Positions 1-64,000 of a stretch of 64,000 nucleotides of DNA are shown here, one piece after another. A program made the translations under genes and the position numbers. This DNA is from an uncultured Paracoccaceae bacterium (lineage in GTDB: Bacteria; Pseudomonadota; Alphaproteobacteria; Rhodobacterales; Rhodobacteraceae), in contig CAKZTM010000008.1 in the NCBI GenBank assembly GCA_937920555.1, positions 1 through 64,000 of the forward strand, given 5' to 3'. The notes under the pieces are model-generated. The model made no database searches and was not told the origin of the DNA. It worked only from the letters and a program-made list of their open reading frames with translations. Positions within the stretch are counted from its first letter, which is position 1. Each line of letters opens with the position of its first letter.

Positions 1-90
1 CGCTCTAAGCACGCAAAAACGACCACCAACATCGAGAGTTTGAAAAATCGAATTTTGAGCTACCTTAAAAGTATCATGAGGAGAGCTTAA

Positions 91-1203
91 ATGATTCCGT
101 TGCGCCGTTGGGCAATTCTTGCCGTGATTGTCCTTCTAACCCACCCGTCTGCCGTTTTGTCTCAAGGTCGTCCGGCGGGGGTTGGTGTTCAAGTGGTCGA
201 GGAACGCGAACTTGTCGAGACCATACCGGTGTTTGCTGAAGTGGTAACCGCCAGAGATGGGGCCGTCGCAAGCCGGATCGCGGGCAGTGTCGAGAAAGTT
301 CACGTGCTCGCGGGGTCACGTGTGGCCGCAGGTGATCTTTTGGTCGAACTGAACGAAGAGTTGCTGGAAATTCTTGTGGCCCAGTCCGAAGCGCAGTTGT
401 CCGAAGCACAGGCCGGCAGAGACACCGCTGCGGTGCGCATTGATCGGGCCGAAATCAGCTTCGCACGGATTGAAGCCCTGCGCGATTCAGGCTCGTTTAG
501 CAAAGGACAGTTTGACGATGCCCGCGCTGATCTGTTGGAAGCCCAATCTCAACAGGCCGAGGCGGAGGCACGGGTCAAAAGCAGCCGGGCGCAATTGTCA
601 GAAACCCTCTACAAACTTGAACGCAGCAAAATAAGAGCACCGTTTCCGGGCGTGATCGTCGAGGTCAACACAATCCCGGGCGCGTTTATTCAGGCAGGCT
701 CCCCGGTTGTTCGTCTGCTTGATATTGAGGCCTTCGAGGTCCAGGCCAGCGTGCCCGCGCGCTATGTCGCCGACCTTGAACCCGGCCAAGAGGTAAGCGC
801 GACTTTGGAAACCGGCGAGGTGGTCACTCTCAACCTGCGCTCGATCTTGCCGTTGGAAAACACCTCAACCCGCACCCGCCCCGTGCGTTTCGCCTCCTCT
901 GATCTGGGCGAGCTGAACAATGTCGCCGTCGGGCAATCTCTCACCGTTGATATTCCGCTAGGCGCTGCCCGCACCGCTTTGACTGTCCCCAAAGACGCAT
1001 TGATCCAAGGGCGTAACGGCTGGACTGTCTTTGTTGCAGAAGAAAACAAGGCACAACCCCGCCCGGTCCAACTGGGAACCCCAATGGGGGACCGCTACGA
1101 AGTGCTCAATGGCCTGTTGGACGGCGATCTGGTGGTGGTGCGTGGCAATGAGCGCTTGCGCCCGGGGCAAGACATCACCCCCAACCCCGTGGAGGCAAAC
1201 TGA
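91..1203 (+). CDS. RND efflux periplasmic adaptor subunit (membrane fusion protein)
   Basis: Periplasmic adaptor linking an inner-membrane RND pump to an outer-membrane channel. The 370-aa product starts with a signal peptide (basic MIPLRRW, hydrophobic core, cut near VLSQG). A lipoyl-like half follows (about residues 45-90), then a long alpha-helical hairpin rich in Q, E, A and R (about 95-185). The second lipoyl half begins at IRAPFPGVI, and beta-barrel and membrane-proximal domains complete the protein. The ATG is preceded by AGGAGAG. Its TGA shares one base with the ATG of the RND permease (TGATG), so the two are translationally coupled. No outer-membrane factor is present in the window. 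The substrate cannot be read from sequence. Confidence 0.93.
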   Translation: MIPLRRWAILAVIVLLTHPSAVLSQGRPAGVGVQVVEERELVETIPVFAEVVTARDGAVASRIAGSVEKVHVLAGSRVAAGDLLVELNEELLEILVAQSEAQLSEAQAGRDTAAVRIDRAEISFARIEALRDSGSFSKGQFDDARADLLEAQSQQAEAEARVKSSRAQLSETLYKLERSKIRAPFPGVIVEVNTIPGAFIQAGSPVVRLLDIEAFEVQASVPARYVADLEPGQEVSATLETGEVVTLNLRSILPLENTSTRTRPVRFASSDLGELNNVAVGQSLTVDIPLGAARTALTVPKDALIQGRNGWTVFVAEENKAQPRPVQLGTPMGDRYEVLNGLLDGDLVVVRGNERLRPGQDITPNPVEAN

Positions 1204-4200
1204 TGGATATCATCCGCTTTGCCATTGATCGTCCTGTCGCTGTTATGGCCGCGGTGCTTATTGCCGTCTTGTTCGGCGTTCTGGCACTCACCCGTATTCC
1301 GATCCAACTCGCCCCTGATGTGCGCAAACCCATCGTGGTCATAGAAACGGTCTGGCCCGGCGCCGCCCCCTCCGAAGTTGAGCGCGAAATCGTCAACCTG
1401 CAAGAGGAAGCCCTGCGCGGCCTTGAAGGCCTCGAGATCATGACCTCCCGCGCCCGGACCGGTCAGGCCGAAGTCACGCTCGAATTTGCCGTGGGCTCAA
1501 ATATGAGCCAATCCCTTCTGCTCGTCTCGAACCGTCTCGACCGGGTCAGTGGCTACCCCGACGAGGCCAATGAACCCTCCCTTAATACATCAGGTGCCGA
1601 TGACAGCCCGATCGCCTGGGTGCTGCTGACCGCCAAAGAGGGCAATACCCGCCCGCTGCCGACCTTCGGGGATTTCATTGAAGATGTTGTCAAAGATCGC
1701 GTCGAGCGCATCGAAGGCGTCTCTGCGGTCAATGTCTTTGGGGGTGTGACCCGCGAATTGCAGGTGGTGATTGACCCCCGCCGCTTGTCGCGCTTCGGCC
1801 TTACCGTGCCTGAGGTCGTGCGAACCTTGCGCGCCGAGAATATCTCCATCTCCGCAGGCGATGTTGACGAAGGCAAACGCCGCTATGTTGTTCGCACCGA
1901 AGGCAATCTCAATACCGAAGACGGGATCCGCAATGTCGTTTTGCGATCCGGGGCCGTGTCGGGTGAAATTGGGCGGGTGCGTGTGGGCGATGTCGCCGAT
2001 GTGAGCTTCGCTTACAAAGATGCGACAGCACGCCTTCGCTTCAAAGGCGAACCGGCTCTGGCCTTTAATGTCGTGCGCGAATCCGGTGCAAACGTCATCA
2101 GCGTCATGGAAGAATTTCGCACCGTCTTGTCCGAACTGGCAGACGGACCTGTGGCCGATGCAGGACTGACCATGCAGCAAGTCTATGATGAAACCATCTA
2201 TATTGACGGCGCCATCGGACTGGTGACCCAGAATATCTGGATCGGTGGGGCATTGGCCGCACTCATCTTGTTGCTCTTCCTGCGCTCACCACGGGCAACA
2301 CTGGTGGTGTCGCTCTCTATTCCCGTGTCCATCGTTGCCACCTTTGTGGTGATGGCGCTGACCGGCCGGACCCTAAATGTCATCTCTCTGGCCGGGATCG
2401 CATTCGCGGTTGGCATGATCGTGGATGCCGCCATCGTGGTGCTTGAAAACATCTTCCGCCTGCGCGAGGCTGGCTACAACCGCCGCGAAGCGTCCTATAA
2501 AGGGGCCAGTCAAGTCTGGGGCGCCATTTTGGTCTCTGCCCTGACCACCGTTCTGGTCTTTATCCCGATCCTGATCATGCAGCTTGAAGCGGGACAACTG
2601 TTCCGCGATATCGCCGTTGCGATCTCTGTCTCGGTTCTGTTGTCGCTGGTGGTCGCCGTCACCGTGATCCCCGCGCTTGCCAGCCGCCTTCTTAGGGCCG
2701 ACAACAAAAAGCCTATGCGCATCTGGGGCCTTGACCATCTGGCGCGGGGCTTTCACGGATTGATCATGGCTTACGTGCGCCTGACGGTAAGGTCGCGTGC
2801 CATCGGACTGGCTCTGGTGGCGCTGATCGCAGGCGGTGCAGCCGTCGCAAGCTTCACATTCCTGCCGCGTCTGGAATATCTGCCGGAGGGCAACAGAAAC
2901 CTCGTCTTCGGCCTTATTATCCCGCCGCCGGGCTATAATTTGGAAACCACCGAAACCATCGCCCAACGGATCGAAGCGGTCGCGCGCCCGCTTTGGGAAG
3001 CAGCCCCACAAACACAGATGGAAGACGGCACCCCTGCCATTGACGGCTTTTTCTTTGTGGCCACTCCGGGGAATTCCTTTGTGGGTGCAGCCGCGATGGA
3101 CAGCCAAAGGGCTGGTGAGCTTATCCCGATCCTGAGCCGTCCGATCTTTGCAGAGCCCGGTACATTCGGCTTCATGACCCAACCCTCCTTGTTTGGGCGC
3201 GGGGTCGGCGGCGGGCGCACCATCGAGCTGAACGTCTCCGGTCAGGATCTCAACGAGATCTTGGGCGTCGCGGGCCGTGCCGCTGGTATCGTCTCGGGAC
3301 TTTTGCCGCGCTCGGAGGGCCACCAGTTTCGCCCGATCCCCGGATTGGAACTGGGCGCACCAGAGGTCCGGTTGATCCCCGACCGCCTAAGGCTGGCGGA
3401 TGCGGGTCTCGACAGCTCAAGCCTTGCAGCGACCGTTGACGCGTTCAATGACGGGTTGCGCGTGGCCGAAATCACCGTCGGTGCTGAACGGGTCGATCTG
3501 GTCATCAAAGGGGACCGGTCCGTCAGCGATGCGGCACGCACCCAAGATGTGGGCAACTATCCGGTCGTCACATCAAGTGGACAGATTGTGCCGGTTTCGG
3601 CCTTGGCCGACGTGGTCCTGACCGCAGGGCCCACTGAAATTCGTCATCGCGACAGATTGCGGACTGTCACTCTTGAAGTCCGTCCGGCAGACAATCTACC
3701 TTTGGAAGAAGCGGTCGAGCTGTTAGAGACGGAAGTCGTGGCGACCTTGAAAGCCCAAGGCATCCCTTCGGACATTCGGCTGGCAGTCTCTGGCACGGCG
3801 GACCAACTCAGCCAGACATGGTCGGCCATTCAGATCAACCTGACCGTCGCCCTGATCATTGTCTTTCTGGTCATGGCCATCCTGTTTGAAAGCTTCGTTC
3901 TGCCTCTGGTCATATTGATTGCGGTTCCTGTGGCTGCTGCCGGCGGCGTCGGCGGGCTGGCCGTGCTGAACACGTATCAGACCCAACCTTTGGACATGCT
4001 CACCCTTTTGGGTTTCATCATCCTTGTGGGCATTGTTGTGAACAACGCGATCCTGATCGTCCATCAGACACTCTATCATCTGCGCGATGACGCGATGGAC
4101 CCAATCGACGCCATCGAGGAAGCCACCCGCAATCGTATCCGCCCGATTTTCATGTCCACCCTGACCAGCGTTATGGGCATGCTCCCGCTCATCGTCTTTC

Positions 4201-4367
4201 CCGGGGAAGGCTCAGAACTTTATCGCGGCTTGGGCGCTGTGGTCGTGGGCGGCCTGTCCATGTCGGCATTCCTGACCCTCCTGACAGTCCCGCCGCTTTT
4301 GAGGCTTTGTATCCGCAAACCGGGGCCTGAACTGGACGGCATCTCGACGGTCCCGGCTGCGTCGTAA
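1203..4367 (+). CDS. RND efflux transporter permease subunit (AcrB/HAE1 type)
   Basis: Proton-driven inner-membrane pump of the hydrophobe/amphiphile efflux type. At 1054 aa it has the usual RND length. TM1 lies at about residues 10-30, the first porter domain follows, then TM2-6, a second large periplasmic loop, and TM8-12 near the C-terminus. The TM4 motif reads GMIVDAAIVVLEN. The first Asp of the AcrB Asp-Asp proton-relay pair is kept, and the second is Ala, a variation also seen in other HAE1 branches. It forms an operon with the adaptor before it. A hairpin lies about 80 bp after the stop. The substrate range is unknown. Confidence 0.94.
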   Translation: MDIIRFAIDRPVAVMAAVLIAVLFGVLALTRIPIQLAPDVRKPIVVIETVWPGAAPSEVEREIVNLQEEALRGLEGLEIMTSRARTGQAEVTLEFAVGSNMSQSLLLVSNRLDRVSGYPDEANEPSLNTSGADDSPIAWVLLTAKEGNTRPLPTFGDFIEDVVKDRVERIEGVSAVNVFGGVTRELQVVIDPRRLSRFGLTVPEVVRTLRAENISISAGDVDEGKRRYVVRTEGNLNTEDGIRNVVLRSGAVSGEIGRVRVGDVADVSFAYKDATARLRFKGEPALAFNVVRESGANVISVMEEFRTVLSELADGPVADAGLTMQQVYDETIYIDGAIGLVTQNIWIGGALAALILLLFLRSPRATLVVSLSIPVSIVATFVVMALTGRTLNVISLAGIAFAVGMIVDAAIVVLENIFRLREAGYNRREASYKGASQVWGAILVSALTTVLVFIPILIMQLEAGQLFRDIAVAISVSVLLSLVVAVTVIPALASRLLRADNKKPMRIWGLDHLARGFHGLIMAYVRLTVRSRAIGLALVALIAGGAAVASFTFLPRLEYLPEGNRNLVFGLIIPPPGYNLETTETIAQRIEAVARPLWEAAPQTQMEDGTPAIDGFFFVATPGNSFVGAAAMDSQRAGELIPILSRPIFAEPGTFGFMTQPSLFGRGVGGGRTIELNVSGQDLNEILGVAGRAAGIVSGLLPRSEGHQFRPIPGLELGAPEVRLIPDRLRLADAGLDSSSLAATVDAFNDGLRVAEITVGAERVDLVIKGDRSVSDAARTQDVGNYPVVTSSGQIVPVSALADVVLTAGPTEIRHRDRLRTVTLEVRPADNLPLEEAVELLETEVVATLKAQGIPSDIRLAVSGTADQLSQTWSAIQINLTVALIIVFLVMAILFESFVLPLVILIAVPVAAAGGVGGLAVLNTYQTQPLDMLTLLGFIILVGIVVNNAILIVHQTLYHLRDDAMDPIDAIEEATRNRIRPIFMSTLTSVMGMLPLIVFPGEGSELYRGLGAVVVGGLSMSAFLTLLTVPPLLRLCIRKPGPELDGISTVPAAS

Positions 4368-4427
4368 ATCACCTGACGCGTTGACATCTTAGATTTCAGA
4401 GAGCTTTAGGTGGTTCCGGGTTTAAAG

Positions 4428-4440
4428 CGGAACGCTCTAA
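4428..4440 (-). repeat. Short intergenic repeat TTAGAGCGTTCCG
   Basis: The reverse complement, CGGAACGCTCTAA, is found here. The same 13-mer occurs at 63967-63979 on the other strand, and an 8-base piece (CGCTCTAA) opens the window at position 1. Similar AGAGCGTTCC elements are widespread between genes in Alphaproteobacteria. Confidence 0.5.
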
Positions 4441-4447
4441 GGGGAAA

Positions 4448-4478
4448 CAAAGGGGACATCGACAACGCTCCCCCTTTG
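4448..4478 (+). terminator. Possible terminator hairpin after the RND operon
   Basis: CAAAGGGG pairs perfectly with CCCCTTTG over 8 bp around a 15-nt loop. There is no strong U tract afterwards, so intrinsic termination is uncertain. The position, 80 bp after the permease stop, fits an operon end. Confidence 0.35.
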
Positions 4479-4501
4479 ATAAATGCGACTAGCATTTGAC
4501 C

Positions 4502-4565
4502 GCGTCCGCCCTGTTAGCTGGCAGCACATCGAAGATGTGCGAGAAGCCTTCGGGCGGGTGGACGC
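4502..4565. other. Nested stem-loop structure of unknown role
   Basis: The outer arms GCGTCC and GGACGC enclose GCCC/GGGC and an internal hairpin, GCACATC-GAA-GATGTGC, with a perfect 7-bp stem. It does not match a tRNA or a riboswitch I recognise. It could be a structured RNA, a DNA palindrome or a decayed gene end. Confidence 0.3.
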
Positions 4566-4828
4566 ATTGCAGCATTGCAAACAACACAAATGCTCAAGTA
4601 GTTGAACCATAAAGTGAGCAATTCAGGTGCCTCAAAGCGTCAACCCAGGGGCGGCCGCGTCCGGGCCGTACTCCGCCGCTTTTAGCTCCAAGCGGCCGTT
4701 CCTTCGCAGCCTTCAAATCAGACCCAAGCAAAGCGCCGGTCAAGCAGGTCCAAAACACCCTGATCACCCGAAACCACTGTACGCACCCCTCCCAAAAAAA
4801 CCCGTGCATAGGTTGTGCATGCCACGTT

Positions 4829-5650
4829 TCACCGAAAATCCCGGTCATGTTTGAGCGACGGGATGCGCGACCGGGCGACCTCCACCAGCCCCATATCCAG
4901 CTCCACAACCGACAGCCCGACGCGGGTTCCCATGTCCTCCAGAACGTGCCCCCAAGGGTCCACGACCATGCTATGTCCGTAGGTTTCGCGCCCATCATCA
5001 TGGGTGCCCGTTTGAGCGGCGGCGATCACATATGCACCGGTTTCAATGGCGCGGGCGCGCAGCAAGATTTCCCAATGGGCGCGTCCGGTGGGCACGGTGA
5101 AGGCGGAGGGAATGAACAGCATCGTGGCACCCGCCTGTGCGTAGGTCCGGTAAAGTTGGGGGAACCGCAGGTCGTAGCATATCGACATGCCAAGTGGTCC
5201 CCACGGCGTTTGTGCCAAGACCGCTTGGGTGCCCGGAGCGTAGCGTTTGCTTTCCAAAATCGGGCGGCCCTCATCGGGATACATGTCGAACAGATGTATT
5301 TTGTCGTAAGCCGCCGTGATCTCACCGCGGGCATTGATCAAGTTGGAGTGGTTGAGGAACTTCTGGCCCTCAGGCTGGGCAATCGGGGTCGATCCGGTGT
5401 GGATCCACATGCTGGATTCGGCGGCCAATGCCTTGCAGGTGTTGATGAATGGGTCGGAGGTCTCGGGGCCTATCAGTTCCGGCTCGGCGCTCAAGCGGCG
5501 GTTCATCAGTCCTGCCACTTCCGGGAAGGCCACCATGTGGCAGCCTTGGCGCGCGGCTTGGGCCACCATGTCTTTGGCAAAGGCGATGTTGCCCGCATGG
5601 CGATCGGTCGAGGTCATCTGAACCAGCCCAAGGCGTAGGGTTTCAGTCAT
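4829..5650 (-). CDS. Carbon-nitrogen hydrolase, Nit1-type amidase
   Basis: Nitrilase-superfamily hydrolase of 273 aa. The Glu-Lys-Cys catalytic triad is visible: Glu in FPEVAG (about residue 44), Lys in YDKIHLF, and Cys in ICYDLRFPQLYR. The CYDLRFP-LYR signature is typical of the Nit1/NitFhit branch, whose characterised members hydrolyse deaminated glutathione, a by-product of transaminases. A role in metabolite repair is therefore inferred, not shown. The protein should be cytosolic. It is the last gene on this strand before the RND operon, and the next gene upstream is 138 bp away. Confidence 0.85.
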   Translation of the reverse strand: MTETLRLGLVQMTSTDRHAGNIAFAKDMVAQAARQGCHMVAFPEVAGLMNRRLSAEPELIGPETSDPFINTCKALAAESSMWIHTGSTPIAQPEGQKFLNHSNLINARGEITAAYDKIHLFDMYPDEGRPILESKRYAPGTQAVLAQTPWGPLGMSICYDLRFPQLYRTYAQAGATMLFIPSAFTVPTGRAHWEILLRARAIETGAYVIAAAQTGTHDDGRETYGHSMVVDPWGHVLEDMGTRVGLSVVELDMGLVEVARSRIPSLKHDRDFR

Positions 5651-5788
5651 TTTTGGTCCATCTCAACGAGGCAGCGGCCAGCCCGACGTTCATCATGATG
5701 CGCCGCACATGATGTGCGGTCACAAACTCAAGGTTAGCATCAAGAGATCGCGCCATCAGCCCCATTTTTTGAAGTGCCGCGCGGTGGG

Positions 5789-6415
5789 TCATATGGCGCT
5801 GAACGCGATGACGATGCCCACGATAATCAGGAGGATACCTGCGATGATATTGGTGCGCCTGACCGCCTCGGGGGAGGCCAGGAATTTGCGGGCGCGGTCA
5901 ATCGAGGCGGCCAGTATCAGATTGCCGATCAGCGGGACAATCATCGACAATGTGCAGATAGCGGCAATGTCGATCCATGTGATTTGCGAGAGGTCAAAAA
6001 AGCCCGGCAGGATGCCCATGTAAAACAGGACGGCTTTGGGGTTGCCCAAGATCACCAGCACTCCGGCGAGAAATCCCGCCAGCATGCCCGGTTTCGTCAG
6101 GCGGTTATTGGTGGCCAGTGACACATTGGCGTGCCGGATCAGGGCGGCCCCCATGATCACAAAGACCACAGCGCCCACATAGCGCAGCACTGTCAGGAAG
6201 TCCGCATAGACCGAGACCAGATAGGAGACGCCAAAAATCGCCAGCAGCGGCCATAGTACATCGCCGACCACCACCCCCAAGGCCAGTGGCCATGCGGCGT
6301 GAAAGCCCCCCGATACGGCGCGTGCGATCAGGGCGACCCAGACCGGGCCGGGGGTCAAAAACAAGACAAATAATGCGAATGCGTAGAGACCCAGTTGGGT
6401 CAGGGTGACGGTCAT
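5789..6415 (-). CDS. LysE family amino-acid exporter
   Basis: Inner-membrane exporter of the LysE/RhtB superfamily, 208 aa with about six membrane segments. The N-terminal helix contains the family hallmark FLTPGPVWVALI. The ORF track extends further upstream, but the start at 6415 is better: its ATG overlaps the TGA of the VOC gene (ATGA) and gives the usual family N-terminus, MTVTLTQLGLYAF. Members export amino acids or related metabolites; the substrate here is not evident. It is translationally coupled to the VOC gene. Confidence 0.9.
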   Translation of the reverse strand: MTVTLTQLGLYAFALFVLFLTPGPVWVALIARAVSGGFHAAWPLALGVVVGDVLWPLLAIFGVSYLVSVYADFLTVLRYVGAVVFVIMGAALIRHANVSLATNNRLTKPGMLAGFLAGVLVILGNPKAVLFYMGILPGFFDLSQITWIDIAAICTLSMIVPLIGNLILAASIDRARKFLASPEAVRRTNIIAGILLIIVGIVIAFSAI

Positions 6416-6846
6416 GCTTGTTCGGGCAAGGTGAGGGAGCCGTCCTCGGCCAGTGGCCAAAACGGGTTCATGGCCAGTTCCCACACATGTCCGTCCGGGT
6501 CGGCATAATACCCCGAATACCCGCCCCAAAACACCTTTTCGGGGGCTTTGAGGGCGGTGGCCCCGGCTGCAACGGCTTGTGCGTAGGCTTGATCGACCTC
6601 AGCTTGGGTTGCGAAATTTTGTGCCAATGTGGTGGCCCCTGTGCCAAGGGTAGCGCCTTCGCGGCCTTGATCTTTGGCAAGGGCGTCGCGGCCAAACAGG
6701 CCCAGCACAGCCCCGTGGATCTGGTAAAACACGACTTCCTCGGCGGGAGAAGGATGGGGGGTCCAGCCAAGGGCTGCGTAAAACGCCTTGGACCGGGCGA
6801 GATCATCCACGCCCAGTGTGATCAGGGTGACCCGTTGCGGCGTCAT
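6412..6846 (-). CDS. VOC family (glyoxalase/bleomycin-resistance fold) protein
   Basis: A 144-aa protein with the paired beta-alpha-beta-beta-beta modules of the vicinal oxygen chelate fold. The start reads VTLITLGVDDLARSKAFYAALGW, and the C-terminal part ends in YYADPDGHVWELAMNPFW. These are typical of single-domain VOC proteins of unknown substrate. The metal-ligand Glu in WELA is present. It may be a metal-dependent lyase, isomerase or resistance protein. It is co-transcribed with the LysE exporter, which it overlaps by 4 nt. Confidence 0.88.
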   Translation of the reverse strand: MTPQRVTLITLGVDDLARSKAFYAALGWTPHPSPAEEVVFYQIHGAVLGLFGRDALAKDQGREGATLGTGATTLAQNFATQAEVDQAYAQAVAAGATALKAPEKVFWGGYSGYYADPDGHVWELAMNPFWPLAEDGSLTLPEQA

Positions 6847-6919
6847 GGTGAAATCCTTCGCATTGCAGCCAAATCCATTCGCGGATTTAGACCTTACTGC
6901 GATAGGAGTTTCAAGCGGC

Positions 6920-7657
6920 TTAGGCGCCGGGGGTGCGGCGTCTTCGGGGTGCCCCGCCCCAGAGCATCAGGCCAAATGCCGCCAGCAGCATCCCGCCTGC
7001 GGCAGGTGTTGGAACCGGGGCCACACCGGCCGGGGCCAAGCTGACGCTAATATTGTACACCCCGTAGTGATCCTGATCGGGGTCGTAGGTTCCGTTGAGG
7101 CTTGCCAGATTTTGCAAATCCGCCCGTGGGGGGGCCTTGCCGAATGTGACAAATGTCGTGCCGCCGGTGCCGTTCACTTTCTTGGAGAACATGGCCCGGC
7201 CGACCTGTTGGAAGGGGCTTGGGGCAAGGATAGCTTGAGACGGCGTGCCTTTGGTGGTGTCGACAACGACACTGTTCACTGAGGTGGTCACCTTGGCGTA
7301 TTGGAAGAAGATCTTATTGTTGGAATTATCGACGTAGCTGTTTCCGTTGGTGCTCCAGAAATCCACGCCATTCACAAAGAATTTCCGTCCATCGACCCGG
7401 CGGATGGTCAGGAAATCCGGGTAATTCGGATTGCCGTTTATGTCGATATGGGAGCGCAAATTGCCGTCACCCAATGCCCCTGTCAGGGAGCCTGTGATGA
7501 TATAGCCCTGATCGACGATCGTGCCGACAAACGGCGGCGTGCCATTGGCCAAATTTGGCCCATATTGCGGAGTTTGAGCCAATGTGAGTGTCGTGGCAAA
7601 TGTTACAACCGCACTTGTCATCCACAGCAGTAAAGCTGCCAGTACTGTATTTCTCAT
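6920..7657 (-). CDS. Secreted protein with VPLPA/PEP-CTERM-like sorting tail
   Basis: A 245-aa exported protein of unknown function. The ATG at 7657 is chosen because it has AGAGGGATC upstream and gives a clean signal peptide (MRNTVLAALLLWMTSAVV). The C-terminus is tripartite: a proline-rich motif (VPTPAAGG), a hydrophobic helix (LLAAFGLMLW) and a basic end (RRRRTPGA). This matches the VPLPA-CTERM/PEP-CTERM exosortase signals found in roseobacters, so it is probably processed and delivered to the cell surface or matrix. The body is rich in Asn, Gly, Thr and Ser and resembles no family I know. No exosortase gene is in the window. Confidence 0.75.
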   Translation of the reverse strand: MRNTVLAALLLWMTSAVVTFATTLTLAQTPQYGPNLANGTPPFVGTIVDQGYIITGSLTGALGDGNLRSHIDINGNPNYPDFLTIRRVDGRKFFVNGVDFWSTNGNSYVDNSNNKIFFQYAKVTTSVNSVVVDTTKGTPSQAILAPSPFQQVGRAMFSKKVNGTGGTTFVTFGKAPPRADLQNLASLNGTYDPDQDHYGVYNISVSLAPAGVAPVPTPAAGGMLLAAFGLMLWGGAPRRRRTPGA

Positions 7658-7771
7658 AAGATCCCTCTTTGCAGCACTTTTCCAACCCTTATTTATCAAT
7701 AGGCGGTGTGAATTAGCGGCACAATTGAGGCAATCCTTACTGTCGTGCGAAGGCCGATTATTGCCGGTTAT

Positions 7772-8860
7772 TTAGGATATCTGGACTTCGGAGGCGCCAT
7801 TACGCTCGGAGACTTCGATCATCATCGCGCGGTCGCCGAATGCCTCGAACAGTTCGGGGCCGGTGCCGGACATCCATGCTTGAGCGCCCAGTTCGCAAAT
7901 CTCGTCGTAAAGGGCTGCACGTCGGTCTGCGTCCAGATGGGCGGCGACCTCATCAAGCAGCAGGATCGGCGGCGCGCCAAAATCCTGAGCCAAGGCGCGG
8001 GCATTTGCCAAAATCAGCGACACCAGAAGGGCTTTTTGCTCGCCGGTGGAGCACAATCGCGCCTCCATCTCCTTGGCGGCGTAAACGGCGCGCAGGTCCG
8101 CCCTATGGGGTCCGCTGAGCGTGCGTCCGGCGTCCATGTCGCGGATGCGGTCTTCGGCGAAGGCCAGTTCCAGATCATCGGCTGAGACCGCTTGGCTGGT
8201 ATGCTCAATCTCCAGATCAGCGACGGGGAAGGATGTGGAGGTGTCGGTTTGTGCGGCGGTCAGGCGGTCCACCGCGAAATCGCGATTTGTGTTAATTTCA
8301 GCGCCGAACCGGGCCATTTGCGTCTCTAGGGCGGCGTACCATGAGGGTTCTTGAACCCTGTCTTTCAGCAGTCGGTTGCGCTCGCGCATGGCCTTTTCAT
8401 AGCCCAGAACGGCCTCGGCGTGGCGTGGCTCGAAGCTCATGGTCAGACGGTCCAAAAATCCCCGTCTGTCGGCGGCCCCTTCGACCCAAAGCCGATCCAT
8501 CACTGGCACCAGCCAGACCAGTCGGGCAATTCGGCCCAAGGCCAGTTGGGGGGTTACTTTTTCGTCGATATGTACGGTTCGCGCGCCGCCCTCAGAGCTG
8601 GTGACGATTTGGTGGGTCTGTCCAAGGCTGTGCAACTCCGCCCAGATTTTCCAACCCAATGCCTCGGGCGTGCGCGCAATGTCCTGGGTCTTCGCCCGGC
8701 GCATGCCGCGACCGGGTGAGAGCATGGACACGGCTTCAAGAAGGTTGGTTTTGCCCGCGCCATTGGCCCCAAACAGCACAACGGGCCGCGTGTCAGGCGT
8801 AATGTCGAGCGATTGGTATGAGCGGAAGTGAGAGAGGCGAAGCGACCGGACTGCGAGCAT
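7772..8860 (-). CDS. recF: DNA replication and repair protein RecF
   Basis: ATP-binding SMC-like protein that helps load RecA at gaps and aids replication restart. It is 362 aa, the usual length. The N-terminus MLAVRSLRLSHFRSY is diagnostic. Walker A is GANGAGKTNLLEA (about residues 30-42), and the Walker B and D-loop region is ILLLDEVAAHLD near the C-terminus. The start ATG (8860-8858) overlaps the dnaN TGA by one base (TGATG); the track's TTG start one codon earlier is less likely. It is third in dnaA-dnaN-recF. The usual gyrB does not follow; the next gene is a secreted protein. Confidence 0.96.
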   Translation of the reverse strand: MLAVRSLRLSHFRSYQSLDITPDTRPVVLFGANGAGKTNLLEAVSMLSPGRGMRRAKTQDIARTPEALGWKIWAELHSLGQTHQIVTSSEGGARTVHIDEKVTPQLALGRIARLVWLVPVMDRLWVEGAADRRGFLDRLTMSFEPRHAEAVLGYEKAMRERNRLLKDRVQEPSWYAALETQMARFGAEINTNRDFAVDRLTAAQTDTSTSFPVADLEIEHTSQAVSADDLELAFAEDRIRDMDAGRTLSGPHRADLRAVYAAKEMEARLCSTGEQKALLVSLILANARALAQDFGAPPILLLDEVAAHLDADRRAALYDEICELGAQAWMSGTGPELFEAFGDRAMMIEVSERNGASEVQIS

Positions 8861-9978
8861 CAAACCCGCATCGGCATCACAACATAGGTCGCAGACGCGT
8901 CAGAGCCTTCGCGCATCAGCGTCGGATCAGCGGCTGTGTTGAACATGAACACGGCGTTTTCCCGGTCCACTTGCGAGGCGATCTCCAGCAGATATTTGGC
9001 GTTAAAGCCGATTTCGAGCGGCTCATCCGCATAGGCCACGGCCAGCTCCTCGTCGGCGGCACCGCTATCGGGGGCGTTGACCGACAAGATCAGCCGGTCC
9101 TCGTCCAGAGACAGTTTTACGGCGCGTGAGCGTTCTGATGAGACGGTCGAGACCCGGTCAACGGCGGCGGCAAACTCGGCGGCGTCAACCTCCATCCGTT
9201 TGGTGTTTCCTGCCGGGATGACGCGTGCGTAATCAGGGAAAGAGCCGTCGATCACCTTTGATGTCAGGGTGATCTGCGGCGTGGAGAAGCGCACTTTCGT
9301 CTCCGAGACGGATACGGCGATTTGCACATCGTCATCGTCCAGAAGTTTGCGCAATTCGCCCACGGTTTTGCGCGGTACGATCACGCCGGGCAGCTCTTCG
9401 GCGCCTTCGGGCAATGTGTCGTCGATTTGCGCCAAACGGTGGCCATCTGTGGCGACGCAGCGCAAGGTTTTGCCATCGGGACCGTCGGCAGAATGCATGT
9501 ACACACCATTGAGGTAGTAGCGGGTTTCCTCGGTGGAGATGGCGAATTTTGCTTTGTCAAAGAGCCTGCGCAAAGTGGGTGCAGGCACCGCGAAGTTGGA
9601 GGCGTATTCAGACGTCGCCATGATCGGGAAATCTTCTTTGGGCAGGGTGGCCAGAGAGAAATGCGACCGTCCGGCTTTGACTTCCAAGCGACCGGATTGG
9701 CCGTCATCGGACAACTCCACCTGAGAGCCGTCGGGCAGTTTGCGCACAATCTCATGGAGCGTGTGGGCCCCGACGGTCGTGGCACCTGCCTGATTGACCA
9801 TTCCGTTGGTTTTATCCACCACCTCAATGTCCAGATCGGTCGCGCGGAATGCGACGCTATCGCCTTCGGCCTCGATCAGCACATTGGCGAGGATCGGTAT
9901 AGTATTTCGCCGCTCAACTACGCCCTGAGCGCGGCTCATCGCCTTCAAAAGGTCGCTACGCTCGATATTCACTTTCAT
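8860..9978 (-). CDS. dnaN: DNA polymerase III beta sliding clamp
   Basis: Ring-shaped processivity clamp for DNA polymerase III. At 372 aa it has standard length and three repeated clamp domains. It begins MKVNIERSDLLKAMSRAQGVVERRN, a classic start, and ends in YVVMPMRV. The ATG at 9978 has a strong AAGGAG upstream, while the longer ORF in the track reads into the intergenic region. It lies 280 bp after dnaA and overlaps recF by one base. The spacing leaves room for its own promoter in addition to read-through from dnaA. Confidence 0.97.
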   Translation of the reverse strand: MKVNIERSDLLKAMSRAQGVVERRNTIPILANVLIEAEGDSVAFRATDLDIEVVDKTNGMVNQAGATTVGAHTLHEIVRKLPDGSQVELSDDGQSGRLEVKAGRSHFSLATLPKEDFPIMATSEYASNFAVPAPTLRRLFDKAKFAISTEETRYYLNGVYMHSADGPDGKTLRCVATDGHRLAQIDDTLPEGAEELPGVIVPRKTVGELRKLLDDDDVQIAVSVSETKVRFSTPQITLTSKVIDGSFPDYARVIPAGNTKRMEVDAAEFAAAVDRVSTVSSERSRAVKLSLDEDRLILSVNAPDSGAADEELAVAYADEPLEIGFNAKYLLEIASQVDRENAVFMFNTAADPTLMREGSDASATYVVMPMRV

Positions 9979-10258
9979 GAACGTCACTCCTTGCCGGGGT
10001 TCTTCGTGCCCTGATGTTATCAAGGTCGCCGCAATTGATGCCGCAACCCGCAAATGATCTATATAATGTGGCTGACTATAATAGACACGCAAGCGCACAC
10101 AAGGCGCATTTTCGTCGTGCAAAGCCAGAACGCTTAACGTTCAACCGCTCAGACCCGGACGCCTGTGCGCGTTCGAGCAGGAGGCGGTTCGCCGTTGCCA
10201 CCGGGTAGATACGGGCCGGTACGGATTTGTGGTCGCGGCCGTCGGGGGTTACTGCGCT
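9979..10258 (-). promoter_or_regulatory. dnaA-dnaN intergenic region, probable dnaN promoter
   Basis: 280 bp without a credible gene. On the minus strand there is an AT-rich stretch (CTATTATAGTC, CATTATATAG). A weak promoter match, TTGCGT with an 18-bp spacer then CATTAT, lies at 10092-10063. No run of consensus DnaA boxes is visible, so I do not call this the origin. Confidence 0.3.
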
Positions 10259-11614
10259 TTATGCCTCCAACATGCGGCGCAAAAGTTCGACATCTTCGGC
10301 AATCGCCGCATCGCTTTCTTTCAACTCGGTGATTTTCTTGACCGCATGAATGACCGTTGTGTGGTCCCGTCCACCAAACCGCCGGCCAATATCCGGCAGA
10401 CTTTTCGAGGTCAGGTTTTTCGCCAGAAACATTGCAATCTGGCGGGGCCGGGCGACGGCGCGTGCGCGCCGGGCAGACAAAATATCGTTGACCTTCAGGT
10501 GGTAATGCTCGGCCACTTTTCGGATGATTTCCTCAACCGTAATATTCTTTTGAGTGGTTCGCAGCACGTCCGCGAGGCTTTCCTGCGCCATGTCGAGCGT
10601 AACTTCCTTGCCCACCAGCGAGGCGAAGGCAAAAAGCCGCGTCAATGCGCCTTCGAGCACGCGCACATTGGAGGAAATCCGGTGGGCCAGAAACTCGATC
10701 ACGCCATCGGCAATGACCACATCGGGGTAATGCACCAGATTGGCTTCCATTTTCGACTGCAAGATGCCCAAACGCAGTTCATAATCGGTCGGGTGGATAT
10801 CCACCACCAGCCCCCATTGCAGGCGCGATTTGATCCGGTCGTCAATGTCGTCAATGTCATTGGGCGAGCGGTCGGCAGAGATCACGATCTGTTTGTTTTG
10901 ATCGATCAGCGCGTTGAATGTGTGGAAAAACTCGTCCTGAGTGCTTTCTTTGCCCGCGATGAACTGCACATCGTCAATCATCAGCACATCGACCGAGCGG
11001 AACATGTCCTTGAAGGTCAGCATGTCCTTAAAGCGCAGCGCTTGCACGAATTTATGCATGAATTGCTCGGCGGACAGGTAGAGCACTCTGGCGTCCGGCC
11101 GGTTGTTGCGGATTTCCCATGCGATGGCGTGCATCAGGTGGGTTTTACCCAGACCCACGCCGCCATAAAGAAAGAGCGGGTTGAAACTGACCGCGTCGCT
11201 CTCCGCCACCCGGCGGGCTGCGGCATGGGCAAGCTCGTTGGGCTGGCCGACCACGAAATTTTCAAATGTCAGGCGTTTGTCCAGAGGCGAGGTCGGAAGA
11301 TCCGACTTTGCCGATTTTGCGGGCGGAGCCTCATGGTAGGTTTTTGCCGGTTTTTTCTCGGGCTGCGGGGTTGCGGTTTGAACGGAAAATTCAAGCCGAT
11401 CCACGCAGGCGCCGTTGGCATTCATAAGCTCGCAAATTCGCGCGCCGTAATTGCGGTTCACCCAATTTCCGATGAACTTGGTGGGGGTCCGAAAGACCGC
11501 AACCTTGCCCTCGGTTTTGATCAAACTGAGTGGTTCGATCCAGTTGGTGTATGCATCTGCTCCCAATGTCGATTGCAATTTTGCACGAACTTCGCCCCAG
11601 CCTTCATCTGTCAT
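10259..11614 (-). CDS. dnaA: Chromosomal replication initiator protein DnaA
   Basis: AAA+ initiator that binds DnaA boxes and melts the replication origin. The 451-aa product has the N-terminal DnaB-interaction domain (MTDEGWGEVRAKLQ, WIEPL), a variable linker (about residues 85-125), the AAA+ core with Walker A GGVGLGKTHLMHA and Walker B VLMIDDVQF, and the C-terminal helix-turn-helix signature GGRDHTTVIHAVKKI. The ATG at 11614 is favoured over the track's TTG at 11644 because it gives the conserved alphaproteobacterial start. A rhodanese gene precedes it and dnaN follows on the same strand. Confidence 0.97.
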   Translation of the reverse strand: MTDEGWGEVRAKLQSTLGADAYTNWIEPLSLIKTEGKVAVFRTPTKFIGNWVNRNYGARICELMNANGACVDRLEFSVQTATPQPEKKPAKTYHEAPPAKSAKSDLPTSPLDKRLTFENFVVGQPNELAHAAARRVAESDAVSFNPLFLYGGVGLGKTHLMHAIAWEIRNNRPDARVLYLSAEQFMHKFVQALRFKDMLTFKDMFRSVDVLMIDDVQFIAGKESTQDEFFHTFNALIDQNKQIVISADRSPNDIDDIDDRIKSRLQWGLVVDIHPTDYELRLGILQSKMEANLVHYPDVVIADGVIEFLAHRISSNVRVLEGALTRLFAFASLVGKEVTLDMAQESLADVLRTTQKNITVEEIIRKVAEHYHLKVNDILSARRARAVARPRQIAMFLAKNLTSKSLPDIGRRFGGRDHTTVIHAVKKITELKESDAAIAEDVELLRRMLEA

Positions 11615-11695
11615 TTTCAATCGTCCATTCGCCTCACTGAGCAATACTCGCGAGATCTTTTGTACGGCACCCGGCAGTCCTGAACGCTGCGTGGG

Positions 11696-12145
11696 TTAGC
11701 CTATTTGCCAAGGAAGATTATTAAACTTCCATCCATTTACGACACTGCGTTGACCGCTCGGATCGGGGTCGCCTTCAAACCCTTCCGCCACGTTGATGCA
11801 CACACAGTTTATGTTTTTGCTCGAAAGATGGTTCTGGACATATGTCGCTGCCTCAAACGACCGGGCCCCGGACCTGCAAATGAAAAACAGGTGATCAGGG
11901 TAGGCTCCGTTAAATCCGGCTTCTAATTCGTCAAAGAAGGCCGGGTTAACACTCATATCTGGCTGTTTCCGCCATTCGATAAGATGAGCCGCGCTGTTGA
12001 TGCCAGTTAAATCAGGTACACCGATGGTGTCCCATTCTACCTGTGTCCTGCAATCGACAAGCGCCGAATTCTGGTTGTGTGTGAGATGATCCCAAACGGT
12101 ATTCGGGGACATATTTTCGATAGAAATACTTTGTCCCCCTGTCAC
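11696..12145 (-). CDS. Rhodanese-like domain protein
   Basis: Single-domain rhodanese of 149 aa. The features are ALVDCRTQVEWDTIGVPDL in the first half and the active-site loop CRSGARSFEAA, whose Cys would carry the persulfide. The ending, with GWKFNNLPW, is common in rhodanese proteins. The substrate is unknown; the family does sulfur transfer or redox signalling. It sits immediately upstream of dnaA on the same strand (81 bp), so it may share the dnaA transcript. Its codon use looks more AT-rich than that of its neighbours, which may only reflect position near the origin. Confidence 0.85.
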   Translation of the reverse strand: MTGGQSISIENMSPNTVWDHLTHNQNSALVDCRTQVEWDTIGVPDLTGINSAAHLIEWRKQPDMSVNPAFFDELEAGFNGAYPDHLFFICRSGARSFEAATYVQNHLSSKNINCVCINVAEGFEGDPDPSGQRSVVNGWKFNNLPWQIG

Positions 12146-12556
12146 GTTTAGCCCTCATTTTTTGAATTCGCTTGATGACACTAACAATTCAAATCGGGCT
12201 GGATCAAGAAGACTTCTGGGGTTGACTGCGAAAGAATCGGCGAACGATTTTTCGAAGTTACGATCTGATTAATCAGGCCCGGATTTTTGATCGAAGAACC
12301 GGGTTAGATTCGGGGTAAAAAGTTCGTGATAATTGGCAAGGTTAGGTCGGCATCTTAAATCTTTGCGACAGCGTGGCGCGGTTTTGGAACAGGTTTTTTC
12401 GCCATTGTCCTAAATCCGCCGATGCAAGCGGCACCGGGAAGGGCAGTCTCAAAAATGTCATAAAAAAAAGACGCCCACATGTGTGGACGTCGCGTCAAAT
12501 TATTTTTTTGGCTCTGAGGCGCGAGGAATTACGGGCACATCGTGCCGGTGATTCTT
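12146..12556. other. 411-bp region upstream of the rhodanese-dnaA block, possible origin-proximal DNA
   Basis: No credible gene. It contains the rpsT terminator (12462-12491) and an AT-leaning stretch (about 12150-12380) with CTGATTAATCAG, a 12-bp perfect palindrome. I found no exact TTATCCACA box here. It must carry the promoter for the rhodanese/dnaA genes. Origin function is possible but not shown. Confidence 0.35.
12462..12491 (-). terminator. Rho-independent terminator of rpsT
   Basis: On the minus strand, GACGTCCACACATGTGGGCGTC forms a hairpin with one mismatch and is followed by eight Ts. It lies about 65 bp after the rpsT stop. A T-rich run on the plus side (12503-12509) could make it bidirectional. 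Confidence 0.85.
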
Positions 12557-12823
12557 TTAAGCGCCCATTGCTTTCACGCGGCCCGACAGACGGGACATTT
12601 TCCGCGCAACAGTGTTTTTGTGGTAGAGGCCTTTGGTCACACCGCGCATCAGCTCTGGCTGAGCCGCTTTGAGCGCGTCTTTTGCAACAGCCTGGTCACC
12701 GCCCGCAATCGCTTCCTCAACCTTCCGCAGATAGGTCCGGATGCGTGTCTTGCGCGATTTGTTGACCTCGGTCCGGCGCTCGATTTGGCGCGCGCGTTTT
12801 TTGGATCCCGGCGAGTTTGCCAT
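12557..12823 (-). CDS. rpsT: 30S ribosomal protein S20
   Basis: Small basic primary 16S rRNA-binding protein that helps fold the 5' domain of the 30S subunit. At 88 aa it has the usual length, beginning [17 protein letters not shown]. The C-terminal part has the conserved [16 protein letters not shown]. It is transcribed as a short unit ending in a strong intrinsic terminator. Its place between an enoyl-CoA hydratase and dnaA is the arrangement I associate with Rhodobacteraceae. Confidence 0.97.
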
Positions 12824-12911
12824 AGATAAAATTCCGATTCTGAACGACGTGTAATTATGAAGCGCGGTATCTACATCTCTGACACCACACTGTCAACGCG
12901 CTGGTTGCGTT

Positions 12912-13688
12912 TTATTTCCCCTTGAATCTGGGGGTGCGTTTTTCGGCGAAGGCGGCCATTCCTTCGGTTTGATCCTCGGTGGAAAAGAGTGCGTTAAACA
13001 GTCTGCGTTCAAACAGCGTGCCCTCGCTGAGCGTGCTCTCATAGGACCGGTTGACCGCTTCCTTTGCGGCCATGGTGGCCAGAATGGATTTTTCGGCGAT
13101 TTTGGCGGCTGTGGTCATCACCTCGTCGCGCAGATCTTTTGCGGGCACCACGCGCGACACAAGGCCGGAGCGTTCTGCTTCTTCGGCATCCATGAAGCGG
13201 CCGGTGAGGATCATTTCCATGGCTTTGGACTTGCCCACAAAGCGGGTCAGACGCTGAGTTCCGCCAATTCCGGGAATGACGCCCAGATTGATTTCTGGCT
13301 GGCCGAACTTGGCGGTATCGGCGGCGATAATAAAGTCGCACATCATCGCCAATTCGCATCCGCCCCCCAGCGCGTAGCCGGAGACAGCGGCGATGATTGG
13401 CTTGCGTGCTTTGGCGATGACCTGGGTTTCGGGGCCGAACATGTCCTCGGTGAACACATCCCCGAATGTCTTTTCGGACATTTCTTTGATGTCGGCGCCT
13501 GCGGCGAATGCTTTTTCGGAGCCGGTGATCACAATGACGCGCACGCTATCGTTGGTCTCGGCGGCTGTGATGGCGCAGGCCAACTCGCTCAGGAGTTGGG
13601 AGGACAATGCGTTCAAGGCGTCGGGCCGGTTGAGGGTGATCAACGCAATGTGGTCCGAAACCTCTACGATTATTGTTTCATAGGCCAT
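12912..13688 (-). CDS. Enoyl-CoA hydratase
   Basis: Crotonase-fold enzyme that hydrates trans-2-enoyl-CoA in beta-oxidation. It is 258 aa, a typical monofunctional length. The oxyanion-hole segments are [11 protein letters not shown] and the following [16 protein letters not shown]. The two catalytic Glu residues are visible in GGCELAM and in [13 protein letters not shown]. The end, KRTPRFKGK, is typical of short-chain enoyl-CoA hydratases. It is upstream of rpsT on the same strand with an 88-bp gap. The acyl-chain preference cannot be read from sequence. Confidence 0.93.
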
Positions 13689-13743
13689 TTATGTGTGCAT
13701 CCCGATTTATTGAGCGGTTGGTTTATCATTCTGGGGGCGAGGT

Positions 13744-14724
13744 TCAAGGGAAACGCGCGACCTGTGTGATCGCGGTGTCAAACCCTGGATCGTCCTCAAA
13801 CCGCAGGCGCACCGGAAAGGTCAGCACTTGCGGGCGAAACTCCGGGGGCAGGCGCACGGCGTCTTTTTCGGTGGTCACCAATTGCGCATTTTTGGATTTG
13901 GCCTCGGCGATCAGGCGTCGCAAAAGGTCAGAGCGGTAGGGCGCGTGGTCACCAAAGGCGCGGGTTTCGATCAGCTCGGCCCCGGCGGCTTTAAGGGAGT
14001 TGAAGAATTTCGCGGGTCTGCCGATGCCCGCAAAGGCCAGAACCCTAAGCCCGGTCCAGTCCATGCCGGTGTGCAGTGGTGTCAGTTCCGCCTCAAAGAC
14101 CGGGATTTGGGGGGGCTCATTTTGCAAAAATGTTCTGCGGGCGGTTTGGGGGCCGATCAGCACCATCACATCGGCGCGGGCCAAACCGTCTGCGACCGGT
14201 TCGCGCAAGGGGCCTGCGGGGATGACGCGTCGGTTGCCAAATCCGACATCCGCATCGACCACGAGAATGGACATGGTTTTGGTCAGTGCAGGGTTTTGAA
14301 AGCCGTCGTCCAAGATCACCAGATCAGCGCCCGAGGCCTGAGCGGCCATGGCCCCCGCGGCGCGGTCCGGGGACACCCAAACGGGACCAAAGGCGGATAG
14401 TAAAAGCGGCTCGTCGCCCACATGGGCGGCGTCGTGTCTGGTCTCGACCACGCGGGTTGTGGCCTCGACCCGGCCGCCATATCCGCGCGAGACTACATGG
14501 GCGTTGAGGCCTTGGGCTGCGAGGCGTTCCATCAGGTTCATGACCACCGGCGTTTTGCCCGTGCCGCCGGCGTTGAGATTGCCGACACAGATCACCGGGA
14601 TGTCCAAATCCGTGCCGGGTTTTGCCAGCCGCCGACGTGTCACGGCGGTCCACACTGCGGCAAGTGGTGACAAGAGAGCGGCTTTGAGCCCTGCCGGTTG
14701 GGTCCAGAAGTCAGGGGCTTTCAT
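13744..14724 (-). CDS. lpxK: Tetraacyldisaccharide 4'-kinase
   Basis: Phosphorylates the lipid A disaccharide precursor at the 4' position, at the inner face of the cytoplasmic membrane. The product is 326 aa, starting MKAPDFWTQPAGLKA at 14724. The first 100 residues of the track ORF are antisense read-through and are left out. The P-loop is GNLNAGGTGKTPVV, and VILDDGFQNPAL is the conserved LpxK motif after it. The start overlaps the waaA end by 14 bp, so lipid A phosphorylation and Kdo addition are translationally linked. Confidence 0.95.
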   Translation of the reverse strand: MKAPDFWTQPAGLKAALLSPLAAVWTAVTRRRLAKPGTDLDIPVICVGNLNAGGTGKTPVVMNLMERLAAQGLNAHVVSRGYGGRVEATTRVVETRHDAAHVGDEPLLLSAFGPVWVSPDRAAGAMAAQASGADLVILDDGFQNPALTKTMSILVVDADVGFGNRRVIPAGPLREPVADGLARADVMVLIGPQTARRTFLQNEPPQIPVFEAELTPLHTGMDWTGLRVLAFAGIGRPAKFFNSLKAAGAELIETRAFGDHAPYRSDLLRRLIAEAKSKNAQLVTTEKDAVRLPPEFRPQVLTFPVRLRFEDDPGFDTAITQVARFP

Positions 14725-16009
14725 GACCAACGGCTTTGTCGAAATAGGGACGCAACAGATCAAGCACCGCATCGGTGACGCCCGCGCCATCGCTGGACAC
14801 TTCCCAAGCGGCGGCTGCGTATTTGGCCGCCTCATCGGGGTTGAGAAACCGGTCAACCGCATCTGCCAGCTCTTGCTCGGTGCGCACGCAAAAGGCGGCT
14901 TCTCCGTCATAGAGGCGTTGATAGATGTCCTCGAAATTATGCACATTTGGGCCGTGCAGGATGGCCGAGCCCAAGGCGGCGGGTTCAAACGGGTTGTGCC
15001 CGCCCGACGTATCCAGAGAGCCGCCCACAAAGGACACGGGCGCCAGTCTGTACCACAGGCCCATCTCGCCCAGTGTGTCGGCGAGATAGACTTCGGTTTG
15101 TCCGGTCACTTTCTCGCCGCGTGAGCGCACAGAGACTTTCAGGCCCATTTTGAGCAGCAGCGCCTCTATTTCGCCTGCGCGTTCGGGGTGGCGCGGGGCC
15201 AAGATCAGCAGCAGTTCGGGGTTTTTCCGGCGGGCCAGAAGTTGTGCCTCGGCGATCACTTCTTCCTCGCCGTCATGGGTGGAGCCTGCAAACCAGACCG
15301 GGCGGGTGCCGATTTGTTTGATCATTTCCTTGCGGGCCAGTTGGTCATGGGGCAGCGGCACCGCCCCTTCTTTCAGAGAGCCCGTGACGGTGATCCGGTC
15401 CGCAGGTGCCCCAATGGAGGCGAATGCATCCACCATGTCGGGGGTTTGCAGCAGCAATTTGTCGAAGCGTTGGAAGAGGCTGCGGGACATGCCTTTGACC
15501 CGTTTCCAGACCTTCAGTGTATTGGCCGAGATCCGACCGTTGATCAGCAGCATTGGCACGCCGCGTTCATGGGTCTGGGTCATCAGGCGAGGCCAAAATT
15601 CGCTCTCGGTCCAGATCGCGACATCGGGCCGCCAGTGGTCCAGGAACCCGGTGACGGCGGTTTTCGTATCCACGGGGATATACTGGTGGATCACCGTTTT
15701 GGGCATGCGCGCATCCAGGATCATCGCCGAGGACCGGGTGCCGGTTGTGACCAAAACGGTAAGCTTTGGGTATTCGGATTTAATCTGGGCGAGCAATTCC
15801 AGAATTGAGAGCGACTCGCCCACCGACGCTGCATGAAACCAAGCAAGTGGTCCTTCGGGGCGGGGAAAATCCGGTTTTCCGAAACGCTCATGTATGCGGT
15901 CGGGGTCTTCTTTGCCTTCGGCCACACGTTTCTTGAGCTTACGCCACGCCCAGCCATCGGCCAGAGACGTGGCGCCCAAATAGGCGGAAAGTGCCAGAGA
16001 GTTCCCCAT
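14711..16009 (-). CDS. waaA: 3-deoxy-D-manno-octulosonic acid (Kdo) transferase
   Basis: GT-B glycosyltransferase that adds Kdo to lipid IVA. The 432-aa protein has an N-terminal membrane anchor region, then GPLAWFHAASVGESLS with the family's conserved Glu. The acceptor domain includes TVLVTTGTRSSA, and the donor domain ends in VSFVGGSLDTSGGHNPFEPAALG. That last motif (GGSL...GGHNPxEPA) is diagnostic. It overlaps lpxK by 14 bp and follows the DUF4170 gene by 27 bp. The order DUF4170-waaA-lpxK, with CysQ-like and PmbA genes before it, is one apparent operon. Confidence 0.96.
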   Translation of the reverse strand: MGNSLALSAYLGATSLADGWAWRKLKKRVAEGKEDPDRIHERFGKPDFPRPEGPLAWFHAASVGESLSILELLAQIKSEYPKLTVLVTTGTRSSAMILDARMPKTVIHQYIPVDTKTAVTGFLDHWRPDVAIWTESEFWPRLMTQTHERGVPMLLINGRISANTLKVWKRVKGMSRSLFQRFDKLLLQTPDMVDAFASIGAPADRITVTGSLKEGAVPLPHDQLARKEMIKQIGTRPVWFAGSTHDGEEEVIAEAQLLARRKNPELLLILAPRHPERAGEIEALLLKMGLKVSVRSRGEKVTGQTEVYLADTLGEMGLWYRLAPVSFVGGSLDTSGGHNPFEPAALGSAILHGPNVHNFEDIYQRLYDGEAAFCVRTEQELADAVDRFLNPDEAAKYAAAAWEVSSDGAGVTDAVLDLLRPYFDKAVGHESP

Positions 16010-16036
16010 CGCGACGCGCCCCCTTCTGCGCGGTGC

Positions 16037-16279
16037 TTAGCCCAGCTCCTCGGTCGGGCCTGCGGCCTGTTCTTCGTCGCGAAGCCGGTGCAAATGCGCA
16101 ATAAAGTAGCGCATGTGGGCGTTATCGACGGAGCTGTGGGCCTTGGCTTTCCAGGCGTCAAAAGCGCTTGCATAATCGGGGTAGATGCCCACCAGATCAA
16201 TCGCGTTGACGTCCTTGAAAATTTTCGTGGTCGGATCGCTGAGTTCGCCTCCAAAGACGAGATGTAGTCGTTGTGCCAT
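16037..16279 (-). CDS. DUF4170 domain protein
   Basis: Small 80-aa protein of the DUF4170 family, found next to Kdo transferase genes in Alphaproteobacteria. The start MAQRLHLVFGGELSDP at 16279 has GGAGGCACTC upstream; the longer ORF in the track is read-through. The LVFGGEL start, the segment VGIYPDYASAFDAWKAKA and the ending with FIAHLHRL are the family features I recognise. Its function is unknown. Its place between the CysQ-like phosphatase and waaA suggests some link to lipopolysaccharide assembly, but that is inference. Confidence 0.85.
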   Translation of the reverse strand: MAQRLHLVFGGELSDPTTKIFKDVNAIDLVGIYPDYASAFDAWKAKAHSSVDNAHMRYFIAHLHRLRDEEQAAGPTEELG

Positions 16280-16326
16280 GAGTGCCTCCTTGGGTTCCGT
16301 CCTGTCAGCTTCTCTATAACAGAGGG

Positions 16327-17097
16327 TTAAAGACGGGCAAGCAGAGCCTCGTGCAGCTCCGGTCCTGCGGCGATGATGCCGGGCAGATGCGGCATGGTAT
16401 TGTTGAAGCGCACGGTTCCGCCATTTTGGGTCGAGACTTTTGCACCGGCCTCTGCGGCGATCAAAGTTCCTGCGGCCACGTCCCATTCCCATGTGGGGCG
16501 CAGGGTCAGCATAGCGTTGAATTGGCCATCGGCCACAAGGCACAAGCGGTAGGCCAGTGAGGAGCGGAAATGCCTTTGCACAGGGGGCACGCCGCCGGGC
16601 CAGAACTGGGCGGTCAGGTTGAATTTGTTGGACAGCACGGTGGCGGTTTCAAGGGTGTCATGGCCGCGAAAGCGGATCGGTTGGCCGTTGAGTTCTGCGC
16701 CTTGCCCAAGCGTGGCGGTATAGGTGAGGTCAAGTTCGGGCAGGTGCACCACGGCGGCTTGAACCTGTCCGTCGGTGGCAATTGCCAGCGAGGTTGCGAA
16801 GGTCTTGGAGCCCTCAATAAAGGCGCGTGTGCCGTCGAGCGGATCAATGATGAACACAGAGCGGTTGTCGGCGCGACTGGACGTGTCTTCGGTTTCCTCC
16901 GACAGCCATCCGTAATCGGGGCGGGCGCGCAAAAGCTCCCGTTCCAACATCGCGTTCATGGCCAGATCGGCCTCGGTGACCGGGCCTTGCCCATCACCCT
17001 TGTCCCATGTCTGCGGGTCGTTGCGGAAGAATGTAGAGGCGATTTTGCCCGCCTCCAGAGCGGCATCGGTGAGCAGCGCGAGATCAGCTTCCGGCAA
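16327..17097 (-). CDS. Inositol-monophosphatase family protein, CysQ-like
   Basis: Mg-dependent, Li-sensitive phosphatase-fold enzyme of 256 aa. Metal-site motifs are present: GPVTEADLAMN, the EE pair in LSEETEDT, DPLDGTRAFIEG, and WEWDVAAGTLIAAEAG near the end. The spacing matches 3'(2'),5'-bisphosphate nucleotidases (CysQ), which recycle PAP from sulfate assimilation. Inositol or histidinol phosphatase activity cannot be ruled out. Its start overlaps the pmbA end by 14 bp, so the two are coupled. Confidence 0.85.
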   Translation of the reverse strand: MPEADLALLTDAALEAGKIASTFFRNDPQTWDKGDGQGPVTEADLAMNAMLERELLRARPDYGWLSEETEDTSSRADNRSVFIIDPLDGTRAFIEGSKTFATSLAIATDGQVQAAVVHLPELDLTYTATLGQGAELNGQPIRFRGHDTLETATVLSNKFNLTAQFWPGGVPPVQRHFRSSLAYRLCLVADGQFNAMLTLRPTWEWDVAAGTLIAAEAGAKVSTQNGGTVRFNNTMPHLPGIIAAGPELHEALLARL

Positions 17098-18436
17098 TCG
17101 TCATGTCCTCGATCAAGAGCGATGGAATGACCCGGCTGAGATGGGTGCGGGCGTCGTTTGCCGGGATGATCCGCATCAGCATATCGCGCAGGTTGCCTGC
17201 CACGGTGCATTCATTCACGGGGCCCGTGACCTCGCCGTTTTCGACCCAAAAGCCCGATGCGCCGCGAGAATAATCGCCGGTGGTCGGGCTGATAGTGGAG
17301 CCTATGAAGGAGGTGATCCAAAGACCGGTGCCCATGTCTTTGAGAAGCTCTTCGAGGCTTTTATCCCCTTGAGTTAGCTCAAGATTTCCGATGCTGGGCG
17401 CGGGAGGAGATGACGCGCCACGGGCTGCATTCCCGGTGCTGGGCATGCCCAATTTGCGACCGGTTGCCAGATCCAGCGTCCAGCCGGTCAGCACGCCGTC
17501 TTGGATGATTGCGCGCTTTTGCATGGGCAGACCTTCGGCATCAAACGGGCGCGAGCCTGATGTGCGGCTGCGGTGCGGGTCTTCGGTGAGGCTCATATGC
17601 GCGGGCAAAACCTGCGTCCCCAGAGCGTCTTTGAGCCAGCTTGAGCCGCGTGCGATAGCGCTGCCGTTGATGGCGGAGGTCAGGTGGCCGATGATCGAAG
17701 AGGACACGCGCTCATCGATCAAGATGGGATATGTGCCGGTTGGTGGGCGGGTGGCGCCGTTGCGCTCGGCGGTACGTTCGCCGGCAATGCGGCCGATCTC
17801 AGTTGGGCTCATCAGGTCTTCGAAATGGGTGCGGCCGTCGCCGAAATAATCCCGCTCCATGCCCAAGCCTTCGCCGGTGATGGCCACGCAGGAGGTTGAC
17901 CATGAGGTGCGCCGGTATCCGGCGGAAAAGCCGTTGGATGCGGCCAGCCAAACGTCATTGCCGGACCAGCCGGAGCCCGATGCCTGCACTTTGGACACGC
18001 CTTTGACTTTTAGTGCGGCGGCCTCAGCTTCCAGCGCCATATCCTGCAATTGTGCGGGTTCGGGGCTTTGGGTGTCGTCTGACATGTCCAAAGCCGCGAG
18101 ATCCCAATCGGTGGCCAACTGGTCGGGCGCGGCCAATCCGCAATAGGGGTCGTCGGGCGCCACTTTGGCCATGGCCACCGCACGCTCGGCCATGGTTTGA
18201 AATGTGGCGTCGCGAATATCTGACGAGGCGATATTGGCCTGTTTTTGACCGATCAAAACCCGCAGGCCCACGTCGATGCCTTCGGCGCGTTCTGCATGTT
18301 CCAATTTGCCCTCAAGCACCTCAATGGAGATGCTGTCACCGGAAATCAGGATTGCGTCCGCACTTTCGGCTCCGGCCTGTTTGGCGGCGTCCAGCAGTTT
18401 TCCGGACAAGTTTTCGAGATTCGGCGCGTCTGACAT
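17084..18436 (-). CDS. pmbA: TldD/PmbA family metalloprotease component
   Basis: PmbA (TldE), one half of the TldD/TldE zinc protease pair that cleaves unfolded or modified peptides in the cytosol. It is 450 aa, the standard size. Early residues KQAGAESADAILISGDSISIEVLEGKLEHAERAEG match the N-terminal domain. GDYSRGASGFWVENGEVTGPVNECTVAGNL near the C-terminus is the hallmark motif. It lacks the HExxxH of TldD, as expected for the E subunit. tldD is not in the window. It overlaps the downstream CysQ-like gene. Confidence 0.93.
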   Translation of the reverse strand: MSDAPNLENLSGKLLDAAKQAGAESADAILISGDSISIEVLEGKLEHAERAEGIDVGLRVLIGQKQANIASSDIRDATFQTMAERAVAMAKVAPDDPYCGLAAPDQLATDWDLAALDMSDDTQSPEPAQLQDMALEAEAAALKVKGVSKVQASGSGWSGNDVWLAASNGFSAGYRRTSWSTSCVAITGEGLGMERDYFGDGRTHFEDLMSPTEIGRIAGERTAERNGATRPPTGTYPILIDERVSSSIIGHLTSAINGSAIARGSSWLKDALGTQVLPAHMSLTEDPHRSRTSGSRPFDAEGLPMQKRAIIQDGVLTGWTLDLATGRKLGMPSTGNAARGASSPPAPSIGNLELTQGDKSLEELLKDMGTGLWITSFIGSTISPTTGDYSRGASGFWVENGEVTGPVNECTVAGNLRDMLMRIIPANDARTHLSRVIPSLLIEDMTIAGS

Positions 18437-18580
18437 ATGTGTACTCGGCTCGTTATGGGTGTTGCGCGCTATCTAGTCTTTCCGCACGGTCATTGCCAGC
18501 CCGCGCGGGCATTTGGCTCTTGACCAAGGACGAATTTCTGCAGCTTATGGCGCGATTTTTGAGCTTTGAGGAGTTTGGCG

Positions 18581-19708
18581 ATGGCGTGGTCCCCGGATAA
18601 AACTGAGGTAAGTAGTTGGAATGAATGGGATCCTTTGCGCCATGTCATTGTGGGCCGGGCCACCGATTGTCATATCCCGCCCGCCGAGCCTGCACTGGAC
18701 GCAAAGGTGCCCGAAGATTCGGATATGCGCGGTCAGTGGGGCAAGCGGCCTCAGGACAGTATTGATCGCGGCAATGAGCTTTTGGACAATTTCGCAGCCA
18801 TGCTGGAGGGGCGCGGGGTGCGGGTGGACCGGCCCACGCCCACGGATTTTGCGCTGCCCGTCACAACGCCGGATTTCCACACCGAGAGCCAGTTCGGTTG
18901 CATGCCGCCGCGGGATGTTTTGCTGACCGTTGGTAACGAGATTTTGGAAGCGACCATGTCCTATCGGTGTCGGTGGTTCGAGTATCTTTGCTATCGGCCC
19001 TTGATGCAGCAATATTTCAACGAAGACCCCAATTTCCGCCACGAATCTGCGCCCAAGCCAAGGCTGACGGATGCGGATTATCACCCGGATTATTTGTCGG
19101 AAAAAATCGGTGTGGAGAAGCGTCTGAAATGGGCAGCCGAGAAGTTCTTTGTGACCACCGAGGAAGAGCCGTTATTTGATGCCGCCGACGTGTTACGGTT
19201 TGGGCGGGATTTGGTGGTACAGCACGGATTTACCACAAATCTCAAAGGGATAGAGTGGCTCAAGCGGCATTTCCCGGACCACCGCGTGCACACGGTCAAC
19301 TTCCCCGGTGATCCCTATCCGATCCACATTGATGCGACGTTTACGCCCATCAAACCGGGGTTGATTTTGAACAATCCGCAGCGCCGTTTGCCCGACGATC
19401 AACGGGTTATGTTTGAGAAGAATGGCTGGGAGATCGTGGACGCGGCGCAACCGGCTCATAATGCGCCGCCGGCTTTGTGTTATTCGTCCACCTGGCTGTC
19501 GATGAATGTGCTGGTTCTGGACCCCAAAACGGTCTGTGTTGAGGCGTCCGAAGTGTATCAAATGGAGCAGTTGGACAAGCTGGGACAGAACGTCATTCCG
19601 GTGGATTTGCGCGATGCTTACGCGTTTGGCGGCGGCTTGCATTGCTGCACCGCGGATGTGTACCGGGAGGGGGTTTGCGAGGATTATTTCGGGTCTTTGC
19701 CGGGGTAA
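18581..19708 (+). CDS. Glycine amidinotransferase-like (AGAT family) enzyme
   Basis: Transfers an amidino group from arginine to an amine acceptor; animal AGAT uses glycine to make guanidinoacetate. The 375-aa protein carries the family blocks in order: WDPLRHVIVG, FDAADVLRFGRDL, HIDATFTPIKPGL with the catalytic His and Asp region, WLSMNVLVLDP, and the nucleophile Cys in GGGLHCCTADV. The resemblance runs along the whole chain. The ATG at 18581 has GAGGAG 9 nt upstream and is preferred over the TTG at 18566. It is divergent from pmbA. The acceptor (glycine or an inosamine-like amine) is not known. Confidence 0.87.
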   Translation: MAWSPDKTEVSSWNEWDPLRHVIVGRATDCHIPPAEPALDAKVPEDSDMRGQWGKRPQDSIDRGNELLDNFAAMLEGRGVRVDRPTPTDFALPVTTPDFHTESQFGCMPPRDVLLTVGNEILEATMSYRCRWFEYLCYRPLMQQYFNEDPNFRHESAPKPRLTDADYHPDYLSEKIGVEKRLKWAAEKFFVTTEEEPLFDAADVLRFGRDLVVQHGFTTNLKGIEWLKRHFPDHRVHTVNFPGDPYPIHIDATFTPIKPGLILNNPQRRLPDDQRVMFEKNGWEIVDAAQPAHNAPPALCYSSTWLSMNVLVLDPKTVCVEASEVYQMEQLDKLGQNVIPVDLRDAYAFGGGLHCCTADVYREGVCEDYFGSLPG

Positions 19709-19770
19709 TCTGGAGGCTGTTTTGCCCGTTAACCTTTGGGTTTTTTGGCCCGAAGGGTGAGTCCTCAAAC

Positions 19771-19811
19771 TGTATGATTTGTGTATGACATTTGTATGAC
19801 AAAATGTATGG
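19771..19811 (+). promoter_or_regulatory. Four TGTATG direct repeats with helical spacing
   Basis: TGTATG occurs at 19771, 19782, 19793 and 19805, so the spacing is 11, 11 and 12 bp, about one helical turn. The first three read TGTATGA. They lie 76-116 bp upstream of the 2H phosphoesterase start. Tandem half-sites at 11 bp are the binding mode of OmpR/PhoB-type response regulators. The regulator is not known. Confidence 0.5.
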
Positions 19812-19886
19812 CATGGCCCGCGTTAACGGACCGTGCGGTGGCGTTTTGATCAAGATCGCACAATTGATCCGAGGAAGGGCACTGAC

Positions 19887-20405
19887 ATGCATTCGATTTG
19901 GTTGATGCCCACACCGGCGCGCGCGGCGCGGCTTCGCGAGATTATGGCCCGGTTGTCTGTGGATCACGATCTGCCGGAGTTTGAACCCCACGTGACCGTT
20001 TTGGGCAGTCTGGATCTTCCTTTGGCGCAAGTTCTGGACGCGGCGAAGACGGTTGCGCAGACCGTCGCGCAAACGGGCGAAGTATCGTCGGAGGTTTGGG
20101 CGGTCACGGGTCGGGAGGATTTTTTCACAGCACTGACCCTTGATCTGCGGGGTTCTGGTGTCTTTGATCTGCACCTTCAGGCTTGCGCGGCGCTGGGCTT
20201 GGCACAAGTGCCCCATTTTGAGCCGCATCTTTCGGTTGCATACGGGATGCCCGGCGGTGGTGATAAGATTGCCGAGATCAAAACCCTCTCGGCGGAGTTC
20301 TTGTTGCAGCCCCTTGTGTTTGACCGGTTGGAGGTTGTTTTGTCGTCCAAGACCGTGCCCATCCCCGAGTGGCGCTGCTTGGAGAGTTTTACCCTAAAAA
20401 GTTGA
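19887..20405 (+). CDS. 2H phosphoesterase superfamily protein (2'-5' RNA ligase / CPDase-like)
   Basis: A 172-aa protein with the two H-x-T/S motifs that define the 2H fold: PHVTVLG (about residue 34) and PHLSVAYG (about residue 112). It begins MHSIWLMPTPARAARL, like the cyclic phosphodiesterase branch that opens ADP-ribose 1'',2''-cyclic phosphate or other 2',3'-cyclic phosphates. The start at 19887 has GAGGAAGGG upstream. It stands alone before the ugp operon, and its upstream region has four TGTATG repeats. The true substrate is unknown. Confidence 0.78.
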   Translation: MHSIWLMPTPARAARLREIMARLSVDHDLPEFEPHVTVLGSLDLPLAQVLDAAKTVAQTVAQTGEVSSEVWAVTGREDFFTALTLDLRGSGVFDLHLQACAALGLAQVPHFEPHLSVAYGMPGGGDKIAEIKTLSAEFLLQPLVFDRLEVVLSSKTVPIPEWRCLESFTLKS

Positions 20406-20456
20406 ATCTTGACTCCCCGGTCAAATTACACTGGACTACTGGGATATAAGATCAAG

Positions 20457-20485
20457 ATGTCACATCGCTGTCGCTAAACTGTCAT
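20457..20485 (+). promoter_or_regulatory. Pho box upstream of ugpB
   Basis: Three 7-bp direct repeats at exact 11-bp spacing: ATGTCAC, CTGTCGC and CTGTCAT, separated by 4-bp spacers (ATCG, TAAA). The consensus PhoB unit is CTGTCAT with 4-bp spacers. The site ends 52 bp before the ugpB ATG. It predicts activation under phosphate starvation. Confidence 0.82.
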
Positions 20486-20537
20486 GGGCAGGGCTTAGAC
20501 GGCGTCAAGACACATCCATTTCAACTGGGAGATACCG

Positions 20538-21845
20538 ATGAAATTCACACAAATTGTAACCGCGAGCGTTCTGGGGATGGCCACGGCTTTGCCGTCCACA
20601 GCCTTTGCGCAAACGGAGATCCAATTCTGGCACGCCATGGGCGGTCGTTTGGGCGAGGTGGTCGAAGAGATCGCTGTGAAATACAATGAAAGTCAGTCCG
20701 AGTACACGCTCGTACCCACCTATAAGGGCGGATATGAGGACACGATGACCGCGGGGATCGCGGCATTCCGTGCCGGCGAGCAGCCCAATCTGATCCAGAT
20801 TTTTGACGCAGGCGCGGCCACGATTATCAACGCCAAGGGTGCAACTGTCGCTGTTGAAGACCTGATGATGCAGCATGCGGATGGCTTTGACGGGTCTGAT
20901 TACATCGAGGGTGTGCGCTACTTTTATGCGGACACTGATGGCAAGATGATCGGCATGCCGTTCAACTCATCGACGCCATTATTGTATTACAACAAGGATG
21001 CGTTTGCCGAAGCTGGTATTGCGAACCCGCCTGCCACTTGGGAAGAGTTTGAGGCGATTGCACCTAAGCTCAAAGAGGCCGGTTACACGGCGCTTGCGCA
21101 GTCCCACAGCCCTTGGATTTTCTCGGAGAATTTCCATTCCCGTCACAATCTTCAGCTTGCCACAGGCAATAATGGATATGACGGAACGGATGTCAAAATC
21201 CTGTACAATAACGACCACATGAAAATGCACTGGGGTAAGGTCAAAGAGTGGCTGGATGCCGGGTATTACGGTTTTTACGGCCGTGCTTGGGGCGACAATC
21301 AGGATGCATTCGTGCAAAAAGAAGTTGCCATGTGGCTTGGGTCTTCGGGGTCTTTCGGCGGTTTGGCCAACTCGGCTGAGTTTGAGTTCGGAGCGACCTA
21401 TCTACCTTATTGGAAGTCGATCATTGAAGAGCCAATGGGCACGTTCATTGGTGGTGCTGCATTGTTTGCCATGTCTGGCAAAGCGGATGAGGAGAACGCC
21501 GGTGTGGCCGACTTCCTGGCATTCCTGACCAGCCCGGACATGCAGTATTTGTGGCACAAGGAGACCGGTTATGTGCCGATCACCAATGCCGCCTACGATC
21601 TTGCAAAGAGCGACGGCTATTACGACAGCACGCCTGATGCGGAAGTTGGCATTTTGCAGTTGTCCCAGCCCGGTGGGGAGTGGACCAAGGGATATCGGCT
21701 TGGCTATTACGTGCAAATCCGCGACGTGATGTACAAGCATTTCGACGATATCTTCTCAGGCGAGGCCTCTGTGGAGGAGGCGTTCTCGGCCATGGAGCAA
21801 GAGTCTAACGACCTTCTGGATCGCTTCAAAGCGACTTATAACTGA
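20538..21845 (+). CDS. ugpB: sn-glycerol-3-phosphate ABC transporter substrate-binding protein
   Basis: Periplasmic binding protein that captures glycerol-3-phosphate or its diesters for the UgpAEC importer. The 435-aa precursor has a signal peptide (MKFTQIVTASVLGMATALPSTAFAQ). The mature part begins TEIQFWHAMGG, a UgpB hallmark, and includes MPFNSSTPLLYYNKDAF and SSGSFGGLAN in the ligand cleft region. The length matches UgpB. GGGAGA precedes the ATG, and the gene has a three-unit Pho box upstream. It is the first gene of ugpB-ugpA-ugpE-ugpC. Confidence 0.93.
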   Translation: MKFTQIVTASVLGMATALPSTAFAQTEIQFWHAMGGRLGEVVEEIAVKYNESQSEYTLVPTYKGGYEDTMTAGIAAFRAGEQPNLIQIFDAGAATIINAKGATVAVEDLMMQHADGFDGSDYIEGVRYFYADTDGKMIGMPFNSSTPLLYYNKDAFAEAGIANPPATWEEFEAIAPKLKEAGYTALAQSHSPWIFSENFHSRHNLQLATGNNGYDGTDVKILYNNDHMKMHWGKVKEWLDAGYYGFYGRAWGDNQDAFVQKEVAMWLGSSGSFGGLANSAEFEFGATYLPYWKSIIEEPMGTFIGGAALFAMSGKADEENAGVADFLAFLTSPDMQYLWHKETGYVPITNAAYDLAKSDGYYDSTPDAEVGILQLSQPGGEWTKGYRLGYYVQIRDVMYKHFDDIFSGEASVEEAFSAMEQESNDLLDRFKATYN

Positions 21846-21908
21846 TCGATCTGGGCCGGTGCGGGGATGACCCTGCGCTGGCCCGACCCAATTTAGGTTA
21901 GGCCTTCC

Positions 21909-22787
21909 ATGAAGCGCGTTCAATTTGAACACTCGGCGATACCTTACATGTTTATCGCCCCCCAGATTATCATCATTGCGGTCTTCTTTTTATGGCCCGC
22001 GGCCCAAGCGGTTTATCAGTCATTTTTGCTGGAGGACGCGTTTGGTCTGTCCTCGCAATTTGTCTGGTTCAAGAATTATTTCGACACGATCGGCAGCACG
22101 TCATGGCTTCAGGCGGCCGGATTTACGATTGTGTTTTCCACGCTGGTGACGATTTTGTCGCTGGCCATTGCGCTGTTGTTGGCGGTCAAGGCCAATGAGG
22201 TTATTCGCGGCGCGCGCACCTACAAGACGTTGTTGATGTGGGCTTATGCCATAGCCCCCCCTGTGGCCGGGTTGATGGGCAATTTGATGTTCCATCCGTT
22301 GATTGGCGATCTTTACAAGTTCATGAACACCATCGGGTTTGATTTTGACCACAAGCTTGATCCGTATGATGCGGGGTTTGTGGTGGTTTTGATCTCTGTG
22401 TGGAAGCAGGTTTCGGTCAATTTCATCTTCTTTTTGTCGGGTTTGCAGGGCATTCCAAAGTCGGTCAATGAGGCCGCCTTGATGGACGAAAAGTCGTCGT
22501 TCCGGCGGTTTTGGACGATCACCTTCCCGCTTTTGGCCCCGACCACGTTTTTCTTGATGGTCATCAACATCACCTATGCCTTTTTCGAGACGTTCGGCAT
22601 TATCGATACGACCACGCGCGGGGCACCCGGTGGGGCCACAACCACGTTGGTGTTCAAGGTGTTCCAAGATGGTTTCCGGGGTGCGGACATTGGTGGTTCA
22701 TCGGCGCAATCGGTTGTGTTGATGCTGATGGTGCTGGGACTGACTGTGATCCAATTCCGGTTTATTGAGCGGAAGGTGCATTACTGA
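21909..22787 (+). CDS. ugpA: sn-glycerol-3-phosphate ABC transporter permease UgpA
   Basis: Inner-membrane permease with six predicted helices, 292 aa. The EAA loop that contacts the ATPase reads VNEAALMDEKSSFRRFWTITFPLLAP. YMFIAPQIIIIAVFFLWPA forms the first helix, and the C-terminal end is FRFIERKVHY, a standard UgpA ending. It lies 63 bp after ugpB. Its TGA shares a base with the ATG of a 29-codon ORF that is itself chained to ugpE, an unusual arrangement for this operon. Confidence 0.94.
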   Translation: MKRVQFEHSAIPYMFIAPQIIIIAVFFLWPAAQAVYQSFLLEDAFGLSSQFVWFKNYFDTIGSTSWLQAAGFTIVFSTLVTILSLAIALLLAVKANEVIRGARTYKTLLMWAYAIAPPVAGLMGNLMFHPLIGDLYKFMNTIGFDFDHKLDPYDAGFVVVLISVWKQVSVNFIFFLSGLQGIPKSVNEAALMDEKSSFRRFWTITFPLLAPTTFFLMVINITYAFFETFGIIDTTTRGAPGGATTTLVFKVFQDGFRGADIGGSSAQSVVLMLMVLGLTVIQFRFIERKVHY

Positions 22788-22876
22788 TGAGCTTCTCGTT
22801 TCACACACTTAAAACAGCCCCGAAATACGTCGAAGTTGGACGAGTTTTGGGCGACCTGGGAACGGGACCTTTCTGA
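22787..22876 (+). CDS. 29-codon ORF coupled between ugpA and ugpE
   Basis: The frame starts ATGAGCTTC at 22787, overlapping the ugpA TGA by one base. It ends at a TGA that overlaps the ugpE ATG by one base (TGATG at both ends). It would encode a 29-aa peptide starting MSFSFHTLKTAPKY with no signal or clear membrane helix. Two perfect couplings in 90 bp suggest translation through the gap. It may be a micro-protein, a coupling leader, or a remnant of an earlier longer ugpE 5' end. Confidence 0.35.
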   Translation: MSFSFHTLKTAPKYVEVGRVLGDLGTGPF

Positions 22877-23727
22877 TGAAGTTTGATTGGCACACCGTAA
22901 GCACGCATATCATCCTGATTTTGGGTGCCATTTTCATGACCTTTCCGGTCTGGGTGGCGTTCATGACCTCTACCCATGCGCCTGAGACGATCTTACGTGA
23001 GGGTCTGCAACTTTTGCCCGGCGGGCATTTCTTTGAAACCTATAACGAGGTTCTGTTTGTCGAGGGCGGGGTGATGAAAAAGGTCACCGCCATGCAGATG
23101 ACCAAAAATTCGCTGATCTTGGGGATTGGGTTTGCCATCGGCAAGGTCGTCATCTCTATGCTGGCGGCTTATGCGATTGTCTATTTCCGGTTTCGGCTGG
23201 CGGCGCCGTTGTTTTGGGTGATTTTCATGACGCTTTTGCTGCCTTTGGAGGTTCGGATTATTCCGTCATACAAGGTGGTGGCTGATCTTGGGCTTTTGGA
23301 CACCCACACGGGTTTGATCATTCCGCTGATCGCCTCGGCCACGGGGACGTTCTTTTTCCGGCAGTTTTTCCGGTCGGTCCCAGAGGAGTTGCTGGAGGCC
23401 GCGCGTCTGGACGGTGCGGGGGCATGGCGGTTCTTTATCGATATTCTGGTGCCGTTGTCCAAGACCATGATTGCGGCGATTTTGATCATCATGTTTGTGG
23501 TCGGGTGGAACCAATATCTATGGCCATTGATCATGACCACCAAGGAGGAAAACTACACCCTCGTGATCGGGATCAAGCAGATTTATCAGGTGATTGCCGA
23601 GGGTGGTGAGTTGCCGCAATTCCAAAAAGCATTCGCATTGACCATTTTGGCGACGTTGCCGCCGGTTTTGGTCGTGCTCATTTTCCAGAACTGGTTCGTG
23701 AAGGGCCTAGTTGAGAGCGAGAAATAA
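22876..23727 (+). CDS. ugpE: sn-glycerol-3-phosphate ABC transporter permease UgpE
   Basis: Second inner-membrane permease of the Ugp importer, 283 aa with six helices. The N-terminal segment [27 protein letters not shown] is characteristic of UgpE. The EAA loop reads [25 protein letters not shown], and [11 protein letters not shown] follows in the fifth helix. It is reached from ugpA through the 29-codon ORF. Its stop overlaps the ugpC ATG (TAATG). A diverged second copy of this permease type lies at 25615-26427. Confidence 0.94.
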
Positions 23728-24785
23728 TGGCGCGGGTTGATTTAAAAGACGTCCGAAAGACCTATCCCAACGGGGCCGAGGCCATACGCGGCGTCGATAT
23801 GAGCATCGAAGACGGTGAGATGATCGTTTTTGTGGGGCCGTCGGGTTGCGGGAAATCGACGTTGTTGCGGATGGTGGCGGGGCTCGAAAGTGTCACGGGC
23901 GGCGACGTGGAGATTGACGGGCGGCGGATCAATGATGTGTCGCCCTCGGAGCGGGACGTGGCGATGGTGTTTCAGAATTATGCGCTTTACCCGCATATGA
24001 CTGTGCGCGGGAACATGTCCTACGGGCTCAAAAACAAGGGTCTGCCCAAGTCCCAGATTGAGGCCAAGGTCGTTGAGGCCGCCAAGATGCTGCGGATTGA
24101 TGATTATCTGGATCGCCAGCCGCAGCAGCTATCAGGCGGGCAGCGTCAGCGGGTGGCCATGGGGCGGGCGATTGTGCGCGAGCCCAAGGTGTTTTTGTTC
24201 GATGAGCCATTGTCCAATCTGGACGCCAAGCTGCGTGTGCAAATGCGCATCGAGATCAAGCGGCTGCAACGGCGCATGAACGTGACCTCGATCTATGTGA
24301 CCCATGACCAGACTGAGGCGATGACGTTGGCCGACCGGTTGGCGGTGATCAATGAGGGGCGGGTCGAGCAGATGGGTGCGCCCATGGAGCTTTATTCCAA
24401 TCCGGCGACGTTGTTTGTGGCGTCGTTCATTGGGGCGCCTGCGATCAACCTGATCCCGGCGCGGTTTGACGGCGCGTTGCAAGCGGGATCCATGTCGCTG
24501 CAAGGGTTTTCTGATCTGCCCACGGGTGTTGATCTGATGCTGGGCATTCGGCCTGATGTGTTGACCATTCGCGAGGACGGACAGTTCAAGATGAATGTTG
24601 ATCTGGTGGAGCAACATGGCGGGGAGAACCTGATTTACGGCTCGCTGGACGGGGTTGTGGACCACGAGATTTGTCTGAAATCTGGCCAATCGGTATTGCC
24701 TGCGATTGATGATGAATTGACCTTGGGCTTTGATCCTGCCACCTCGTTTGTATTCAGGACTGATACGGGCGAGCGGCTGAAATAG
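23727..24785 (+). CDS. ugpC: sn-glycerol-3-phosphate ABC transporter ATP-binding protein
   Basis: ATPase of the MalK/UgpC type, 352 aa. Walker A is [16 protein letters not shown], the Q-loop is [13 protein letters not shown], the signature is [15 protein letters not shown], and Walker B is [16 protein letters not shown]. The H-loop is [14 protein letters not shown]. The C-terminal third is the OB-fold regulatory domain (about residues 240-350). Its ATG overlaps the ugpE stop. It powers the UgpA/UgpE pair, and could in principle also serve the orphan permease downstream. Confidence 0.95.
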
Positions 24786-24829
24786 CGGGCTTGTATGGGT
24801 CCAATCTTATACATTCAGGAGCGATTTTC

Positions 24830-25618
24830 ATGACCCAATCCGCACGCCTTGAGGCTGCCAAGACGATTGCGCGTGATGCCGGTGCTATGGGTCTGGCATT
24901 TTTCCAAGATATCTCGAAATTGCAAATCTCAGACAAAACCAGCGCGCATGATATGGTCTCTAACGCGGATCTGGAGGTGGAGACATTCGTGCGCGCGCGC
25001 ATTGCCGAGGCTTTTCCTGAGGACGGGATTGTGGGCGAAGAACACGGTGACAAGGCGTCGAAATCCGGTTGGACATGGGTGATTGATCCCATCGACGGGA
25101 CCGCCAATTTCGTGCGCGGCATCCCGCAATGGTGTGTGATTTTGGCATGTGTCCATGAGGACGAGACCAAGGTGGGTGTGATGTTTGAGCCGTCCTACGG
25201 CGAGATGTTTGAAGCCTCCAAGGATGGAGGGGCGTTTGTGAACGGTACGCCCATGAAAACGGCGCAATCGGGCGGGCTTGATGATGGCTCGCTTGGGGTT
25301 GGGTTTAACGGGCGGACGCAAGCCGGGTTGGTGCCTGCATTGATTGCCGATCTGACCGCGCGTGGCGGCGTGTTTTTCCGCAATGCCTCGGGGGGGTTGA
25401 TGTTGGCATATGTGGCGGCGGGGCGGCTCATTGGCTACACCGAGCCGCACATGAACGCGTGGGATTGTCTGGCCGGGCAGTTGATGATCCGCGAGGCGGG
25501 CGGGCGCACGGAAGTGCAGTCGGCGGACGCTATGCTGGCCTCTGGCGGGCGGGTGATCGCCTCTACCGCATCGATATTTGACGAGCTGGTGGCCATGTCT
25601 GACAAGGCCTATTCTTGA
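24830..25618 (+). CDS. Inositol monophosphatase family protein
   Basis: A 262-aa Mg-dependent sugar/inositol phosphatase-fold enzyme. Metal motifs are present: MVSNADLEVETFV, GEEHGD, DPIDGTANFVRGIPQWCV and AWDCLAGQLMIREAGG. These match the SuhB/IMPase branch better than CysQ. The start at 24830 has CAGGAGCG upstream. It follows ugpC by 44 bp and overlaps the next permease by 4 nt (TTGA), so it is probably in the phosphate-starvation operon. It may dephosphorylate a sugar or polyol phosphate brought in by Ugp; this is an inference from position. Confidence 0.88.
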   Translation: MTQSARLEAAKTIARDAGAMGLAFFQDISKLQISDKTSAHDMVSNADLEVETFVRARIAEAFPEDGIVGEEHGDKASKSGWTWVIDPIDGTANFVRGIPQWCVILACVHEDETKVGVMFEPSYGEMFEASKDGGAFVNGTPMKTAQSGGLDDGSLGVGFNGRTQAGLVPALIADLTARGGVFFRNASGGLMLAYVAAGRLIGYTEPHMNAWDCLAGQLMIREAGGRTEVQSADAMLASGGRVIASTASIFDELVAMSDKAYS

Positions 25619-26427
25619 GCGGGCGCAGCCTGATCAATCACGCAATTCTTCTGACGGGACTGATTTTTCTGGCTTTGCCCATAGTGGTTGTTGTGATGTC
25701 TTCGACCCATCCCTCGGGCGTGTTGCGCAGTGAGGGTTTGCAGTTGTTGCCGGGGTCCGGGGGCGTTGCGAACTACACGCGGGTGTTCACGCTGGAGGCC
25801 GGATTTACCGACCGGGTGACCGCGTTTGAGATGCTCAAAAACTCGACCATTTTGGGATTGGGTTGCGCAATTTTGACGACTTTGTTTTCGGGTTTGACCG
25901 CCTATACGGTGGTGTTTTTCAAGCTCCGTTGGGCGGGTTTCGTGTTTTGGCTGACCCTTGTGACATTGCTTTATCCACTTGAAGCGCGGTTCATCAACAC
26001 GTTTCAGGTCACCTCGGATTTGGGGTTGATCAACACCCATGCGGGGCTGATCCTGCCCACGTTGTCGCTGGCGCTGGGCACGTTTTTCTACCGGCAGTTC
26101 TTCCTGACGCTGCCGCCGCAATTTCTGGAGGCTGCCATTTTAGACGGGGCCGGTCCGTGGCGGTTTCTTATGGATTTTATCGTGCCTTTGTCGTGGTCGC
26201 GCACGGCGGCCATTTTTGCCATTTCGTTCATTTTGGGCTGGAACCAATATTTGTGGCCGCTGATGATTTCCACCGATGACAGTCTTTACACGCTGGTGCG
26301 CGGCATCCGGCTTTTGGGGCAAAATTCCGGTCCGGGCATGGCCTTTGTGGTGTTGACCATTCTGCCGCCCTTGGTGTTGCTTTTGATCTTTCAGCGCACC
26401 TATTACACCGATATGACGGACAGATGA
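25615..26427 (+). CDS. Carbohydrate ABC transporter permease, UgpE-type (orphan)
   Basis: A 270-aa permease with six helices. Motifs parallel Ugp[21 protein letters not shown] near the N-terminus, then FLEAAILDGAGPWRFLMDFIVPLSW as EAA loop and [14 protein letters not shown]. It starts at a TTG inside the end of the phosphatase gene (TTGA overlap), with the next frame-compatible ATG too far inside. There is no partner UgpA-type permease or binding protein beside it. Either it replaces UgpE for other substrates, or it is left over from a second operon (compare the ATPase remnant at 28677). Confidence 0.85.
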   Translation: MSGRSLINHAILLTGLIFLALPIVVVVMSSTHPSGVLRSEGLQLLPGSGGVANYTRVFTLEAGFTDRVTAFEMLKNSTILGLGCAILTTLFSGLTAYTVVFFKLRWAGFVFWLTLVTLLYPLEARFINTFQVTSDLGLINTHAGLILPTLSLALGTFFYRQFFLTLPPQFLEAAILDGAGPWRFLMDFIVPLSWSRTAAIFAISFILGWNQYLWPLMISTDDSLYTLVRGIRLLGQNSGPGMAFVVLTILPPLVLLLIFQRTYYTDMTDR

Positions 26428-27629
26428 ACGCGCGCACCCCGCCCTCTATGGTGACCCTGATCCTGCTGACGGCGATGGGTATTTTATCGCTTAATATGTT
26501 TGCGCCGTCGCTCACCCATATAGCGGAGGATTTTGGCGCAGATTATGCGCTCGTCAGCCTGTCGATTGGCGGCTATCTGGCGGTCACGGCGGTGTTGCAA
26601 CTGATCTTGGGGCCGTTGTCGGACAGGTATGGGCGCAGGCCGGTTTTGCTGACCGGTTTGAGCTTGTTCACATTGGCCTCGGTCGGGTGTTATTTCGCGC
26701 CGACCGTGGAGGTTTTTCTGGGGTTTCGCCTGCTCCAAGGGGCGGTGATTTCGGGTATGGCGCTGAGCCGTGCGGTGATCCGGGACATTGTGCCGGAGAA
26801 AGAGGCGGCCTCTAAAATGGGTTATCTCAACATGGCCATTGCGGTGGCGCCGATGATCGGTCCGACCTTTGGCGGCTTTCTTGATGAGCTATTTGGCTGG
26901 CGCGCCAATTTTGCGACATATGCGATTTTGGGGGCCGCGGTGACGTTGCTGGCGTGGCAGGATTTGGGCGAGACCAACAAGACCAAGTCCGAGACGTTTC
27001 GAGCGCAATTCGCGATTTACCCGGAGGTTTTGGGCTCGCGCAGATTTTGGGGATATTCGGTCTGCTTGGCGTTCTCAGTTTCGGGGTTTTACACGTTCAC
27101 CGCCGGCGCACCTTTGGTGGCGCAGCGGGTCTTCGGGATGTCTCCGGCGACGCTGGGGATTTGGATGGGGACAATTACGCTGGGGTTTTTCAGCACCAGT
27201 TTTGTGGCTGGAAAACTGTCTGGGCGGTACGCTTTGACCACGATGATGCTGGCGGGGCGGGTTTTGACCTCCACCGGGTTGTTGGTCGGGTTTGTGGTGT
27301 TGGTATCGGGCTATGTGCATCCGCTGGTGTTTTTCGCATCCACGGTTTTCGTGGGGCTGGGCAATGGGCTGACCCTTCCCAGTGCCAATGTGGGGGTCAT
27401 GTCGGTGCGTCCCGAGTTGGCGGGCAGCGCATCAGGGCTTTCGGGGGCCATGGCCGTGGGCACGGGGGCTGTTGTCACCACTGTGACGGGGGCTGTTTTG
27501 ACGGCTGAGAATGGTGCGTGGATGCTTGTGGGGATATTGCTGGTATCGGCGCTGATTGGATTGGCGTCTGCGTGGTATGTGCGGGTTTTGGATGCGCGCG
27601 CGGCTGCGCAGCGCGGCAATTTTGATTAG
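26424..27629 (+). CDS. Multidrug efflux MFS transporter, Bcr/CflA family
   Basis: A 12-helix major facilitator exporter of 401 aa. The first helix contains LSLNMFAPSLTHIAEDF, and the helix 2-3 loop has the MFS signature GPLSDRYGRRPVLLTG. RLLQGAVISGMALSRAVIRD in helix 4-5 is typical of the Bcr/CflA drug-resistance branch. The ATG overlaps the TGA of the upstream permease (ATGA). That coupling of a drug-type exporter to an importer-like operon is odd. The substrate is unknown. Confidence 0.9.
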   Translation: MNARTPPSMVTLILLTAMGILSLNMFAPSLTHIAEDFGADYALVSLSIGGYLAVTAVLQLILGPLSDRYGRRPVLLTGLSLFTLASVGCYFAPTVEVFLGFRLLQGAVISGMALSRAVIRDIVPEKEAASKMGYLNMAIAVAPMIGPTFGGFLDELFGWRANFATYAILGAAVTLLAWQDLGETNKTKSETFRAQFAIYPEVLGSRRFWGYSVCLAFSVSGFYTFTAGAPLVAQRVFGMSPATLGIWMGTITLGFFSTSFVAGKLSGRYALTTMMLAGRVLTSTGLLVGFVVLVSGYVHPLVFFASTVFVGLGNGLTLPSANVGVMSVRPELAGSASGLSGAMAVGTGAVVTTVTGAVLTAENGAWMLVGILLVSALIGLASAWYVRVLDARAAAQRGNFD

Positions 27630-27719
27630 GATCATCATAACCGTGCTGGCCCTCATTTTCTATCTCATGTAGCGACGGGCGTTGATCGCGTTCATTGCGT
27701 CCACCGGAGTAAAAGGCTG

Positions 27720-28676
27720 ATGTTGTCACTGAAAGATTATTGGGTTTGGGATAGTTGGTATCTGCATGACGGCGCGCGCTGGCATTGCTGGTATCTCAAA
27801 GCGCCCAAATCCATCGGCGATCCTGCCAAGCGCCACTGGAATGTGAGCCAGGGGCATGCTGTCTCAGATGATCTGGTCACTTGGCGCGACCATTCCACGG
27901 CTTTGTCGCCGTCGGCTGACGGGTGGGACGATTTCACCACTTGGACCGGCTCTGTCGTTCAGGGAGACGATGGGCAATACCACTATTTTTACACTGGCAC
28001 CTCGCGGGCTGAGGATGGAATGATCCAGCGGATCGGTCATGCGGTTGGCAGCGATCTTGAGATCTGGGAGCGGGTTGGAAGCGGTCTTTGCCTCGATCTG
28101 GAAGGGCCGAACGCGCATCTTTACGAGACTGACTGGAAAGGTCGCTGGCATGACCGCGCCTTGCGTGATCCTTGGGTGATGAAAGACCCCGACGGCGATG
28201 GGTGGCTCATGTTTTTCACCGCGCGCGTGCAGGATGTAGATGAGGTCAACGCGGCGGGCTGCATTGGGTTGGCCACCTCACCTGATCTTGCGCAATGGAC
28301 GCTTCAGCCACCGGTTTATGTCGGATCGTGGGGGCAACTTGAAGTGCCTCAGATCTTTGAGCACGGCGGGACGTGGTATTGTCTGTTTTGTATGGTGCAA
28401 GACCATCAATCTGAGGCGTGTCTGGCCCAACACGGTCCCAGTGGTCGCGGCAATCACTACCTTGTCGCCGAGAGCGCACACGGCCCGTGGCGCTTGCCCG
28501 GTGGTCCGTTTCTTGATGTGAAGGCCGAGCGTTACGCCGCGCGCATTGTCGAGCACGACGGGATGCAAATCCTTGGCTTTAAGGACGGTGAAATACGCGG
28601 TGCGTTTGGCGGCTACATCATGGACCCGGCCCCTGTGATCCGTCGTCCGGACGGCACGCTCAGGTTGGAGGATTAG
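27720..28676 (+). CDS. GH32-like five-bladed beta-propeller glycosidase
   Basis: A 318-aa protein of the GH43/GH32/GH68 (clan J-like) propeller group. The possible nucleophile Asp is in VWDSWYLHDG near the start. WTGSVV corresponds to the conserved xSGS segment, RDPWVMKD is the RDP transition-state motif, and LEVPQIFEH carries the likely acid/base Glu (ECP in standard GH32). There is no signal peptide, so it would act inside the cell on an imported fructoside- or arabinoside-like sugar. It sits between an MFS gene and an ABC ATPase remnant. The exact family is unclear. Confidence 0.72.
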   Translation: MLSLKDYWVWDSWYLHDGARWHCWYLKAPKSIGDPAKRHWNVSQGHAVSDDLVTWRDHSTALSPSADGWDDFTTWTGSVVQGDDGQYHYFYTGTSRAEDGMIQRIGHAVGSDLEIWERVGSGLCLDLEGPNAHLYETDWKGRWHDRALRDPWVMKDPDGDGWLMFFTARVQDVDEVNAAGCIGLATSPDLAQWTLQPPVYVGSWGQLEVPQIFEHGGTWYCLFCMVQDHQSEACLAQHGPSGRGNHYLVAESAHGPWRLPGGPFLDVKAERYAARIVEHDGMQILGFKDGEIRGAFGGYIMDPAPVIRRPDGTLRLED

Positions 28677-28799
28677 ATGGGGGCGATTTGCCGTCAGAAT
28701 ATTAACAAAAGCTTTGGCGACACGCATGTCATAAAGGACGTGAATATCGAGATTGAGGACGGCGGGTTGGGTGGACCCTCAAGATGGAAGACCCGGTGA
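28677..28799 (+). pseudogene. Truncated ABC transporter ATP-binding protein (N-terminal remnant)
   Basis: The ATG follows the glycosidase stop directly (TAGATG). The first 29 codons encode the start of a MalK/UgpC-type ATPase (NINKSFGDTHVIKDVNIEIEDG), ending just before where Walker A should begin. The frame then runs into unrelated residues and stops at codon 41. In the next frame the same DNA reads WTLKMEDPVIG then stop, which might be the other end of an internal deletion. No signature or Walker motif follows. It cannot make a working ATPase. Confidence 0.75.
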
Positions 28800-28803
28800 T
28801 CGG

Positions 28804-29754
28804 CTAAAGCGTCCACGTGAACCCGGTCGCGTCTTCGGACACATCCCACAGCTTTGTCATGACCTTCTTGTCATAGGCGTGGGGATGCAGTGTTCCTTTG
28901 CCCACCGGTCCGACAAATTCCATAAGGCCGGTTGGACCGTAAAGCGCCCTGTGTTCCAACCCGTCTTCGGTGGCACACATCACTTCCGGCCAAGAACCTT
29001 TTTCAGCAGATTGCACCAACGGCGACAGTGACATGAGCCCGAACAAAACCCGTGTCACCAGATTGCCGCTGGTCGCGATAAGCGATGTCCGCGACGAGCC
29101 GGGGTGGCACACATACACATCGACCTCGGTTCGGCCTGTCGCCGTGAGCCGATCTTGCAACTCATAGGCAAACAACATCTGTGCGAGCTTGCTTTGGGAG
29201 TAGGTCTTGTTCTGGTGGTAATTCTTGTCCCAGTTCATGTCTTCAAACTGGATCGTCTTGATCCCCATGTTATAGCCTAGGCTTGAGACGACAACGATGC
29301 GGCCGTTTGAAGCCTCGATCCGCTCAAACAGCAGCCCGCAGAGCAGGAAATGCCCGTAGTGGTTTGTGCCCAGCATGCTCTCAAACCCGTCTTCTGTCAG
29401 CTTTTGTGTCGGCACTTGTGCTATGGCGGCGTTGCAAATCAGGGCGTCGATTTGCGGGACGGTCTTGAGCACCTCACCCGCCGCTTCGCGCACGCTGGCC
29501 AGCGAGGCCAGATCCATGGGTATGAAGTCCACATTGGCCTGTGCGCGGAATTCGTCCTTCAGCTCCGCGACGGCGGCTTGGGACTTTTCGGCCGAGCGGT
29601 TTAGCATCACTACCTTGGCGCCTTTGTTCAACAACGTTCGTGCTGCCTGAAATCCAGCGCCGGCATTGGCGCCGGTGATCAGGAAGGTCTTGCCACTGAG
29701 GTCGCCAAGGCGTTCCGGGGTCCAGCCTTGTGGTCCAAATGTGCTGTCCGGCAT
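28804..29754 (-). CDS. Short-chain dehydrogenase/reductase, protochlorophyllide-reductase-like
   Basis: A 316-aa SDR enzyme with a Rossmann fold. The cofactor motif is TGANAGAG, CNAAIA stands for the NNAG motif, and the active site is YSQSKLAQ (YxxxK) with Ser in VVSSLGYN. The length and the LEHRALYGPTG segment resemble the retinol/protochlorophyllide-reductase-like branch. The ATG at 29754 is preceded by AAGGAG. It lies at 3' end to 3' end with the ATPase remnant, almost touching it. The substrate is unknown. Confidence 0.88.
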   Translation of the reverse strand: MPDSTFGPQGWTPERLGDLSGKTFLITGANAGAGFQAARTLLNKGAKVVMLNRSAEKSQAAVAELKDEFRAQANVDFIPMDLASLASVREAAGEVLKTVPQIDALICNAAIAQVPTQKLTEDGFESMLGTNHYGHFLLCGLLFERIEASNGRIVVVSSLGYNMGIKTIQFEDMNWDKNYHQNKTYSQSKLAQMLFAYELQDRLTATGRTEVDVYVCHPGSSRTSLIATSGNLVTRVLFGLMSLSPLVQSAEKGSWPEVMCATEDGLEHRALYGPTGLMEFVGPVGKGTLHPHAYDKKVMTKLWDVSEDATGFTWTL

Positions 29755-29957
29755 TGTGGTGCTCCTTTCCATATCAACGAGGATGCGCGCGATTTGAGGG
29801 ACTGTTTTGGGTGTCCGTGCTGAACAAGAAAATGGCACTTATGCGGGCGAAACGTCAGTCCAGATCGGCGCAAATCCTTGTTTGACAGGGACCAGATCAG
29901 ACCTCTGATTGCAAGTTGAACTGATGAAGGCGCATAGCCGTGAATGGGGTGGTAGGC

Positions 29958-29987
29958 TTTGGGGGGGGGAGCCGTCCCCGCCCCAAA
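29958..29987 (-). terminator. GC-rich hairpin after the MttB-like gene
   Basis: TTTGGGGNGGGG-type arms pair with CCCCNCCCCAAA over 11 bp with one mismatch around AGCCGT. It begins 9 bp past the stop of the minus-strand methyltransferase gene. The T tract on the minus strand is short, so efficiency is uncertain. Confidence 0.55.
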
Positions 29988-29995
29988 ACGGCATT

Positions 29996-31552
29996 CTAAA
30001 AATCCGTGGGCACGCCGCCTTCGGATTTGCGGCGGGCCACAAAGGATTGCAATTCTTCTTTGATGCCGTCGTCAATTGCGGGGGCTTCAAACTCGCCCAA
30101 GATGTCTTTCCAGACCTTGTTGGCGCGCTGGGCGGTCCATTGGCTGCCTGCTTCTTCCCAGGCCTCATAGTTGCGCCAATCGCTCAAAAACGGGGTGTAA
30201 AACGCAGTTTCGTAGCGTTCTTGTGTGTGGTCGCAGCCGAAAAAATGACCGTCCGGCCCTACGTCTTTGATGGCGTCTACCGCGAGGCTTTCGGGGGAAT
30301 AATCCACAATTGCCGGTTCAAAATAGCGCTGGAATTGCTGCAACGTCTCGCAGTCCATTATGAATTTCTCGTAGGATGCGATCAGGCCGCCCTCTAACCA
30401 GCCTGCGGCGTGATAGACCAGATTAACGCCAGAGTTCACCGCGGCCCACATGGAGTTCATGCTTTCCCACATGGCTTGCCCGTCCGGTGCGTTGGCCGCG
30501 CATGCGTTGGAGGCTCTGAGCGGGATGCCGTAGTGACGGGTCATTTGGCCAGAGATTTGTGTGGCGCGCACATATTCTGGTGTCCCGAAGGCCGGTGCGC
30601 CGGACTTCATATCCACATTGGAGGTGAACGAGCCCAAGATGCACGGACAGCCGGGATTGATGAATTGAAACAGGGCAATCGCGGCCAAGCCTTCGGCCAG
30701 AAATTGCACCACGGCACCGGGCATGGTGACCGGCGCCATCGCCCCTGCGAGGGTGAACGGGGTGACCACAACAGGTTGTCCGCGACGTGCAAAGCGCATG
30801 GCCCCGTCGAGCATCGGCCAGTCATGTTTGAGCGGTGATGAGGAGTTGATGTTGGTGTATACTCGCGGTTTGGAGAAGAATTCGTCCGCGTCCAGACCCG
30901 AGGCGATCCGTGTCATTTCCAGCACGTCCTCCACCCGCTCGGAGCCCAGCGAATAGGCGTGCACCACTTTGTCGGTGAGGGTCAGTTTGTCGTAGAGGCA
31001 ATCAAGGTGCCGAATGGAGGCATGCACGTCCACCGGTTCCACCGGGTAGCCACCGGCCACATGGATGCAATTGAAATATTGGGTGAATTTGATCAGGTCG
31101 CGGAAGCTGTCCATGTCGCCAACCCGGTGGCCCCGGTCCAGATCCATGACATTGGGCGGGGAGGAGACGTTCACAAAGCACATATGCTTGCCGCCGATGG
31201 TGATCTTGCGGTCCGGATTGCGCGGTGTGATGTCGAATTGAGACGGGGCATGGCTGATCATCTCCATCACCCAAGCGCGGTCCATTTTGACGTTCTGGTC
31301 CTCTACCTTGCAGCCTGCTTTGCGCAGGTAGTCCAGAGCCTCGTCGTTGAGAAATTCGATACCGATCTCTTCGAGCACTTCCATGGCCGCATTATGGAGC
31401 GCCTCTACCCCCTCGGGCGGGAGCGGTTCTGTGGGGGCGTCCGTGTTCACCGGTATCCGCCACGGGGTTTGCTCGATGGCCCGTTTGGCGGCGCGGCGGG
31501 CGTTGCCAGCACGGCCGCCTGACCGGCGGGTTCTGGTTGGTTTTTCGGACAC
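29996..31552 (-). CDS. MttB-like (non-pyrrolysine) trimethylamine methyltransferase family protein
   Basis: TIM-barrel methyltransferase of the MttB superfamily, 518 aa. Archaeal MttB uses pyrrolysine at an in-frame amber codon. Here the reading frame has no internal stop, so this is one of the Pyl-lacking homologues, of which glycine betaine methyltransferase (MtgB) is the best known. Family segments include PWRIPVNTDAPTEPL near the N-terminus and LVYHAAGWLEGGL in the C-terminal half. The GTG at 31552 has AGGGAG upstream; the ORF extension before it looks non-coding. No corrinoid protein lies next to it. The methyl donor is unknown, perhaps a quaternary amine. Confidence 0.88.
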   Translation of the reverse strand: MSEKPTRTRRSGGRAGNARRAAKRAIEQTPWRIPVNTDAPTEPLPPEGVEALHNAAMEVLEEIGIEFLNDEALDYLRKAGCKVEDQNVKMDRAWVMEMISHAPSQFDITPRNPDRKITIGGKHMCFVNVSSPPNVMDLDRGHRVGDMDSFRDLIKFTQYFNCIHVAGGYPVEPVDVHASIRHLDCLYDKLTLTDKVVHAYSLGSERVEDVLEMTRIASGLDADEFFSKPRVYTNINSSSPLKHDWPMLDGAMRFARRGQPVVVTPFTLAGAMAPVTMPGAVVQFLAEGLAAIALFQFINPGCPCILGSFTSNVDMKSGAPAFGTPEYVRATQISGQMTRHYGIPLRASNACAANAPDGQAMWESMNSMWAAVNSGVNLVYHAAGWLEGGLIASYEKFIMDCETLQQFQRYFEPAIVDYSPESLAVDAIKDVGPDGHFFGCDHTQERYETAFYTPFLSDWRNYEAWEEAGSQWTAQRANKVWKDILGEFEAPAIDDGIKEELQSFVARRKSEGGVPTDF

Positions 31553-31634
31553 ATGTTTCTCCCTGTTTGGGCCATCCAACGCACTGGGAGGCCGCGCGGC
31601 TGTCGGGAAAGCGACATGGTATGTCGCTATAGGT

Positions 31635-32324
31635 TCAGAGCCCCTTAGAAAGCCAATTGGGCAGCTCTTTAATTGTTGGAAGTACCACATCTGCAAATGG
31701 TGAAAGGTCGTCTTGGGTGGCGGGTCCAGTCAGCACGCCGACGGTCACCATGCCAGCGGCACGCCCGGCGATCAGATCATGGGTGGCGTCGCCGATCATG
31801 GCAACTTGGGCCGGGGCCAAGTTTTGTGCCGCGCAAAAAGCCTGCTGCATGCCCGGTTCAGGTTTGCTGCCAAACCCGCTGTCATAGCCTGCGATAAAGT
31901 GGAACAGATCGGTGATGCCTGCCGCATCGAGATGGGCGCGGGCCGGGCTTTCGGCGTCGTTGGTGGCAACTCCGAGCGTGAAGCCTTGAGTATGGAGCGC
32001 CGTCAGGAGGGGTTTGAGCGGGGTGACTTGCACTTGTTGGGCATGTTGTGCGGTGTCAGTCATCAAGGCCACAAGCTCGGCCGTGGTTCGGTCGGGCAGA
32101 TGGTGGGCCACGGCTGTTGCGATCTCATGGGGAGTGCCCGCGATAACGACGCTTTTGGGGTCAAATTTTTGGGTTTGAATGTCGAACCCAAGATTGGCCG
32201 CAAGCTGTGGTGCTTGTGCGCCTGCCAGTGTGTGGAAGAAATCTGCCGCCCACCTGCCCCATGTGGCGTTGAAGTCGAATAATGTGCCGTCCTTGTCAAA
32301 CAGGAGCCCTTTGATACTGTGCAA
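31635..32324 (-). CDS. HAD family hydrolase, phosphoglycolate-phosphatase-like
   Basis: HAD superfamily phosphatase with a helical cap, 229 aa. Motif I is LLFDKDGTLFDF (nucleophile Asp), motif II is VATNDAES, and motif IV is MIGDATHDLIAGRAAGM. The likely start is the TTG at 32324 with AAAAAGG upstream, since an ATG in a good place is lacking. The longer frame would run into the divergent thioesterase gene. The start codons of the two genes are only 31 bp apart. It may act on phosphoglycolate or another small sugar phosphate. Confidence 0.82.
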   Translation of the reverse strand: MHSIKGLLFDKDGTLFDFNATWGRWAADFFHTLAGAQAPQLAANLGFDIQTQKFDPKSVVIAGTPHEIATAVAHHLPDRTTAELVALMTDTAQHAQQVQVTPLKPLLTALHTQGFTLGVATNDAESPARAHLDAAGITDLFHFIAGYDSGFGSKPEPGMQQAFCAAQNLAPAQVAMIGDATHDLIAGRAAGMVTVGVLTGPATQDDLSPFADVVLPTIKELPNWLSKGL

Positions 32325-32355
32325 TTGATCTACCTTTTTGCCGCTTGGAGCTTGT

Positions 32356-32796
32356 ATGACCCGTGCGCCTGTCACACGCAAAGCCTTTGCGTATTTTTAC
32401 GAAATGACGACCCGCTGGCGCGACAATGACGTCTATGATCATGTTAATAATGCGGTGTTTTACGAGTATATCGACACCGGCGTGAACGCATGGATCAAGC
32501 TGGAGGCCGGTTTGGATGTGCCCGGTGGGGATGTGGTCGGTTTGGTGGTGCATTCTGCATGTGATTTTTACGCTCCCTTGTCGTTTCCCGGGCGGGTCAC
32601 AGCCGGGCTGGCTGTTGAGAAGATCGGGCGCAGTTCTGTGACCTACCGGGTGGGATTGTTTGCGGGTGACGCGGGTAGGGCGGCGGCTGATGCGCGGTTC
32701 ACCCATGTCTATGTGGGCCGTGGTGATCGTCGTCCTGTGGCGTTGCCGCCTGAGTTCCGGGCGGCGTTGGAAGGGATTGCCCGGCCTGCCCGGTAG
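32356..32796 (+). CDS. Acyl-CoA thioesterase, 4HBT hotdog fold
   Basis: A 146-aa hotdog-fold thioesterase. The 4-hydroxybenzoyl-CoA thioesterase-like active site reads RWRDNDVYDHVNNAVFYEYIDT, with the Asp that activates water or the thioester and the conserved HVNN. The ATG at 32356 has GGAG 8 nt upstream, and the ORF's earlier codons are dropped. It likely cleaves short- or branched-chain acyl-CoA in the cytosol. It is divergent from the HAD gene and converges with the ArsR gene, whose stop is 15 bp away. Confidence 0.9.
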   Translation: MTRAPVTRKAFAYFYEMTTRWRDNDVYDHVNNAVFYEYIDTGVNAWIKLEAGLDVPGGDVVGLVVHSACDFYAPLSFPGRVTAGLAVEKIGRSSVTYRVGLFAGDAGRAAADARFTHVYVGRGDRRPVALPPEFRAALEGIARPAR

Positions 32797-32810
32797 GGCG
32801 TTTGGCGGGG

Positions 32811-33107
32811 TCACGCCCGCTTGGCGATCAGGTTTTGGATGAGCGAGACTTGAAAGCGTTCCAGCGCCGGATCAAGGCTGTAATAGGTGAAACGGCCTTT
32901 GATTTTGCGGTTGATCAGGCCCGCGTCTCTGAGCGGGCGAAGGTGGTGGAAGAGTGAGGCGCCGCGAATGCCGGTTTTGCCTTCAATCGCCTCGAACGTC
33001 ATGCCTTTTGGTGCCGCGGCCAGAAGTTTGATGATTTTCAGGCGGCGTGTGTGGCCCAAAGCTGAGAAAAACTGCGCGAGTTTCTGGGATTTGGTCAGAT
33101 ATTCCAT
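32811..33107 (-). CDS. ArsR-family winged-helix transcriptional regulator
   Basis: A 98-aa winged helix-turn-helix repressor. SALGHTRRLKIIKLLAA is helix 2-3, the recognition helix region is GIRGASLFHHLRPLRDAGLI, and the wing is KIKGRFTYYSLDP. There is no Cys pair for arsenite or metal binding, so it is not a classic metal sensor. The ATG has AAGGAG upstream. A 20-bp palindrome starts 30 bp before the start codon, where an autorepressor would bind. The same palindrome recurs at five other intergenic sites. Confidence 0.88.
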   Translation of the reverse strand: MEYLTKSQKLAQFFSALGHTRRLKIIKLLAAAPKGMTFEAIEGKTGIRGASLFHHLRPLRDAGLINRKIKGRFTYYSLDPALERFQVSLIQNLIAKRA

Positions 33108-33137
33108 GAACGGTGTCTCCTTGGATTTGCAACGTTT

Positions 33138-33157
33138 CTACTTTTCTAGAAGAGTAG
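33138..33157. repeat. 20-bp palindrome copy 1, candidate ArsR operator
   Basis: CTACTTTTCTAGAAGAGTAG matches CTACTNNNCTAGNNNAGTAG at every fixed base. It lies between the 12-copy tandem repeat and the ArsR gene, 30 bp upstream of the ArsR ATG, in its probable promoter. Confidence 0.65.
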
Positions 33158-33252
33158 AATTGATAAGTCGTAAACACCTAAGAACATTGGAGATTTTTTG
33201 TACGTTTTGGGTGAAAATTGATCGTAAGGGGTGCTTGTTTGGTCCAACTCTT

Positions 33253-33336
33253 CACAAGTCACAAGTCACAAGTCACAAGTCACAAGTCACAAGTCACAAG
33301 TCACAAGTCACAAGTCACAAGTCACAAGTCACAAGT
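33253..33336. repeat. Tandem repeat, 12 perfect copies of CACAAGT
   Basis: 84 bp consisting of the heptamer CACAAGT repeated 12 times without error. It is between the 3' end of the AlgL-like gene and the ArsR promoter. Being 7 bp long and fully uniform, it is likely to change copy number by slippage. No real gene reads through it; the ORFs with TSHKSQV repeats are artefacts. Confidence 0.95.
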
Positions 33337-33396
33337 CGTGCCGGTTGCCAGGGCGATCTTACATCTGCCCGTCCGGCCGACACTTTGTGGCGAACT

Positions 33397-34527
33397 TTAG
33401 TCTGGTGTGAAGTAAATCAGCGTTGTGTGCCCACCCGCACTTCGGTTGTAAAGCGGGCGGCGGATGGCAATCACATCTTCCATATCTTGGCGCGGAAACC
33501 GCGACAAATACAGCTCGAACCACGCAAAATACTGGTCATCTTGTTGATAGGTCAGTTTTTGATCCAGAGTGGAGACATGCCTGTTGAGCACCCGCAAGTC
33601 CTCCAAAATGGCCATGTTGAACGACACAAGCGTGTGGAGCGATTTTCCATCAATGTTCAAACCAAAAAGATCGTAGCCCTGCCGTTCGGCAATCTGCGCA
33701 ATCCAAACCAAATACATCAAAGCATAGTTTTGGTAATGTGCCGCCAATTCGCCGCGCTCCATTTCCAAAGGAAGTGCCCCATCCGGCTCGGCACCTGCAA
33801 GTGCCGAATAGATCGCACTGACCCCGAACTGAAACAGCTGGTTGTCCTGGGTCAACACACCCACCATCGCCCCATATAAGGCGCGCCTGTAAAAATGGTT
33901 GTTGCAGCAGGTCCCCCGCCCCCCCGGATAGGAGGCATGCAGCCGCGCCAGCCGCTTCAGCCACGCCTCCACCACATCCAGATCGCGGTGGCGGTCTGTC
34001 ACGAAGGGGCGGACCGTACTTAAAGCCATTGCGGCGGCAAAAATCGGCGATTCAATCTGATACCATGCCTGTCTGCGCAGGTTGGTATAGTGAAAATCTT
34101 CAAACGCCTCGGCAACTGCCCATTTGTGCAACAGATCCACCAGGCAATCGGCGTGATATCTGTCCGTGGCCACCAATTGCGCAGCGGCCAGTTCGTGCAC
34201 GGCCTCCTCAAACGCCAGATAAGGCCGCGCAACTTCGCGCCAGTTTTCTTGGTCCTCGTAAAATCCGGGGATGACCGCCCGGTGATCCAAAAGCGGCAAT
34301 TGCAGCATATCCCGGCAGGACCGGCCCATCTTCAAATGGGACACCTCAACACGCATCATTTCGGAGCGCACGCCTGCCAGATACGCCCGCCGAGCGTCCA
34401 CATCGAAATACCCTGCCGTGCTGTCGGTGACCTTATAGTCGCTCAAATCAAGCGCCAGCCGCTCCTCATAGGTTAAGCCCCAAGCCGCACCGGCAAACAT
34501 CCAGAACATCACAATCAACAACCGCAT
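33397..34527 (-). CDS. algL: AlgL-like alginate/polymannuronate lyase (PL5)
   Basis: Periplasmic polysaccharide lyase that cuts mannuronate-rich polymer by beta-elimination. The 376-aa precursor has a signal peptide (MRLLIVMFWMFAGAAWG). It matches PL5/AlgL: YFDVDARRAYLAGV near the start, CCNNHFYRRA with the catalytic Asn-His, and ERGELAAHYQNYALMYLV with the catalytic Arg and Tyr. The ATG shares one base with the Alg44-like stop (TGATG). In alginate producers AlgL clears stray polymer from the periplasm, which would explain why it sits with a synthase here. Divergence from Pseudomonas AlgL leaves the exact substrate open. Confidence 0.82.
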   Translation of the reverse strand: MRLLIVMFWMFAGAAWGLTYEERLALDLSDYKVTDSTAGYFDVDARRAYLAGVRSEMMRVEVSHLKMGRSCRDMLQLPLLDHRAVIPGFYEDQENWREVARPYLAFEEAVHELAAAQLVATDRYHADCLVDLLHKWAVAEAFEDFHYTNLRRQAWYQIESPIFAAAMALSTVRPFVTDRHRDLDVVEAWLKRLARLHASYPGGRGTCCNNHFYRRALYGAMVGVLTQDNQLFQFGVSAIYSALAGAEPDGALPLEMERGELAAHYQNYALMYLVWIAQIAERQGYDLFGLNIDGKSLHTLVSFNMAILEDLRVLNRHVSTLDQKLTYQQDDQYFAWFELYLSRFPRQDMEDVIAIRRPLYNRSAGGHTTLIYFTPD

Positions 34528-35918
34528 CAATAGCCCGCAACATGTTTGAATTTTTCCATCAACGGCAGACGGTCGGTGACGAACACATCCGCAGGCACCC
34601 CGATTGTGGAGGGCGGTAGCGGCTCTTGCACCACAAATGTGACTGAGCCCAAGGAATGGTCCTTGCGCAGCCATGTGGGAAAACCGATGCGTGGCCGGGT
34701 TTGGCCGTCCAGCAATATGGTCTCAATTGTCGCAGGGATCAGCCTTTGGGTGCCTGCCAGACGCACGAAAGCCGATTGACCGTTGGTGAAATTCTTCGCG
34801 TCCTTGAGCGGGATCAGCGCCTCGACGCGCAAGTGGTCCGGTCCGGTCTTGGCCAAGGTCATCAGCGGATCGCCCTCGATCAGCCACGCGCCGTCTTCTT
34901 GCACCCAAGAGACAACGCAGTCGCACGGCGCGAATTGGCTCAGGGCGGCCAAGCGCAGCTCCAGCGCTTTCATCCGGCCGATCTCCAAGCTGATTTCGTC
35001 CTCCAACAGCTCAATGGAGGCCGCATCCGGCCCCAATGATTGCACTGCCTTGATCTGCGGCTCATCCAAAGCGGAAACGTCGCGCGGATTGATAATCAGG
35101 CCCCTCCGGTCGCGTGAGGCTTCCAAAAACGCCAGCCGGGCACGGGACAGGTCCAGATCCGCTTCGATTTTGGCGGCTCTGAGCGCAAATAGCGGATCGT
35201 CGCGCGAAACCGTGTCGCCAGCTTGTCCAACAGCCAGCTCCAACCGGCCCATACCGGGGCTTAAAATATCCACTTTGGGGGCGGTCACGGAGGCAAAGGA
35301 ACTCTCGATAATCATGTATTTGTCGTAGATAGAGATCAGCGAGACCGTCAGGATCAATGCACAAAGCACACTTGCAAAGCCTGCAATCATTCGCGGCTTC
35401 CAATTGCTGCGTACCACGACTTCCGCAGGTTTGGCCGGTGCTTTACCGGTCCCTGTGGGGTCGTCCATGGCCCGCATCACGTCATCTGCATTGGCGATTT
35501 GGCCATTGAGATAAGCGCGGATGACCCGGCGAAGTGCCTGTTCTTCGCGGGGGCTGATATCGGTGATCGCAAAGAGCAAGCGCTGGTCTGCACCTTCGCC
35601 CTCCATGCCCACAAACCCGGCGCGAATGGCCAACTCCAGCACGAAGCCGGAGAGGTTGATCCGCAGTTGGAAAGGTTGGTCGTTTAACGCGAAGGCTTTA
35701 TGATCCAGCACCACCTGATCACCGGTAATGACATCGGTGCCCTCGTGGAGCAGCTCAAACCCGCCAATGGAAAACTTGGTGCCTTGAAGCACAAAATTGT
35801 CGGACCGGGCCACAAAAGGCAGCACCACTTCCGAATAGGTCCGCCCGTCGCGCGGCTCATCGACCACACCGGGGACCATATCCCATGCTTCTGCGGTGCC
35901 TGTAACCTTGATGCTCAT
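34527..35918 (-). CDS. alg44: Alg44-like polymer secretion protein (PilZ plus HlyD-type domain)
   Basis: Inner-membrane partner of the polymannuronate synthase. The 463-aa protein has an N-terminal PilZ-like region (about 20-145), one membrane helix (MIAGFASVLCALILTVSLI, about 178-200) and a periplasmic membrane-fusion-like part with a coiled coil and barrel. This is the Alg44 plan. In Pseudomonas the PilZ domain binds c-di-GMP through RxxxR and DxSxxG. Here the second motif reads KFSIGG (Lys instead of Asp) and the first is shortened (RDGR), so binding is doubtful. It starts 1 nt after the Alg8-like stop. Confidence 0.82.
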   Translation of the reverse strand: MSIKVTGTAEAWDMVPGVVDEPRDGRTYSEVVLPFVARSDNFVLQGTKFSIGGFELLHEGTDVITGDQVVLDHKAFALNDQPFQLRINLSGFVLELAIRAGFVGMEGEGADQRLLFAITDISPREEQALRRVIRAYLNGQIANADDVMRAMDDPTGTGKAPAKPAEVVVRSNWKPRMIAGFASVLCALILTVSLISIYDKYMIIESSFASVTAPKVDILSPGMGRLELAVGQAGDTVSRDDPLFALRAAKIEADLDLSRARLAFLEASRDRRGLIINPRDVSALDEPQIKAVQSLGPDAASIELLEDEISLEIGRMKALELRLAALSQFAPCDCVVSWVQEDGAWLIEGDPLMTLAKTGPDHLRVEALIPLKDAKNFTNGQSAFVRLAGTQRLIPATIETILLDGQTRPRIGFPTWLRKDHSLGSVTFVVQEPLPPSTIGVPADVFVTDRLPLMEKFKHVAGY

Positions 35919-35919
35919 C

Positions 35920-37542
35920 TCACAAGCCCGCCCAAGTTAAGGTGCGAAATGTGAGAGCGATATCGGTGGTGTCCGGCATGGTAAACTCGCCGGAGACCAC
36001 CCCCATGACAAATGCAAACAGGACGAATGCGGTGGCATGAAGGGTAACGGTGGAGAACACCTCTAACCGGTTGATCTGTTTGGCGCCTGCCACTTTTTGG
36101 CGATTCCATCCTTGGGTGTTGAGCCGGAACGACATGTGGATTTTCAAAAGCGCGCCGTAAAACTGATTGTAATAGAGCAAAAACGGCCACAAGAAGCTGA
36201 AGCGCCGGTAAGAGGCGCCAAAAATCAGGGAAAATACCAGCCGGGTGACCGCGATCCAGACCAGGTAGAACAGCAGGTAAATCGGGCTTAGAATGAGCGC
36301 GAACATTACCGCCAGAAGTGGCCCTACCAGCGAGGTCCACATGGACAGGCGCTGATCGACCAAGGCCCACCAGGTGAAAAACCCGCAGGTTGCAGGCCCC
36401 AGTGCTATGGCGCGACCAGATGTGCGCATCATGTTGCCAAACCAGCGGATCATCAGTCCCTTAGAGGACAGGAAAAACCGATCACGGTCCGGCAGTTCTT
36501 CCAGCCCGTAAGCTTTTACATCCGGCACATAGAGCATCTTCACGCCGCGCTGCATGCAATAATACCATGTGGATTTGTCATCACCTGAGACGAATTTAAA
36601 TTTGCCGAACCGCCAATGGGTGATGTTGTCATTGTCCAACATCTCAATGAAAGCCGGGTCCGTGGCGTATTTCGTGCGGAAAATCGAATAACGCCCGGTG
36701 AGCACCAAAAGGCGTTTTGAGAGCGCCATGGAGGCCATCAGAATATGCCGCTGGGCATAGCGCAATGTGTACCATTCGCGGGTGATATGATCGCCCGACA
36801 CCACGCTGTCATTATTGGTGGTGATGGCCCCGATATCGGGCTGAGAGATGAAAAACGGGATGGTCCGGCGCAGCGCTCCGGGTTCCAGGATGATATCGCC
36901 GTCCATGAAAACAGTCACAGAATTAAGCGACGGTGCACGCCGCGAGATAACCCGAAGTGCCATGGCCATGGCCGAGCGCTTGCCGTCGCCAAGCTGGAAT
37001 TGGGTGACGATCTCTATGTTTTGAGGGGACCCGTTTTCTTCCCAAATCTGCTTCATCAAATGACGGTCCCGGTGGGAGGTGACAGAGGCCACAATGGTCG
37101 TGGGCACCCCGTAATCGAGCACGTTTTTGATCAGGGCATCATACACCGCGTGATACTCGACGGGATCAACTTTGTAAGACATTACAATGGCATAGACATG
37201 CTCCACTTTCAGGCGGGACCCGGCCTCGTCGGCATCGAAGCGCAATGTCGGGAAACGATGTTTGAGAAATACCCAGGCGCGCAGAAAATGCGTCATCATC
37301 CAAGAGTAGCGCCAAACGGCGATCATCCCCACGGTCGAGAAAAACGTGGCCGCCCGCTTTGGCGGCGAAAACTCAGCGATCAACGCAATCGCGGCAATGG
37401 TGAGGCTGAGATAAACAAACCCTAAAAACATCTCCAAACGCCATGGGCTTGGCGTCTCCTCCTGGAGCGCCTGTGGGATGAAATCCAGCTTGTCCAAGCC
37501 ACTGGGCATTGCGCCAATGAGCCTCCGTTGGTGCGACAACAT
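35920..37542 (-). CDS. alg8: Alg8-like processive glycosyltransferase (GT2)
   Basis: Membrane synthase that would polymerise GDP-mannuronate and pass the chain across the inner membrane. The 540-aa protein has two N-terminal helices, a cytosolic GT2 domain and about four or five C-terminal helices. Processive GT2 motifs are visible: VTVFMDGDIIL (DxD), MLDNDNITHW, GDDKSTWYYC and GLMIRWFGNM in place of QxxRW. These match Alg8 rather than cellulose synthase. The first ATG is 37542; a GGAGG 12 nt before the ATG at 37509 makes that start equally possible. It leads the alg8-alg44-algL cluster. Confidence 0.84.
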   Translation of the reverse strand: MLSHQRRLIGAMPSGLDKLDFIPQALQEETPSPWRLEMFLGFVYLSLTIAAIALIAEFSPPKRAATFFSTVGMIAVWRYSWMMTHFLRAWVFLKHRFPTLRFDADEAGSRLKVEHVYAIVMSYKVDPVEYHAVYDALIKNVLDYGVPTTIVASVTSHRDRHLMKQIWEENGSPQNIEIVTQFQLGDGKRSAMAMALRVISRRAPSLNSVTVFMDGDIILEPGALRRTIPFFISQPDIGAITTNNDSVVSGDHITREWYTLRYAQRHILMASMALSKRLLVLTGRYSIFRTKYATDPAFIEMLDNDNITHWRFGKFKFVSGDDKSTWYYCMQRGVKMLYVPDVKAYGLEELPDRDRFFLSSKGLMIRWFGNMMRTSGRAIALGPATCGFFTWWALVDQRLSMWTSLVGPLLAVMFALILSPIYLLFYLVWIAVTRLVFSLIFGASYRRFSFLWPFLLYYNQFYGALLKIHMSFRLNTQGWNRQKVAGAKQINRLEVFSTVTLHATAFVLFAFVMGVVSGEFTMPDTTDIALTFRTLTWAGL

Positions 37543-37755
37543 CCGGTGATTTCCGGTGCGCGTGCCAAGGCTTATGAATCAATTAACACAAAATTAAGGC
37601 CAAATCTGTGTGCAACTGTGGCTGGGTTAAAACGGCATCGCAGCTTTCAATGTTCTACAAATATCCCCCGCCCGGAGGGCAAACCCGAGCGCAGCGAGAT
37701 AAAAATAATGCGCCGTTCAGGCGCTCATTTTAGCAACAGTTCATCCGGTACTGGC

Positions 37756-38490
37756 TCACCCGGCATGGGCGCGCAGCAGCCGCGCTCTGGTCTCGGGCAC
37801 GCGCCCGACCTCAAGTCCGGTAAACACATGAAGCGTGTTAAGGTCTTTATCCACAACCGCATGATCCGAGACCCAGCCGCCCATGACCAAATAGGTCCGC
37901 AACAGCGGCGGCATGGCCCGCATGGCGGCTTTAAGGTTCGGCTTGCGCGGCTTTAACGCGGTTGCAAACCGAAACACACGCGGCGCCTTGACCCGTGGCA
38001 ACCACCGCTTTGGCGCCAGATGATGCTCTTTCAGCAGTGCAAACGGCTCCACATGCGCGGCGGTATCCGTGCCTGAAAATGATGAGCAACCAAACAGCAT
38101 ATCCACCTTATTTTCATCCACATAGGTGGTCATGGCGCTCCAGGCGACCCGCAAAACCGCTGCATCTTTATAGTCGGGATGCACGCAAAAACGGCCCATT
38201 TCGACCATCGATCCCTCATAGGCTTCCAGAGCGGATAAATCGTAATATTGTGCCGAATAGGACCGGGCAATCTCGGTGCCGTTTTTGAGCGGCAGGAAGC
38301 GAAAACAGCATACCAGCGTGCCTGTGGTGCAGTCTTCAACAAGGACATGGCGGCAAATGGCATCGAAACCGTCCGTGTCTACACCATCGTCTTTGCGAAA
38401 TAGTGAGGACCGAAGTCTTTGCGCCGCGATCAGGTCCGCGTCTGTTTGGGCAAAACGCGCCTGATATTTTCCGTGTGATTTACCCGCCAT
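37756..38490 (-). CDS. GNAT-type N-acyltransferase, OlsB-like
   Basis: Acyltransferase of 244 aa resembling OlsB, which attaches a 3-hydroxy fatty acid to ornithine as the first step of ornithine lipid synthesis. Characteristic segments are FDAICRHVLVED, YSAQYYDLSALE, EMGRFCVHPDYKDAAVLRVAW and LFGCSSFSGTD. GAGGAGCAGCAG precedes the ATG. The O-acyltransferase partner OlsA is not beside it. It lies directly upstream of the Alg-like cluster on the same strand with a 213-bp gap, but a functional tie is not shown. Confidence 0.82.
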   Translation of the reverse strand: MAGKSHGKYQARFAQTDADLIAAQRLRSSLFRKDDGVDTDGFDAICRHVLVEDCTTGTLVCCFRFLPLKNGTEIARSYSAQYYDLSALEAYEGSMVEMGRFCVHPDYKDAAVLRVAWSAMTTYVDENKVDMLFGCSSFSGTDTAAHVEPFALLKEHHLAPKRWLPRVKAPRVFRFATALKPRKPNLKAAMRAMPPLLRTYLVMGGWVSDHAVVDKDLNTLHVFTGLEVGRVPETRARLLRAHAG

Positions 38491-38638
38491 CTGCTGCTCC
38501 TCAAGCGCATCACTGTTTTTAATTTAATACTTTCAAAGACTGACATCAATGTGACACCACTCAAAGTTGATGTCGTCTTGCACAAATCCCAATACCACCT
38601 ATTTCTGGGGAACCTTACAGCCGACAAGGAGCGGACAT

Positions 38639-39034
38639 ATGCGAGATAAGATTGTGAAGACCGATGCGGAATGGAAAGCCCAACTGTCGGATCTGGCGTA
38701 TAAGGTGACACGTCAGGCAGGTACTGAGCGGGCGTTCACGAATGATAATTTCCCCAAAGATCCGGGCACGTTTCGCTGCATGTGTTGTGATGCACCGTTG
38801 TTTGATGGCGAGACAAAGTTTGACAGCGGCACCGGTTGGCCGTCTTTCTTCCAGCCTCTGGATGCGGACGCGGTGGAGGAGCATGAGGATAACGGCTGGT
38901 TCATGAAGCGCACCGAGGTGGTCTGTGCCACATGCGACGCGCATTTGGGGCATGTTTTCCCAGATGGGCCGCAGCCTACGGGGTTGCGTTACTGCATGAA
39001 CGGGGTTGCGCTCAAATTTGAGCCCAAGGACTGA
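38639..39034 (+). CDS. msrB: Peptide-methionine (R)-S-oxide reductase
   Basis: Repairs the R epimer of methionine sulfoxide in proteins. The 131-aa protein has standard MsrB features: [10 protein letters not shown] and [12 protein letters not shown] supply the four zinc Cys residues, [11 protein letters not shown] is the substrate pocket, and RYCMNGVAL holds the catalytic Cys. The ATG at 38639 is preceded by AAGGAGCGGAC, and the earlier track start is not needed. It converges with the second ArsR gene, 9 bp between stops. Confidence 0.96.
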
Positions 39035-39043
39035 CCGGGCAGA

Positions 39044-39379
39044 TCAGGACGTTTTATCGTCGTCTAGTTCGGCCTCCAAGAACCGTTCTAGTGCATCAAG
39101 GTTGACGGCTTCAAACTGGCCAAAGCTTTCCATCCAGATACTGGCGTCTTTCATGGCGGCGGGATTGAGGCCGCACCATTTTACGCGGCCTCTCTTTTCT
39201 TGAGTGATCAGCCCTGCCGCCACCAAGATATTGATATGTTTTGAGATTGCGGTCAGGGACATCTCAAAGGGCTCGGCAATGTCGGTGACGGCCAAATCAT
39301 CCTCCAGAAGCATCACAAGGATTTGCCGCCGGGTCGGATCGGCAAGAGAGGCAAAGACGTGATCAAGAGTAGCGGCCAT
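39044..39379 (-). CDS. ArsR-family transcriptional regulator (SdpR/autorepressor type)
   Basis: A 111-aa winged helix-turn-helix regulator. LDHVFASLADPTRRQILVMLLEDDLAVTDIAEPFEMSLTAISKHINILVAAGLI covers the HTH, and the wing is KRGRVKWCGLNPAAM. This matches the small autorepressor group that usually pairs with SRPBCC (AHSA1-like) proteins; no such partner is beside it. An inverted repeat, TCAACC-GGAT-GGTTGA, lies 31 bp upstream of the start codon and is a likely operator. Confidence 0.9.
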   Translation of the reverse strand: MAATLDHVFASLADPTRRQILVMLLEDDLAVTDIAEPFEMSLTAISKHINILVAAGLITQEKRGRVKWCGLNPAAMKDASIWMESFGQFEAVNLDALERFLEAELDDDKTS

Positions 39380-39410
39380 TGAGTTTGGGTAGGGGCAAGC
39401 AGGTATTTAG

Positions 39411-39426
39411 TCAACCGGATGGTTGA
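39411..39426. promoter_or_regulatory. Inverted repeat TCAACCGGATGGTTGA, candidate ArsR operator
   Basis: Perfect 6-bp arms with a 4-bp spacer, 31 bp upstream of the ArsR ATG at 39379. CAACC-N4-GGTTG is a site I associate with this ArsR subgroup. The TTGACT overlapping it on the minus strand could be a -35 element. Confidence 0.6.
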
Positions 39427-39457
39427 GTTTTTGGTTGTGGTTTGGGCGGACGCGTCC

Positions 39458-40042
39458 TTACCAGCTTTGCACCAAGCCAAGAGAGAACCCGGCCCCGTCG
39501 AAATTGATGTTTTCCGGGCCCAAACCGCTGCCGTTAGAGATGTGGTTCAGGGCAAATGCCGCCTGCACGGTCAGGGTTTCGGAAACAGTGACATTCATGC
39601 CCAACCGGGCGTCAAACTTGCCGTAAAGCCGCGCGTCAAACATGGTCAGGGACGGATCATCGGGAAAGGAGCGATCCGTGATCATGGCAGCAATTCCCAC
39701 TTCCATGAAGGGTTGGATCGTTGCTGACGGGTTGGCGGGGCTGAACCGGGCAAAACCACCGCCGAAGACGGCAAGTGCGCTGGCGTCAACATAGGTGATC
39801 CCACCGTTTTCGCTGGACCTGCCGGTCGCACTCAGCAGTCCGCCTTGCACACCCAGAGTGAAGGGGCCGGTTTGGCGCAAGGGCGTAGACAATGTTAGCG
39901 ACAGCGCGTCAATATCGCGCTCAGTCCGGTTGGAGGAGGCGAGTGTGTCCGCGTAAATCGTCCAGCTGCGTGGTGGTTCCTGAGCCGTGACGGGAAGGGC
40001 CACAGCCGTCACGACGGCGGGCAAAATTAGGTATTTTAGCAT
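39458..40042 (-). CDS. PagL-like lipid A 3-O-deacylase (acyloxyacyl hydrolase family)
   Basis: Outer-membrane beta-barrel protein of 194 aa with a signal peptide (MLKYLILPAVVTAVALPVTAQ). Alternating polar and aromatic strands fill the chain, and the end FSLGLVQSW finishes on an aromatic residue. The segment FALNHISNGSGLGPENIN matches the PagL active site, where a His-Ser pair sits in HxSN. PagL removes the 3-position acyl chain of lipid A. Similarity is restricted to this segment and topology, so other small barrels remain possible. It follows the OmpA-type lipoprotein gene on the same strand, 86 bp away. Confidence 0.62.
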   Translation of the reverse strand: MLKYLILPAVVTAVALPVTAQEPPRSWTIYADTLASSNRTERDIDALSLTLSTPLRQTGPFTLGVQGGLLSATGRSSENGGITYVDASALAVFGGGFARFSPANPSATIQPFMEVGIAAMITDRSFPDDPSLTMFDARLYGKFDARLGMNVTVSETLTVQAAFALNHISNGSGLGPENINFDGAGFSLGLVQSW

Positions 40043-40128
40043 GAGATCCCTCGGGCACAGTCAATGTCAGAGGGCAGTCTAACGGGAGGCATGGCGCGAT
40101 GCCACGCCTCCGGTTGCGAAGTTGGTCT

Positions 40129-40770
40129 TTAGTTGGTCGGCGTGATCGTAATGACCACACGTCGGTTCTGTTGGCGGCCAAACGCGGTGGAGTTGGAGGC
40201 CACCGGAGAGAATTCGCCCTCGCCAAATGTGTTGATCCGACCGGAATTCACGCCGTTTGCCATCAACACGCCTGCCACGGCACGGGCGCGGCCCTCGGAC
40301 AATTGCTGGTTATACTGCACTGAGCCGGTGTTATCCGTGTGGCCCACAATTGTGATCCGGGAGTTCGGGAATTGTTGGAGGTTCTGGGCCAGTTGCGAGA
40401 GCGTGCCTTGGAAGCGCGGCTCCACGGCGGTGCTGTCCACGGCGAATGTGATGGATTCAGGCAGTGTCACGATCAACTGGTCGCCGGTATTTTGGATCAA
40501 AGCGCCCGAATTGCCGATTTGGCTGCGCAGAGCGGCCTCTTGCTTGTCCAGATTAGCACCGATGGCTGCGCCGCCGATCGCGCCGATCAAAGCGCCGCGC
40601 TTGGTGGATTTTTCTTCGCCGATAATGTTTCCGGCGACGGCCCCGCCGATCGCGCCTGCAAGTGCGCCACCAATGGCGTTTTTGTTGCCCTCAAAATCAG
40701 TCGCTGTACAGGCGACAAGGCTGAACCCGGCCAAGGCCAGAACAGATGCTTTTGCTGCGCGCAGTTTCAT
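40129..40770 (-). CDS. OmpA family lipoprotein with glycine zipper
   Basis: Envelope lipoprotein of 213 aa. The lipobox is SLVACT after a signal peptide. A glycine-zipper segment follows (AIGGALAGAIGGAVAGNIIG, about residues 32-51), then the C-terminal OmpA peptidoglycan-binding domain with TIVGHTDNTGS and LSEGRARAVAGVL. It anchors the outer membrane to peptidoglycan, like the YiaD group. The ATG at 40770 has AAAAGGA upstream and replaces the TTG start in the track. Confidence 0.93.
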   Translation of the reverse strand: MKLRAAKASVLALAGFSLVACTATDFEGNKNAIGGALAGAIGGAVAGNIIGEEKSTKRGALIGAIGGAAIGANLDKQEAALRSQIGNSGALIQNTGDQLIVTLPESITFAVDSTAVEPRFQGTLSQLAQNLQQFPNSRITIVGHTDNTGSVQYNQQLSEGRARAVAGVLMANGVNSGRINTFGEGEFSPVASNSTAFGRQQNRRVVITITPTN

Positions 40771-40960
40771 GTACGTTTTCCTTTTCAAGTTTGGGCAAGT
40801 GTTGAGATGCCCTTTGTGCTTGGTAGATAGTCCAAGCCTGTCTCACATCACAGACACGAAGCGGTGAAACGTACCATTTTGGGCGGTTTGGCGCTCAATT
40901 ATTGAACAACTGTAATCTGTGGAAACAATTTTGGCGCGCTGGCTGGGATGTTGGGGCGCT

Positions 40961-41800
40961 TTAGGCGGCGTCCTCTTCGGTTCGTGCCGCCTCCCATGCC
41001 AAAAGAGCGCGTTTGACCGGAATACCCCAGTGGTAGCCGCCCAAGCCCCCGGACTTGCGCAGGGCGCGGTGGCAGGGGATCAGCCAACTGACCGGGTTGC
41101 GGCCCACAGCGGTGCCCACGGCGCGAACGGCTTTGGGTTTACCGATGGATTGGGCGATGTCTGAATATGTGGTGACGTGACCTGTGGGGATCGACAAAAG
41201 TGCCTCCCAAACTTTGATTTGGAATGGTGCGCCGATTATATGGAGTTGCAACTCGCCTGATTGTCCAAGTGCTGCATCCATAAGCGGGCTCACGCGGGCG
41301 CGATCTTGGACGAATTGCGCGCTTGGCCAGCGGGACGTCATATCGTCCATGGCGGCCTTGCGTGTGGTGTCGGCGGTAAAGGCAAGGCCGCACAGGCCCC
41401 GGTCGGTTGCCATGGCAAGCGCGTCCCCAAAGGGCGTATCGCACCAGTCCCAATAGATGCTCAGGTCGGCGGCACCGGTGGCAAACTCGCCGGGTGTCAT
41501 CGCCTCCCATTTGATGAACAGGTCATGCAGGCGGCTGGAGCCGGACAGGCCGGTCTCCATGGCGGTGCTGAGAACCGAGGCGCGGTTCGCCAACAGGTGT
41601 TTCGCGTGATCGAGCGTCAGATATTGCTGGTAGCGTTTGGGCGAGACCCCGACCCATTGGCTGAACACCCGCTGAAAATGGGCCGGGCTCATGTTCATAC
41701 GCTCAGCCAAATCTTCGAGCGACAGGCGCGGGCCTGCGGCGTCAATTTCCTCAATCGCGCGAGCGATCACGCCGTAATGGTAGTGGGTCTGGGTATCCAT
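40961..41800 (-). CDS. AraC-type HTH fused to methylated-DNA-protein cysteine methyltransferase
   Basis: Ada-like repair and regulatory protein, 279 aa. The N-terminal AraC helix-turn-helix (LSLEDLAERMNMSPAHFQRVFSQWVGVSPKRY) covers residues 28-105. The C-terminal Ogt domain contains the acceptor Cys in IPCHRAL and the DNA-binding segment VGRNPVSWL. It lacks the Ada N-terminal zinc domain for phosphotriesters. It removes alkyl groups from O6-alkylguanine. The ATG at 41800 has AGAGGTGA upstream. A perfect copy of the 20-bp palindrome lies 144 bp before the start. Confidence 0.92.
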   Translation of the reverse strand: MDTQTHYHYGVIARAIEEIDAAGPRLSLEDLAERMNMSPAHFQRVFSQWVGVSPKRYQQYLTLDHAKHLLANRASVLSTAMETGLSGSSRLHDLFIKWEAMTPGEFATGAADLSIYWDWCDTPFGDALAMATDRGLCGLAFTADTTRKAAMDDMTSRWPSAQFVQDRARVSPLMDAALGQSGELQLHIIGAPFQIKVWEALLSIPTGHVTTYSDIAQSIGKPKAVRAVGTAVGRNPVSWLIPCHRALRKSGGLGGYHWGIPVKRALLAWEAARTEEDAA

Positions 41801-41943
41801 ATCGTCACCTCTTGTGTTGGTGTGAAGATGGCAGAGGCTTGGCCGGGTTTCGACCCGAATATTGCGGTTTGGAACCCTGTTGGGCTGGACGCATTGCCCC
41901 GACACCGGCCGTCGCGAGGTCGTGGCAGGCCGCTGACCCAACA

Positions 41944-41963
41944 CTACTGTGCTAGCACAGTAG
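41944..41963. repeat. 20-bp palindrome copy 2 (perfect)
   Basis: CTACTGTGCTAGCACAGTAG is a perfect palindrome. The next 13 bases, CACAGTTGTTAAC, are also shared with copy 4 at 51424. It lies between the Ogt-like gene and smc. Confidence 0.7.
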
Positions 41964-42033
41964 CACAGTTGTTAACCTTTGGTGCGCATCTGGCGGGATG
42001 ACGCGGCTTGGTAGGGCAAACGCAACAATATCT

Positions 42034-42042
42034 TGTGGATAA
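42034..42042 (-). promoter_or_regulatory. Consensus DnaA box upstream of smc
   Basis: TGTGGATAA is the exact reverse complement of TTATCCACA. It is 103 bp before the smc GTG. A single box could let DnaA influence smc transcription, or may be chance. Confidence 0.4.
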
Positions 42043-42144
42043 CTCCCGGACCAAGGCCATATGAAGTTGAATTTCGTTGACTCTGAGAGGGTCAGGCGGG
42101 ATTTTGGTCCAAATTATAAGAATCAAAAGGCGACAAGAGGCTCC

Positions 42145-45100
42145 GTGCGGTTTTCCAAACTCAGATTGTTGGGATTCAAAAGTTTCGTTGATCCAACGGA
42201 GCTGATCATTTCTGATGGGCTGACGGGCGTGGTTGGCCCGAACGGATGTGGCAAATCAAACCTGTTGGAAGCACTGCGCTGGGTGATGGGCGAGAACCGC
42301 GCCAAGGCCATGCGCGGATCAGGTATGGAGGATGTGATCTTCAACGGGGCCTCCACCCGTCCCGCGCGAAACTACGCGGAAGTCACCTTGTCTTTGGACA
42401 ATTCGGACCGGCTTGCGCCTGCGGCATTCAATCAAAATGACAGCATTGATGTGGTGCGCCGTATCGTGCGCGATGCAGGTTCCGCCTATAAGGTCAGCGG
42501 CAAAGAGGCGCGGGCGCGTGATGTGCAGATGCTGTTTGCGGACGCCTCCACAGGAGCCCATTCGCCGGCATTGGTGCGGCAGGGGCAAATCTCGGAACTG
42601 GTGAATGCGAAGCCCAAAGCCCGACGTCGGGTTCTGGAGGAGGCCGCGGGGATCTCCGGTCTCTATCAGCGCCGCCATGAGGCAGAGCTGAAGCTGAACG
42701 CCACAGGGACCAATTTGGCGCGGGTTGAGGATGTTCTTGAGCAACTTGCCTCTCAACTGGGGACATTGGCGCGTCAGGCCAAACAGGCAGCGCGCTACCG
42801 CGAGATCGCCGATGAACTTCGCAGCTCTGAGGCCGCTTTGTTGTTTCGGCGCTGGGCCGAGGCGCAACTGATCAGCCAGCAGGCCGAGACGGCTTTGGCC
42901 ACGGCAACGGCTGGGGCTGGCGGGTCGGAGGCGGACGCATCAAAAGCCGCCCGTGCGCGCGATCAGATGGCAGAAAAAATGCCCCCGTTGCGCGAAGAAG
43001 AAACGATCGCATCGGCGGTGCTTCAGCGCTTGTTGGTCGAGCGCGATACCATTGAGGATGAGGAAGCGCGGGCCCAAAGCACGGTGGAGACACTGACGGC
43101 GCGGATTGGTCAGTTGGTGTCGGACAAGGACCGCGAAGCCTCGCTGGGCAGTGATGCGGATGAGGTCATCACCCAACTGAATTGGGAGCAGGAGGCGCTT
43201 GAGAAAGCCTCTGCCGGGCATCAGGCCAAGCAAGATGAAGCGCGTGAGGCCGCAAGAACCTTAGGTGAGGCTTTGCAAAGCAGCGAAGCCGGGCTCGATA
43301 GTGCCACCGAGGATTTGGCCCGCCTGGAGGCGCGTCATCACGCGCTGGAGCGTCGTCACGAGGAAGCTTTGGGGCAGGATCAAAAGGCGCGTGATGAGGC
43401 TGCAAAAACCCATGCGGCGGTGAAGGTCGCACGCGATGGTTTGGCAGATGCGGAAGCGGCGTTGGCATCGGTGTCGTCGCAAAACACGCAAGCGGCCCAA
43501 GCGGCAAAGCTGGCAGAAACAGCGCTGACGGATGTAGAGCAGAACCGGGGTGCGGCGCAGGAGCGCGAAGCAGAGTTGCGCGCGGCATTATCAAGCGCCG
43601 AAGGGGCCGCCAAGACCCTTCGCGCAGAGGCGCAAGCGTTGGAAAAGCTGCTTGCGCGGGATCAGGGCACCGGCGATCAGATTTTGGACCAAGTGACGGT
43701 CTCCAAGGGGTTTGAGGCGGCATTCGGGGCTGCTTTGGCGGATGACTTGAAAGCCCCCGAAGTCTCGGCGGAGCAAAAGGCCGGATGGGCCACATTGTCT
43801 GCTTACGGGCAAATGGCGGAGCTGCCTGAGGGGGCCGCGCGTCTGGCAGAGCACATTTCGGCGCCGCCCTTGCTCGCGCGGCGGCTGCAGGCGATCGGAC
43901 TTGTTGCGCGGGCCGATGGTGACCGGTTGCAGGCGGCATTAGAGCCGGGTCAGCGACTGGTCAGTGTTGAGGGGGATTTGTGGCGTTGGGACGGGTTGCG
44001 TGCCAATGCCGATGACACGCCCACCGCTACTGCTTTGGTGCTTCAGCAGCGCAACCGTCTGGCGGAACTAAACGTTTCTTTGCAGGCCGCAGAGCGCGAT
44101 TTGCAAGTGGCCCAAGCGGCACAAGTGGAGGCCGCCGAGGCTCTGCGCGCGCTCAACGGACAGGAACAGGCGGCCCGAGAGGCACGCAAGCAAGCGGATG
44201 CAGCCTCCACCGAGGCCATGCGTCAAATGGGCCGCGCGGAGGCCAATCTCAACATGCTGCAAGGGCAGTTGGAGACGCATTTGCACTTGTCCGAGCGTCG
44301 CGACGAAGAGGCAGCGGTTGCGGCGACATCCCTAGAGGCGTCGACCAAAGAGCTGGGCAGCGTGGACGATTTGTCTGACCGCCGGGAGGCTTTGGAAGCG
44401 CTCAAGCAAGGCGTCGAAGAGGCGCGGGCGGCGATGCTGGAAGCGCGCGGTCAGGCCGATACATTGCGCCGCGAAGAAGAAGCCCGCGTGAAGCGCAGCC
44501 AAGAGATCACCAAAGAATTGTCCGGGTGGAAGTTGCGACAGGACACTGCCGGCAAGCGTTTGGCTGAGTTGGATGAGCGCATTGCGGCCACGGAAGTGTC
44601 GCTCAAGGACGCGCAATCCGCCCCGGAGGAAATAGCCGGTCGTCGGTCCAAATTAGCACGTTCGATTGAAGATGCGGAAGCGCGCCGGAACAAGGCAAGT
44701 GATGCATTGGCTGAGGCGGAAATCGTTTTGCGCCAAACCGAAGATGCGGCCCGCGCCGCGGAGCGTTCAGCATCAGAGGCCCGAGAGGCCCGCGCGCGTG
44801 CCGAGGCCGTGGCAGAGGCGGCGGTCGCCCAAACGGTTCAGGCCGCAGCCCGCATCGAGGAGGATTTGGAGACCACGCCGGAAGGATTGATCGAGCAGTT
44901 TGAGCTCGATGCGGAGCGCCTGCCATCGGCGGAAAAAGTCGAGATGGATGTGGCCCGTCTGAAACGTCAGCGTGACGCGCTGGGGGCGGTCAATCTTCGG
45001 GCCGAAGAGGACGCCAAGGCGGTTCAGGAAGAGCATGACAATTTGGAAGCAGAGAAGCTGGATCTAGAGGCTGCTGTCACCGAGTTGAAAAAGGGCATCG

Positions 45101-45600
45101 ACAGTTTGAACACCGAGGGTCGCCAGCGCCTTCTGGATGCATTCGATCAGGTGAACCGGAATTTCTCTGAGCTGTTCAAAACCCTGTTTGGCGGTGGCGA
45201 GGCCTCGTTGGTTTTGGTGGAATCCGATGATCCTTTGGAGGCGGGCCTAGAGATTATGTGCCAGCCGCCCGGCAAGAAACTGTCCACCTTGTCGCTCTTG
45301 TCAGGTGGAGAGCAGACCTTGACCGCCATGTCGCTGATTTTTGCGGTCTTCATGGCCAATCCGTCGCCCATTTGTGTGCTCGATGAGGTGGATGCGCCAT
45401 TGGATGATGCCAATGTGACGCGCTTTTGTGATCTTCTCGATGAGATGACCCAGCGCACGGATACGCGGTTTTTGATCATTACCCACCATCCGGTGACAAT
45501 GGCGCGTATGAACCGTTTGTTTGGGGTCACCATGGCCGAGCAGGGGGTTAGTCAGCTGGTCTCAGTGGACTTGCAAGAGGCTGAGCGTATCGTCGCCTGA
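42145..45600 (+). CDS. smc: Chromosome segregation ATPase SMC
   Basis: Condensin-type ATPase of 1151 aa that compacts and separates the chromosome. The N-terminal head starts FSKLRLLGFKSFVD with Walker A GPNGCGKSNLLEALRW. Two long coiled coils flank a hinge around DQILDQVTVSKGFEAAFG (about residue 510-560). The C-terminal head has the signature LSGGEQTLTAMSLI and Walker B CVLDEVDAPLDDANV. The GTG at 42145, with AAGAGG upstream, gives the expected start; the track's ATG adds 28 unlikely residues. The coiled coil is very rich in Ala, Glu and Arg. Confidence 0.96.
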   Translation: MRFSKLRLLGFKSFVDPTELIISDGLTGVVGPNGCGKSNLLEALRWVMGENRAKAMRGSGMEDVIFNGASTRPARNYAEVTLSLDNSDRLAPAAFNQNDSIDVVRRIVRDAGSAYKVSGKEARARDVQMLFADASTGAHSPALVRQGQISELVNAKPKARRRVLEEAAGISGLYQRRHEAELKLNATGTNLARVEDVLEQLASQLGTLARQAKQAARYREIADELRSSEAALLFRRWAEAQLISQQAETALATATAGAGGSEADASKAARARDQMAEKMPPLREEETIASAVLQRLLVERDTIEDEEARAQSTVETLTARIGQLVSDKDREASLGSDADEVITQLNWEQEALEKASAGHQAKQDEAREAARTLGEALQSSEAGLDSATEDLARLEARHHALERRHEEALGQDQKARDEAAKTHAAVKVARDGLADAEAALASVSSQNTQAAQAAKLAETALTDVEQNRGAAQEREAELRAALSSAEGAAKTLRAEAQALEKLLARDQGTGDQILDQVTVSKGFEAAFGAALADDLKAPEVSAEQKAGWATLSAYGQMAELPEGAARLAEHISAPPLLARRLQAIGLVARADGDRLQAALEPGQRLVSVEGDLWRWDGLRANADDTPTATALVLQQRNRLAELNVSLQAAERDLQVAQAAQVEAAEALRALNGQEQAAREARKQADAASTEAMRQMGRAEANLNMLQGQLETHLHLSERRDEEAAVAATSLEASTKELGSVDDLSDRREALEALKQGVEEARAAMLEARGQADTLRREEEARVKRSQEITKELSGWKLRQDTAGKRLAELDERIAATEVSLKDAQSAPEEIAGRRSKLARSIEDAEARRNKASDALAEAEIVLRQTEDAARAAERSASEAREARARAEAVAEAAVAQTVQAAARIEEDLETTPEGLIEQFELDAERLPSAEKVEMDVARLKRQRDALGAVNLRAEEDAKAVQEEHDNLEAEKLDLEAAVTELKKGIDSLNTEGRQRLLDAFDQVNRNFSELFKTLFGGGEASLVLVESDDPLEAGLEIMCQPPGKKLSTLSLLSGGEQTLTAMSLIFAVFMANPSPICVLDEVDAPLDDANVTRFCDLLDEMTQRTDTRFLIITHHPVTMARMNRLFGVTMAEQGVSQLVSVDLQEAERIVA

Positions 45601-45614
45601 GCTCGGGTCGGCGG

Positions 45615-45809
45615 CTATTTTGCCACCCAGATGACCCGCTCTACGGCACGCATCGAGTTGCTGGCGGCATGTCGTGTGACTTCCAAAATCACCTTCGGGC
45701 GCATGGCCAGTTTTGACACCAAGCCGCGCGCAGGAATTGCGGTGGCCGCAGCCGCACCTGCCAGAACCTGGCGACGGGTTGGTTGGAAGTCTTTATTTTT
45801 CAGTGACAT
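45615..45809 (-). CDS. Small protein with twin-arginine signal
   Basis: A 64-aa ORF starting MSLKNKDFQPTRRQVLAGAAAATAIPARG. The PTRRQVLAG segment with an alanine-rich stretch is a good Tat signal. Only about 35 residues follow, rich in Arg and hydrophobic residues, with no domain I know. GGGAGG precedes the ATG at 45809. It converges with smc, 14 bp between stops. It may be a real exported micro-protein or the truncated start of a larger Tat substrate. Confidence 0.55.
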   Translation of the reverse strand: MSLKNKDFQPTRRQVLAGAAAATAIPARGLVSKLAMRPKVILEVTRHAASNSMRAVERVIWVAK

Positions 45810-45944
45810 AAGTGCGCCTCCCTCTGACAGATATGGGGGGTACCGCGTGAAATTCAATAGGCTCAAAGGCGCCTTAACCTTTGAGCCTAAGTTTCGGCGC
45901 GCCTGAGGGGGGGCGGAGCGCCGAGATGCGTTTCAATACGTGGG

Positions 45945-46373
45945 TTAGTTCTTTGACTTGCGATGGCCACGGCGGTCTTGGGTGGTCAAAACACCGTCAT
46001 CATTGCTGTCCATCCGCGCCACCATATCGGCCTGATCTTCGCCAAACTCTTCGGCTGTGACCAATCCGTCGCCGTCGTCATCGTGACGCTGAAAATTATC
46101 CACCATCCGCTCACGGTAGGCATCGAGCCACAGCGCTTGGTATTCGTCGAGACTCAACGCCCCATCCCCATCTGCGTCAAACTCGGCCAGCCGCGTGCTG
46201 CGGAACGTGTCCACTTCCTCTTGTGTGATCTGTCCGTCTTGGTTGGTGTCATAGGTGGCCATCAAATCACCCATGCCGCGTCCATGATCTCGACCGTGGT
46301 GACGGTCCTGCGCATAGGCGGCTGCGGGCAGGGCGAGAAGGGTGATACCTGCAAGTGTCAACGTGCGTTTCAT
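45945..46373 (-). CDS. Exported EF-hand calcium-binding protein
   Basis: A 142-aa periplasmic protein with signal peptide (MKRTLTLAGITLLALPAAAYAQ) and four EF-hand loops: DTNQDGQITQEE, DADGDGALSLDE, DDDGDGLVTAEE and DSNDDGVLTTQD. The first three keep all standard calcium ligands, including the last Glu; the fourth ends in Asp. A His/Arg-rich stretch (HHGRDHGRG) follows the signal. It probably binds calcium in the periplasm. It is divergent from the alcohol dehydrogenase gene. Confidence 0.9.
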   Translation of the reverse strand: MKRTLTLAGITLLALPAAAYAQDRHHGRDHGRGMGDLMATYDTNQDGQITQEEVDTFRSTRLAEFDADGDGALSLDEYQALWLDAYRERMVDNFQRHDDDGDGLVTAEEFGEDQADMVARMDSNDDGVLTTQDRRGHRKSKN

Positions 46374-46513
46374 GTTGCTCTCCTGTTGTCGTGTTTGAGT
46401 GGTACGTAAGGACGGTCGGGCTCCGTCGCCAGTGCACGTTTTTGTGATCGGCCGTATTGCGCGTTGCTGGATTTTGGTTCAGGGTTCTTGAGATATATAT
46501 TGGGAGGATTGTC

Positions 46514-47626
46514 ATGAAGACGCGCGCTGCAGTTGCTTTGGAGGCAGGTAAGCCTTTGGAGATCATGGAGGTGAATCTCGAAGGTCCAAAAGCCGGTGAG
46601 GTTCTGGTGGAGATCAAAGCCACTGGGCTTTGCCACACTGATGAATTCACCCGGTCTGGCGATGATCCAGAGGGGCTTTTCCCTGCGATCCTGGGCCATG
46701 AGGGTGCAGGCATCGTTGTAGAGGTCGGCGAGGGCGTAACATCGCTGGAGGTCGGCGATCATGTGATCCCGCTTTACACGCCGGAATGTCGGGAGTGTGA
46801 GTATTGTCTGAACCCCAAGACCAATCTTTGCCAGAAGATCCGCTCCACCCAAGGGGCGGGCCTGTTGCCGGACGGCTCCACCCGGTTCTCCATGCTCGAT
46901 GGGACGCCCATTCATCACTACATGGGCTGTTCGACCTTTGCCAATCATACGGTCGTCCCGGAGATAGCCTTGGCCAAGGTCCGCAAGGACGCGCCGTTTG
47001 ATAAGATTTGTTATATTGGCTGTGGCGTCACCACTGGTATTGGCGCTGTAATCAATACCGCCAAGGTCGAGATCGGCTCGCGCGGTGTGGTGTTTGGCCT
47101 TGGCGGGATCGGGCTTAATGTCATTCAGGGCCTCCGGCTTGCCGGCGCCGATCAGATCGTTGGTGTTGATCTTAATGAAGGCAAGATCGAGATGGCCAAG
47201 CATTTTGGCATGACAGATTTTGTGAATCCGTCCAAGGTTGATGGCGATCTGGTCGCCCATCTGGTTGAGTTAACCGGTGGTGGTGCGGATTACACTTTTG
47301 ATGCCACCGGCAATGTGGGTGTGATGCGCACGGCTCTGGAATGTGCCCATAAAGGTTGGGGCGAGAGCATCATCATCGGCGTCGCACCTGCGGGGGCCGA
47401 GATTTCAACCCGGCCGTTCCAACTGGTCACCGGGCGCAGTTGGCGCGGCACCGCTTTCGGTGGCGCGTCAGGGCGAACGGATGTGCCCAAGATTGTGGAT
47501 TGGTACATGGATGGCAAGATCGAGATTGATCCGATGATCACCCACAAGCTGACGTTGGATGAGATCAATCACGGATTTGATCTGATGCATGAGGGCAAGT
47601 CCATCCGGGCTGTGGTGGAATTCTGA
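46514..47626 (+). CDS. adhI: S-(hydroxymethyl)glutathione dehydrogenase / class III alcohol dehydrogenase
   Basis: Zinc enzyme that oxidises the formaldehyde-glutathione adduct to S-formylglutathione, with NAD. The 370-aa protein has the catalytic zinc ligands in GLCHTDEF and GHEGAGIV, structural zinc Cys residues in [17 protein letters not shown], and the NAD motif [28 protein letters not shown] is typical of class III. The ATG at 46514 has GGGAGG upstream. The next step enzyme, S-formylglutathione hydrolase, is 1.8 kb downstream, with two transporter genes between them. Confidence 0.95.
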
Positions 47627-48017
47627 TCCGCCCTTGATGTAAAATCTGAGGCAATCCGTCGATGTTAGGGCGGATTGTGTCCACGGCTGAGGCATCGGGC
47701 AAGATGCGGGCCGTTTTGGACCGCGAGGCGACTTTCGAGATGTCCGGTCTTCGTTTGGTGATTGGTTTTGTCTGCCGCACGAATGTGTCTGATGTCGTCG
47801 TAACCGATTGTCTGCAAGGCCGATATCAAGCCTGTGATTACCCTCCCAATTTCCTCCGTTTTTTTGCGCAATTTCGACCTAAGATATTGATTTCATGACT
47901 GAAAGCGACGGAATCCCAGTTCTACTCAACTAGAAGAGTGGATTTGGGAAAGACGGATATCACACCCGCCTAATGCTCTGGTCAATCTGCTGACTGGCGG
48001 GTACATCTCAACCCATC
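47627..48017. other. 391-bp intergenic region before the AEC transporter
   Basis: Contains palindrome copy 3 (47922-47941) 76 bp upstream of the AEC start, and a T-rich stretch (CCGTTTTTTTGCGC) near 47858. Short ORFs on both strands have no ribosome-binding site or recognisable family. I call no gene. Confidence 0.5.
47922..47941. repeat. 20-bp palindrome copy 3
   Basis: CTACTCAACTAGAAGAGTGG matches the consensus except for one base (G for A in the last arm). Its right half, CTAGAAGAGT, is identical to copy 1 before the ArsR gene. Confidence 0.6.
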
Positions 48018-48956
48018 ATGTTGGCCATTTTCCTCAAAACGCTGCCATTTTTCGCTCTGATCTTTTGCGGGTATATTGCCGCGCGCACCCGGTTCTTCCC
48101 CGCCGAGGCGGCCCGGATCATTACGAAATTTGTATTTTATTTCGCCCTCTCGGCGATGCTGTTTCGCTTGGCCGCGACCCTCCCCTTGGAGGATTTGTGG
48201 CAACCGCAATTCCTCATGGCCTATGCTTTGGCCTCCGCAATCCTTTACGTTTTGGTGATGGCCGTGGCGCGGGTGCGCGGTGTCTCCTGGTCCGAGGCAG
48301 GGTTTGAGGCCCATTCCGCCGTCATCGGTAATGTGGGCTTTTTGGGTTTGCCCATGTTTGTGTCCATGTTCGGTCCCTCTGCCGCGGCACCCATTATGAT
48401 GGGGTTGATCATCGATCTGGTTGTGTTTGGGTCGGTGATTGTCATTCTGGTGGAGATTTCACAAGGCACTGGGCGTGGACCCGGCGCGTTCCAAACCGCC
48501 ATTTCCGGACTTTTGAAAAACCCGATGATTATGGCTGTTGTTGCCGGGCTGATCTGGTCCGTCGCCGGCATTCCCTGGACCGCACCTTTAGATGAGTTTA
48601 CCCAAATTCTGGGAGCAGCGGCGACACCGGGCGCGTTATTCGCCATCGGCTGTTCGCTGGCCTCACAAACAGCCGGTCAAAGGGTTGGAACGGCCTTGTG
48701 GCTGACGGTGATCAAGCTTTTTGCCCATCCCGCCATTGTCGCGGTCTTTGTGTTGTTTGTGTTTGATGTGGCACCGTTTGTGGCGGCCATTGCCATTTGT
48801 GCAGCGGCCATGCCCACGGCTGGAAATGTCTTTATTTTGGCCCAACATTACGGGATTGGCGCGTACCGCGTCTCTGCCACGATTTTGATATCGACCGTGT
48901 TGTCCATTTTGACAGTCACCGCGGTCATCGGTTTGGTCGGATTAAGCCCAAGCTAG
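48018..48956 (+). CDS. AEC family (auxin efflux carrier-like) transporter
   Basis: Inner-membrane transporter of 312 aa with about ten helices in two fivefold repeats. The start MLAIFLKTLPFFALIFCGYIAART and the segment ALFAIGCSLASQTAG in the second half are typical of bacterial AEC proteins, which carry organic acids or unknown anions. A 20-bp palindrome lies 76 bp upstream. Its 3' end overlaps the convergent DMT gene by 15 bp. It is placed between the two formaldehyde-oxidation genes, but a link is not evident. Confidence 0.88.
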   Translation: MLAIFLKTLPFFALIFCGYIAARTRFFPAEAARIITKFVFYFALSAMLFRLAATLPLEDLWQPQFLMAYALASAILYVLVMAVARVRGVSWSEAGFEAHSAVIGNVGFLGLPMFVSMFGPSAAAPIMMGLIIDLVVFGSVIVILVEISQGTGRGPGAFQTAISGLLKNPMIMAVVAGLIWSVAGIPWTAPLDEFTQILGAAATPGALFAIGCSLASQTAGQRVGTALWLTVIKLFAHPAIVAVFVLFVFDVAPFVAAIAICAAAMPTAGNVFILAQHYGIGAYRVSATILISTVLSILTVTAVIGLVGLSPS

Positions 48957-49295
48957 GGCGGTCCCTATGACGATCAGCAGGCAGCCCAGCATTTCTTTGG
49001 TGGTGAATGTCTCGCCGAAAAACAGGCAAGACAGGAGGGCTATCAGGCCCACCTCGCAGGCCAGAATTGTCACGTAGATCATGCCCAACCGCTCGGCCTT
49101 GAGGGCCATAATCTCCAGCCCTGTGCCCGCCATGATCATGGTTGCGATGATCACAAGCAACAAGGTGGAATGGGTTTGGGTCCACAGTTTCATCGCCGCC
49201 ATTGATCCGGTGTAAAACACCGCTGATCCAAGCGACAGAAGTGCGATTTGCGCAGTGGAGCTGAGTGTCAGGCTGTTTGCCAGCATGGCGGGCAT
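48942..49295 (-). CDS. Small DMT/EamA-like membrane transporter
   Basis: A 117-aa protein with four hydrophobic helices, the size of an SMR or half-EamA transporter. The last helices read GLIALLSCLFFGETFTTKEMLGCLLIVIGTAL, a signature of the drug/metabolite superfamily (Glu-Thr before the final helix). AGAGGGG precedes the ATG at 49295. It would need to dimerise. The substrate is not evident. The end overlaps the AEC gene. Confidence 0.8.
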   Translation of the reverse strand: MPAMLANSLTLSSTAQIALLSLGSAVFYTGSMAAMKLWTQTHSTLLLVIIATMIMAGTGLEIMALKAERLGMIYVTILACEVGLIALLSCLFFGETFTTKEMLGCLLIVIGTALAWA

Positions 49296-49381
49296 TGGTT
49301 TCCCCTCTTATCTTTCGCAACCGTGGAGGGTATTGGGGGAATTGTCTGTGACAATAATCACTGGAACCGGAGGGGTCAGCT

Positions 49382-50212
49382 ATGGAGATAATTGCGGAGA
49401 ACCGTTGTTTTGAAGGTGTTCAGGGCGTTTACCGTCACGCCTCGGACATGTGCGGATGTGACATGACCTTCGGGCTTTATCTGCCGCCTCAGGCAAAGGT
49501 GGGTAAGGTTCCGGTTCTTTGGTATCTGTCCGGTCTGACCTGCACCCATGAGAATGCCATGACCAAGGCAGGCGCGCAGGCCTATGCGGCTCTTCACGGC
49601 ATTGCCGTCGTTTTTCCTGACACCTCGCCGCGTGGGGACGGCATTGCAAATGATGATGCATATGATCTTGGGCAGGGTGCTGGATTTTATGTGGATGCGA
49701 CCCAAGATCCATGGGCGCCCAATTTCAAGATGTGGTCCTATGTGACCGAAGAATTGCCCGAGTTGTTGGGCCGGGAGTTTTCGGTTGATCTGAACCGGCA
49801 GGGGATTACGGGCCATTCCATGGGCGGGCATGGGGCGTTGACCATCGGCTTGTCTATGCCTGAGCGCTACCTGTCTGTCTCGGCGTTTGCACCTATTGCC
49901 AATCCGACCGGGTCAGATTGGGGGCGCAAGCAGTTGGGGGCCTATTTGGGTTCTGATGAGGCGGTTTGGCGCGATCATGATGCGTCTTTGTTGTTGGAGG
50001 CGCGTGGTTACCCGGGCCATTTGTTGATTGATCAGGGTGCTGGCGATGAGTTTTTGGATTTGTTACGACCGGAGGCTTTGGCCGATGCCATTGCCAAGCG
50101 GCGGCAACCTGCGACGTTGCGCATGCAGGCGGGTTACGATCACAGCTATTGGTTTGTATCGAGTTTCATGCCTGACCATGTGGCTTTTCATGCGGAGGCT
50201 TTGGGGGCTTAG
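49382..50212 (+). CDS. fghA: S-formylglutathione hydrolase
   Basis: Esterase-D-type serine hydrolase, 276 aa, that releases formate and glutathione from S-formylglutathione. The nucleophile elbow is GHSMGGHGAL, and LWYLSGLTCTHENAMTKAG is the conserved N-terminal region near the oxyanion hole. FAPIANPTGSDWG and the His in AGYDHSYWFVSSFM complete the active site. It completes the pathway begun by the class III alcohol dehydrogenase. A 17-bp perfect inverted repeat follows its stop by 10 bp. Confidence 0.95.
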   Translation: MEIIAENRCFEGVQGVYRHASDMCGCDMTFGLYLPPQAKVGKVPVLWYLSGLTCTHENAMTKAGAQAYAALHGIAVVFPDTSPRGDGIANDDAYDLGQGAGFYVDATQDPWAPNFKMWSYVTEELPELLGREFSVDLNRQGITGHSMGGHGALTIGLSMPERYLSVSAFAPIANPTGSDWGRKQLGAYLGSDEAVWRDHDASLLLEARGYPGHLLIDQGAGDEFLDLLRPEALADAIAKRRQPATLRMQAGYDHSYWFVSSFMPDHVAFHAEALGA

Positions 50213-50222
50213 GGGCGCACTG

Positions 50223-50271
50223 AGGCGTTTTCCCAAAAGCCCACCCGCCCTCCCCTTTTGGGAAAACGCCT
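50223..50271 (+). terminator. Long perfect inverted repeat after fghA
   Basis: AGGCGTTTTCCCAAAAG pairs with CTTTTGGGAAAACGCCT over 17 bp around a 15-nt loop. It starts 10 bp past the fghA stop. There is no U tract, but the very stable hairpin could stop transcription or protect the mRNA 3' end. Confidence 0.6.
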
Positions 50272-50415
50272 GTCAGGCGGCAAGCTGGTGGATGGGTTTT
50301 GCGAGTATTTATGGAAAATCGAAGTTAGGCGAGCTGACCTGTTAACTCTGTTTGCTTAAAGTTTTTGGTTAATTTTGCGTTGCTCCGCTAGGTTCCCATC
50401 CGTGGGAGGCTGGTT

Positions 50416-50808
50416 ATGAAAATTTGGAGTGTATGTTTTGCTTACCTGTTATGTTTCAGTGCTTCTATGGCGCAAGGCGAAGGCCGCCGGGCTATTGAAA
50501 TGGCGGAATGTGGGTTCTTAGGGTCTGTTGCTGCGGATCAAATGTCGGACTTGCAGGAGCGGCCTGCGGCTTTGGACGGTGTCATTGCGGATGTGATCGA
50601 TTTCACCAATCTTTATTATCATTTCAGCGGGCGTGTTGCGTCCCAAGATGACCAGTCCATCAGTTTTGAGATGTACCAGACGGTCCGGCGCGTTGGCGGC
50701 GCCCATTTTCAGCGCCGCGCCGGTTCTATGAGTTCTCAGAACACAGTGCTGTTGGCGAACCGTCTGCTGTCGCGGTGTCGTGACGCGCTCAGGCAGCTTC
50801 AAGGATAG
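50416..50808 (+). CDS. Hypothetical exported protein
   Basis: A 130-aa protein with signal peptide (MKIWSVCFAYLLCFSASMAQG) and GGGAGG upstream of the ATG. The mature part is mostly polar and may be helical, with two Cys residues (AECGF and SRCRD) that could form a disulfide. I do not recognise the family. It stands alone after fghA, and its 3' end overlaps the convergent lipoprotein gene by 10 bp. The upstream region holds AT-rich TTAA-containing sequence that may be its promoter. Confidence 0.65.
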   Translation: MKIWSVCFAYLLCFSASMAQGEGRRAIEMAECGFLGSVAADQMSDLQERPAALDGVIADVIDFTNLYYHFSGRVASQDDQSISFEMYQTVRRVGGAHFQRRAGSMSSQNTVLLANRLLSRCRDALRQLQG

Positions 50809-51341
50809 CTGCTGAACCGATCTTTTTGCAGATCAAGTACAAAAATATCATGTCGCAAATCGTCAATCCGCCCGCGCAGGATTAGGGCTTGGGTGTCAAG
50901 CTCAGGCGTGCTGGGCTGATTGCGAACATCCCTGAGCTTATCGCGCAGCTCTTCGATACGATCGTTGGTTTCGTCGATCTCTTCGGTGATTTCCCAATAT
51001 TTACGTCCCTTATTGTAGGCCGGGCGGATCGAGGACTGGATTTGCGGCTCGCACACATTGTTGAGCCTGTCTCCGGCCCGTCCAACACTGTAGGCGTTTT
51101 GCGGTGTGCAGTAGAATTTAAGGCCAGCGGCGCGAGCGCTCAGGTAGATATCTGCGACCGGAGCCACGCCAAATTCGGCGCATGTCTCTGCATATTTATC
51201 CAAAACCGAGGCCGCACGTCCCTTTTTACCGTCTTGCAGCCCGATGGCGCCCCAATCACCGCCGCGACACTCATCTTCGCTGATGGGGGCGCAGGAGGCC
51301 GCAATCACAGCGGCTGTTGCGAGCAAAATTGGTGTTCTCAT
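50799..51341 (-). CDS. DUF2799 lipoprotein
   Basis: A 180-aa lipoprotein with lipobox AASC after a short signal sequence (MRTPILLATAAVIAASC). The mature part has the DUF2799 pattern: CRGGDWGAIGLQDGKKG, CAEFG, and FYCTPQNAYSVGRAG with conserved Cys residues. A helical coiled-coil tail follows (about residues 115-170, rich in E, R, D and L). The function is unknown. AAGGACTGAGAC precedes the ATG. Palindrome copy 4 is 83 bp upstream. Confidence 0.82.
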   Translation of the reverse strand: MRTPILLATAAVIAASCAPISEDECRGGDWGAIGLQDGKKGRAASVLDKYAETCAEFGVAPVADIYLSARAAGLKFYCTPQNAYSVGRAGDRLNNVCEPQIQSSIRPAYNKGRKYWEITEEIDETNDRIEELRDKLRDVRNQPSTPELDTQALILRGRIDDLRHDIFVLDLQKDRFSSYP

Positions 51342-51423
51342 GTCTCAGTCCTTGCATTGATCATCACCAATATAGGGGCTGATTGGTGTCTGTACAAATG
51401 CCCCGGTGGCGTGCGCACCGCCT

Positions 51424-51443
51424 TTACTCTGCTAGCACAGTAG
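51424..51443. repeat. 20-bp palindrome copy 4
   Basis: TTACTCTGCTAGCACAGTAG differs from the consensus only in the first base. From CTAGCAC through the following CACAGTTGTTAAC it is identical to copy 2 at 41944, giving a shared stretch of more than 25 bp. Confidence 0.65.
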
Positions 51444-51548
51444 CACAGTTGTTAACTTTTACGGCCGTGTGGGAAAGGGCTATGGCAGAGGTGAAATGGC
51501 TATGAAATTTGGGCAAACGGCCTGACCCGCCCCCCGGCCGCGACCGCG

Positions 51549-51983
51549 TCAGGCCAGATAATCTGCCACGAACTGCGCTTGTGTCGGGTCAATCAAAAGC
51601 TCCGGCAACAGCTCAATCGGGGACCAAAGCGCTGTATGATTGGCCTCCGTCGCATCGCCAATTTGCATGACTGGACGGCACAGATAAATCGCACATATTT
51701 TTTGCGCCCACCGGCCATATTCCGGCAGGTAACTGAACCTCTGATACGCCCCGATCCGGCGCTCAACCGCGATCCTCCAACCGGTTTCTTCCATAACTTC
51801 ACGGTGCAGTGCCGTCAGCGGCCCTTCGCCCGGATCAATGCCGCCGCCGGGAAGCTGTGGAGACGGCTTATCCTCAAATGACATGGTCAAAAGCGCGTCT
51901 GTGCCTGACAGAATGATCCCGTAGGAGCCCGGGCGGTGCCAATAGCTCCGATTTGGATCGGGCCGCTCTCCAAGTCGCCTCAT
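51549..51983 (-). CDS. NUDIX hydrolase
   Basis: A 144-aa pyrophosphohydrolase with the Nudix box GGGIDPGEGPLTALHREVMEETGW (all key Glu residues present). The start MRRLGERPDPNRSY at 51983 is preferred to the TTG two codons before. The domain spans nearly the whole protein. The N-terminal residues YWHRPGSYGIIL resemble small Nudix proteins acting on nucleotide sugars or modified nucleotides. The substrate is unknown. It is divergent from hslO with 83 bp between starts. Confidence 0.9.
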   Translation of the reverse strand: MRRLGERPDPNRSYWHRPGSYGIILSGTDALLTMSFEDKPSPQLPGGGIDPGEGPLTALHREVMEETGWRIAVERRIGAYQRFSYLPEYGRWAQKICAIYLCRPVMQIGDATEANHTALWSPIELLPELLIDPTQAQFVADYLA

Positions 51984-52066
51984 GGACACAATCTCTCTCT
52001 TGGGGTTTTGTTTTTCTCTATCAGCCCTTATGTGACCCTCTTCGATCTATCAAGAGAGTGACCGCC

Positions 52067-53050
52067 ATGAGCACTGCTGCGAAAATTGCTTGGGATGACA
52101 CCATTTTGCCGTTTCAGTTGGACCGGTCAGATATCCGTGGCCGGGTGGCGCGGCTTGATGGTACCCTAAATGGTATTCTGTCGCAGCACGATTACCCGCC
52201 GATGGTGCAGGCTTTGGTGGCCGATGCGGCTCTTCTGACGGCGCTCATTGGCCAAGCGATTAAACTGCGCTGGAAGCTCAGCCTGCAAATTCGCGGCAAT
52301 GGTCCAATTCGGCTGATTGCGACCGATTATTATGCGCCCGGCAAAGACGGATCGCCGGCCCAGATGCGGGCTTATGCCAGCTTTGACCGCGAGGCGTTGC
52401 CCGAAGCCTACACCGACCCGTTTCCGCTGATCGGGCAGGGGTTCTTTGCGGTTCTTATTGATCAAGGGGAAGGCACAGAGCCCTATCAGGGCGTGACGCC
52501 GCTGGTGGGCGCATCGCTTGCGGATTGTGCGGCCACATATTTTGCCCAATCAGAGCAATTGCCGACCCAATTTGCCTTGGCTGCTGCTTTGTCCACGGAA
52601 CCGGGGCAAGAAACCGAGTGGCGGGCCGGTGGTGTGATGCTGCAAATGATGCCCAAAGCATCTGCGTTGATGGCCAAGGAACCTGAGGCGGCGGATGGCT
52701 TGCTGGCGCAAACCGATTTTCTGGAAGGCGATGAAGGTGAGAACTGGACGAGGGCGGTGACCTTGCTGGAAACCGTTGAATTGTCTGAGCTAATCGGACC
52801 GCTCGTGGGCCCCGATATGTTGCTTCACCGGCTCTACCACGAGGAGGTTCCGCGGGTGTTCGATGCTCAACCGATTCGCTTCGGTTGCACCTGTGGACCG
52901 GAAAAAGTGGAACAAACCATGTCTATTTACTCTGCTAAAGACATAGAAAAGATGACAAATGACGATGGAATGGTCACTGCGGACTGTCAGTTTTGTGGTG
53001 CTCATTACGAATTTCACCCTAAAAAATTGGGGTTTGAAGCGAAGAGTTAA
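52067..53050 (+). CDS. hslO: Redox-regulated chaperone Hsp33
   Basis: Holdase chaperone activated by oxidation, 327 aa. The N-terminal fold begins DDTILPFQLDRSDIRGR. The C-terminal redox switch keeps all four zinc Cys: FGCTCG followed about 60 residues later by DCQFCGAHYEF. Under oxidative stress these form disulfides and the protein unfolds into an active state. The ATG at 52067 has AAGAGAG upstream; the earlier ORF start overlaps the NUDIX gene and is not used. It is followed by a hairpin (53178-53205). Confidence 0.94.
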   Translation: MSTAAKIAWDDTILPFQLDRSDIRGRVARLDGTLNGILSQHDYPPMVQALVADAALLTALIGQAIKLRWKLSLQIRGNGPIRLIATDYYAPGKDGSPAQMRAYASFDREALPEAYTDPFPLIGQGFFAVLIDQGEGTEPYQGVTPLVGASLADCAATYFAQSEQLPTQFALAAALSTEPGQETEWRAGGVMLQMMPKASALMAKEPEAADGLLAQTDFLEGDEGENWTRAVTLLETVELSELIGPLVGPDMLLHRLYHEEVPRVFDAQPIRFGCTCGPEKVEQTMSIYSAKDIEKMTNDDGMVTADCQFCGAHYEFHPKKLGFEAKS

Positions 53051-53177
53051 CTTTTTATTAACAAATCGGCGGCTTTCCGCTTGGAGTCCAGTGGGGTTCC
53101 ATGCTTAGAAGTTGGTGCCGAAAGCTCGGCTGAGGCGCAAAAGCCAAGTGTATTTTGGTCTAGCGTTGTTGCCTCAT

Positions 53178-53205
53178 GGCGCGTCCTAGCACCCCGGGAC
53201 GCGCC
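53178..53205 (+). terminator. Terminator-like hairpin after hslO
   Basis: GGCGCGTCC pairs with GGACGCGCC over 9 bp around a 10-nt loop, then GCATTTTAAC. It lies 128 bp after the hslO stop. The U run is only four. Confidence 0.5.
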
Positions 53206-53213
53206 GCATTTTA

Positions 53214-53228
53214 ACACAAAAATTGTGT
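53214..53228. promoter_or_regulatory. Inverted repeat ACACAAAAATTGTGT
   Basis: ACACAA and TTGTGT are perfect 6-bp arms around AAA. The site is 37 bp upstream of the CoA-pyrophosphatase-like gene, in an AT-rich stretch with TATTTTACAC, so it may be an operator. Confidence 0.35.
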
Positions 53229-53264
53229 GAATATTTTACACGTTACTTATTGATTTGATTGGGT

Positions 53265-53909
53265 ATGATGACCCAAAGTAATGCTGCGGGGGGCAGTTTG
53301 GCCACAGACATGACATTGGAGAGACTGCTGCGCGCGGCCAAGATTGGGGTCGGTGCTGCCTCCTCTGACTTTGATCTGAACGGTGGATTGGGCCGCGCTC
53401 AGGGGCGGGTTCTACGCGATGCATCTGTTCTTGTTTCGTTCATATTCAGGGATGGGGAATGGCGGATTATTTTGACAAAACGGGCTTCGGTTTTGCGCAA
53501 TCACCCGGGCCAAATTGCTTTTCCCGGCGGCAAGCGAGATGACAGCGATGCCTCCGCCGAGGCGGCCGCACTCCGCGAGGCCCGCGAGGAGGTTGGACTG
53601 GACCCCGCATCGGTTGAGATCATCGGGGCTTTGGGATCCCATGAGACGGTGACGAACTTCGCGGTAACCCCGGTCTTGGGCGTGATTTCGGGCAGGTTTG
53701 ATCCGCGTCCAGAGCCCGGCGAAGTGGAGGCGGTGTTTGACGTCCCTCTGTCTCATCTCATGAACCCGTCCAAGACCCGGATTGAAGGTCGGATTTGGAA
53801 TGGTGTGGTTCGGCGATATTACGTAATCCCTTACGGCCCATTTTATATCTGGGGGGCCACCGCCCGGATCATTGTGGGGCTTCGCCAACTTTGGGAGGAA
53901 GCGGCGTGA
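53265..53909 (+). CDS. NUDIX hydrolase, CoA pyrophosphatase type
   Basis: A 214-aa enzyme of the CoA diphosphatase (NudL) group. The family motif before the Nudix box is LTKRASVLRNHPGQIAFPGGKRD, and the box itself is GGKRDDSDASAEAAALREAREEVGL. It would split CoA or its thioesters into 3',5'-ADP and phosphopantetheine. The likely start is one of the two ATGs at 53265 and 53268; the TTG at 53259 is less likely. Its TGA overlaps the GTG of cca (GTGA), so the genes are coupled. Confidence 0.92.
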   Translation: MMTQSNAAGGSLATDMTLERLLRAAKIGVGAASSDFDLNGGLGRAQGRVLRDASVLVSFIFRDGEWRIILTKRASVLRNHPGQIAFPGGKRDDSDASAEAAALREAREEVGLDPASVEIIGALGSHETVTNFAVTPVLGVISGRFDPRPEPGEVEAVFDVPLSHLMNPSKTRIEGRIWNGVVRRYYVIPYGPFYIWGATARIIVGLRQLWEEAA

Positions 53910-55075
53910 AGGTGTCTGGGGATTGGTTGCGCGGTGATGTGCAAAAAATCTTCCACGCCTTGGGCGCGGCAGGTCATCAGGTTTATGCGGTTGGTGGATG
54001 TGTGCGCAACGCGCTTTTGGGAGTTCCGGTCAATGATGTTGATCTGGCCACTGATGCGCGGCCTGAGCGGGTAAGGGCGCTGTGCGAGGCCGCCGGTCTC
54101 AAAGTTGTGCCGACCGGGATTGAGCATGGGACGCTAACGGTTGTTGTCGGGGGGACCGGGTTTGAAATCACCACATTTCGGCGCGACGTAGAGACGGACG
54201 GGCGGCGTGCCGTGGTGGCCTATTCTGACGATATCGAAACCGATGCCCGCCGGCGAGACTTCACGATCAACGCGCTGTTCGCGGACGCCACCGGCGCGGT
54301 ATTGGACCCGCTTGGCGGTCTGGCTGATATTCCGGCCCGCCGTATCCGATTTATTGATGACGCCAATGCACGCATTCGCGAAGACGGTTTGCGTATCTTG
54401 CGATTTTTTCGGTTCTATGCCGCTTATGGTGATCCCGCTGAGGGTCTGGATGCGGACGGTTTGGCCGCCTGTGCCGCCGGTCAGCATATGTTGGATGGGC
54501 TGAGCGCTGAACGCATTGGCGCGGAGATGCGAAAGCTGTTGGATGCGCCCGACCCGGCCCCGGCCATGGCTGCAATGGAGACGTCTGGTATTTTGGCGCG
54601 TATCCTCCCCGGAGCGGCGGCTGCGGGGTTGGCCCCACTCATCCACGCAGAGGCAGGCCGCGCACCCAGATGGCTGCGGCGGCTCGCGGTTATGGGTGGG
54701 GTGCTGGATCGTTTGCGCCTGTCAAAAGCAGAGCAGAAGGTTTTGGATCAGGTGGCGCAGGTATTGGAGCGCGGCATGGCCCCGCGCTTGAGCGCTTATC
54801 GGTTTGGGGCTGATGTGGCGATTGATGCGGCTGTGATTGCGGCGTCCATGGCCGGTCAGCACGCCACCGCGAGTATTGAGGCGGAGGCGGCCGCAGGGGC
54901 TCAGTTGGTGTTCCCAGTGAAAGCCCGGATGTTGATGCCCGCTTATGCGCCTGGGCCGGATATGGGTGCGGTGATGCAGAGGTTAGAGGCGGCTTGGATC
55001 GCGTCCGGCTTTGAATTGTCACGGGCGCAGCTTTTGGACATGGCTATGGAAGGCCGGCCCGAGCGCCCGGTTTAA
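53906..55075 (+). CDS. cca: CCA tRNA nucleotidyltransferase / poly(A) polymerase family
   Basis: Adds or repairs the CCA end of tRNA. The 389-aa class II enzyme has YAVGGCVRNALLG and the catalytic DVDLATDARPERV (DxD), then RRDFTINALFAD and RFIDDANARIREDGLRILRFFRF. These are the standard blocks in order. The start is the GTG at 53906, overlapping the NUDIX stop with GGGAGGAAG upstream. Proteins of this group in Alphaproteobacteria may be CCA-adding or poly(A) polymerases; sequence alone does not fully separate them. Confidence 0.93.
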   Translation: MKVSGDWLRGDVQKIFHALGAAGHQVYAVGGCVRNALLGVPVNDVDLATDARPERVRALCEAAGLKVVPTGIEHGTLTVVVGGTGFEITTFRRDVETDGRRAVVAYSDDIETDARRRDFTINALFADATGAVLDPLGGLADIPARRIRFIDDANARIREDGLRILRFFRFYAAYGDPAEGLDADGLAACAAGQHMLDGLSAERIGAEMRKLLDAPDPAPAMAAMETSGILARILPGAAAAGLAPLIHAEAGRAPRWLRRLAVMGGVLDRLRLSKAEQKVLDQVAQVLERGMAPRLSAYRFGADVAIDAAVIAASMAGQHATASIEAEAAAGAQLVFPVKARMLMPAYAPGPDMGAVMQRLEAAWIASGFELSRAQLLDMAMEGRPERPV

Positions 55076-55132
55076 AGCAGGTGGTTCTCAAATCGAGACT
55101 TGGGGCTTTGCCCCTTCGTCATGATTTTTGAT

Positions 55133-55153
55133 GTATTTGGCTCCGCCAAATAC
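55133..55153. repeat. Hairpin GTATTTGG-CTCCG-CCAAATAC
   Basis: Perfect 8-bp stem with a 5-nt loop, 57 bp after cca. A GGGGCTTTGCCCC inverted repeat precedes it. Similar intergenic elements are frequent in roseobacters. Confidence 0.5.
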
Positions 55154-55226
55154 GTGCTCCGCAGGGGATATTTACCGGAACATTGAAGGTCAGGCGGGTA
55201 AGAGCCTGAGTGATCTTGTCACGTTG

Positions 55227-55246
55227 TTACCCCGCTAGTGGAGTAG
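55227..55246. repeat. 20-bp palindrome copy 5
   Basis: TTACCCCGCTAGTGGAGTAG fits the consensus with two changes in the left arm. It lies between the 3' ends of cca and hemF, so this copy is not in an obvious promoter. Confidence 0.55.
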
Positions 55247-55311
55247 CGTCGTAAACCCATTTGAAATCAACAGGCTGAACCTGCCATAGCCGCCTCGTTT
55301 TACTGGGGGGG

Positions 55312-56193
55312 CTAGGGCCAGGTGGCGATTGGGGGTAAAGACATGAGCACCGCTTCGGGGTTGTGGCCTGTCTCCAAGCCAAATCGTGTGCCTCTGTCCC
55401 AAACCAGATTGAACTCCGCATATCGGCCCCGTTTGATCAGTTGCCAGTCCCGGTCGGTCTCGCTCCATGGTTCCTCCATGTGTTTTTCAACCAAAGGAGG
55501 AAAGGCATCCAGAAAAGCCTGGCCAACATCTTGGGTAAATGCGAAATCTGCCGCCCAATCTTGGGTGCAGTGATCGTCGTAAAATATACCGCCCACGCCG
55601 CGTGGCTCGCCCCTGTGGCGGTTCATGAAATACGTATCAGCCCATTGTTTGTAACGCGGGTAGTAGGAGGGGTCATGCCGGTCGCATGCCTCCTTTTGAA
55701 CGCCGTGGAAAAACGCCGTGTCTTCGTCCACCTCGACCATTGGGTTAAGGTCAGATCCGCCACCAAACCACCAGCCATGCGGGGTCCAGAACATGCGTGT
55801 ATTCATGTGGACCGCGGGCACTTTCGGAGATTGCATATGAGCCACCAAAGAAATGCCGGAGGCCCAAAATCGCGGGTCGTCCGCAATCCCCTCCATGCCT
55901 GTTCGTGCGGACATGGAGCGTTGCGCCGCCTCGCCCAGAGTGCCAAAAACCGTCGAGATATTTACGCCGACTTTCTCAAACACCCGGCCTTTCATCACAG
56001 ACATTTCGCCGCCCCCGCCGTCACCATCCGCGTCGCGTTTGGTCAGTTTGCGCTCAAACTTTGCTGGCGGCAGATCCGCATGCGGTCCGGTTTTTAGCGC
56101 CATCTCCAGATCTTCGAACCGGGTGCAAATATCGTCGCGTAGCTGCCCAAACCATGCGCTTGCCTGGGTCTTCTCATTGTCCATGTTCATCAT
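55312..56193 (-). CDS. hemF: Oxygen-dependent coproporphyrinogen III oxidase
   Basis: Converts coproporphyrinogen III to protoporphyrinogen IX with oxygen in heme synthesis. The product is 293 aa. Conserved segments include GVNISTVFG, PAVHMNTRMF, WWFGGGSDLNPM, HRGEPRGVGGIFYDD and the ending RYAEFNLVWDRGTRFGLETG, all HemF hallmarks. The start at 56193 follows the pattern ATG ATG AAC ATG; the exact codon is uncertain by a few residues. It is convergent with cca and divergent from the ABC exporter region. Confidence 0.96.
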   Translation of the reverse strand: MMNMDNEKTQASAWFGQLRDDICTRFEDLEMALKTGPHADLPPAKFERKLTKRDADGDGGGGEMSVMKGRVFEKVGVNISTVFGTLGEAAQRSMSARTGMEGIADDPRFWASGISLVAHMQSPKVPAVHMNTRMFWTPHGWWFGGGSDLNPMVEVDEDTAFFHGVQKEACDRHDPSYYPRYKQWADTYFMNRHRGEPRGVGGIFYDDHCTQDWAADFAFTQDVGQAFLDAFPPLVEKHMEEPWSETDRDWQLIKRGRYAEFNLVWDRGTRFGLETGHNPEAVLMSLPPIATWP

Positions 56194-56331
56194 GCTGCTC
56201 GGTCCCAAGTCTGTTGTTGCGTCCTTTTACAGTTTTCTGCCGGAATTAAAAATTTTCAAATTAGGGGGGTGACATGCGACATTTTGTCATGTTAGACAGC
56301 GCGCCATTCGCTCACAGTAAAGGAGAGCTCA

Positions 56332-56361
56332 ATGCACAACTTTGGATCATCTCTAGCCTAA
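56332..56361 (+). CDS. Candidate 9-aa leader peptide
   Basis: ATG-CAC-AAC-TTT-GGA-TCA-TCT-CTA-GCC-TAA encodes MHNFGSSLA. A strong AAAGGAG lies 8 nt upstream. The stop codon is one base before the left arm of an anti-terminator-like hairpin, the layout used by leader-peptide attenuators. Confidence 0.35.
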   Translation: MHNFGSSLA

Positions 56362-56362
56362 A

Positions 56363-56399
56363 CGGCCGACCAAGTTGAGAAGTCGGTCGCCCGACTTTT
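56363..56399 (+). promoter_or_regulatory. Competing hairpins, candidate attenuator
   Basis: CGGCCGAC (56363-56370) can pair with GTCGGTCG (56382-56389) over 8 bp including one G-U. Alternatively AAGTCGG (56380-56386) pairs with CCGACTT (56391-56397) around TCGC, followed by TTA. The two structures exclude each other. The U tract is short. Confidence 0.35.
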
Positions 56400-56725
56400 A
56401 GCATTCAAGCTCCATTTTCTGTCTGAGGATTTCCCAATGTTACGCTATTTGTACAGGTTTGCCCTTCCGGGCGGACGGCGCGTCATTATCGCTTATTTTC
56501 CGCCCAAGCCGGTGGAGAAAGAGAATTTTGTCCCGCAAAAAGAGCCAGATCCGCTTTATTATGATCGGGTTTTTGCACAGGCGGGTCTGTATTCCGGTGT
56601 GCCTGTCCCGCGATGGATCCCTGCGAGAAGTAGGCACGACACGCGCTTGCCGCGCGGCAAGCGAACCCGCTGATCCAAGCGCCGTTTTTGCGCGCGTTTT
56701 AGATACCAATTTGAGGAGTCCGGGT

Positions 56726-58567
56726 ATGTATCGGACATTTGAAAAACTTGTCGACCCATTTGCGCCCTTCGAGGAGGTTACGCCGCCGTCGACCTATTTT
56801 GCGTTTTTGAGACGCCAATTGCAGCCGTTTCGGCGTTGGATACCGTGGCTTTTGATCACGGGTCTGGTGGTGGCGGTTATGGAATCGGGGCTCATTTTCT
56901 ACTCGGGCCGGATCATTGATTTGATGGTCGAGGCAGGCGCCGCCAGATTTTGGGATCAGCATTGGGTAGAGTTGAGCGCTGTGGTGGTCTTCATTTTGGT
57001 TGCCCGGCCCATGCTGATTTGTTTGCAAAAGCTGTTTTTGGAGCAAACGCTGGCGGGTAATCTGCAAGATCAGGTTCGCTGGCGGGCCCATAAACACATG
57101 CTTGGGCAATCCAGTGCGTTTTTCCAAAACGACTTTGCTGGGCGTTTGTCCAACCGTGTCATGCAATTGGGTACTGCGGTCGAGGATAGCGTCTATATGA
57201 TGTTTGAGGCGATTTGGTATTTTGTGGTCTACATCGTTGGTGCCACGTTGATCCTGACGCAAATCGATGCCCGTTTGTCGATCCCGATGCTGTTATGGAT
57301 GGTGATCTACGGCGCTTACACCTACTCGGTCGCGGTTCGTGTGGCCAAAGCCTCGGAAAAATGGAGTGCTGCGCGGTCCATGGTAACCGGCCGAGTTGTC
57401 GATGCATACGCCAATATCGAAAGCGTCAAGCTCTTTGCCGACAATCATCGCGAGGAGGATTACGCACGCCATTCTATGCGGCGGCACCGGGTCCGGTTTC
57501 ACCGTTTCTTGCGTCTGATGACCGAGTTGTCCTTTGGCCTTAACCTGATCAATGGTGTGTTGATTGTTGGCGTGTCCGGCGCTGCAATCTGGCTCTGGCA
57601 GGCGGGCTCTATTTCTATCGGGGAGGTCACAGCCGCGATGGCGTTGGCTCTGCGGCTCAACGGTATGTCCGGTTGGATCATGTGGGTAACGATCCGGCTT
57701 TTCGAGCAGGCAGGCGTCATTCGGGAAGGTCTTCAATCAGTTTCTGTCCCGCACGGCGTTAAGGATGTCGCGGCTGCACCTGATCTGCGTGTTGGGGAGG
57801 CTCAGATCACATTTGACGGCATCGCGCATCACTACGGGCGCGGGCATGGCGGTCTGGACGGCGTCGATTTGACCATCAACAGCGGCCAGAAGGTCGGGCT
57901 GATTGGCAGGTCGGGTGCGGGTAAATCCTCGCTGGTGAATTTGTTGCTCAGGTTCCGTGACGTGGAAACCGGTCGCATCTTAATCGATGGTCAGGATATT
58001 GCGGGTGTTTCGCAAAGCAGCTTGCGGCGGCAAATTGGCATGGTCACGCAAGACAGCTCGCTTTTGCATCGCTCCGTTCGGGCCAATATTCTTTACGGGG
58101 CACCGCAGGCGAGTGAGGCGGAGATGATTGCGGCGGCCCGCCGGGCGGAGGCGCATGAGTTCATTCTTGATCTGGAAGATCCGCAAGGACGGCGCGGCTA
58201 TGACGCCCATGTGGGCGAGCGCGGTGTGAAACTGTCGGGCGGTCAGCGTCAGCGGATTGCGATTGCGCGGGTGATCTTGAAAGATGCACCGATTTTGATG
58301 CTGGACGAAGCCACATCGGCGCTCGATTCAGAAGTGGAGGCCGCCATTCAGGAGACGCTTTACGGCGTGATGGAGGGCAAAACCGTGATCGCCATCGCGC
58401 ACCGCTTGTCCACCATTGCGCGGATGGACCGGATTGTGGTGATGGATGCCGGGCGGATCGTTGAGGATGGAACCCACCGGGCGCTTTTGGAGCAGGACGG
58501 GCTTTATGCGGCCTTCTGGAAGCGCCAGTCGGGTGGGTTTCTTGGGCTGGAAACAGCCGCGGAGTAA
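56726..58567 (+). CDS. ABC transporter, fused permease and ATP-binding protein (exporter type)
   Basis: Half-size ABC exporter of 613 aa with six N-terminal helices (about residues 40-330) and a C-terminal ATPase. Walker A is GRSGAGKSSLVNLLLRF, the signature is [16 protein letters not shown], and Walker B is ILMLDEATSALDSEVE. The ATG at 56726 has TGAGGAG upstream, and MYRTFEKLVDPFAPF is the usual start of this group in Rhodobacteraceae. It works as a dimer. Relatives are annotated as lipid A or multidrug exporters. The leader region suggests regulated transcription. Confidence 0.92.
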   Translation: MYRTFEKLVDPFAPFEEVTPPSTYFAFLRRQLQPFRRWIPWLLITGLVVAVMESGLIFYSGRIIDLMVEAGAARFWDQHWVELSAVVVFILVARPMLICLQKLFLEQTLAGNLQDQVRWRAHKHMLGQSSAFFQNDFAGRLSNRVMQLGTAVEDSVYMMFEAIWYFVVYIVGATLILTQIDARLSIPMLLWMVIYGAYTYSVAVRVAKASEKWSAARSMVTGRVVDAYANIESVKLFADNHREEDYARHSMRRHRVRFHRFLRLMTELSFGLNLINGVLIVGVSGAAIWLWQAGSISIGEVTAAMALALRLNGMSGWIMWVTIRLFEQAGVIREGLQSVSVPHGVKDVAAAPDLRVGEAQITFDGIAHHYGRGHGGLDGVDLTINSGQKVGLIGRSGAGKSSLVNLLLRFRDVETGRILIDGQDIAGVSQSSLRRQIGMVTQDSSLLHRSVRANILYGAPQASEAEMIAAARRAEAHEFILDLEDPQGRRGYDAHVGERGVKLSGGQRQRIAIARVILKDAPILMLDEATSALDSEVEAAIQETLYGVMEGKTVIAIAHRLSTIARMDRIVVMDAGRIVEDGTHRALLEQDGLYAAFWKRQSGGFLGLETAAE

Positions 58568-58670
58568 GGTGAGGGCGGGCGTGTGGCTCGCCCTTTTCCT
58601 GGCATCAGAGGCACATGGTGAAAGTGTGAAATTCAGGTGTAAGCCTATGATTTTTGGCACAAACTCAGCA

Positions 58671-58690
58671 CTACTCCACTAGCGCAGTAG
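58671..58690. repeat. 20-bp palindrome copy 6
   Basis: CTACTCCACTAGCGCAGTAG matches the consensus at all fixed positions. It lies 104 bp after the ABC exporter gene and 100 bp before the GMC oxidoreductase start. Its inner part resembles copy 5 in reverse complement (CGCTAGTGGAGTAG). Confidence 0.65.
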
Positions 58691-58790
58691 CGCCGGATTT
58701 GCCCCACATGCCGGTCCGCCGCCTGACCCGATTGCGATGGCGCGTATTCCGTCTAAGATGATGGCTCCACATCCGGGAGGCCCTTGGGCG

Positions 58791-60383
58791 ATGGCAACAG
58801 GTTATGACTATGTGATCGTGGGCGGCGGCTCTTCGGGGTGCGTGCTGGCGGCGCGTTTATCGCAAGACAATGCGGTCAATGTTTTGCTGCTCGAGGCGGG
58901 CGGGCGCGACACGAACCCTTATATCCACATGCCTGTGGGCTTTGCCAAAATGACCTCTGGCCCGCTGACATGGGGTCTAAAAACGGTTCCGCAGACCCAT
59001 GCCAACGGGCGCGAAATTCCCTATGCGCAAGCAAAGGTGATCGGCGGTGGCTCCTCCATCAACGCGGAGATTTTCACCCGCGGGCATCCCACCGATTATG
59101 ACCGTTGGGCGCAGAACGAGGGCTGCGATGGGTGGGCGTTCGCCGATATTCAGCCCTATTTTCTACGATCTGAGGGCAATACGATCCTAAGCGGTGCCCA
59201 TCACGGAACGGACGGTCCATTGGGCGTCTCTAACGTGCCGGACCCGCAGCCGACCACACGGGCCTTTGTGCAATCCTGTCAGGAGTTGGGCATCCCCTAT
59301 AATCCCGATTTTAACGGGCCAGTTCAGGAAGGGTGCGGGGTTTATCAAACGACCACCAAGAATGCGCGGCGCTGCTCAGCGGCGGTCGGATATCTCAAGC
59401 CTGCACGTGATCGGCCCAATTTGACGGCGGAAACCGGTTGTCTTGTGACCCGTATCGTAGTGGAGGCCGGGCGTGCCGTCGGCGTGTCCTATGTGAAAGA
59501 TGGCGCGTCTGTCTTTGCCCGCGCAACATCGGAAGTGCTTGTTACCTCGGGCGCCATTGGAAGCCCGAAACTCATGATGATGTCGGGGATCGGACCTGCG
59601 GCACATCTCAGGTCTGTCGGGGTCGAAGTGGTGCATGACCTGCCAGGCGTCGGGTCCAATCTGCAAGACCATTTTGGCATCGATATTGTGGCCGAACTCA
59701 AAGGCCCGACCAGCTTGGACAAATATAACAAACCCCATTGGATGGTCTGGGCGGGCCTGCAATATCTGCTGTTCAAGTCCGGGCCTGTCACCTCAAATGT
59801 GGTAGAGGGCGGGGCGTTTTGGCATTCTGGCCCGACCCAAGACCGGCCCGATCTTCAGTTTCATTTCTTGGCCGGTGCTGGGGCCGAAGAAGGGGTGCCA
59901 ACGGTGCAAGGATCTGGTGTCACGTTGAATTCGTACAATTGCAGGCCGAAATCTCGTGGGACTGTGCGTTTGGCCTCTGCCGTTCCGTCCGCCAATCCTT
60001 TGGTTGATCCAAATTTTCTATCCGACCCCGATGACATTAAAATCTCCATTGAAGGGGTGAAAATCAGCCGGGAGATTTTCCGCCAAGCCTCCTTGGCCAA
60101 ATACATCAAGCGCCTGCATGTGCCCGGCGATGATGTGCAATCGGACGCGGATTTTGAGGCCTATGCCCGCGCCTTTGGCCGCACTTCCTATCATCCCGTG
60201 GGCACGTGCAAGATGGGTATTGATGAGATGTCGGTGGTTGATCCTCAGCTTCGGGTGCGCGGCATCGATGGATTGCGAGTGTGTGACAGCTCCACAATGC
60301 CGTCGCTAATCGGGTCCAACACCAATGCCCCCACGATCATGATCGGTGAGAAAGCCAGTGACATGATCCGTGGCAACCGGTGA
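58791..60383 (+). CDS. GMC family FAD-dependent oxidoreductase (choline dehydrogenase-like)
   Basis: FAD enzyme of the glucose-methanol-choline group, 530 aa. The FAD motif is YVIVGGGSSGCVLAARL at the start, the GMC signature GGGSSINAEIFTRG follows, and the active site His is in YHPVGTCKMG, with NTNAPTIMIGEKASDMI near the end. The ATG at 58791 has GGGAGG upstream. Members oxidise alcohols, choline or polyethylene glycol. The substrate cannot be inferred. It converges with the aldo/keto reductase gene. Confidence 0.94.
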   Translation: MATGYDYVIVGGGSSGCVLAARLSQDNAVNVLLLEAGGRDTNPYIHMPVGFAKMTSGPLTWGLKTVPQTHANGREIPYAQAKVIGGGSSINAEIFTRGHPTDYDRWAQNEGCDGWAFADIQPYFLRSEGNTILSGAHHGTDGPLGVSNVPDPQPTTRAFVQSCQELGIPYNPDFNGPVQEGCGVYQTTTKNARRCSAAVGYLKPARDRPNLTAETGCLVTRIVVEAGRAVGVSYVKDGASVFARATSEVLVTSGAIGSPKLMMMSGIGPAAHLRSVGVEVVHDLPGVGSNLQDHFGIDIVAELKGPTSLDKYNKPHWMVWAGLQYLLFKSGPVTSNVVEGGAFWHSGPTQDRPDLQFHFLAGAGAEEGVPTVQGSGVTLNSYNCRPKSRGTVRLASAVPSANPLVDPNFLSDPDDIKISIEGVKISREIFRQASLAKYIKRLHVPGDDVQSDADFEAYARAFGRTSYHPVGTCKMGIDEMSVVDPQLRVRGIDGLRVCDSSTMPSLIGSNTNAPTIMIGEKASDMIRGNR

Positions 60384-60424
60384 TGATCGGGGTCTGAATG
60401 GGCCGTCGCGCAAGCGACTGCGGC

Positions 60425-61240
60425 TTAATCCCAATCCGGCGCGTAGGGCACGATGTCTTTGGTCACGATCCGGAAGCCTGTCTTGGTCAGCGCCTCGATC
60501 CGCGCCATATCCACATGGGATAGGGTGAAGTCCATCACGTCAAAATTGGCACTGATATTGGCGGGCTTGGTGGACATGGTGTTGATCGATACACCTTTTT
60601 GCAGGATCCACCTTAGCACCACTTGTGCCGCAGATTTGCCGTAGCCAGCGCCGATCTGTGCAAAAATGTCGTGTTTGAACACTTCGCCGCGCGCCACAGA
60701 GCAATAAGAGGCCAGCGGAATGCCCAACTGCGCGCTGGCGCGCAACAGCACGTCTTGATTGAGCAGCGGATGAAATTCCACCTGATTGCTCACGATCGGC
60801 GTATCGATGGTCTTAACCGCACGGTGCAACATTTCGGCGGTGAAATTTGAGACCCCAATGTGTTTTGTCAGGCCCTTCTTCTGCGCCTGCTCAAGAAGTG
60901 TGAGAGGCAACTCGATTTCCCCGCTTGCAGGTGGCCAATGCAATAACAGCACATCGGGCACGGTTCCCAGCGCCTCCACGCTAGCCTCGACCGAGGGCAG
61001 AAATTCCGCCTGCGTGTAGCGTTCCGGGTGGACTTTGGTGGTGACCAACAGGTCTTCGCGCGGGATGCCGCTGGCCCCTAATGCGGCCCCGACCTCCGCT
61101 TCGTTTTGATACATTTGAGCGGTGTCAAACGCGCGGTAGCCGACTTTGATCGCGGCCGTGATGGCTTTTGACAGCTCCACGCCTTTCAAGGGCCAGGTGC
61201 CAAAACTGCGTTGATAGGTTTTTTGGAAATAAGGGGTCAT
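60425..61240 (-). CDS. Aldo/keto reductase
   Basis: NADPH-dependent (beta/alpha)8-barrel reductase of 271 aa, like 2,5-diketo-D-gluconate reductase. Catalytic residues are visible: Asp in AFDTAQMYQNE, Tyr in the same motif, Lys in TTKVHPE and His in LLHWPP. GVSNFTAEML and VLRWILQKGVS with the cofactor-binding end follow. It lies between convergent GMC and divergent CoA-transferase genes. The aldehyde or ketone substrate is unknown. Confidence 0.94.
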   Translation of the reverse strand: MTPYFQKTYQRSFGTWPLKGVELSKAITAAIKVGYRAFDTAQMYQNEAEVGAALGASGIPREDLLVTTKVHPERYTQAEFLPSVEASVEALGTVPDVLLLHWPPASGEIELPLTLLEQAQKKGLTKHIGVSNFTAEMLHRAVKTIDTPIVSNQVEFHPLLNQDVLLRASAQLGIPLASYCSVARGEVFKHDIFAQIGAGYGKSAAQVVLRWILQKGVSINTMSTKPANISANFDVMDFTLSHVDMARIEALTKTGFRIVTKDIVPYAPDWD

Positions 61241-61316
61241 GGCCGTCCTTGAATTATCCGGTGTTCAGGGGCCAGATTGCATTCTAAGCTGTGCGGATAC
61301 AAGTCTGGGGAGGCTT

Positions 61317-62885
61317 ATGGTCGCGAAAGTTGTAAAGGCCGCAGAGGCGGTGGCGAAGATTGCTGACGGCATGGTCGTGGCGGTGAATTCGTCGTCCGGC
61401 CTGTGCTGTCCCGATGCTGTGTTAAAGGCGCTGGGGGACCGGTTTGCGGGCACCCAAACCCCGCGTGATCTGACGATGATCCATCCGATTGCGGCGGGTG
61501 ACATGTTTGGCACGCCCGGTGTTGATCACATCTCGGAGCCGGGTCAGATCAAGGTTATTATCGGCGGCTCATACCCGTCGGGGCCGTCCAATGCAGACCC
61601 GCCCAAGATTTGGCAGCGCATTTTGGCGGAAGATGTGGCGGCATATAATGTGCCCTCTGGTATCGTCTTCGATATGCTGCGGGAGGCAGCAGGCAAACGC
61701 CCCGGCGTGCTGACCAAAGTGGGGTTGGAGACATTCGTGGACCCGTCGCAGCAGGGCTGCGCGATGAATGCAACTGCGGCCCAAAAACCGATTGTGTTTC
61801 ACCGGGAATTCGACGGAGAAGACTGGCTTTATTTCCCTTCTATCGCCCCTGATGTGGCGATTATCCGGGCCTCCACCGCGGATGGGCGCGGCAATCTCAG
61901 CTTTGAAAGTGAGGGTGCGACTTTGGGGGCCATGGAGATGGCCTTGGCGGCACGCAACACTGGCGGCTTGGTGATTGCGCAGGTCAAACGGGTTGTGGAA
62001 GCCGGGACACTGAACGCCCATGACATACGGGTGCCCTCCAATCTGGTGGATTTGGTGGTCGAGGCGCCAGAGCAGCTCCAAACCACCTCTACCGCCTATG
62101 ATCCGGCGATTTCGGGCGAGGAGGTTCGCGATTTATCGTCCTTTGATATACCCAAACTTGATCCGGGCAAGGTGATTGCGCGGCGGGTGGCCATGGAGCT
62201 GGAAAGCGGCTGGGCGGTCAATCTGGGCTTTGGAATTTCTGCCAATGTGCCGCGCATTTTTCTGGAGGAAGGCCGCCACGGTGAGTGCACTTGGGTGATT
62301 GAGCAAGGCGCGGTTGGCGGCGTGCCGCTTTTGGATTTCAAATTCGGTTGCGCCTCCAACGCGGAGGCATTCGTGGCCTCGCCCCACCAGTTCAGTTACT
62401 TTCAGGCGGCGGGATTTGATGCGGCTCTCCTGTCGTTTTTGCAAATTGGCGGCGATGGCTCGATCAATGTGCATTGCCTGCCCTCAATGCCCTACCGCAC
62501 AGCCGGGGCGGGTGGTTTTGTGGACATCACCGCGCGCGCAGAAAAGCTGGTGTTTTCAGGCTATTTCAATGCAGGGGCGAAGATGTCGGTGGCCGGTGGG
62601 CGGTTGCGGATTGATCGCGAAGGCAAGATCAAGAAAATCGTGGAGACGGTCGATCAGGTCTCCTTTTGCGGGCCGCGTGCGGTGCGGCAGGGCCAAGACG
62701 TGACATATGTAACAGAGCGCTGTGTGATGAAGCTGACCCCGGATGGGCTGATGGTGACCGAAATCGCACCGGGCCTTGAGTTTGAGCGCGACATTCAGGC
62801 GTGGTCTGAGGTGCCGTTGCGCCGCGCGCCGGGTTGCGCCGAAATGGATGCGCGGCTGTTTCGCGAGGAGGCGATGGGCCTATGA
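61317..62885 (+). CDS. Acyl-CoA:acetate/3-ketoacid CoA-transferase (propionate CoA-transferase-like)
   Basis: Fused alpha-beta family I CoA-transferase of 522 aa. The first half has VNSSSGLCCPDAVLKALG in the CoA-binding area. The second half has NLGFGISANVPRIF and the catalytic Glu in WVIEQGAVGGVPLLDF. This layout is typical of the YdiF/Pct group. The ATG at 61317 has GGGGAGG upstream, so the 26 residues before it are dropped. Its TGA overlaps the next ATG (ATGA). It probably activates a short acid for beta-oxidation-like breakdown by the hydratase that follows. Confidence 0.92.
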   Translation: MVAKVVKAAEAVAKIADGMVVAVNSSSGLCCPDAVLKALGDRFAGTQTPRDLTMIHPIAAGDMFGTPGVDHISEPGQIKVIIGGSYPSGPSNADPPKIWQRILAEDVAAYNVPSGIVFDMLREAAGKRPGVLTKVGLETFVDPSQQGCAMNATAAQKPIVFHREFDGEDWLYFPSIAPDVAIIRASTADGRGNLSFESEGATLGAMEMALAARNTGGLVIAQVKRVVEAGTLNAHDIRVPSNLVDLVVEAPEQLQTTSTAYDPAISGEEVRDLSSFDIPKLDPGKVIARRVAMELESGWAVNLGFGISANVPRIFLEEGRHGECTWVIEQGAVGGVPLLDFKFGCASNAEAFVASPHQFSYFQAAGFDAALLSFLQIGGDGSINVHCLPSMPYRTAGAGGFVDITARAEKLVFSGYFNAGAKMSVAGGRLRIDREGKIKKIVETVDQVSFCGPRAVRQGQDVTYVTERCVMKLTPDGLMVTEIAPGLEFERDIQAWSEVPLRRAPGCAEMDARLFREEAMGL

Positions 62886-63649
62886 CAGATCAACGCATCA
62901 CCTTTGAGGACCAAGGCACGATTGGGGTTCTTACGATCAACCGGCCTGACAAACGCAACGCGCTGGATGCGGCTATGGTCGAGGCGCTCAGGGCGCTCTG
63001 CGGCAAGATTGAGCGCTCAGATATACGCGCGGTGATCCTGACCGGCGCGGGCGATGCATCCTTTTGTGCGGGCGGCGATATTGAGGCGTGGTCCGGCGAG
63101 ACGGCGGCGGATTTTGCGCGATTTTGGGTGCGCGAAGGTCACGCGGCCTTTGATGCGCTGGCGCGATTGCGTCAGCCGGTGATCGCGGTTTTGAACGGGC
63201 ATTGTCTGGGCGGTGGTCTTGAATTGGCCGCATGTGCTGACATGCGGATCGCGGAGGCGCATGTGAAACTGGGCCAACCCGAAGCAGGGCTTGGGATTAT
63301 CCCCGGCTGGTCTGGCACGCAGCGGGCGGTGCGCCGGTTTGGGGCGCAAGCGGTGCGGCGGATGGCGTTGATGGGTGAGGTGTTTGAGGCAGATCAGGCG
63401 CTGGCTTTGGGGCTGGTGGATCAAGTGGTCGCGTCCGGCACCGGGATGGAAGCGGCGCGGGCCGTGGCGGGTCGTGTGGCCTTGCGCAGCCCGACGGCCA
63501 CAGAGCTGACCAAGATGCTGATCAACGCGGCTGATGGCGAGGACGGCGACCGCGCCATGGAGGCTTTGGGCGGTTGGGTGGCTGCCGGGTCAGAGGATTT
63601 GGCCAAAGGGCTGGCTGCCTTTCGTGAAAAGCGCAAACCGCAATTTTAG
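62882..63649 (+). CDS. Enoyl-CoA hydratase/isomerase family protein
   Basis: Crotonase-fold enzyme of 255 aa. Oxyanion-hole segments are ASFCAGGDIEAW and NGHCLGGGLELAACADMRI. The Glu in GGLEL and in GQPEAGLGIIPGWSGTQR stands for the two catalytic acids. The ATG at 62882 overlaps the CoA-transferase stop (ATGA), and the track's earlier start is read-through. Coupling to the CoA-transferase suggests both act on the same acyl-CoA. It is clearly different from the hydratase at 12912. Confidence 0.93.
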   Translation: MTDQRITFEDQGTIGVLTINRPDKRNALDAAMVEALRALCGKIERSDIRAVILTGAGDASFCAGGDIEAWSGETAADFARFWVREGHAAFDALARLRQPVIAVLNGHCLGGGLELAACADMRIAEAHVKLGQPEAGLGIIPGWSGTQRAVRRFGAQAVRRMALMGEVFEADQALALGLVDQVVASGTGMEAARAVAGRVALRSPTATELTKMLINAADGEDGDRAMEALGGWVAAGSEDLAKGLAAFREKRKPQF

Positions 63650-63658
63650 GAGACGGTC

Positions 63659-63970
63659 ATGATAAGGCATTTGGTGCTGGTCAATTTCAAGGATGATGTG
63701 GCGACAGATACAGTCGCGGATCTGATGGCCGGGCTTGAGCAGCTACGTGGTCATCTTGGCGGCATCACGGATTTTCAGCATGGAGAAAATGTCAGCCCTG
63801 AGACGGATTTGATCCACGGGTTTGGCTACGCGTTTTGGTTCGATTTTTCCGATGCCGCCGCGCGGGACGCCTATTTGGTCGATCCCCAGCATCAAGCTGC
63901 TGGCGCGAAATTGGTGGCTCATGCGCGTGGTGGTCTGGACGGGTTGATCGTGCTGGATATGGCGCTTTAG
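63659..63970 (+). CDS. Dabb family (stress-responsive alpha-beta barrel) protein
   Basis: A 103-aa dimeric ferredoxin-like barrel protein. It starts MIRHLVLVNFKDDV, the usual Dabb pattern, and has GFGYAFWFDFSDAAARDAYLVDPQH in the middle. The family includes small cyclases and stress proteins, and its members often act in catabolic operons. It is 9 bp after the enoyl-CoA hydratase with GGAG upstream, so it closes the CoA-transferase operon. The role is unknown. Confidence 0.9.
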   Translation: MIRHLVLVNFKDDVATDTVADLMAGLEQLRGHLGGITDFQHGENVSPETDLIHGFGYAFWFDFSDAAARDAYLVDPQHQAAGAKLVAHARGGLDGLIVLDMAL

Positions 63971-63979
63971 AGCGTTCCG
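63967..63979 (+). repeat. Short intergenic repeat TTAGAGCGTTCCG, second copy
   Basis: Identical 13-mer to 4428-4440 in the opposite orientation. It overlaps the stop codon of the Dabb gene. Confidence 0.5.
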
Positions 63980-64000
63980 GTTTCAACTCGGCATCACCTA

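Follow-up and report, generated by a model that had tools for sequence, protein, structure and literature searches.

The window, a stretch of 64,000 nucleotides from an uncultured Paracoccaceae bacterium, carries a compact cluster of three genes, for an Alg8-like synthase, an Alg44-like protein and a PL5 lyase. We give about even chances to the reading that this is an Alg8/Alg44-type synthase using UDP-glucuronic acid, with a glucuronan-like or other glucuronate-containing polymer as its predicted product. Gene linkage, phylogeny and class residues of the synthase point to this donor and this polymer.

The three-gene cluster

All three genes are intact ORFs on the minus strand. The Alg8-like gene (35920–37542) encodes a processive GT2 synthase of 540 aa, recognized by Pfam (Glyco_tranf_2_3, 7e-32). 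The Alg44-like gene (34527–35918) encodes a PilZ/membrane-fusion protein of 463 aa, recognized by a profile match, and the third gene (33397–34527) a PL5 lyase of 376 aa with a likely signal peptide, recognized by Pfam (Alginate_lyase PF05426, 1.7e-32). One base lies between the TGA of the Alg8-like gene and the ATG of the Alg44-like gene (35918), and the lyase ATG (34527) overlaps the Alg44-like TGA by one base (TGATG). The first-pass annotation had described three genes with 1-nt spacing or overlap, and this layout was recovered. Its Alg8, Alg44 and PL5 identities and their order also held, backed by Pfam and PDB matches and, for the Alg44-like protein, by a profile of its relatives. A chance cluster or mis-called ORFs were ruled out, because the identical gene order was found again in other genomes.

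The contig is 70.6 kb long and belongs to a genome of 3.19 Mb (83% complete); the cluster lies well inside the contig, so its neighbours were not cut off by a contig end. An OlsB-type acyltransferase upstream, and an ArsR-type regulator and a thioesterase downstream, had no evident link to it. Just downstream of the lyase gene, the 7-bp unit TCACAAG is repeated perfectly in tandem (12.3 copies, 33252–33337). Further on, an ORF on the minus strand resembles by eye a MttB-type trimethylamine methyltransferase (29996–31696).

No exporter, AlgK-like or precursor gene was linked to the cluster in the window. The assembled genome (83% complete) gave no AlgD, no PF13372 match for an AlgE exporter and no MBOAT, in agreement with the first-pass annotation, which had listed algD, algE and the acetylation genes as absent. 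Inspection of the ORFs listed for the window revealed no recognizable AlgG, AlgK or AlgX.

The Alg8-like protein has the DGD (214–216), GDDK (320–323) and RWFGN (366–370) motifs, corresponding to the DxD, DDK and RW motifs of Alg8-type GT2 enzymes. It gave no match in a sequence search of solved structures, either as a single sequence or as a profile. The solved structure nearest to its predicted fold was hyaluronan synthase, a fold-level likeness at 12–16% identity that is expected for most processive GT2 enzymes. Hyaluronan synthase is a UDP-GlcA/UDP-GlcNAc enzyme, sharing the proposed donor; unlike the window's synthase, it has no Alg44 partner.

Relatives, class residues and linked dehydrogenases

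An Alg8 relative was found in 40 of the 298 genomes surveyed in the same family, and the window synthase was 32–41% identical to those found there. Searching the class with the Alg44-like protein as query gave three strong matches, in genomes G533 (locus L084), G312 (L083) and G673 (L082). The synthase as query of a phylum-wide search gave four at 48–49% identity: one in G954 (L130), from the same family as the window, and three in gammaproteobacteria of one family (L129, L131 and L132). The last three were assigned to the gammaproteobacteria because they do not belong to the class of the window and the search listed them next to Pseudomonas-type alginate operons. All seven loci have the synthase, the Alg44-like protein and PL5 together. 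The order of the bare triad is common to G533, G954 and the window; just upstream of it there was the end of a beta-barrel-like ORF in G533, at the contig start, and GalU in G954. A search for further triads covered 397 Rhodobacteraceae genomes, each from a different genus, and gave weak matches only. G954 came to light only through the phylum search, in which another species of its genus had been sampled.

Maximum-likelihood analysis of 58 synthases put the 33 AlgD-linked ones in one clade and the window synthase in another, nearest to L084, L130 and L083, and then to the three UGD-linked gammaproteobacterial loci. A careful tree of 47 synthases supported the AlgD clade at 95/96 and the side with the window, L082, L083, L084, L087, L129–L133 and L140 at 97/95, while the exact eight-member clade including L082 was supported at 90/53 only.

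Five Alg8 positions in the alignment separated the AlgD-linked from the window-side synthases. Position 244 was E in 33/33 AlgD-linked synthases, and also in 11 further outgroup synthases, several adjoining AlgA or AlgD genes; it was N in 8/8 members of the window clade and in 4/4 two-gene relatives. At position 280, T (33/33 AlgD-linked) stood against V or C in the window clade and the two-gene relatives. The other differences, AlgD-linked residues given first, were at positions 155 (V vs T, S or A), 183 (I or A vs Q) and 285 (M or L vs Y, F or C in the window clade). With Asn244, Val280 and Gln183, the window synthase shows the residues that mark the UGD-linked clade. Position 244 is 28 residues past the DGD motif and position 280 just ahead of the LTGR motif, and judging from the sequence both residues may line the donor site. 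Position 244 offers a simple test of donor selection by the synthase.

On the window side of the tree, the linked dehydrogenase was a UDP-glucose dehydrogenase (UGD) at five loci and AlgD at none. The gammaproteobacterial loci L129, L131 and L132 had the order UGD-Alg8-Alg44-PL14-PL5-Sel1, with UGD at algD's usual place before the synthase, and L082 had Alg8-Alg44-UGD-PL14-PL5-Sel1. These four clusters share the synthase clade and the class residues with the window; unlike it, they have a linked UGD, a linked PL14, a linked AlgK-like Sel1 protein and a PilZ motif that is mostly intact. We know of no published description of them. At locus L009 of genome G222 (L175:6872–12470), whose synthase also has N244 and groups within the larger N244 assemblage, Alg44-Alg8 was followed by a Wza-like export lipoprotein ORF (by eye) and then, still close downstream, by an E. 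coli-type UGD. This UGD differs in kind from those in L082, L129, L131 and L132, and the locus may represent a swap of export route in another lineage.

Comparison with solved structures typed the linked dehydrogenases. The one in L132 scored 547 bits with UGD 2y0e and 196 with the Pseudomonas aeruginosa GDP-mannose dehydrogenase. The one in the alginate operon L048 scored 440 bits with the P. aeruginosa enzyme and ~234 at best with UGDs. This typing ruled out a reading as alginate from homology alone.

A genome-wide family search of the seven closest relatives found UGD in all of them and AlgD in none, and in G533 and G954 the UGD was the sole enzyme of that family. As a positive control, the same search recovered the AlgD type in G307 (L123). 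UGD is widespread in bacteria, so that finding it somewhere in the genome of a relative is of little significance; weight comes only from its linkage and from the absence of AlgD. The first-pass annotation had suggested a short, unmodified polymannuronate or another uronan, and had looked to phylogeny for a decision. As far as mannuronate is concerned, phylogeny went largely against it: the synthase falls outside all 33 AlgD-linked ones, and its relatives are UGD-linked and have no AlgD genome-wide. Another uronan was a good guess.

In the window's own 83% complete assembly, UGD was neither linked to the cluster nor found elsewhere. It may lie in the unassembled part, but the failure to find it is where the case for UDP-glucuronate is weakest. 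The only nucleotide-sugar dehydrogenases found there were two of the TviB type (UDP-HexNAc; L059:14055–15428 and L060:10592–11872), neither of them near the cluster. An ORF considered as a UDP-glucuronate epimerase (L059:10274–11338) was dropped, as NCBIfam gave no confirmation.

The lyase and the Alg44-like protein

The lyase starts with a signal-peptide-like stretch and matched the alginate lyase A1-III (1hv6, 3.9e-45). It retains the catalytic residues N209/N210-H211, R258 and Y265, as befits a member of the PL5 family. Its identity was 40–50% to the PL5 of close relatives, including 45–46% to those of the UGD-linked clusters (L129, L131, L132 and L082), vs 17–27% to the lyases of canonical operons. 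A point against glucuronate is that A1-III, its best match among characterized PL5 enzymes, is recorded as specific for mannuronate (PMC9655155). The PL5 enzyme Smlt1473 cuts poly-beta-D-glucuronate at pH 7, mannuronate at pH 9 and also hyaluronan (PMC8511899), and a PL5 lyase is therefore no proof of alginate. The gammaproteobacterial clusters and L082 also have a linked PL14 protein, and in the solved structure of the PL14 member vAL-1, D-glucuronate was bound (PMC3764139). By analogy with these enzymes, the linkage of PL5 and PL14 is compatible with a glucuronate polymer. In the PL5 of G312 (L083:10878–12089), CCNHR replaces CCNNH at the catalytic site, and this enzyme may be altered or inactive.

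The Alg44-like protein comprises an N-terminal PilZ-like region, a predicted helix at ~174–200 (likely transmembrane) and a periplasmic membrane-fusion part. It had no Pfam match, PilZ included, and its structure model was of low confidence (mean pLDDT 57). A profile built from it and seven relatives matched the Alg44 PilZ structure 4xrn (2.1e-13) and also reached membrane-fusion proteins; the profile includes canonical Alg44s, and the 4xrn match thus says more about the kinship of the family than about the window protein by itself.

A working PilZ domain, as implied by the first-pass annotation, was not borne out, the c-di-GMP-binding residues being replaced. The motif is degenerate, with R26-T-Y-S-E30 for RxxxR and K48-F-S-I-G-G53 for DxSxxG; in the alignment, E30 stands in place of R21 and K48 in place of the Asp of DxSxxG. 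The same residues were lost in L084 and L130. Both motifs were kept in L083, L131, L132 and L082, and L129 kept DxSxxG with the first Arg changed to G. The PilZ loss shared by the window, L084 and L130 therefore maps to one branch, that of the bare triads. The canonical Rhodobacterales Alg44 of L048 had no PilZ match either, so PilZ decay may have happened more than once. The window genome encodes six GGDEF proteins; judged from these genes, c-di-GMP is probably present in the organism and need not act on this synthase. The PilZ loss points to the three-gene form as an alginate-type synthase that may be active in the absence of c-di-GMP.

Predicted product and comparison with known systems

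We infer the following roles for the three proteins in the window's organism. The Alg8-like protein would polymerize and extrude a chain from UDP-glucuronic acid, not GDP-mannuronic acid. The Alg44-like protein would assist it as co-polymerase and as adaptor in the periplasm, where the PL5 lyase, like AlgL, would remove or shorten the chain. The predicted product is a glucuronan-like poly-beta-1,4-glucuronate or some other polymer containing glucuronate. In the three-gene form the PilZ c-di-GMP switch would have decayed, with control probably exerted through expression or precursor supply.

The cluster has much in common with the Alg8-Alg44-AlgL genes of alginate producers (Pseudomonas, Azotobacter and the Rhodobacterales loci L048, L090 and L091): a homologous synthase, a PilZ/membrane-fusion partner and a PL5 lyase are clustered in both, and the GT motifs DGD, GDDK and RWxGN are shared. 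Unlike these systems, the window has no AlgD or AlgE in the assembled genome and no linked AlgA, its synthase belongs to a separate clade with Asn244, its PL5 is only 17–27% identical to theirs and its PilZ motif is degenerate. An alginate (polymannuronate) synthase after all, with AlgD, AlgA and the exporter unassembled or in unrelated loci, appears quite unlikely to us. It would agree with the homology of all three proteins to alginate proteins, with a polyM lyase as the best match of PL5 and with the missing 17% of the genome; it is at odds with the position of the synthase outside the AlgD-linked clade, the replacement of E244 by N, the lack of AlgD in the genomes of the seven relatives and of AlgD and AlgE in the assembled part.

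A polymer of another UDP-uronate or of two alternating sugars, for example GlcNAcA supplied by the two TviB-type dehydrogenases or a hyaluronan-like GlcA/GlcNAc chain, is unlikely but within reason. The TviB-type enzymes are the only nucleotide-sugar dehydrogenases found in the window genome, hyaluronan synthase is the nearest solved fold, and Smlt1473, a PL5 enzyme, cleaves hyaluronan (PMC8511899). Yet neither TviB-type gene is near the cluster, the linked enzyme of the relatives is UGD and not TviB, and G533 and G954 have UGD only. The loss of the PilZ motif, the unlinked precursor and export genes and the failure to find UGD in the assembled genome would suit a decaying remnant of a larger cluster that has lost polymer production. 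We consider such a remnant very unlikely: the three ORFs are intact and tightly overlapping, every catalytic motif is retained, and two other genera (G533 and G954) have retained the triad together with this PilZ loss, with PL5 at only 44–50% identity, a divergence that a pseudogene would not survive.

For the preferred reading, a synthase fed by UDP-glucuronic acid, the nearest known product is bacterial glucuronan (Sinorhizobium meliloti M5N1CS, Peteryoungia rosettiformans), which matches the predicted polymer type and for which a lyase is suspected too. The genes for its biosynthesis were stated to be unknown in 2023 (PMC10180729). No glucuronan synthase was named in the literature searched, most subscription journals being outside its reach. 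We tentatively propose, as a possibility short of an even chance, that the loci described here form the gene cluster so far missing for bacterial glucuronan. They would encode a sister family of the alginate synthases in alpha- and gammaproteobacteria that polymerizes UDP-glucuronic acid, and the window would have a stripped form released from control by c-di-GMP. Annotation would label members of this clade as alginate synthases or simply as glycosyltransferases. Should UDP-GlcA be the donor, many of the "alginate" predictions in these organisms would be wrong, and the loci would offer concrete candidates for the glucuronan genes.

Another small system is the mixed-linkage beta-glucan synthase BgsA/BgsB of Sinorhizobium, in which BgsB is the membrane-fusion partner. 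It likewise has a GT2 synthase (PMC5567048), and differs from the window's system in being related to cellulose synthase.

The first-pass annotation had called the cluster unexpected for this type of organism; complete AlgD-linked clusters proved common in Rhodobacterales. Zongyanglinia (L048) had AlgD-Alg8-Alg44-AlgA-AlgG-unknown-AlgX-Sel1-PL5, and alginate-type operons were also found on Tateyamaria and Loktanella plasmids, in Microvirga and in a Caulobacteraceae genome. Two smaller arrangements were observed: a five-gene locus in Caulobacteraceae (L039:4671–11939), AlgD-Alg8-Alg44-(TPR and outer-membrane barrel in one protein)-PL5, and a two-gene Alg8-Alg44 pair in the 1.8 Mb genome G307 (L085:6755–9911), with flagellar genes directly after it (FliL/FliM-like by eye).
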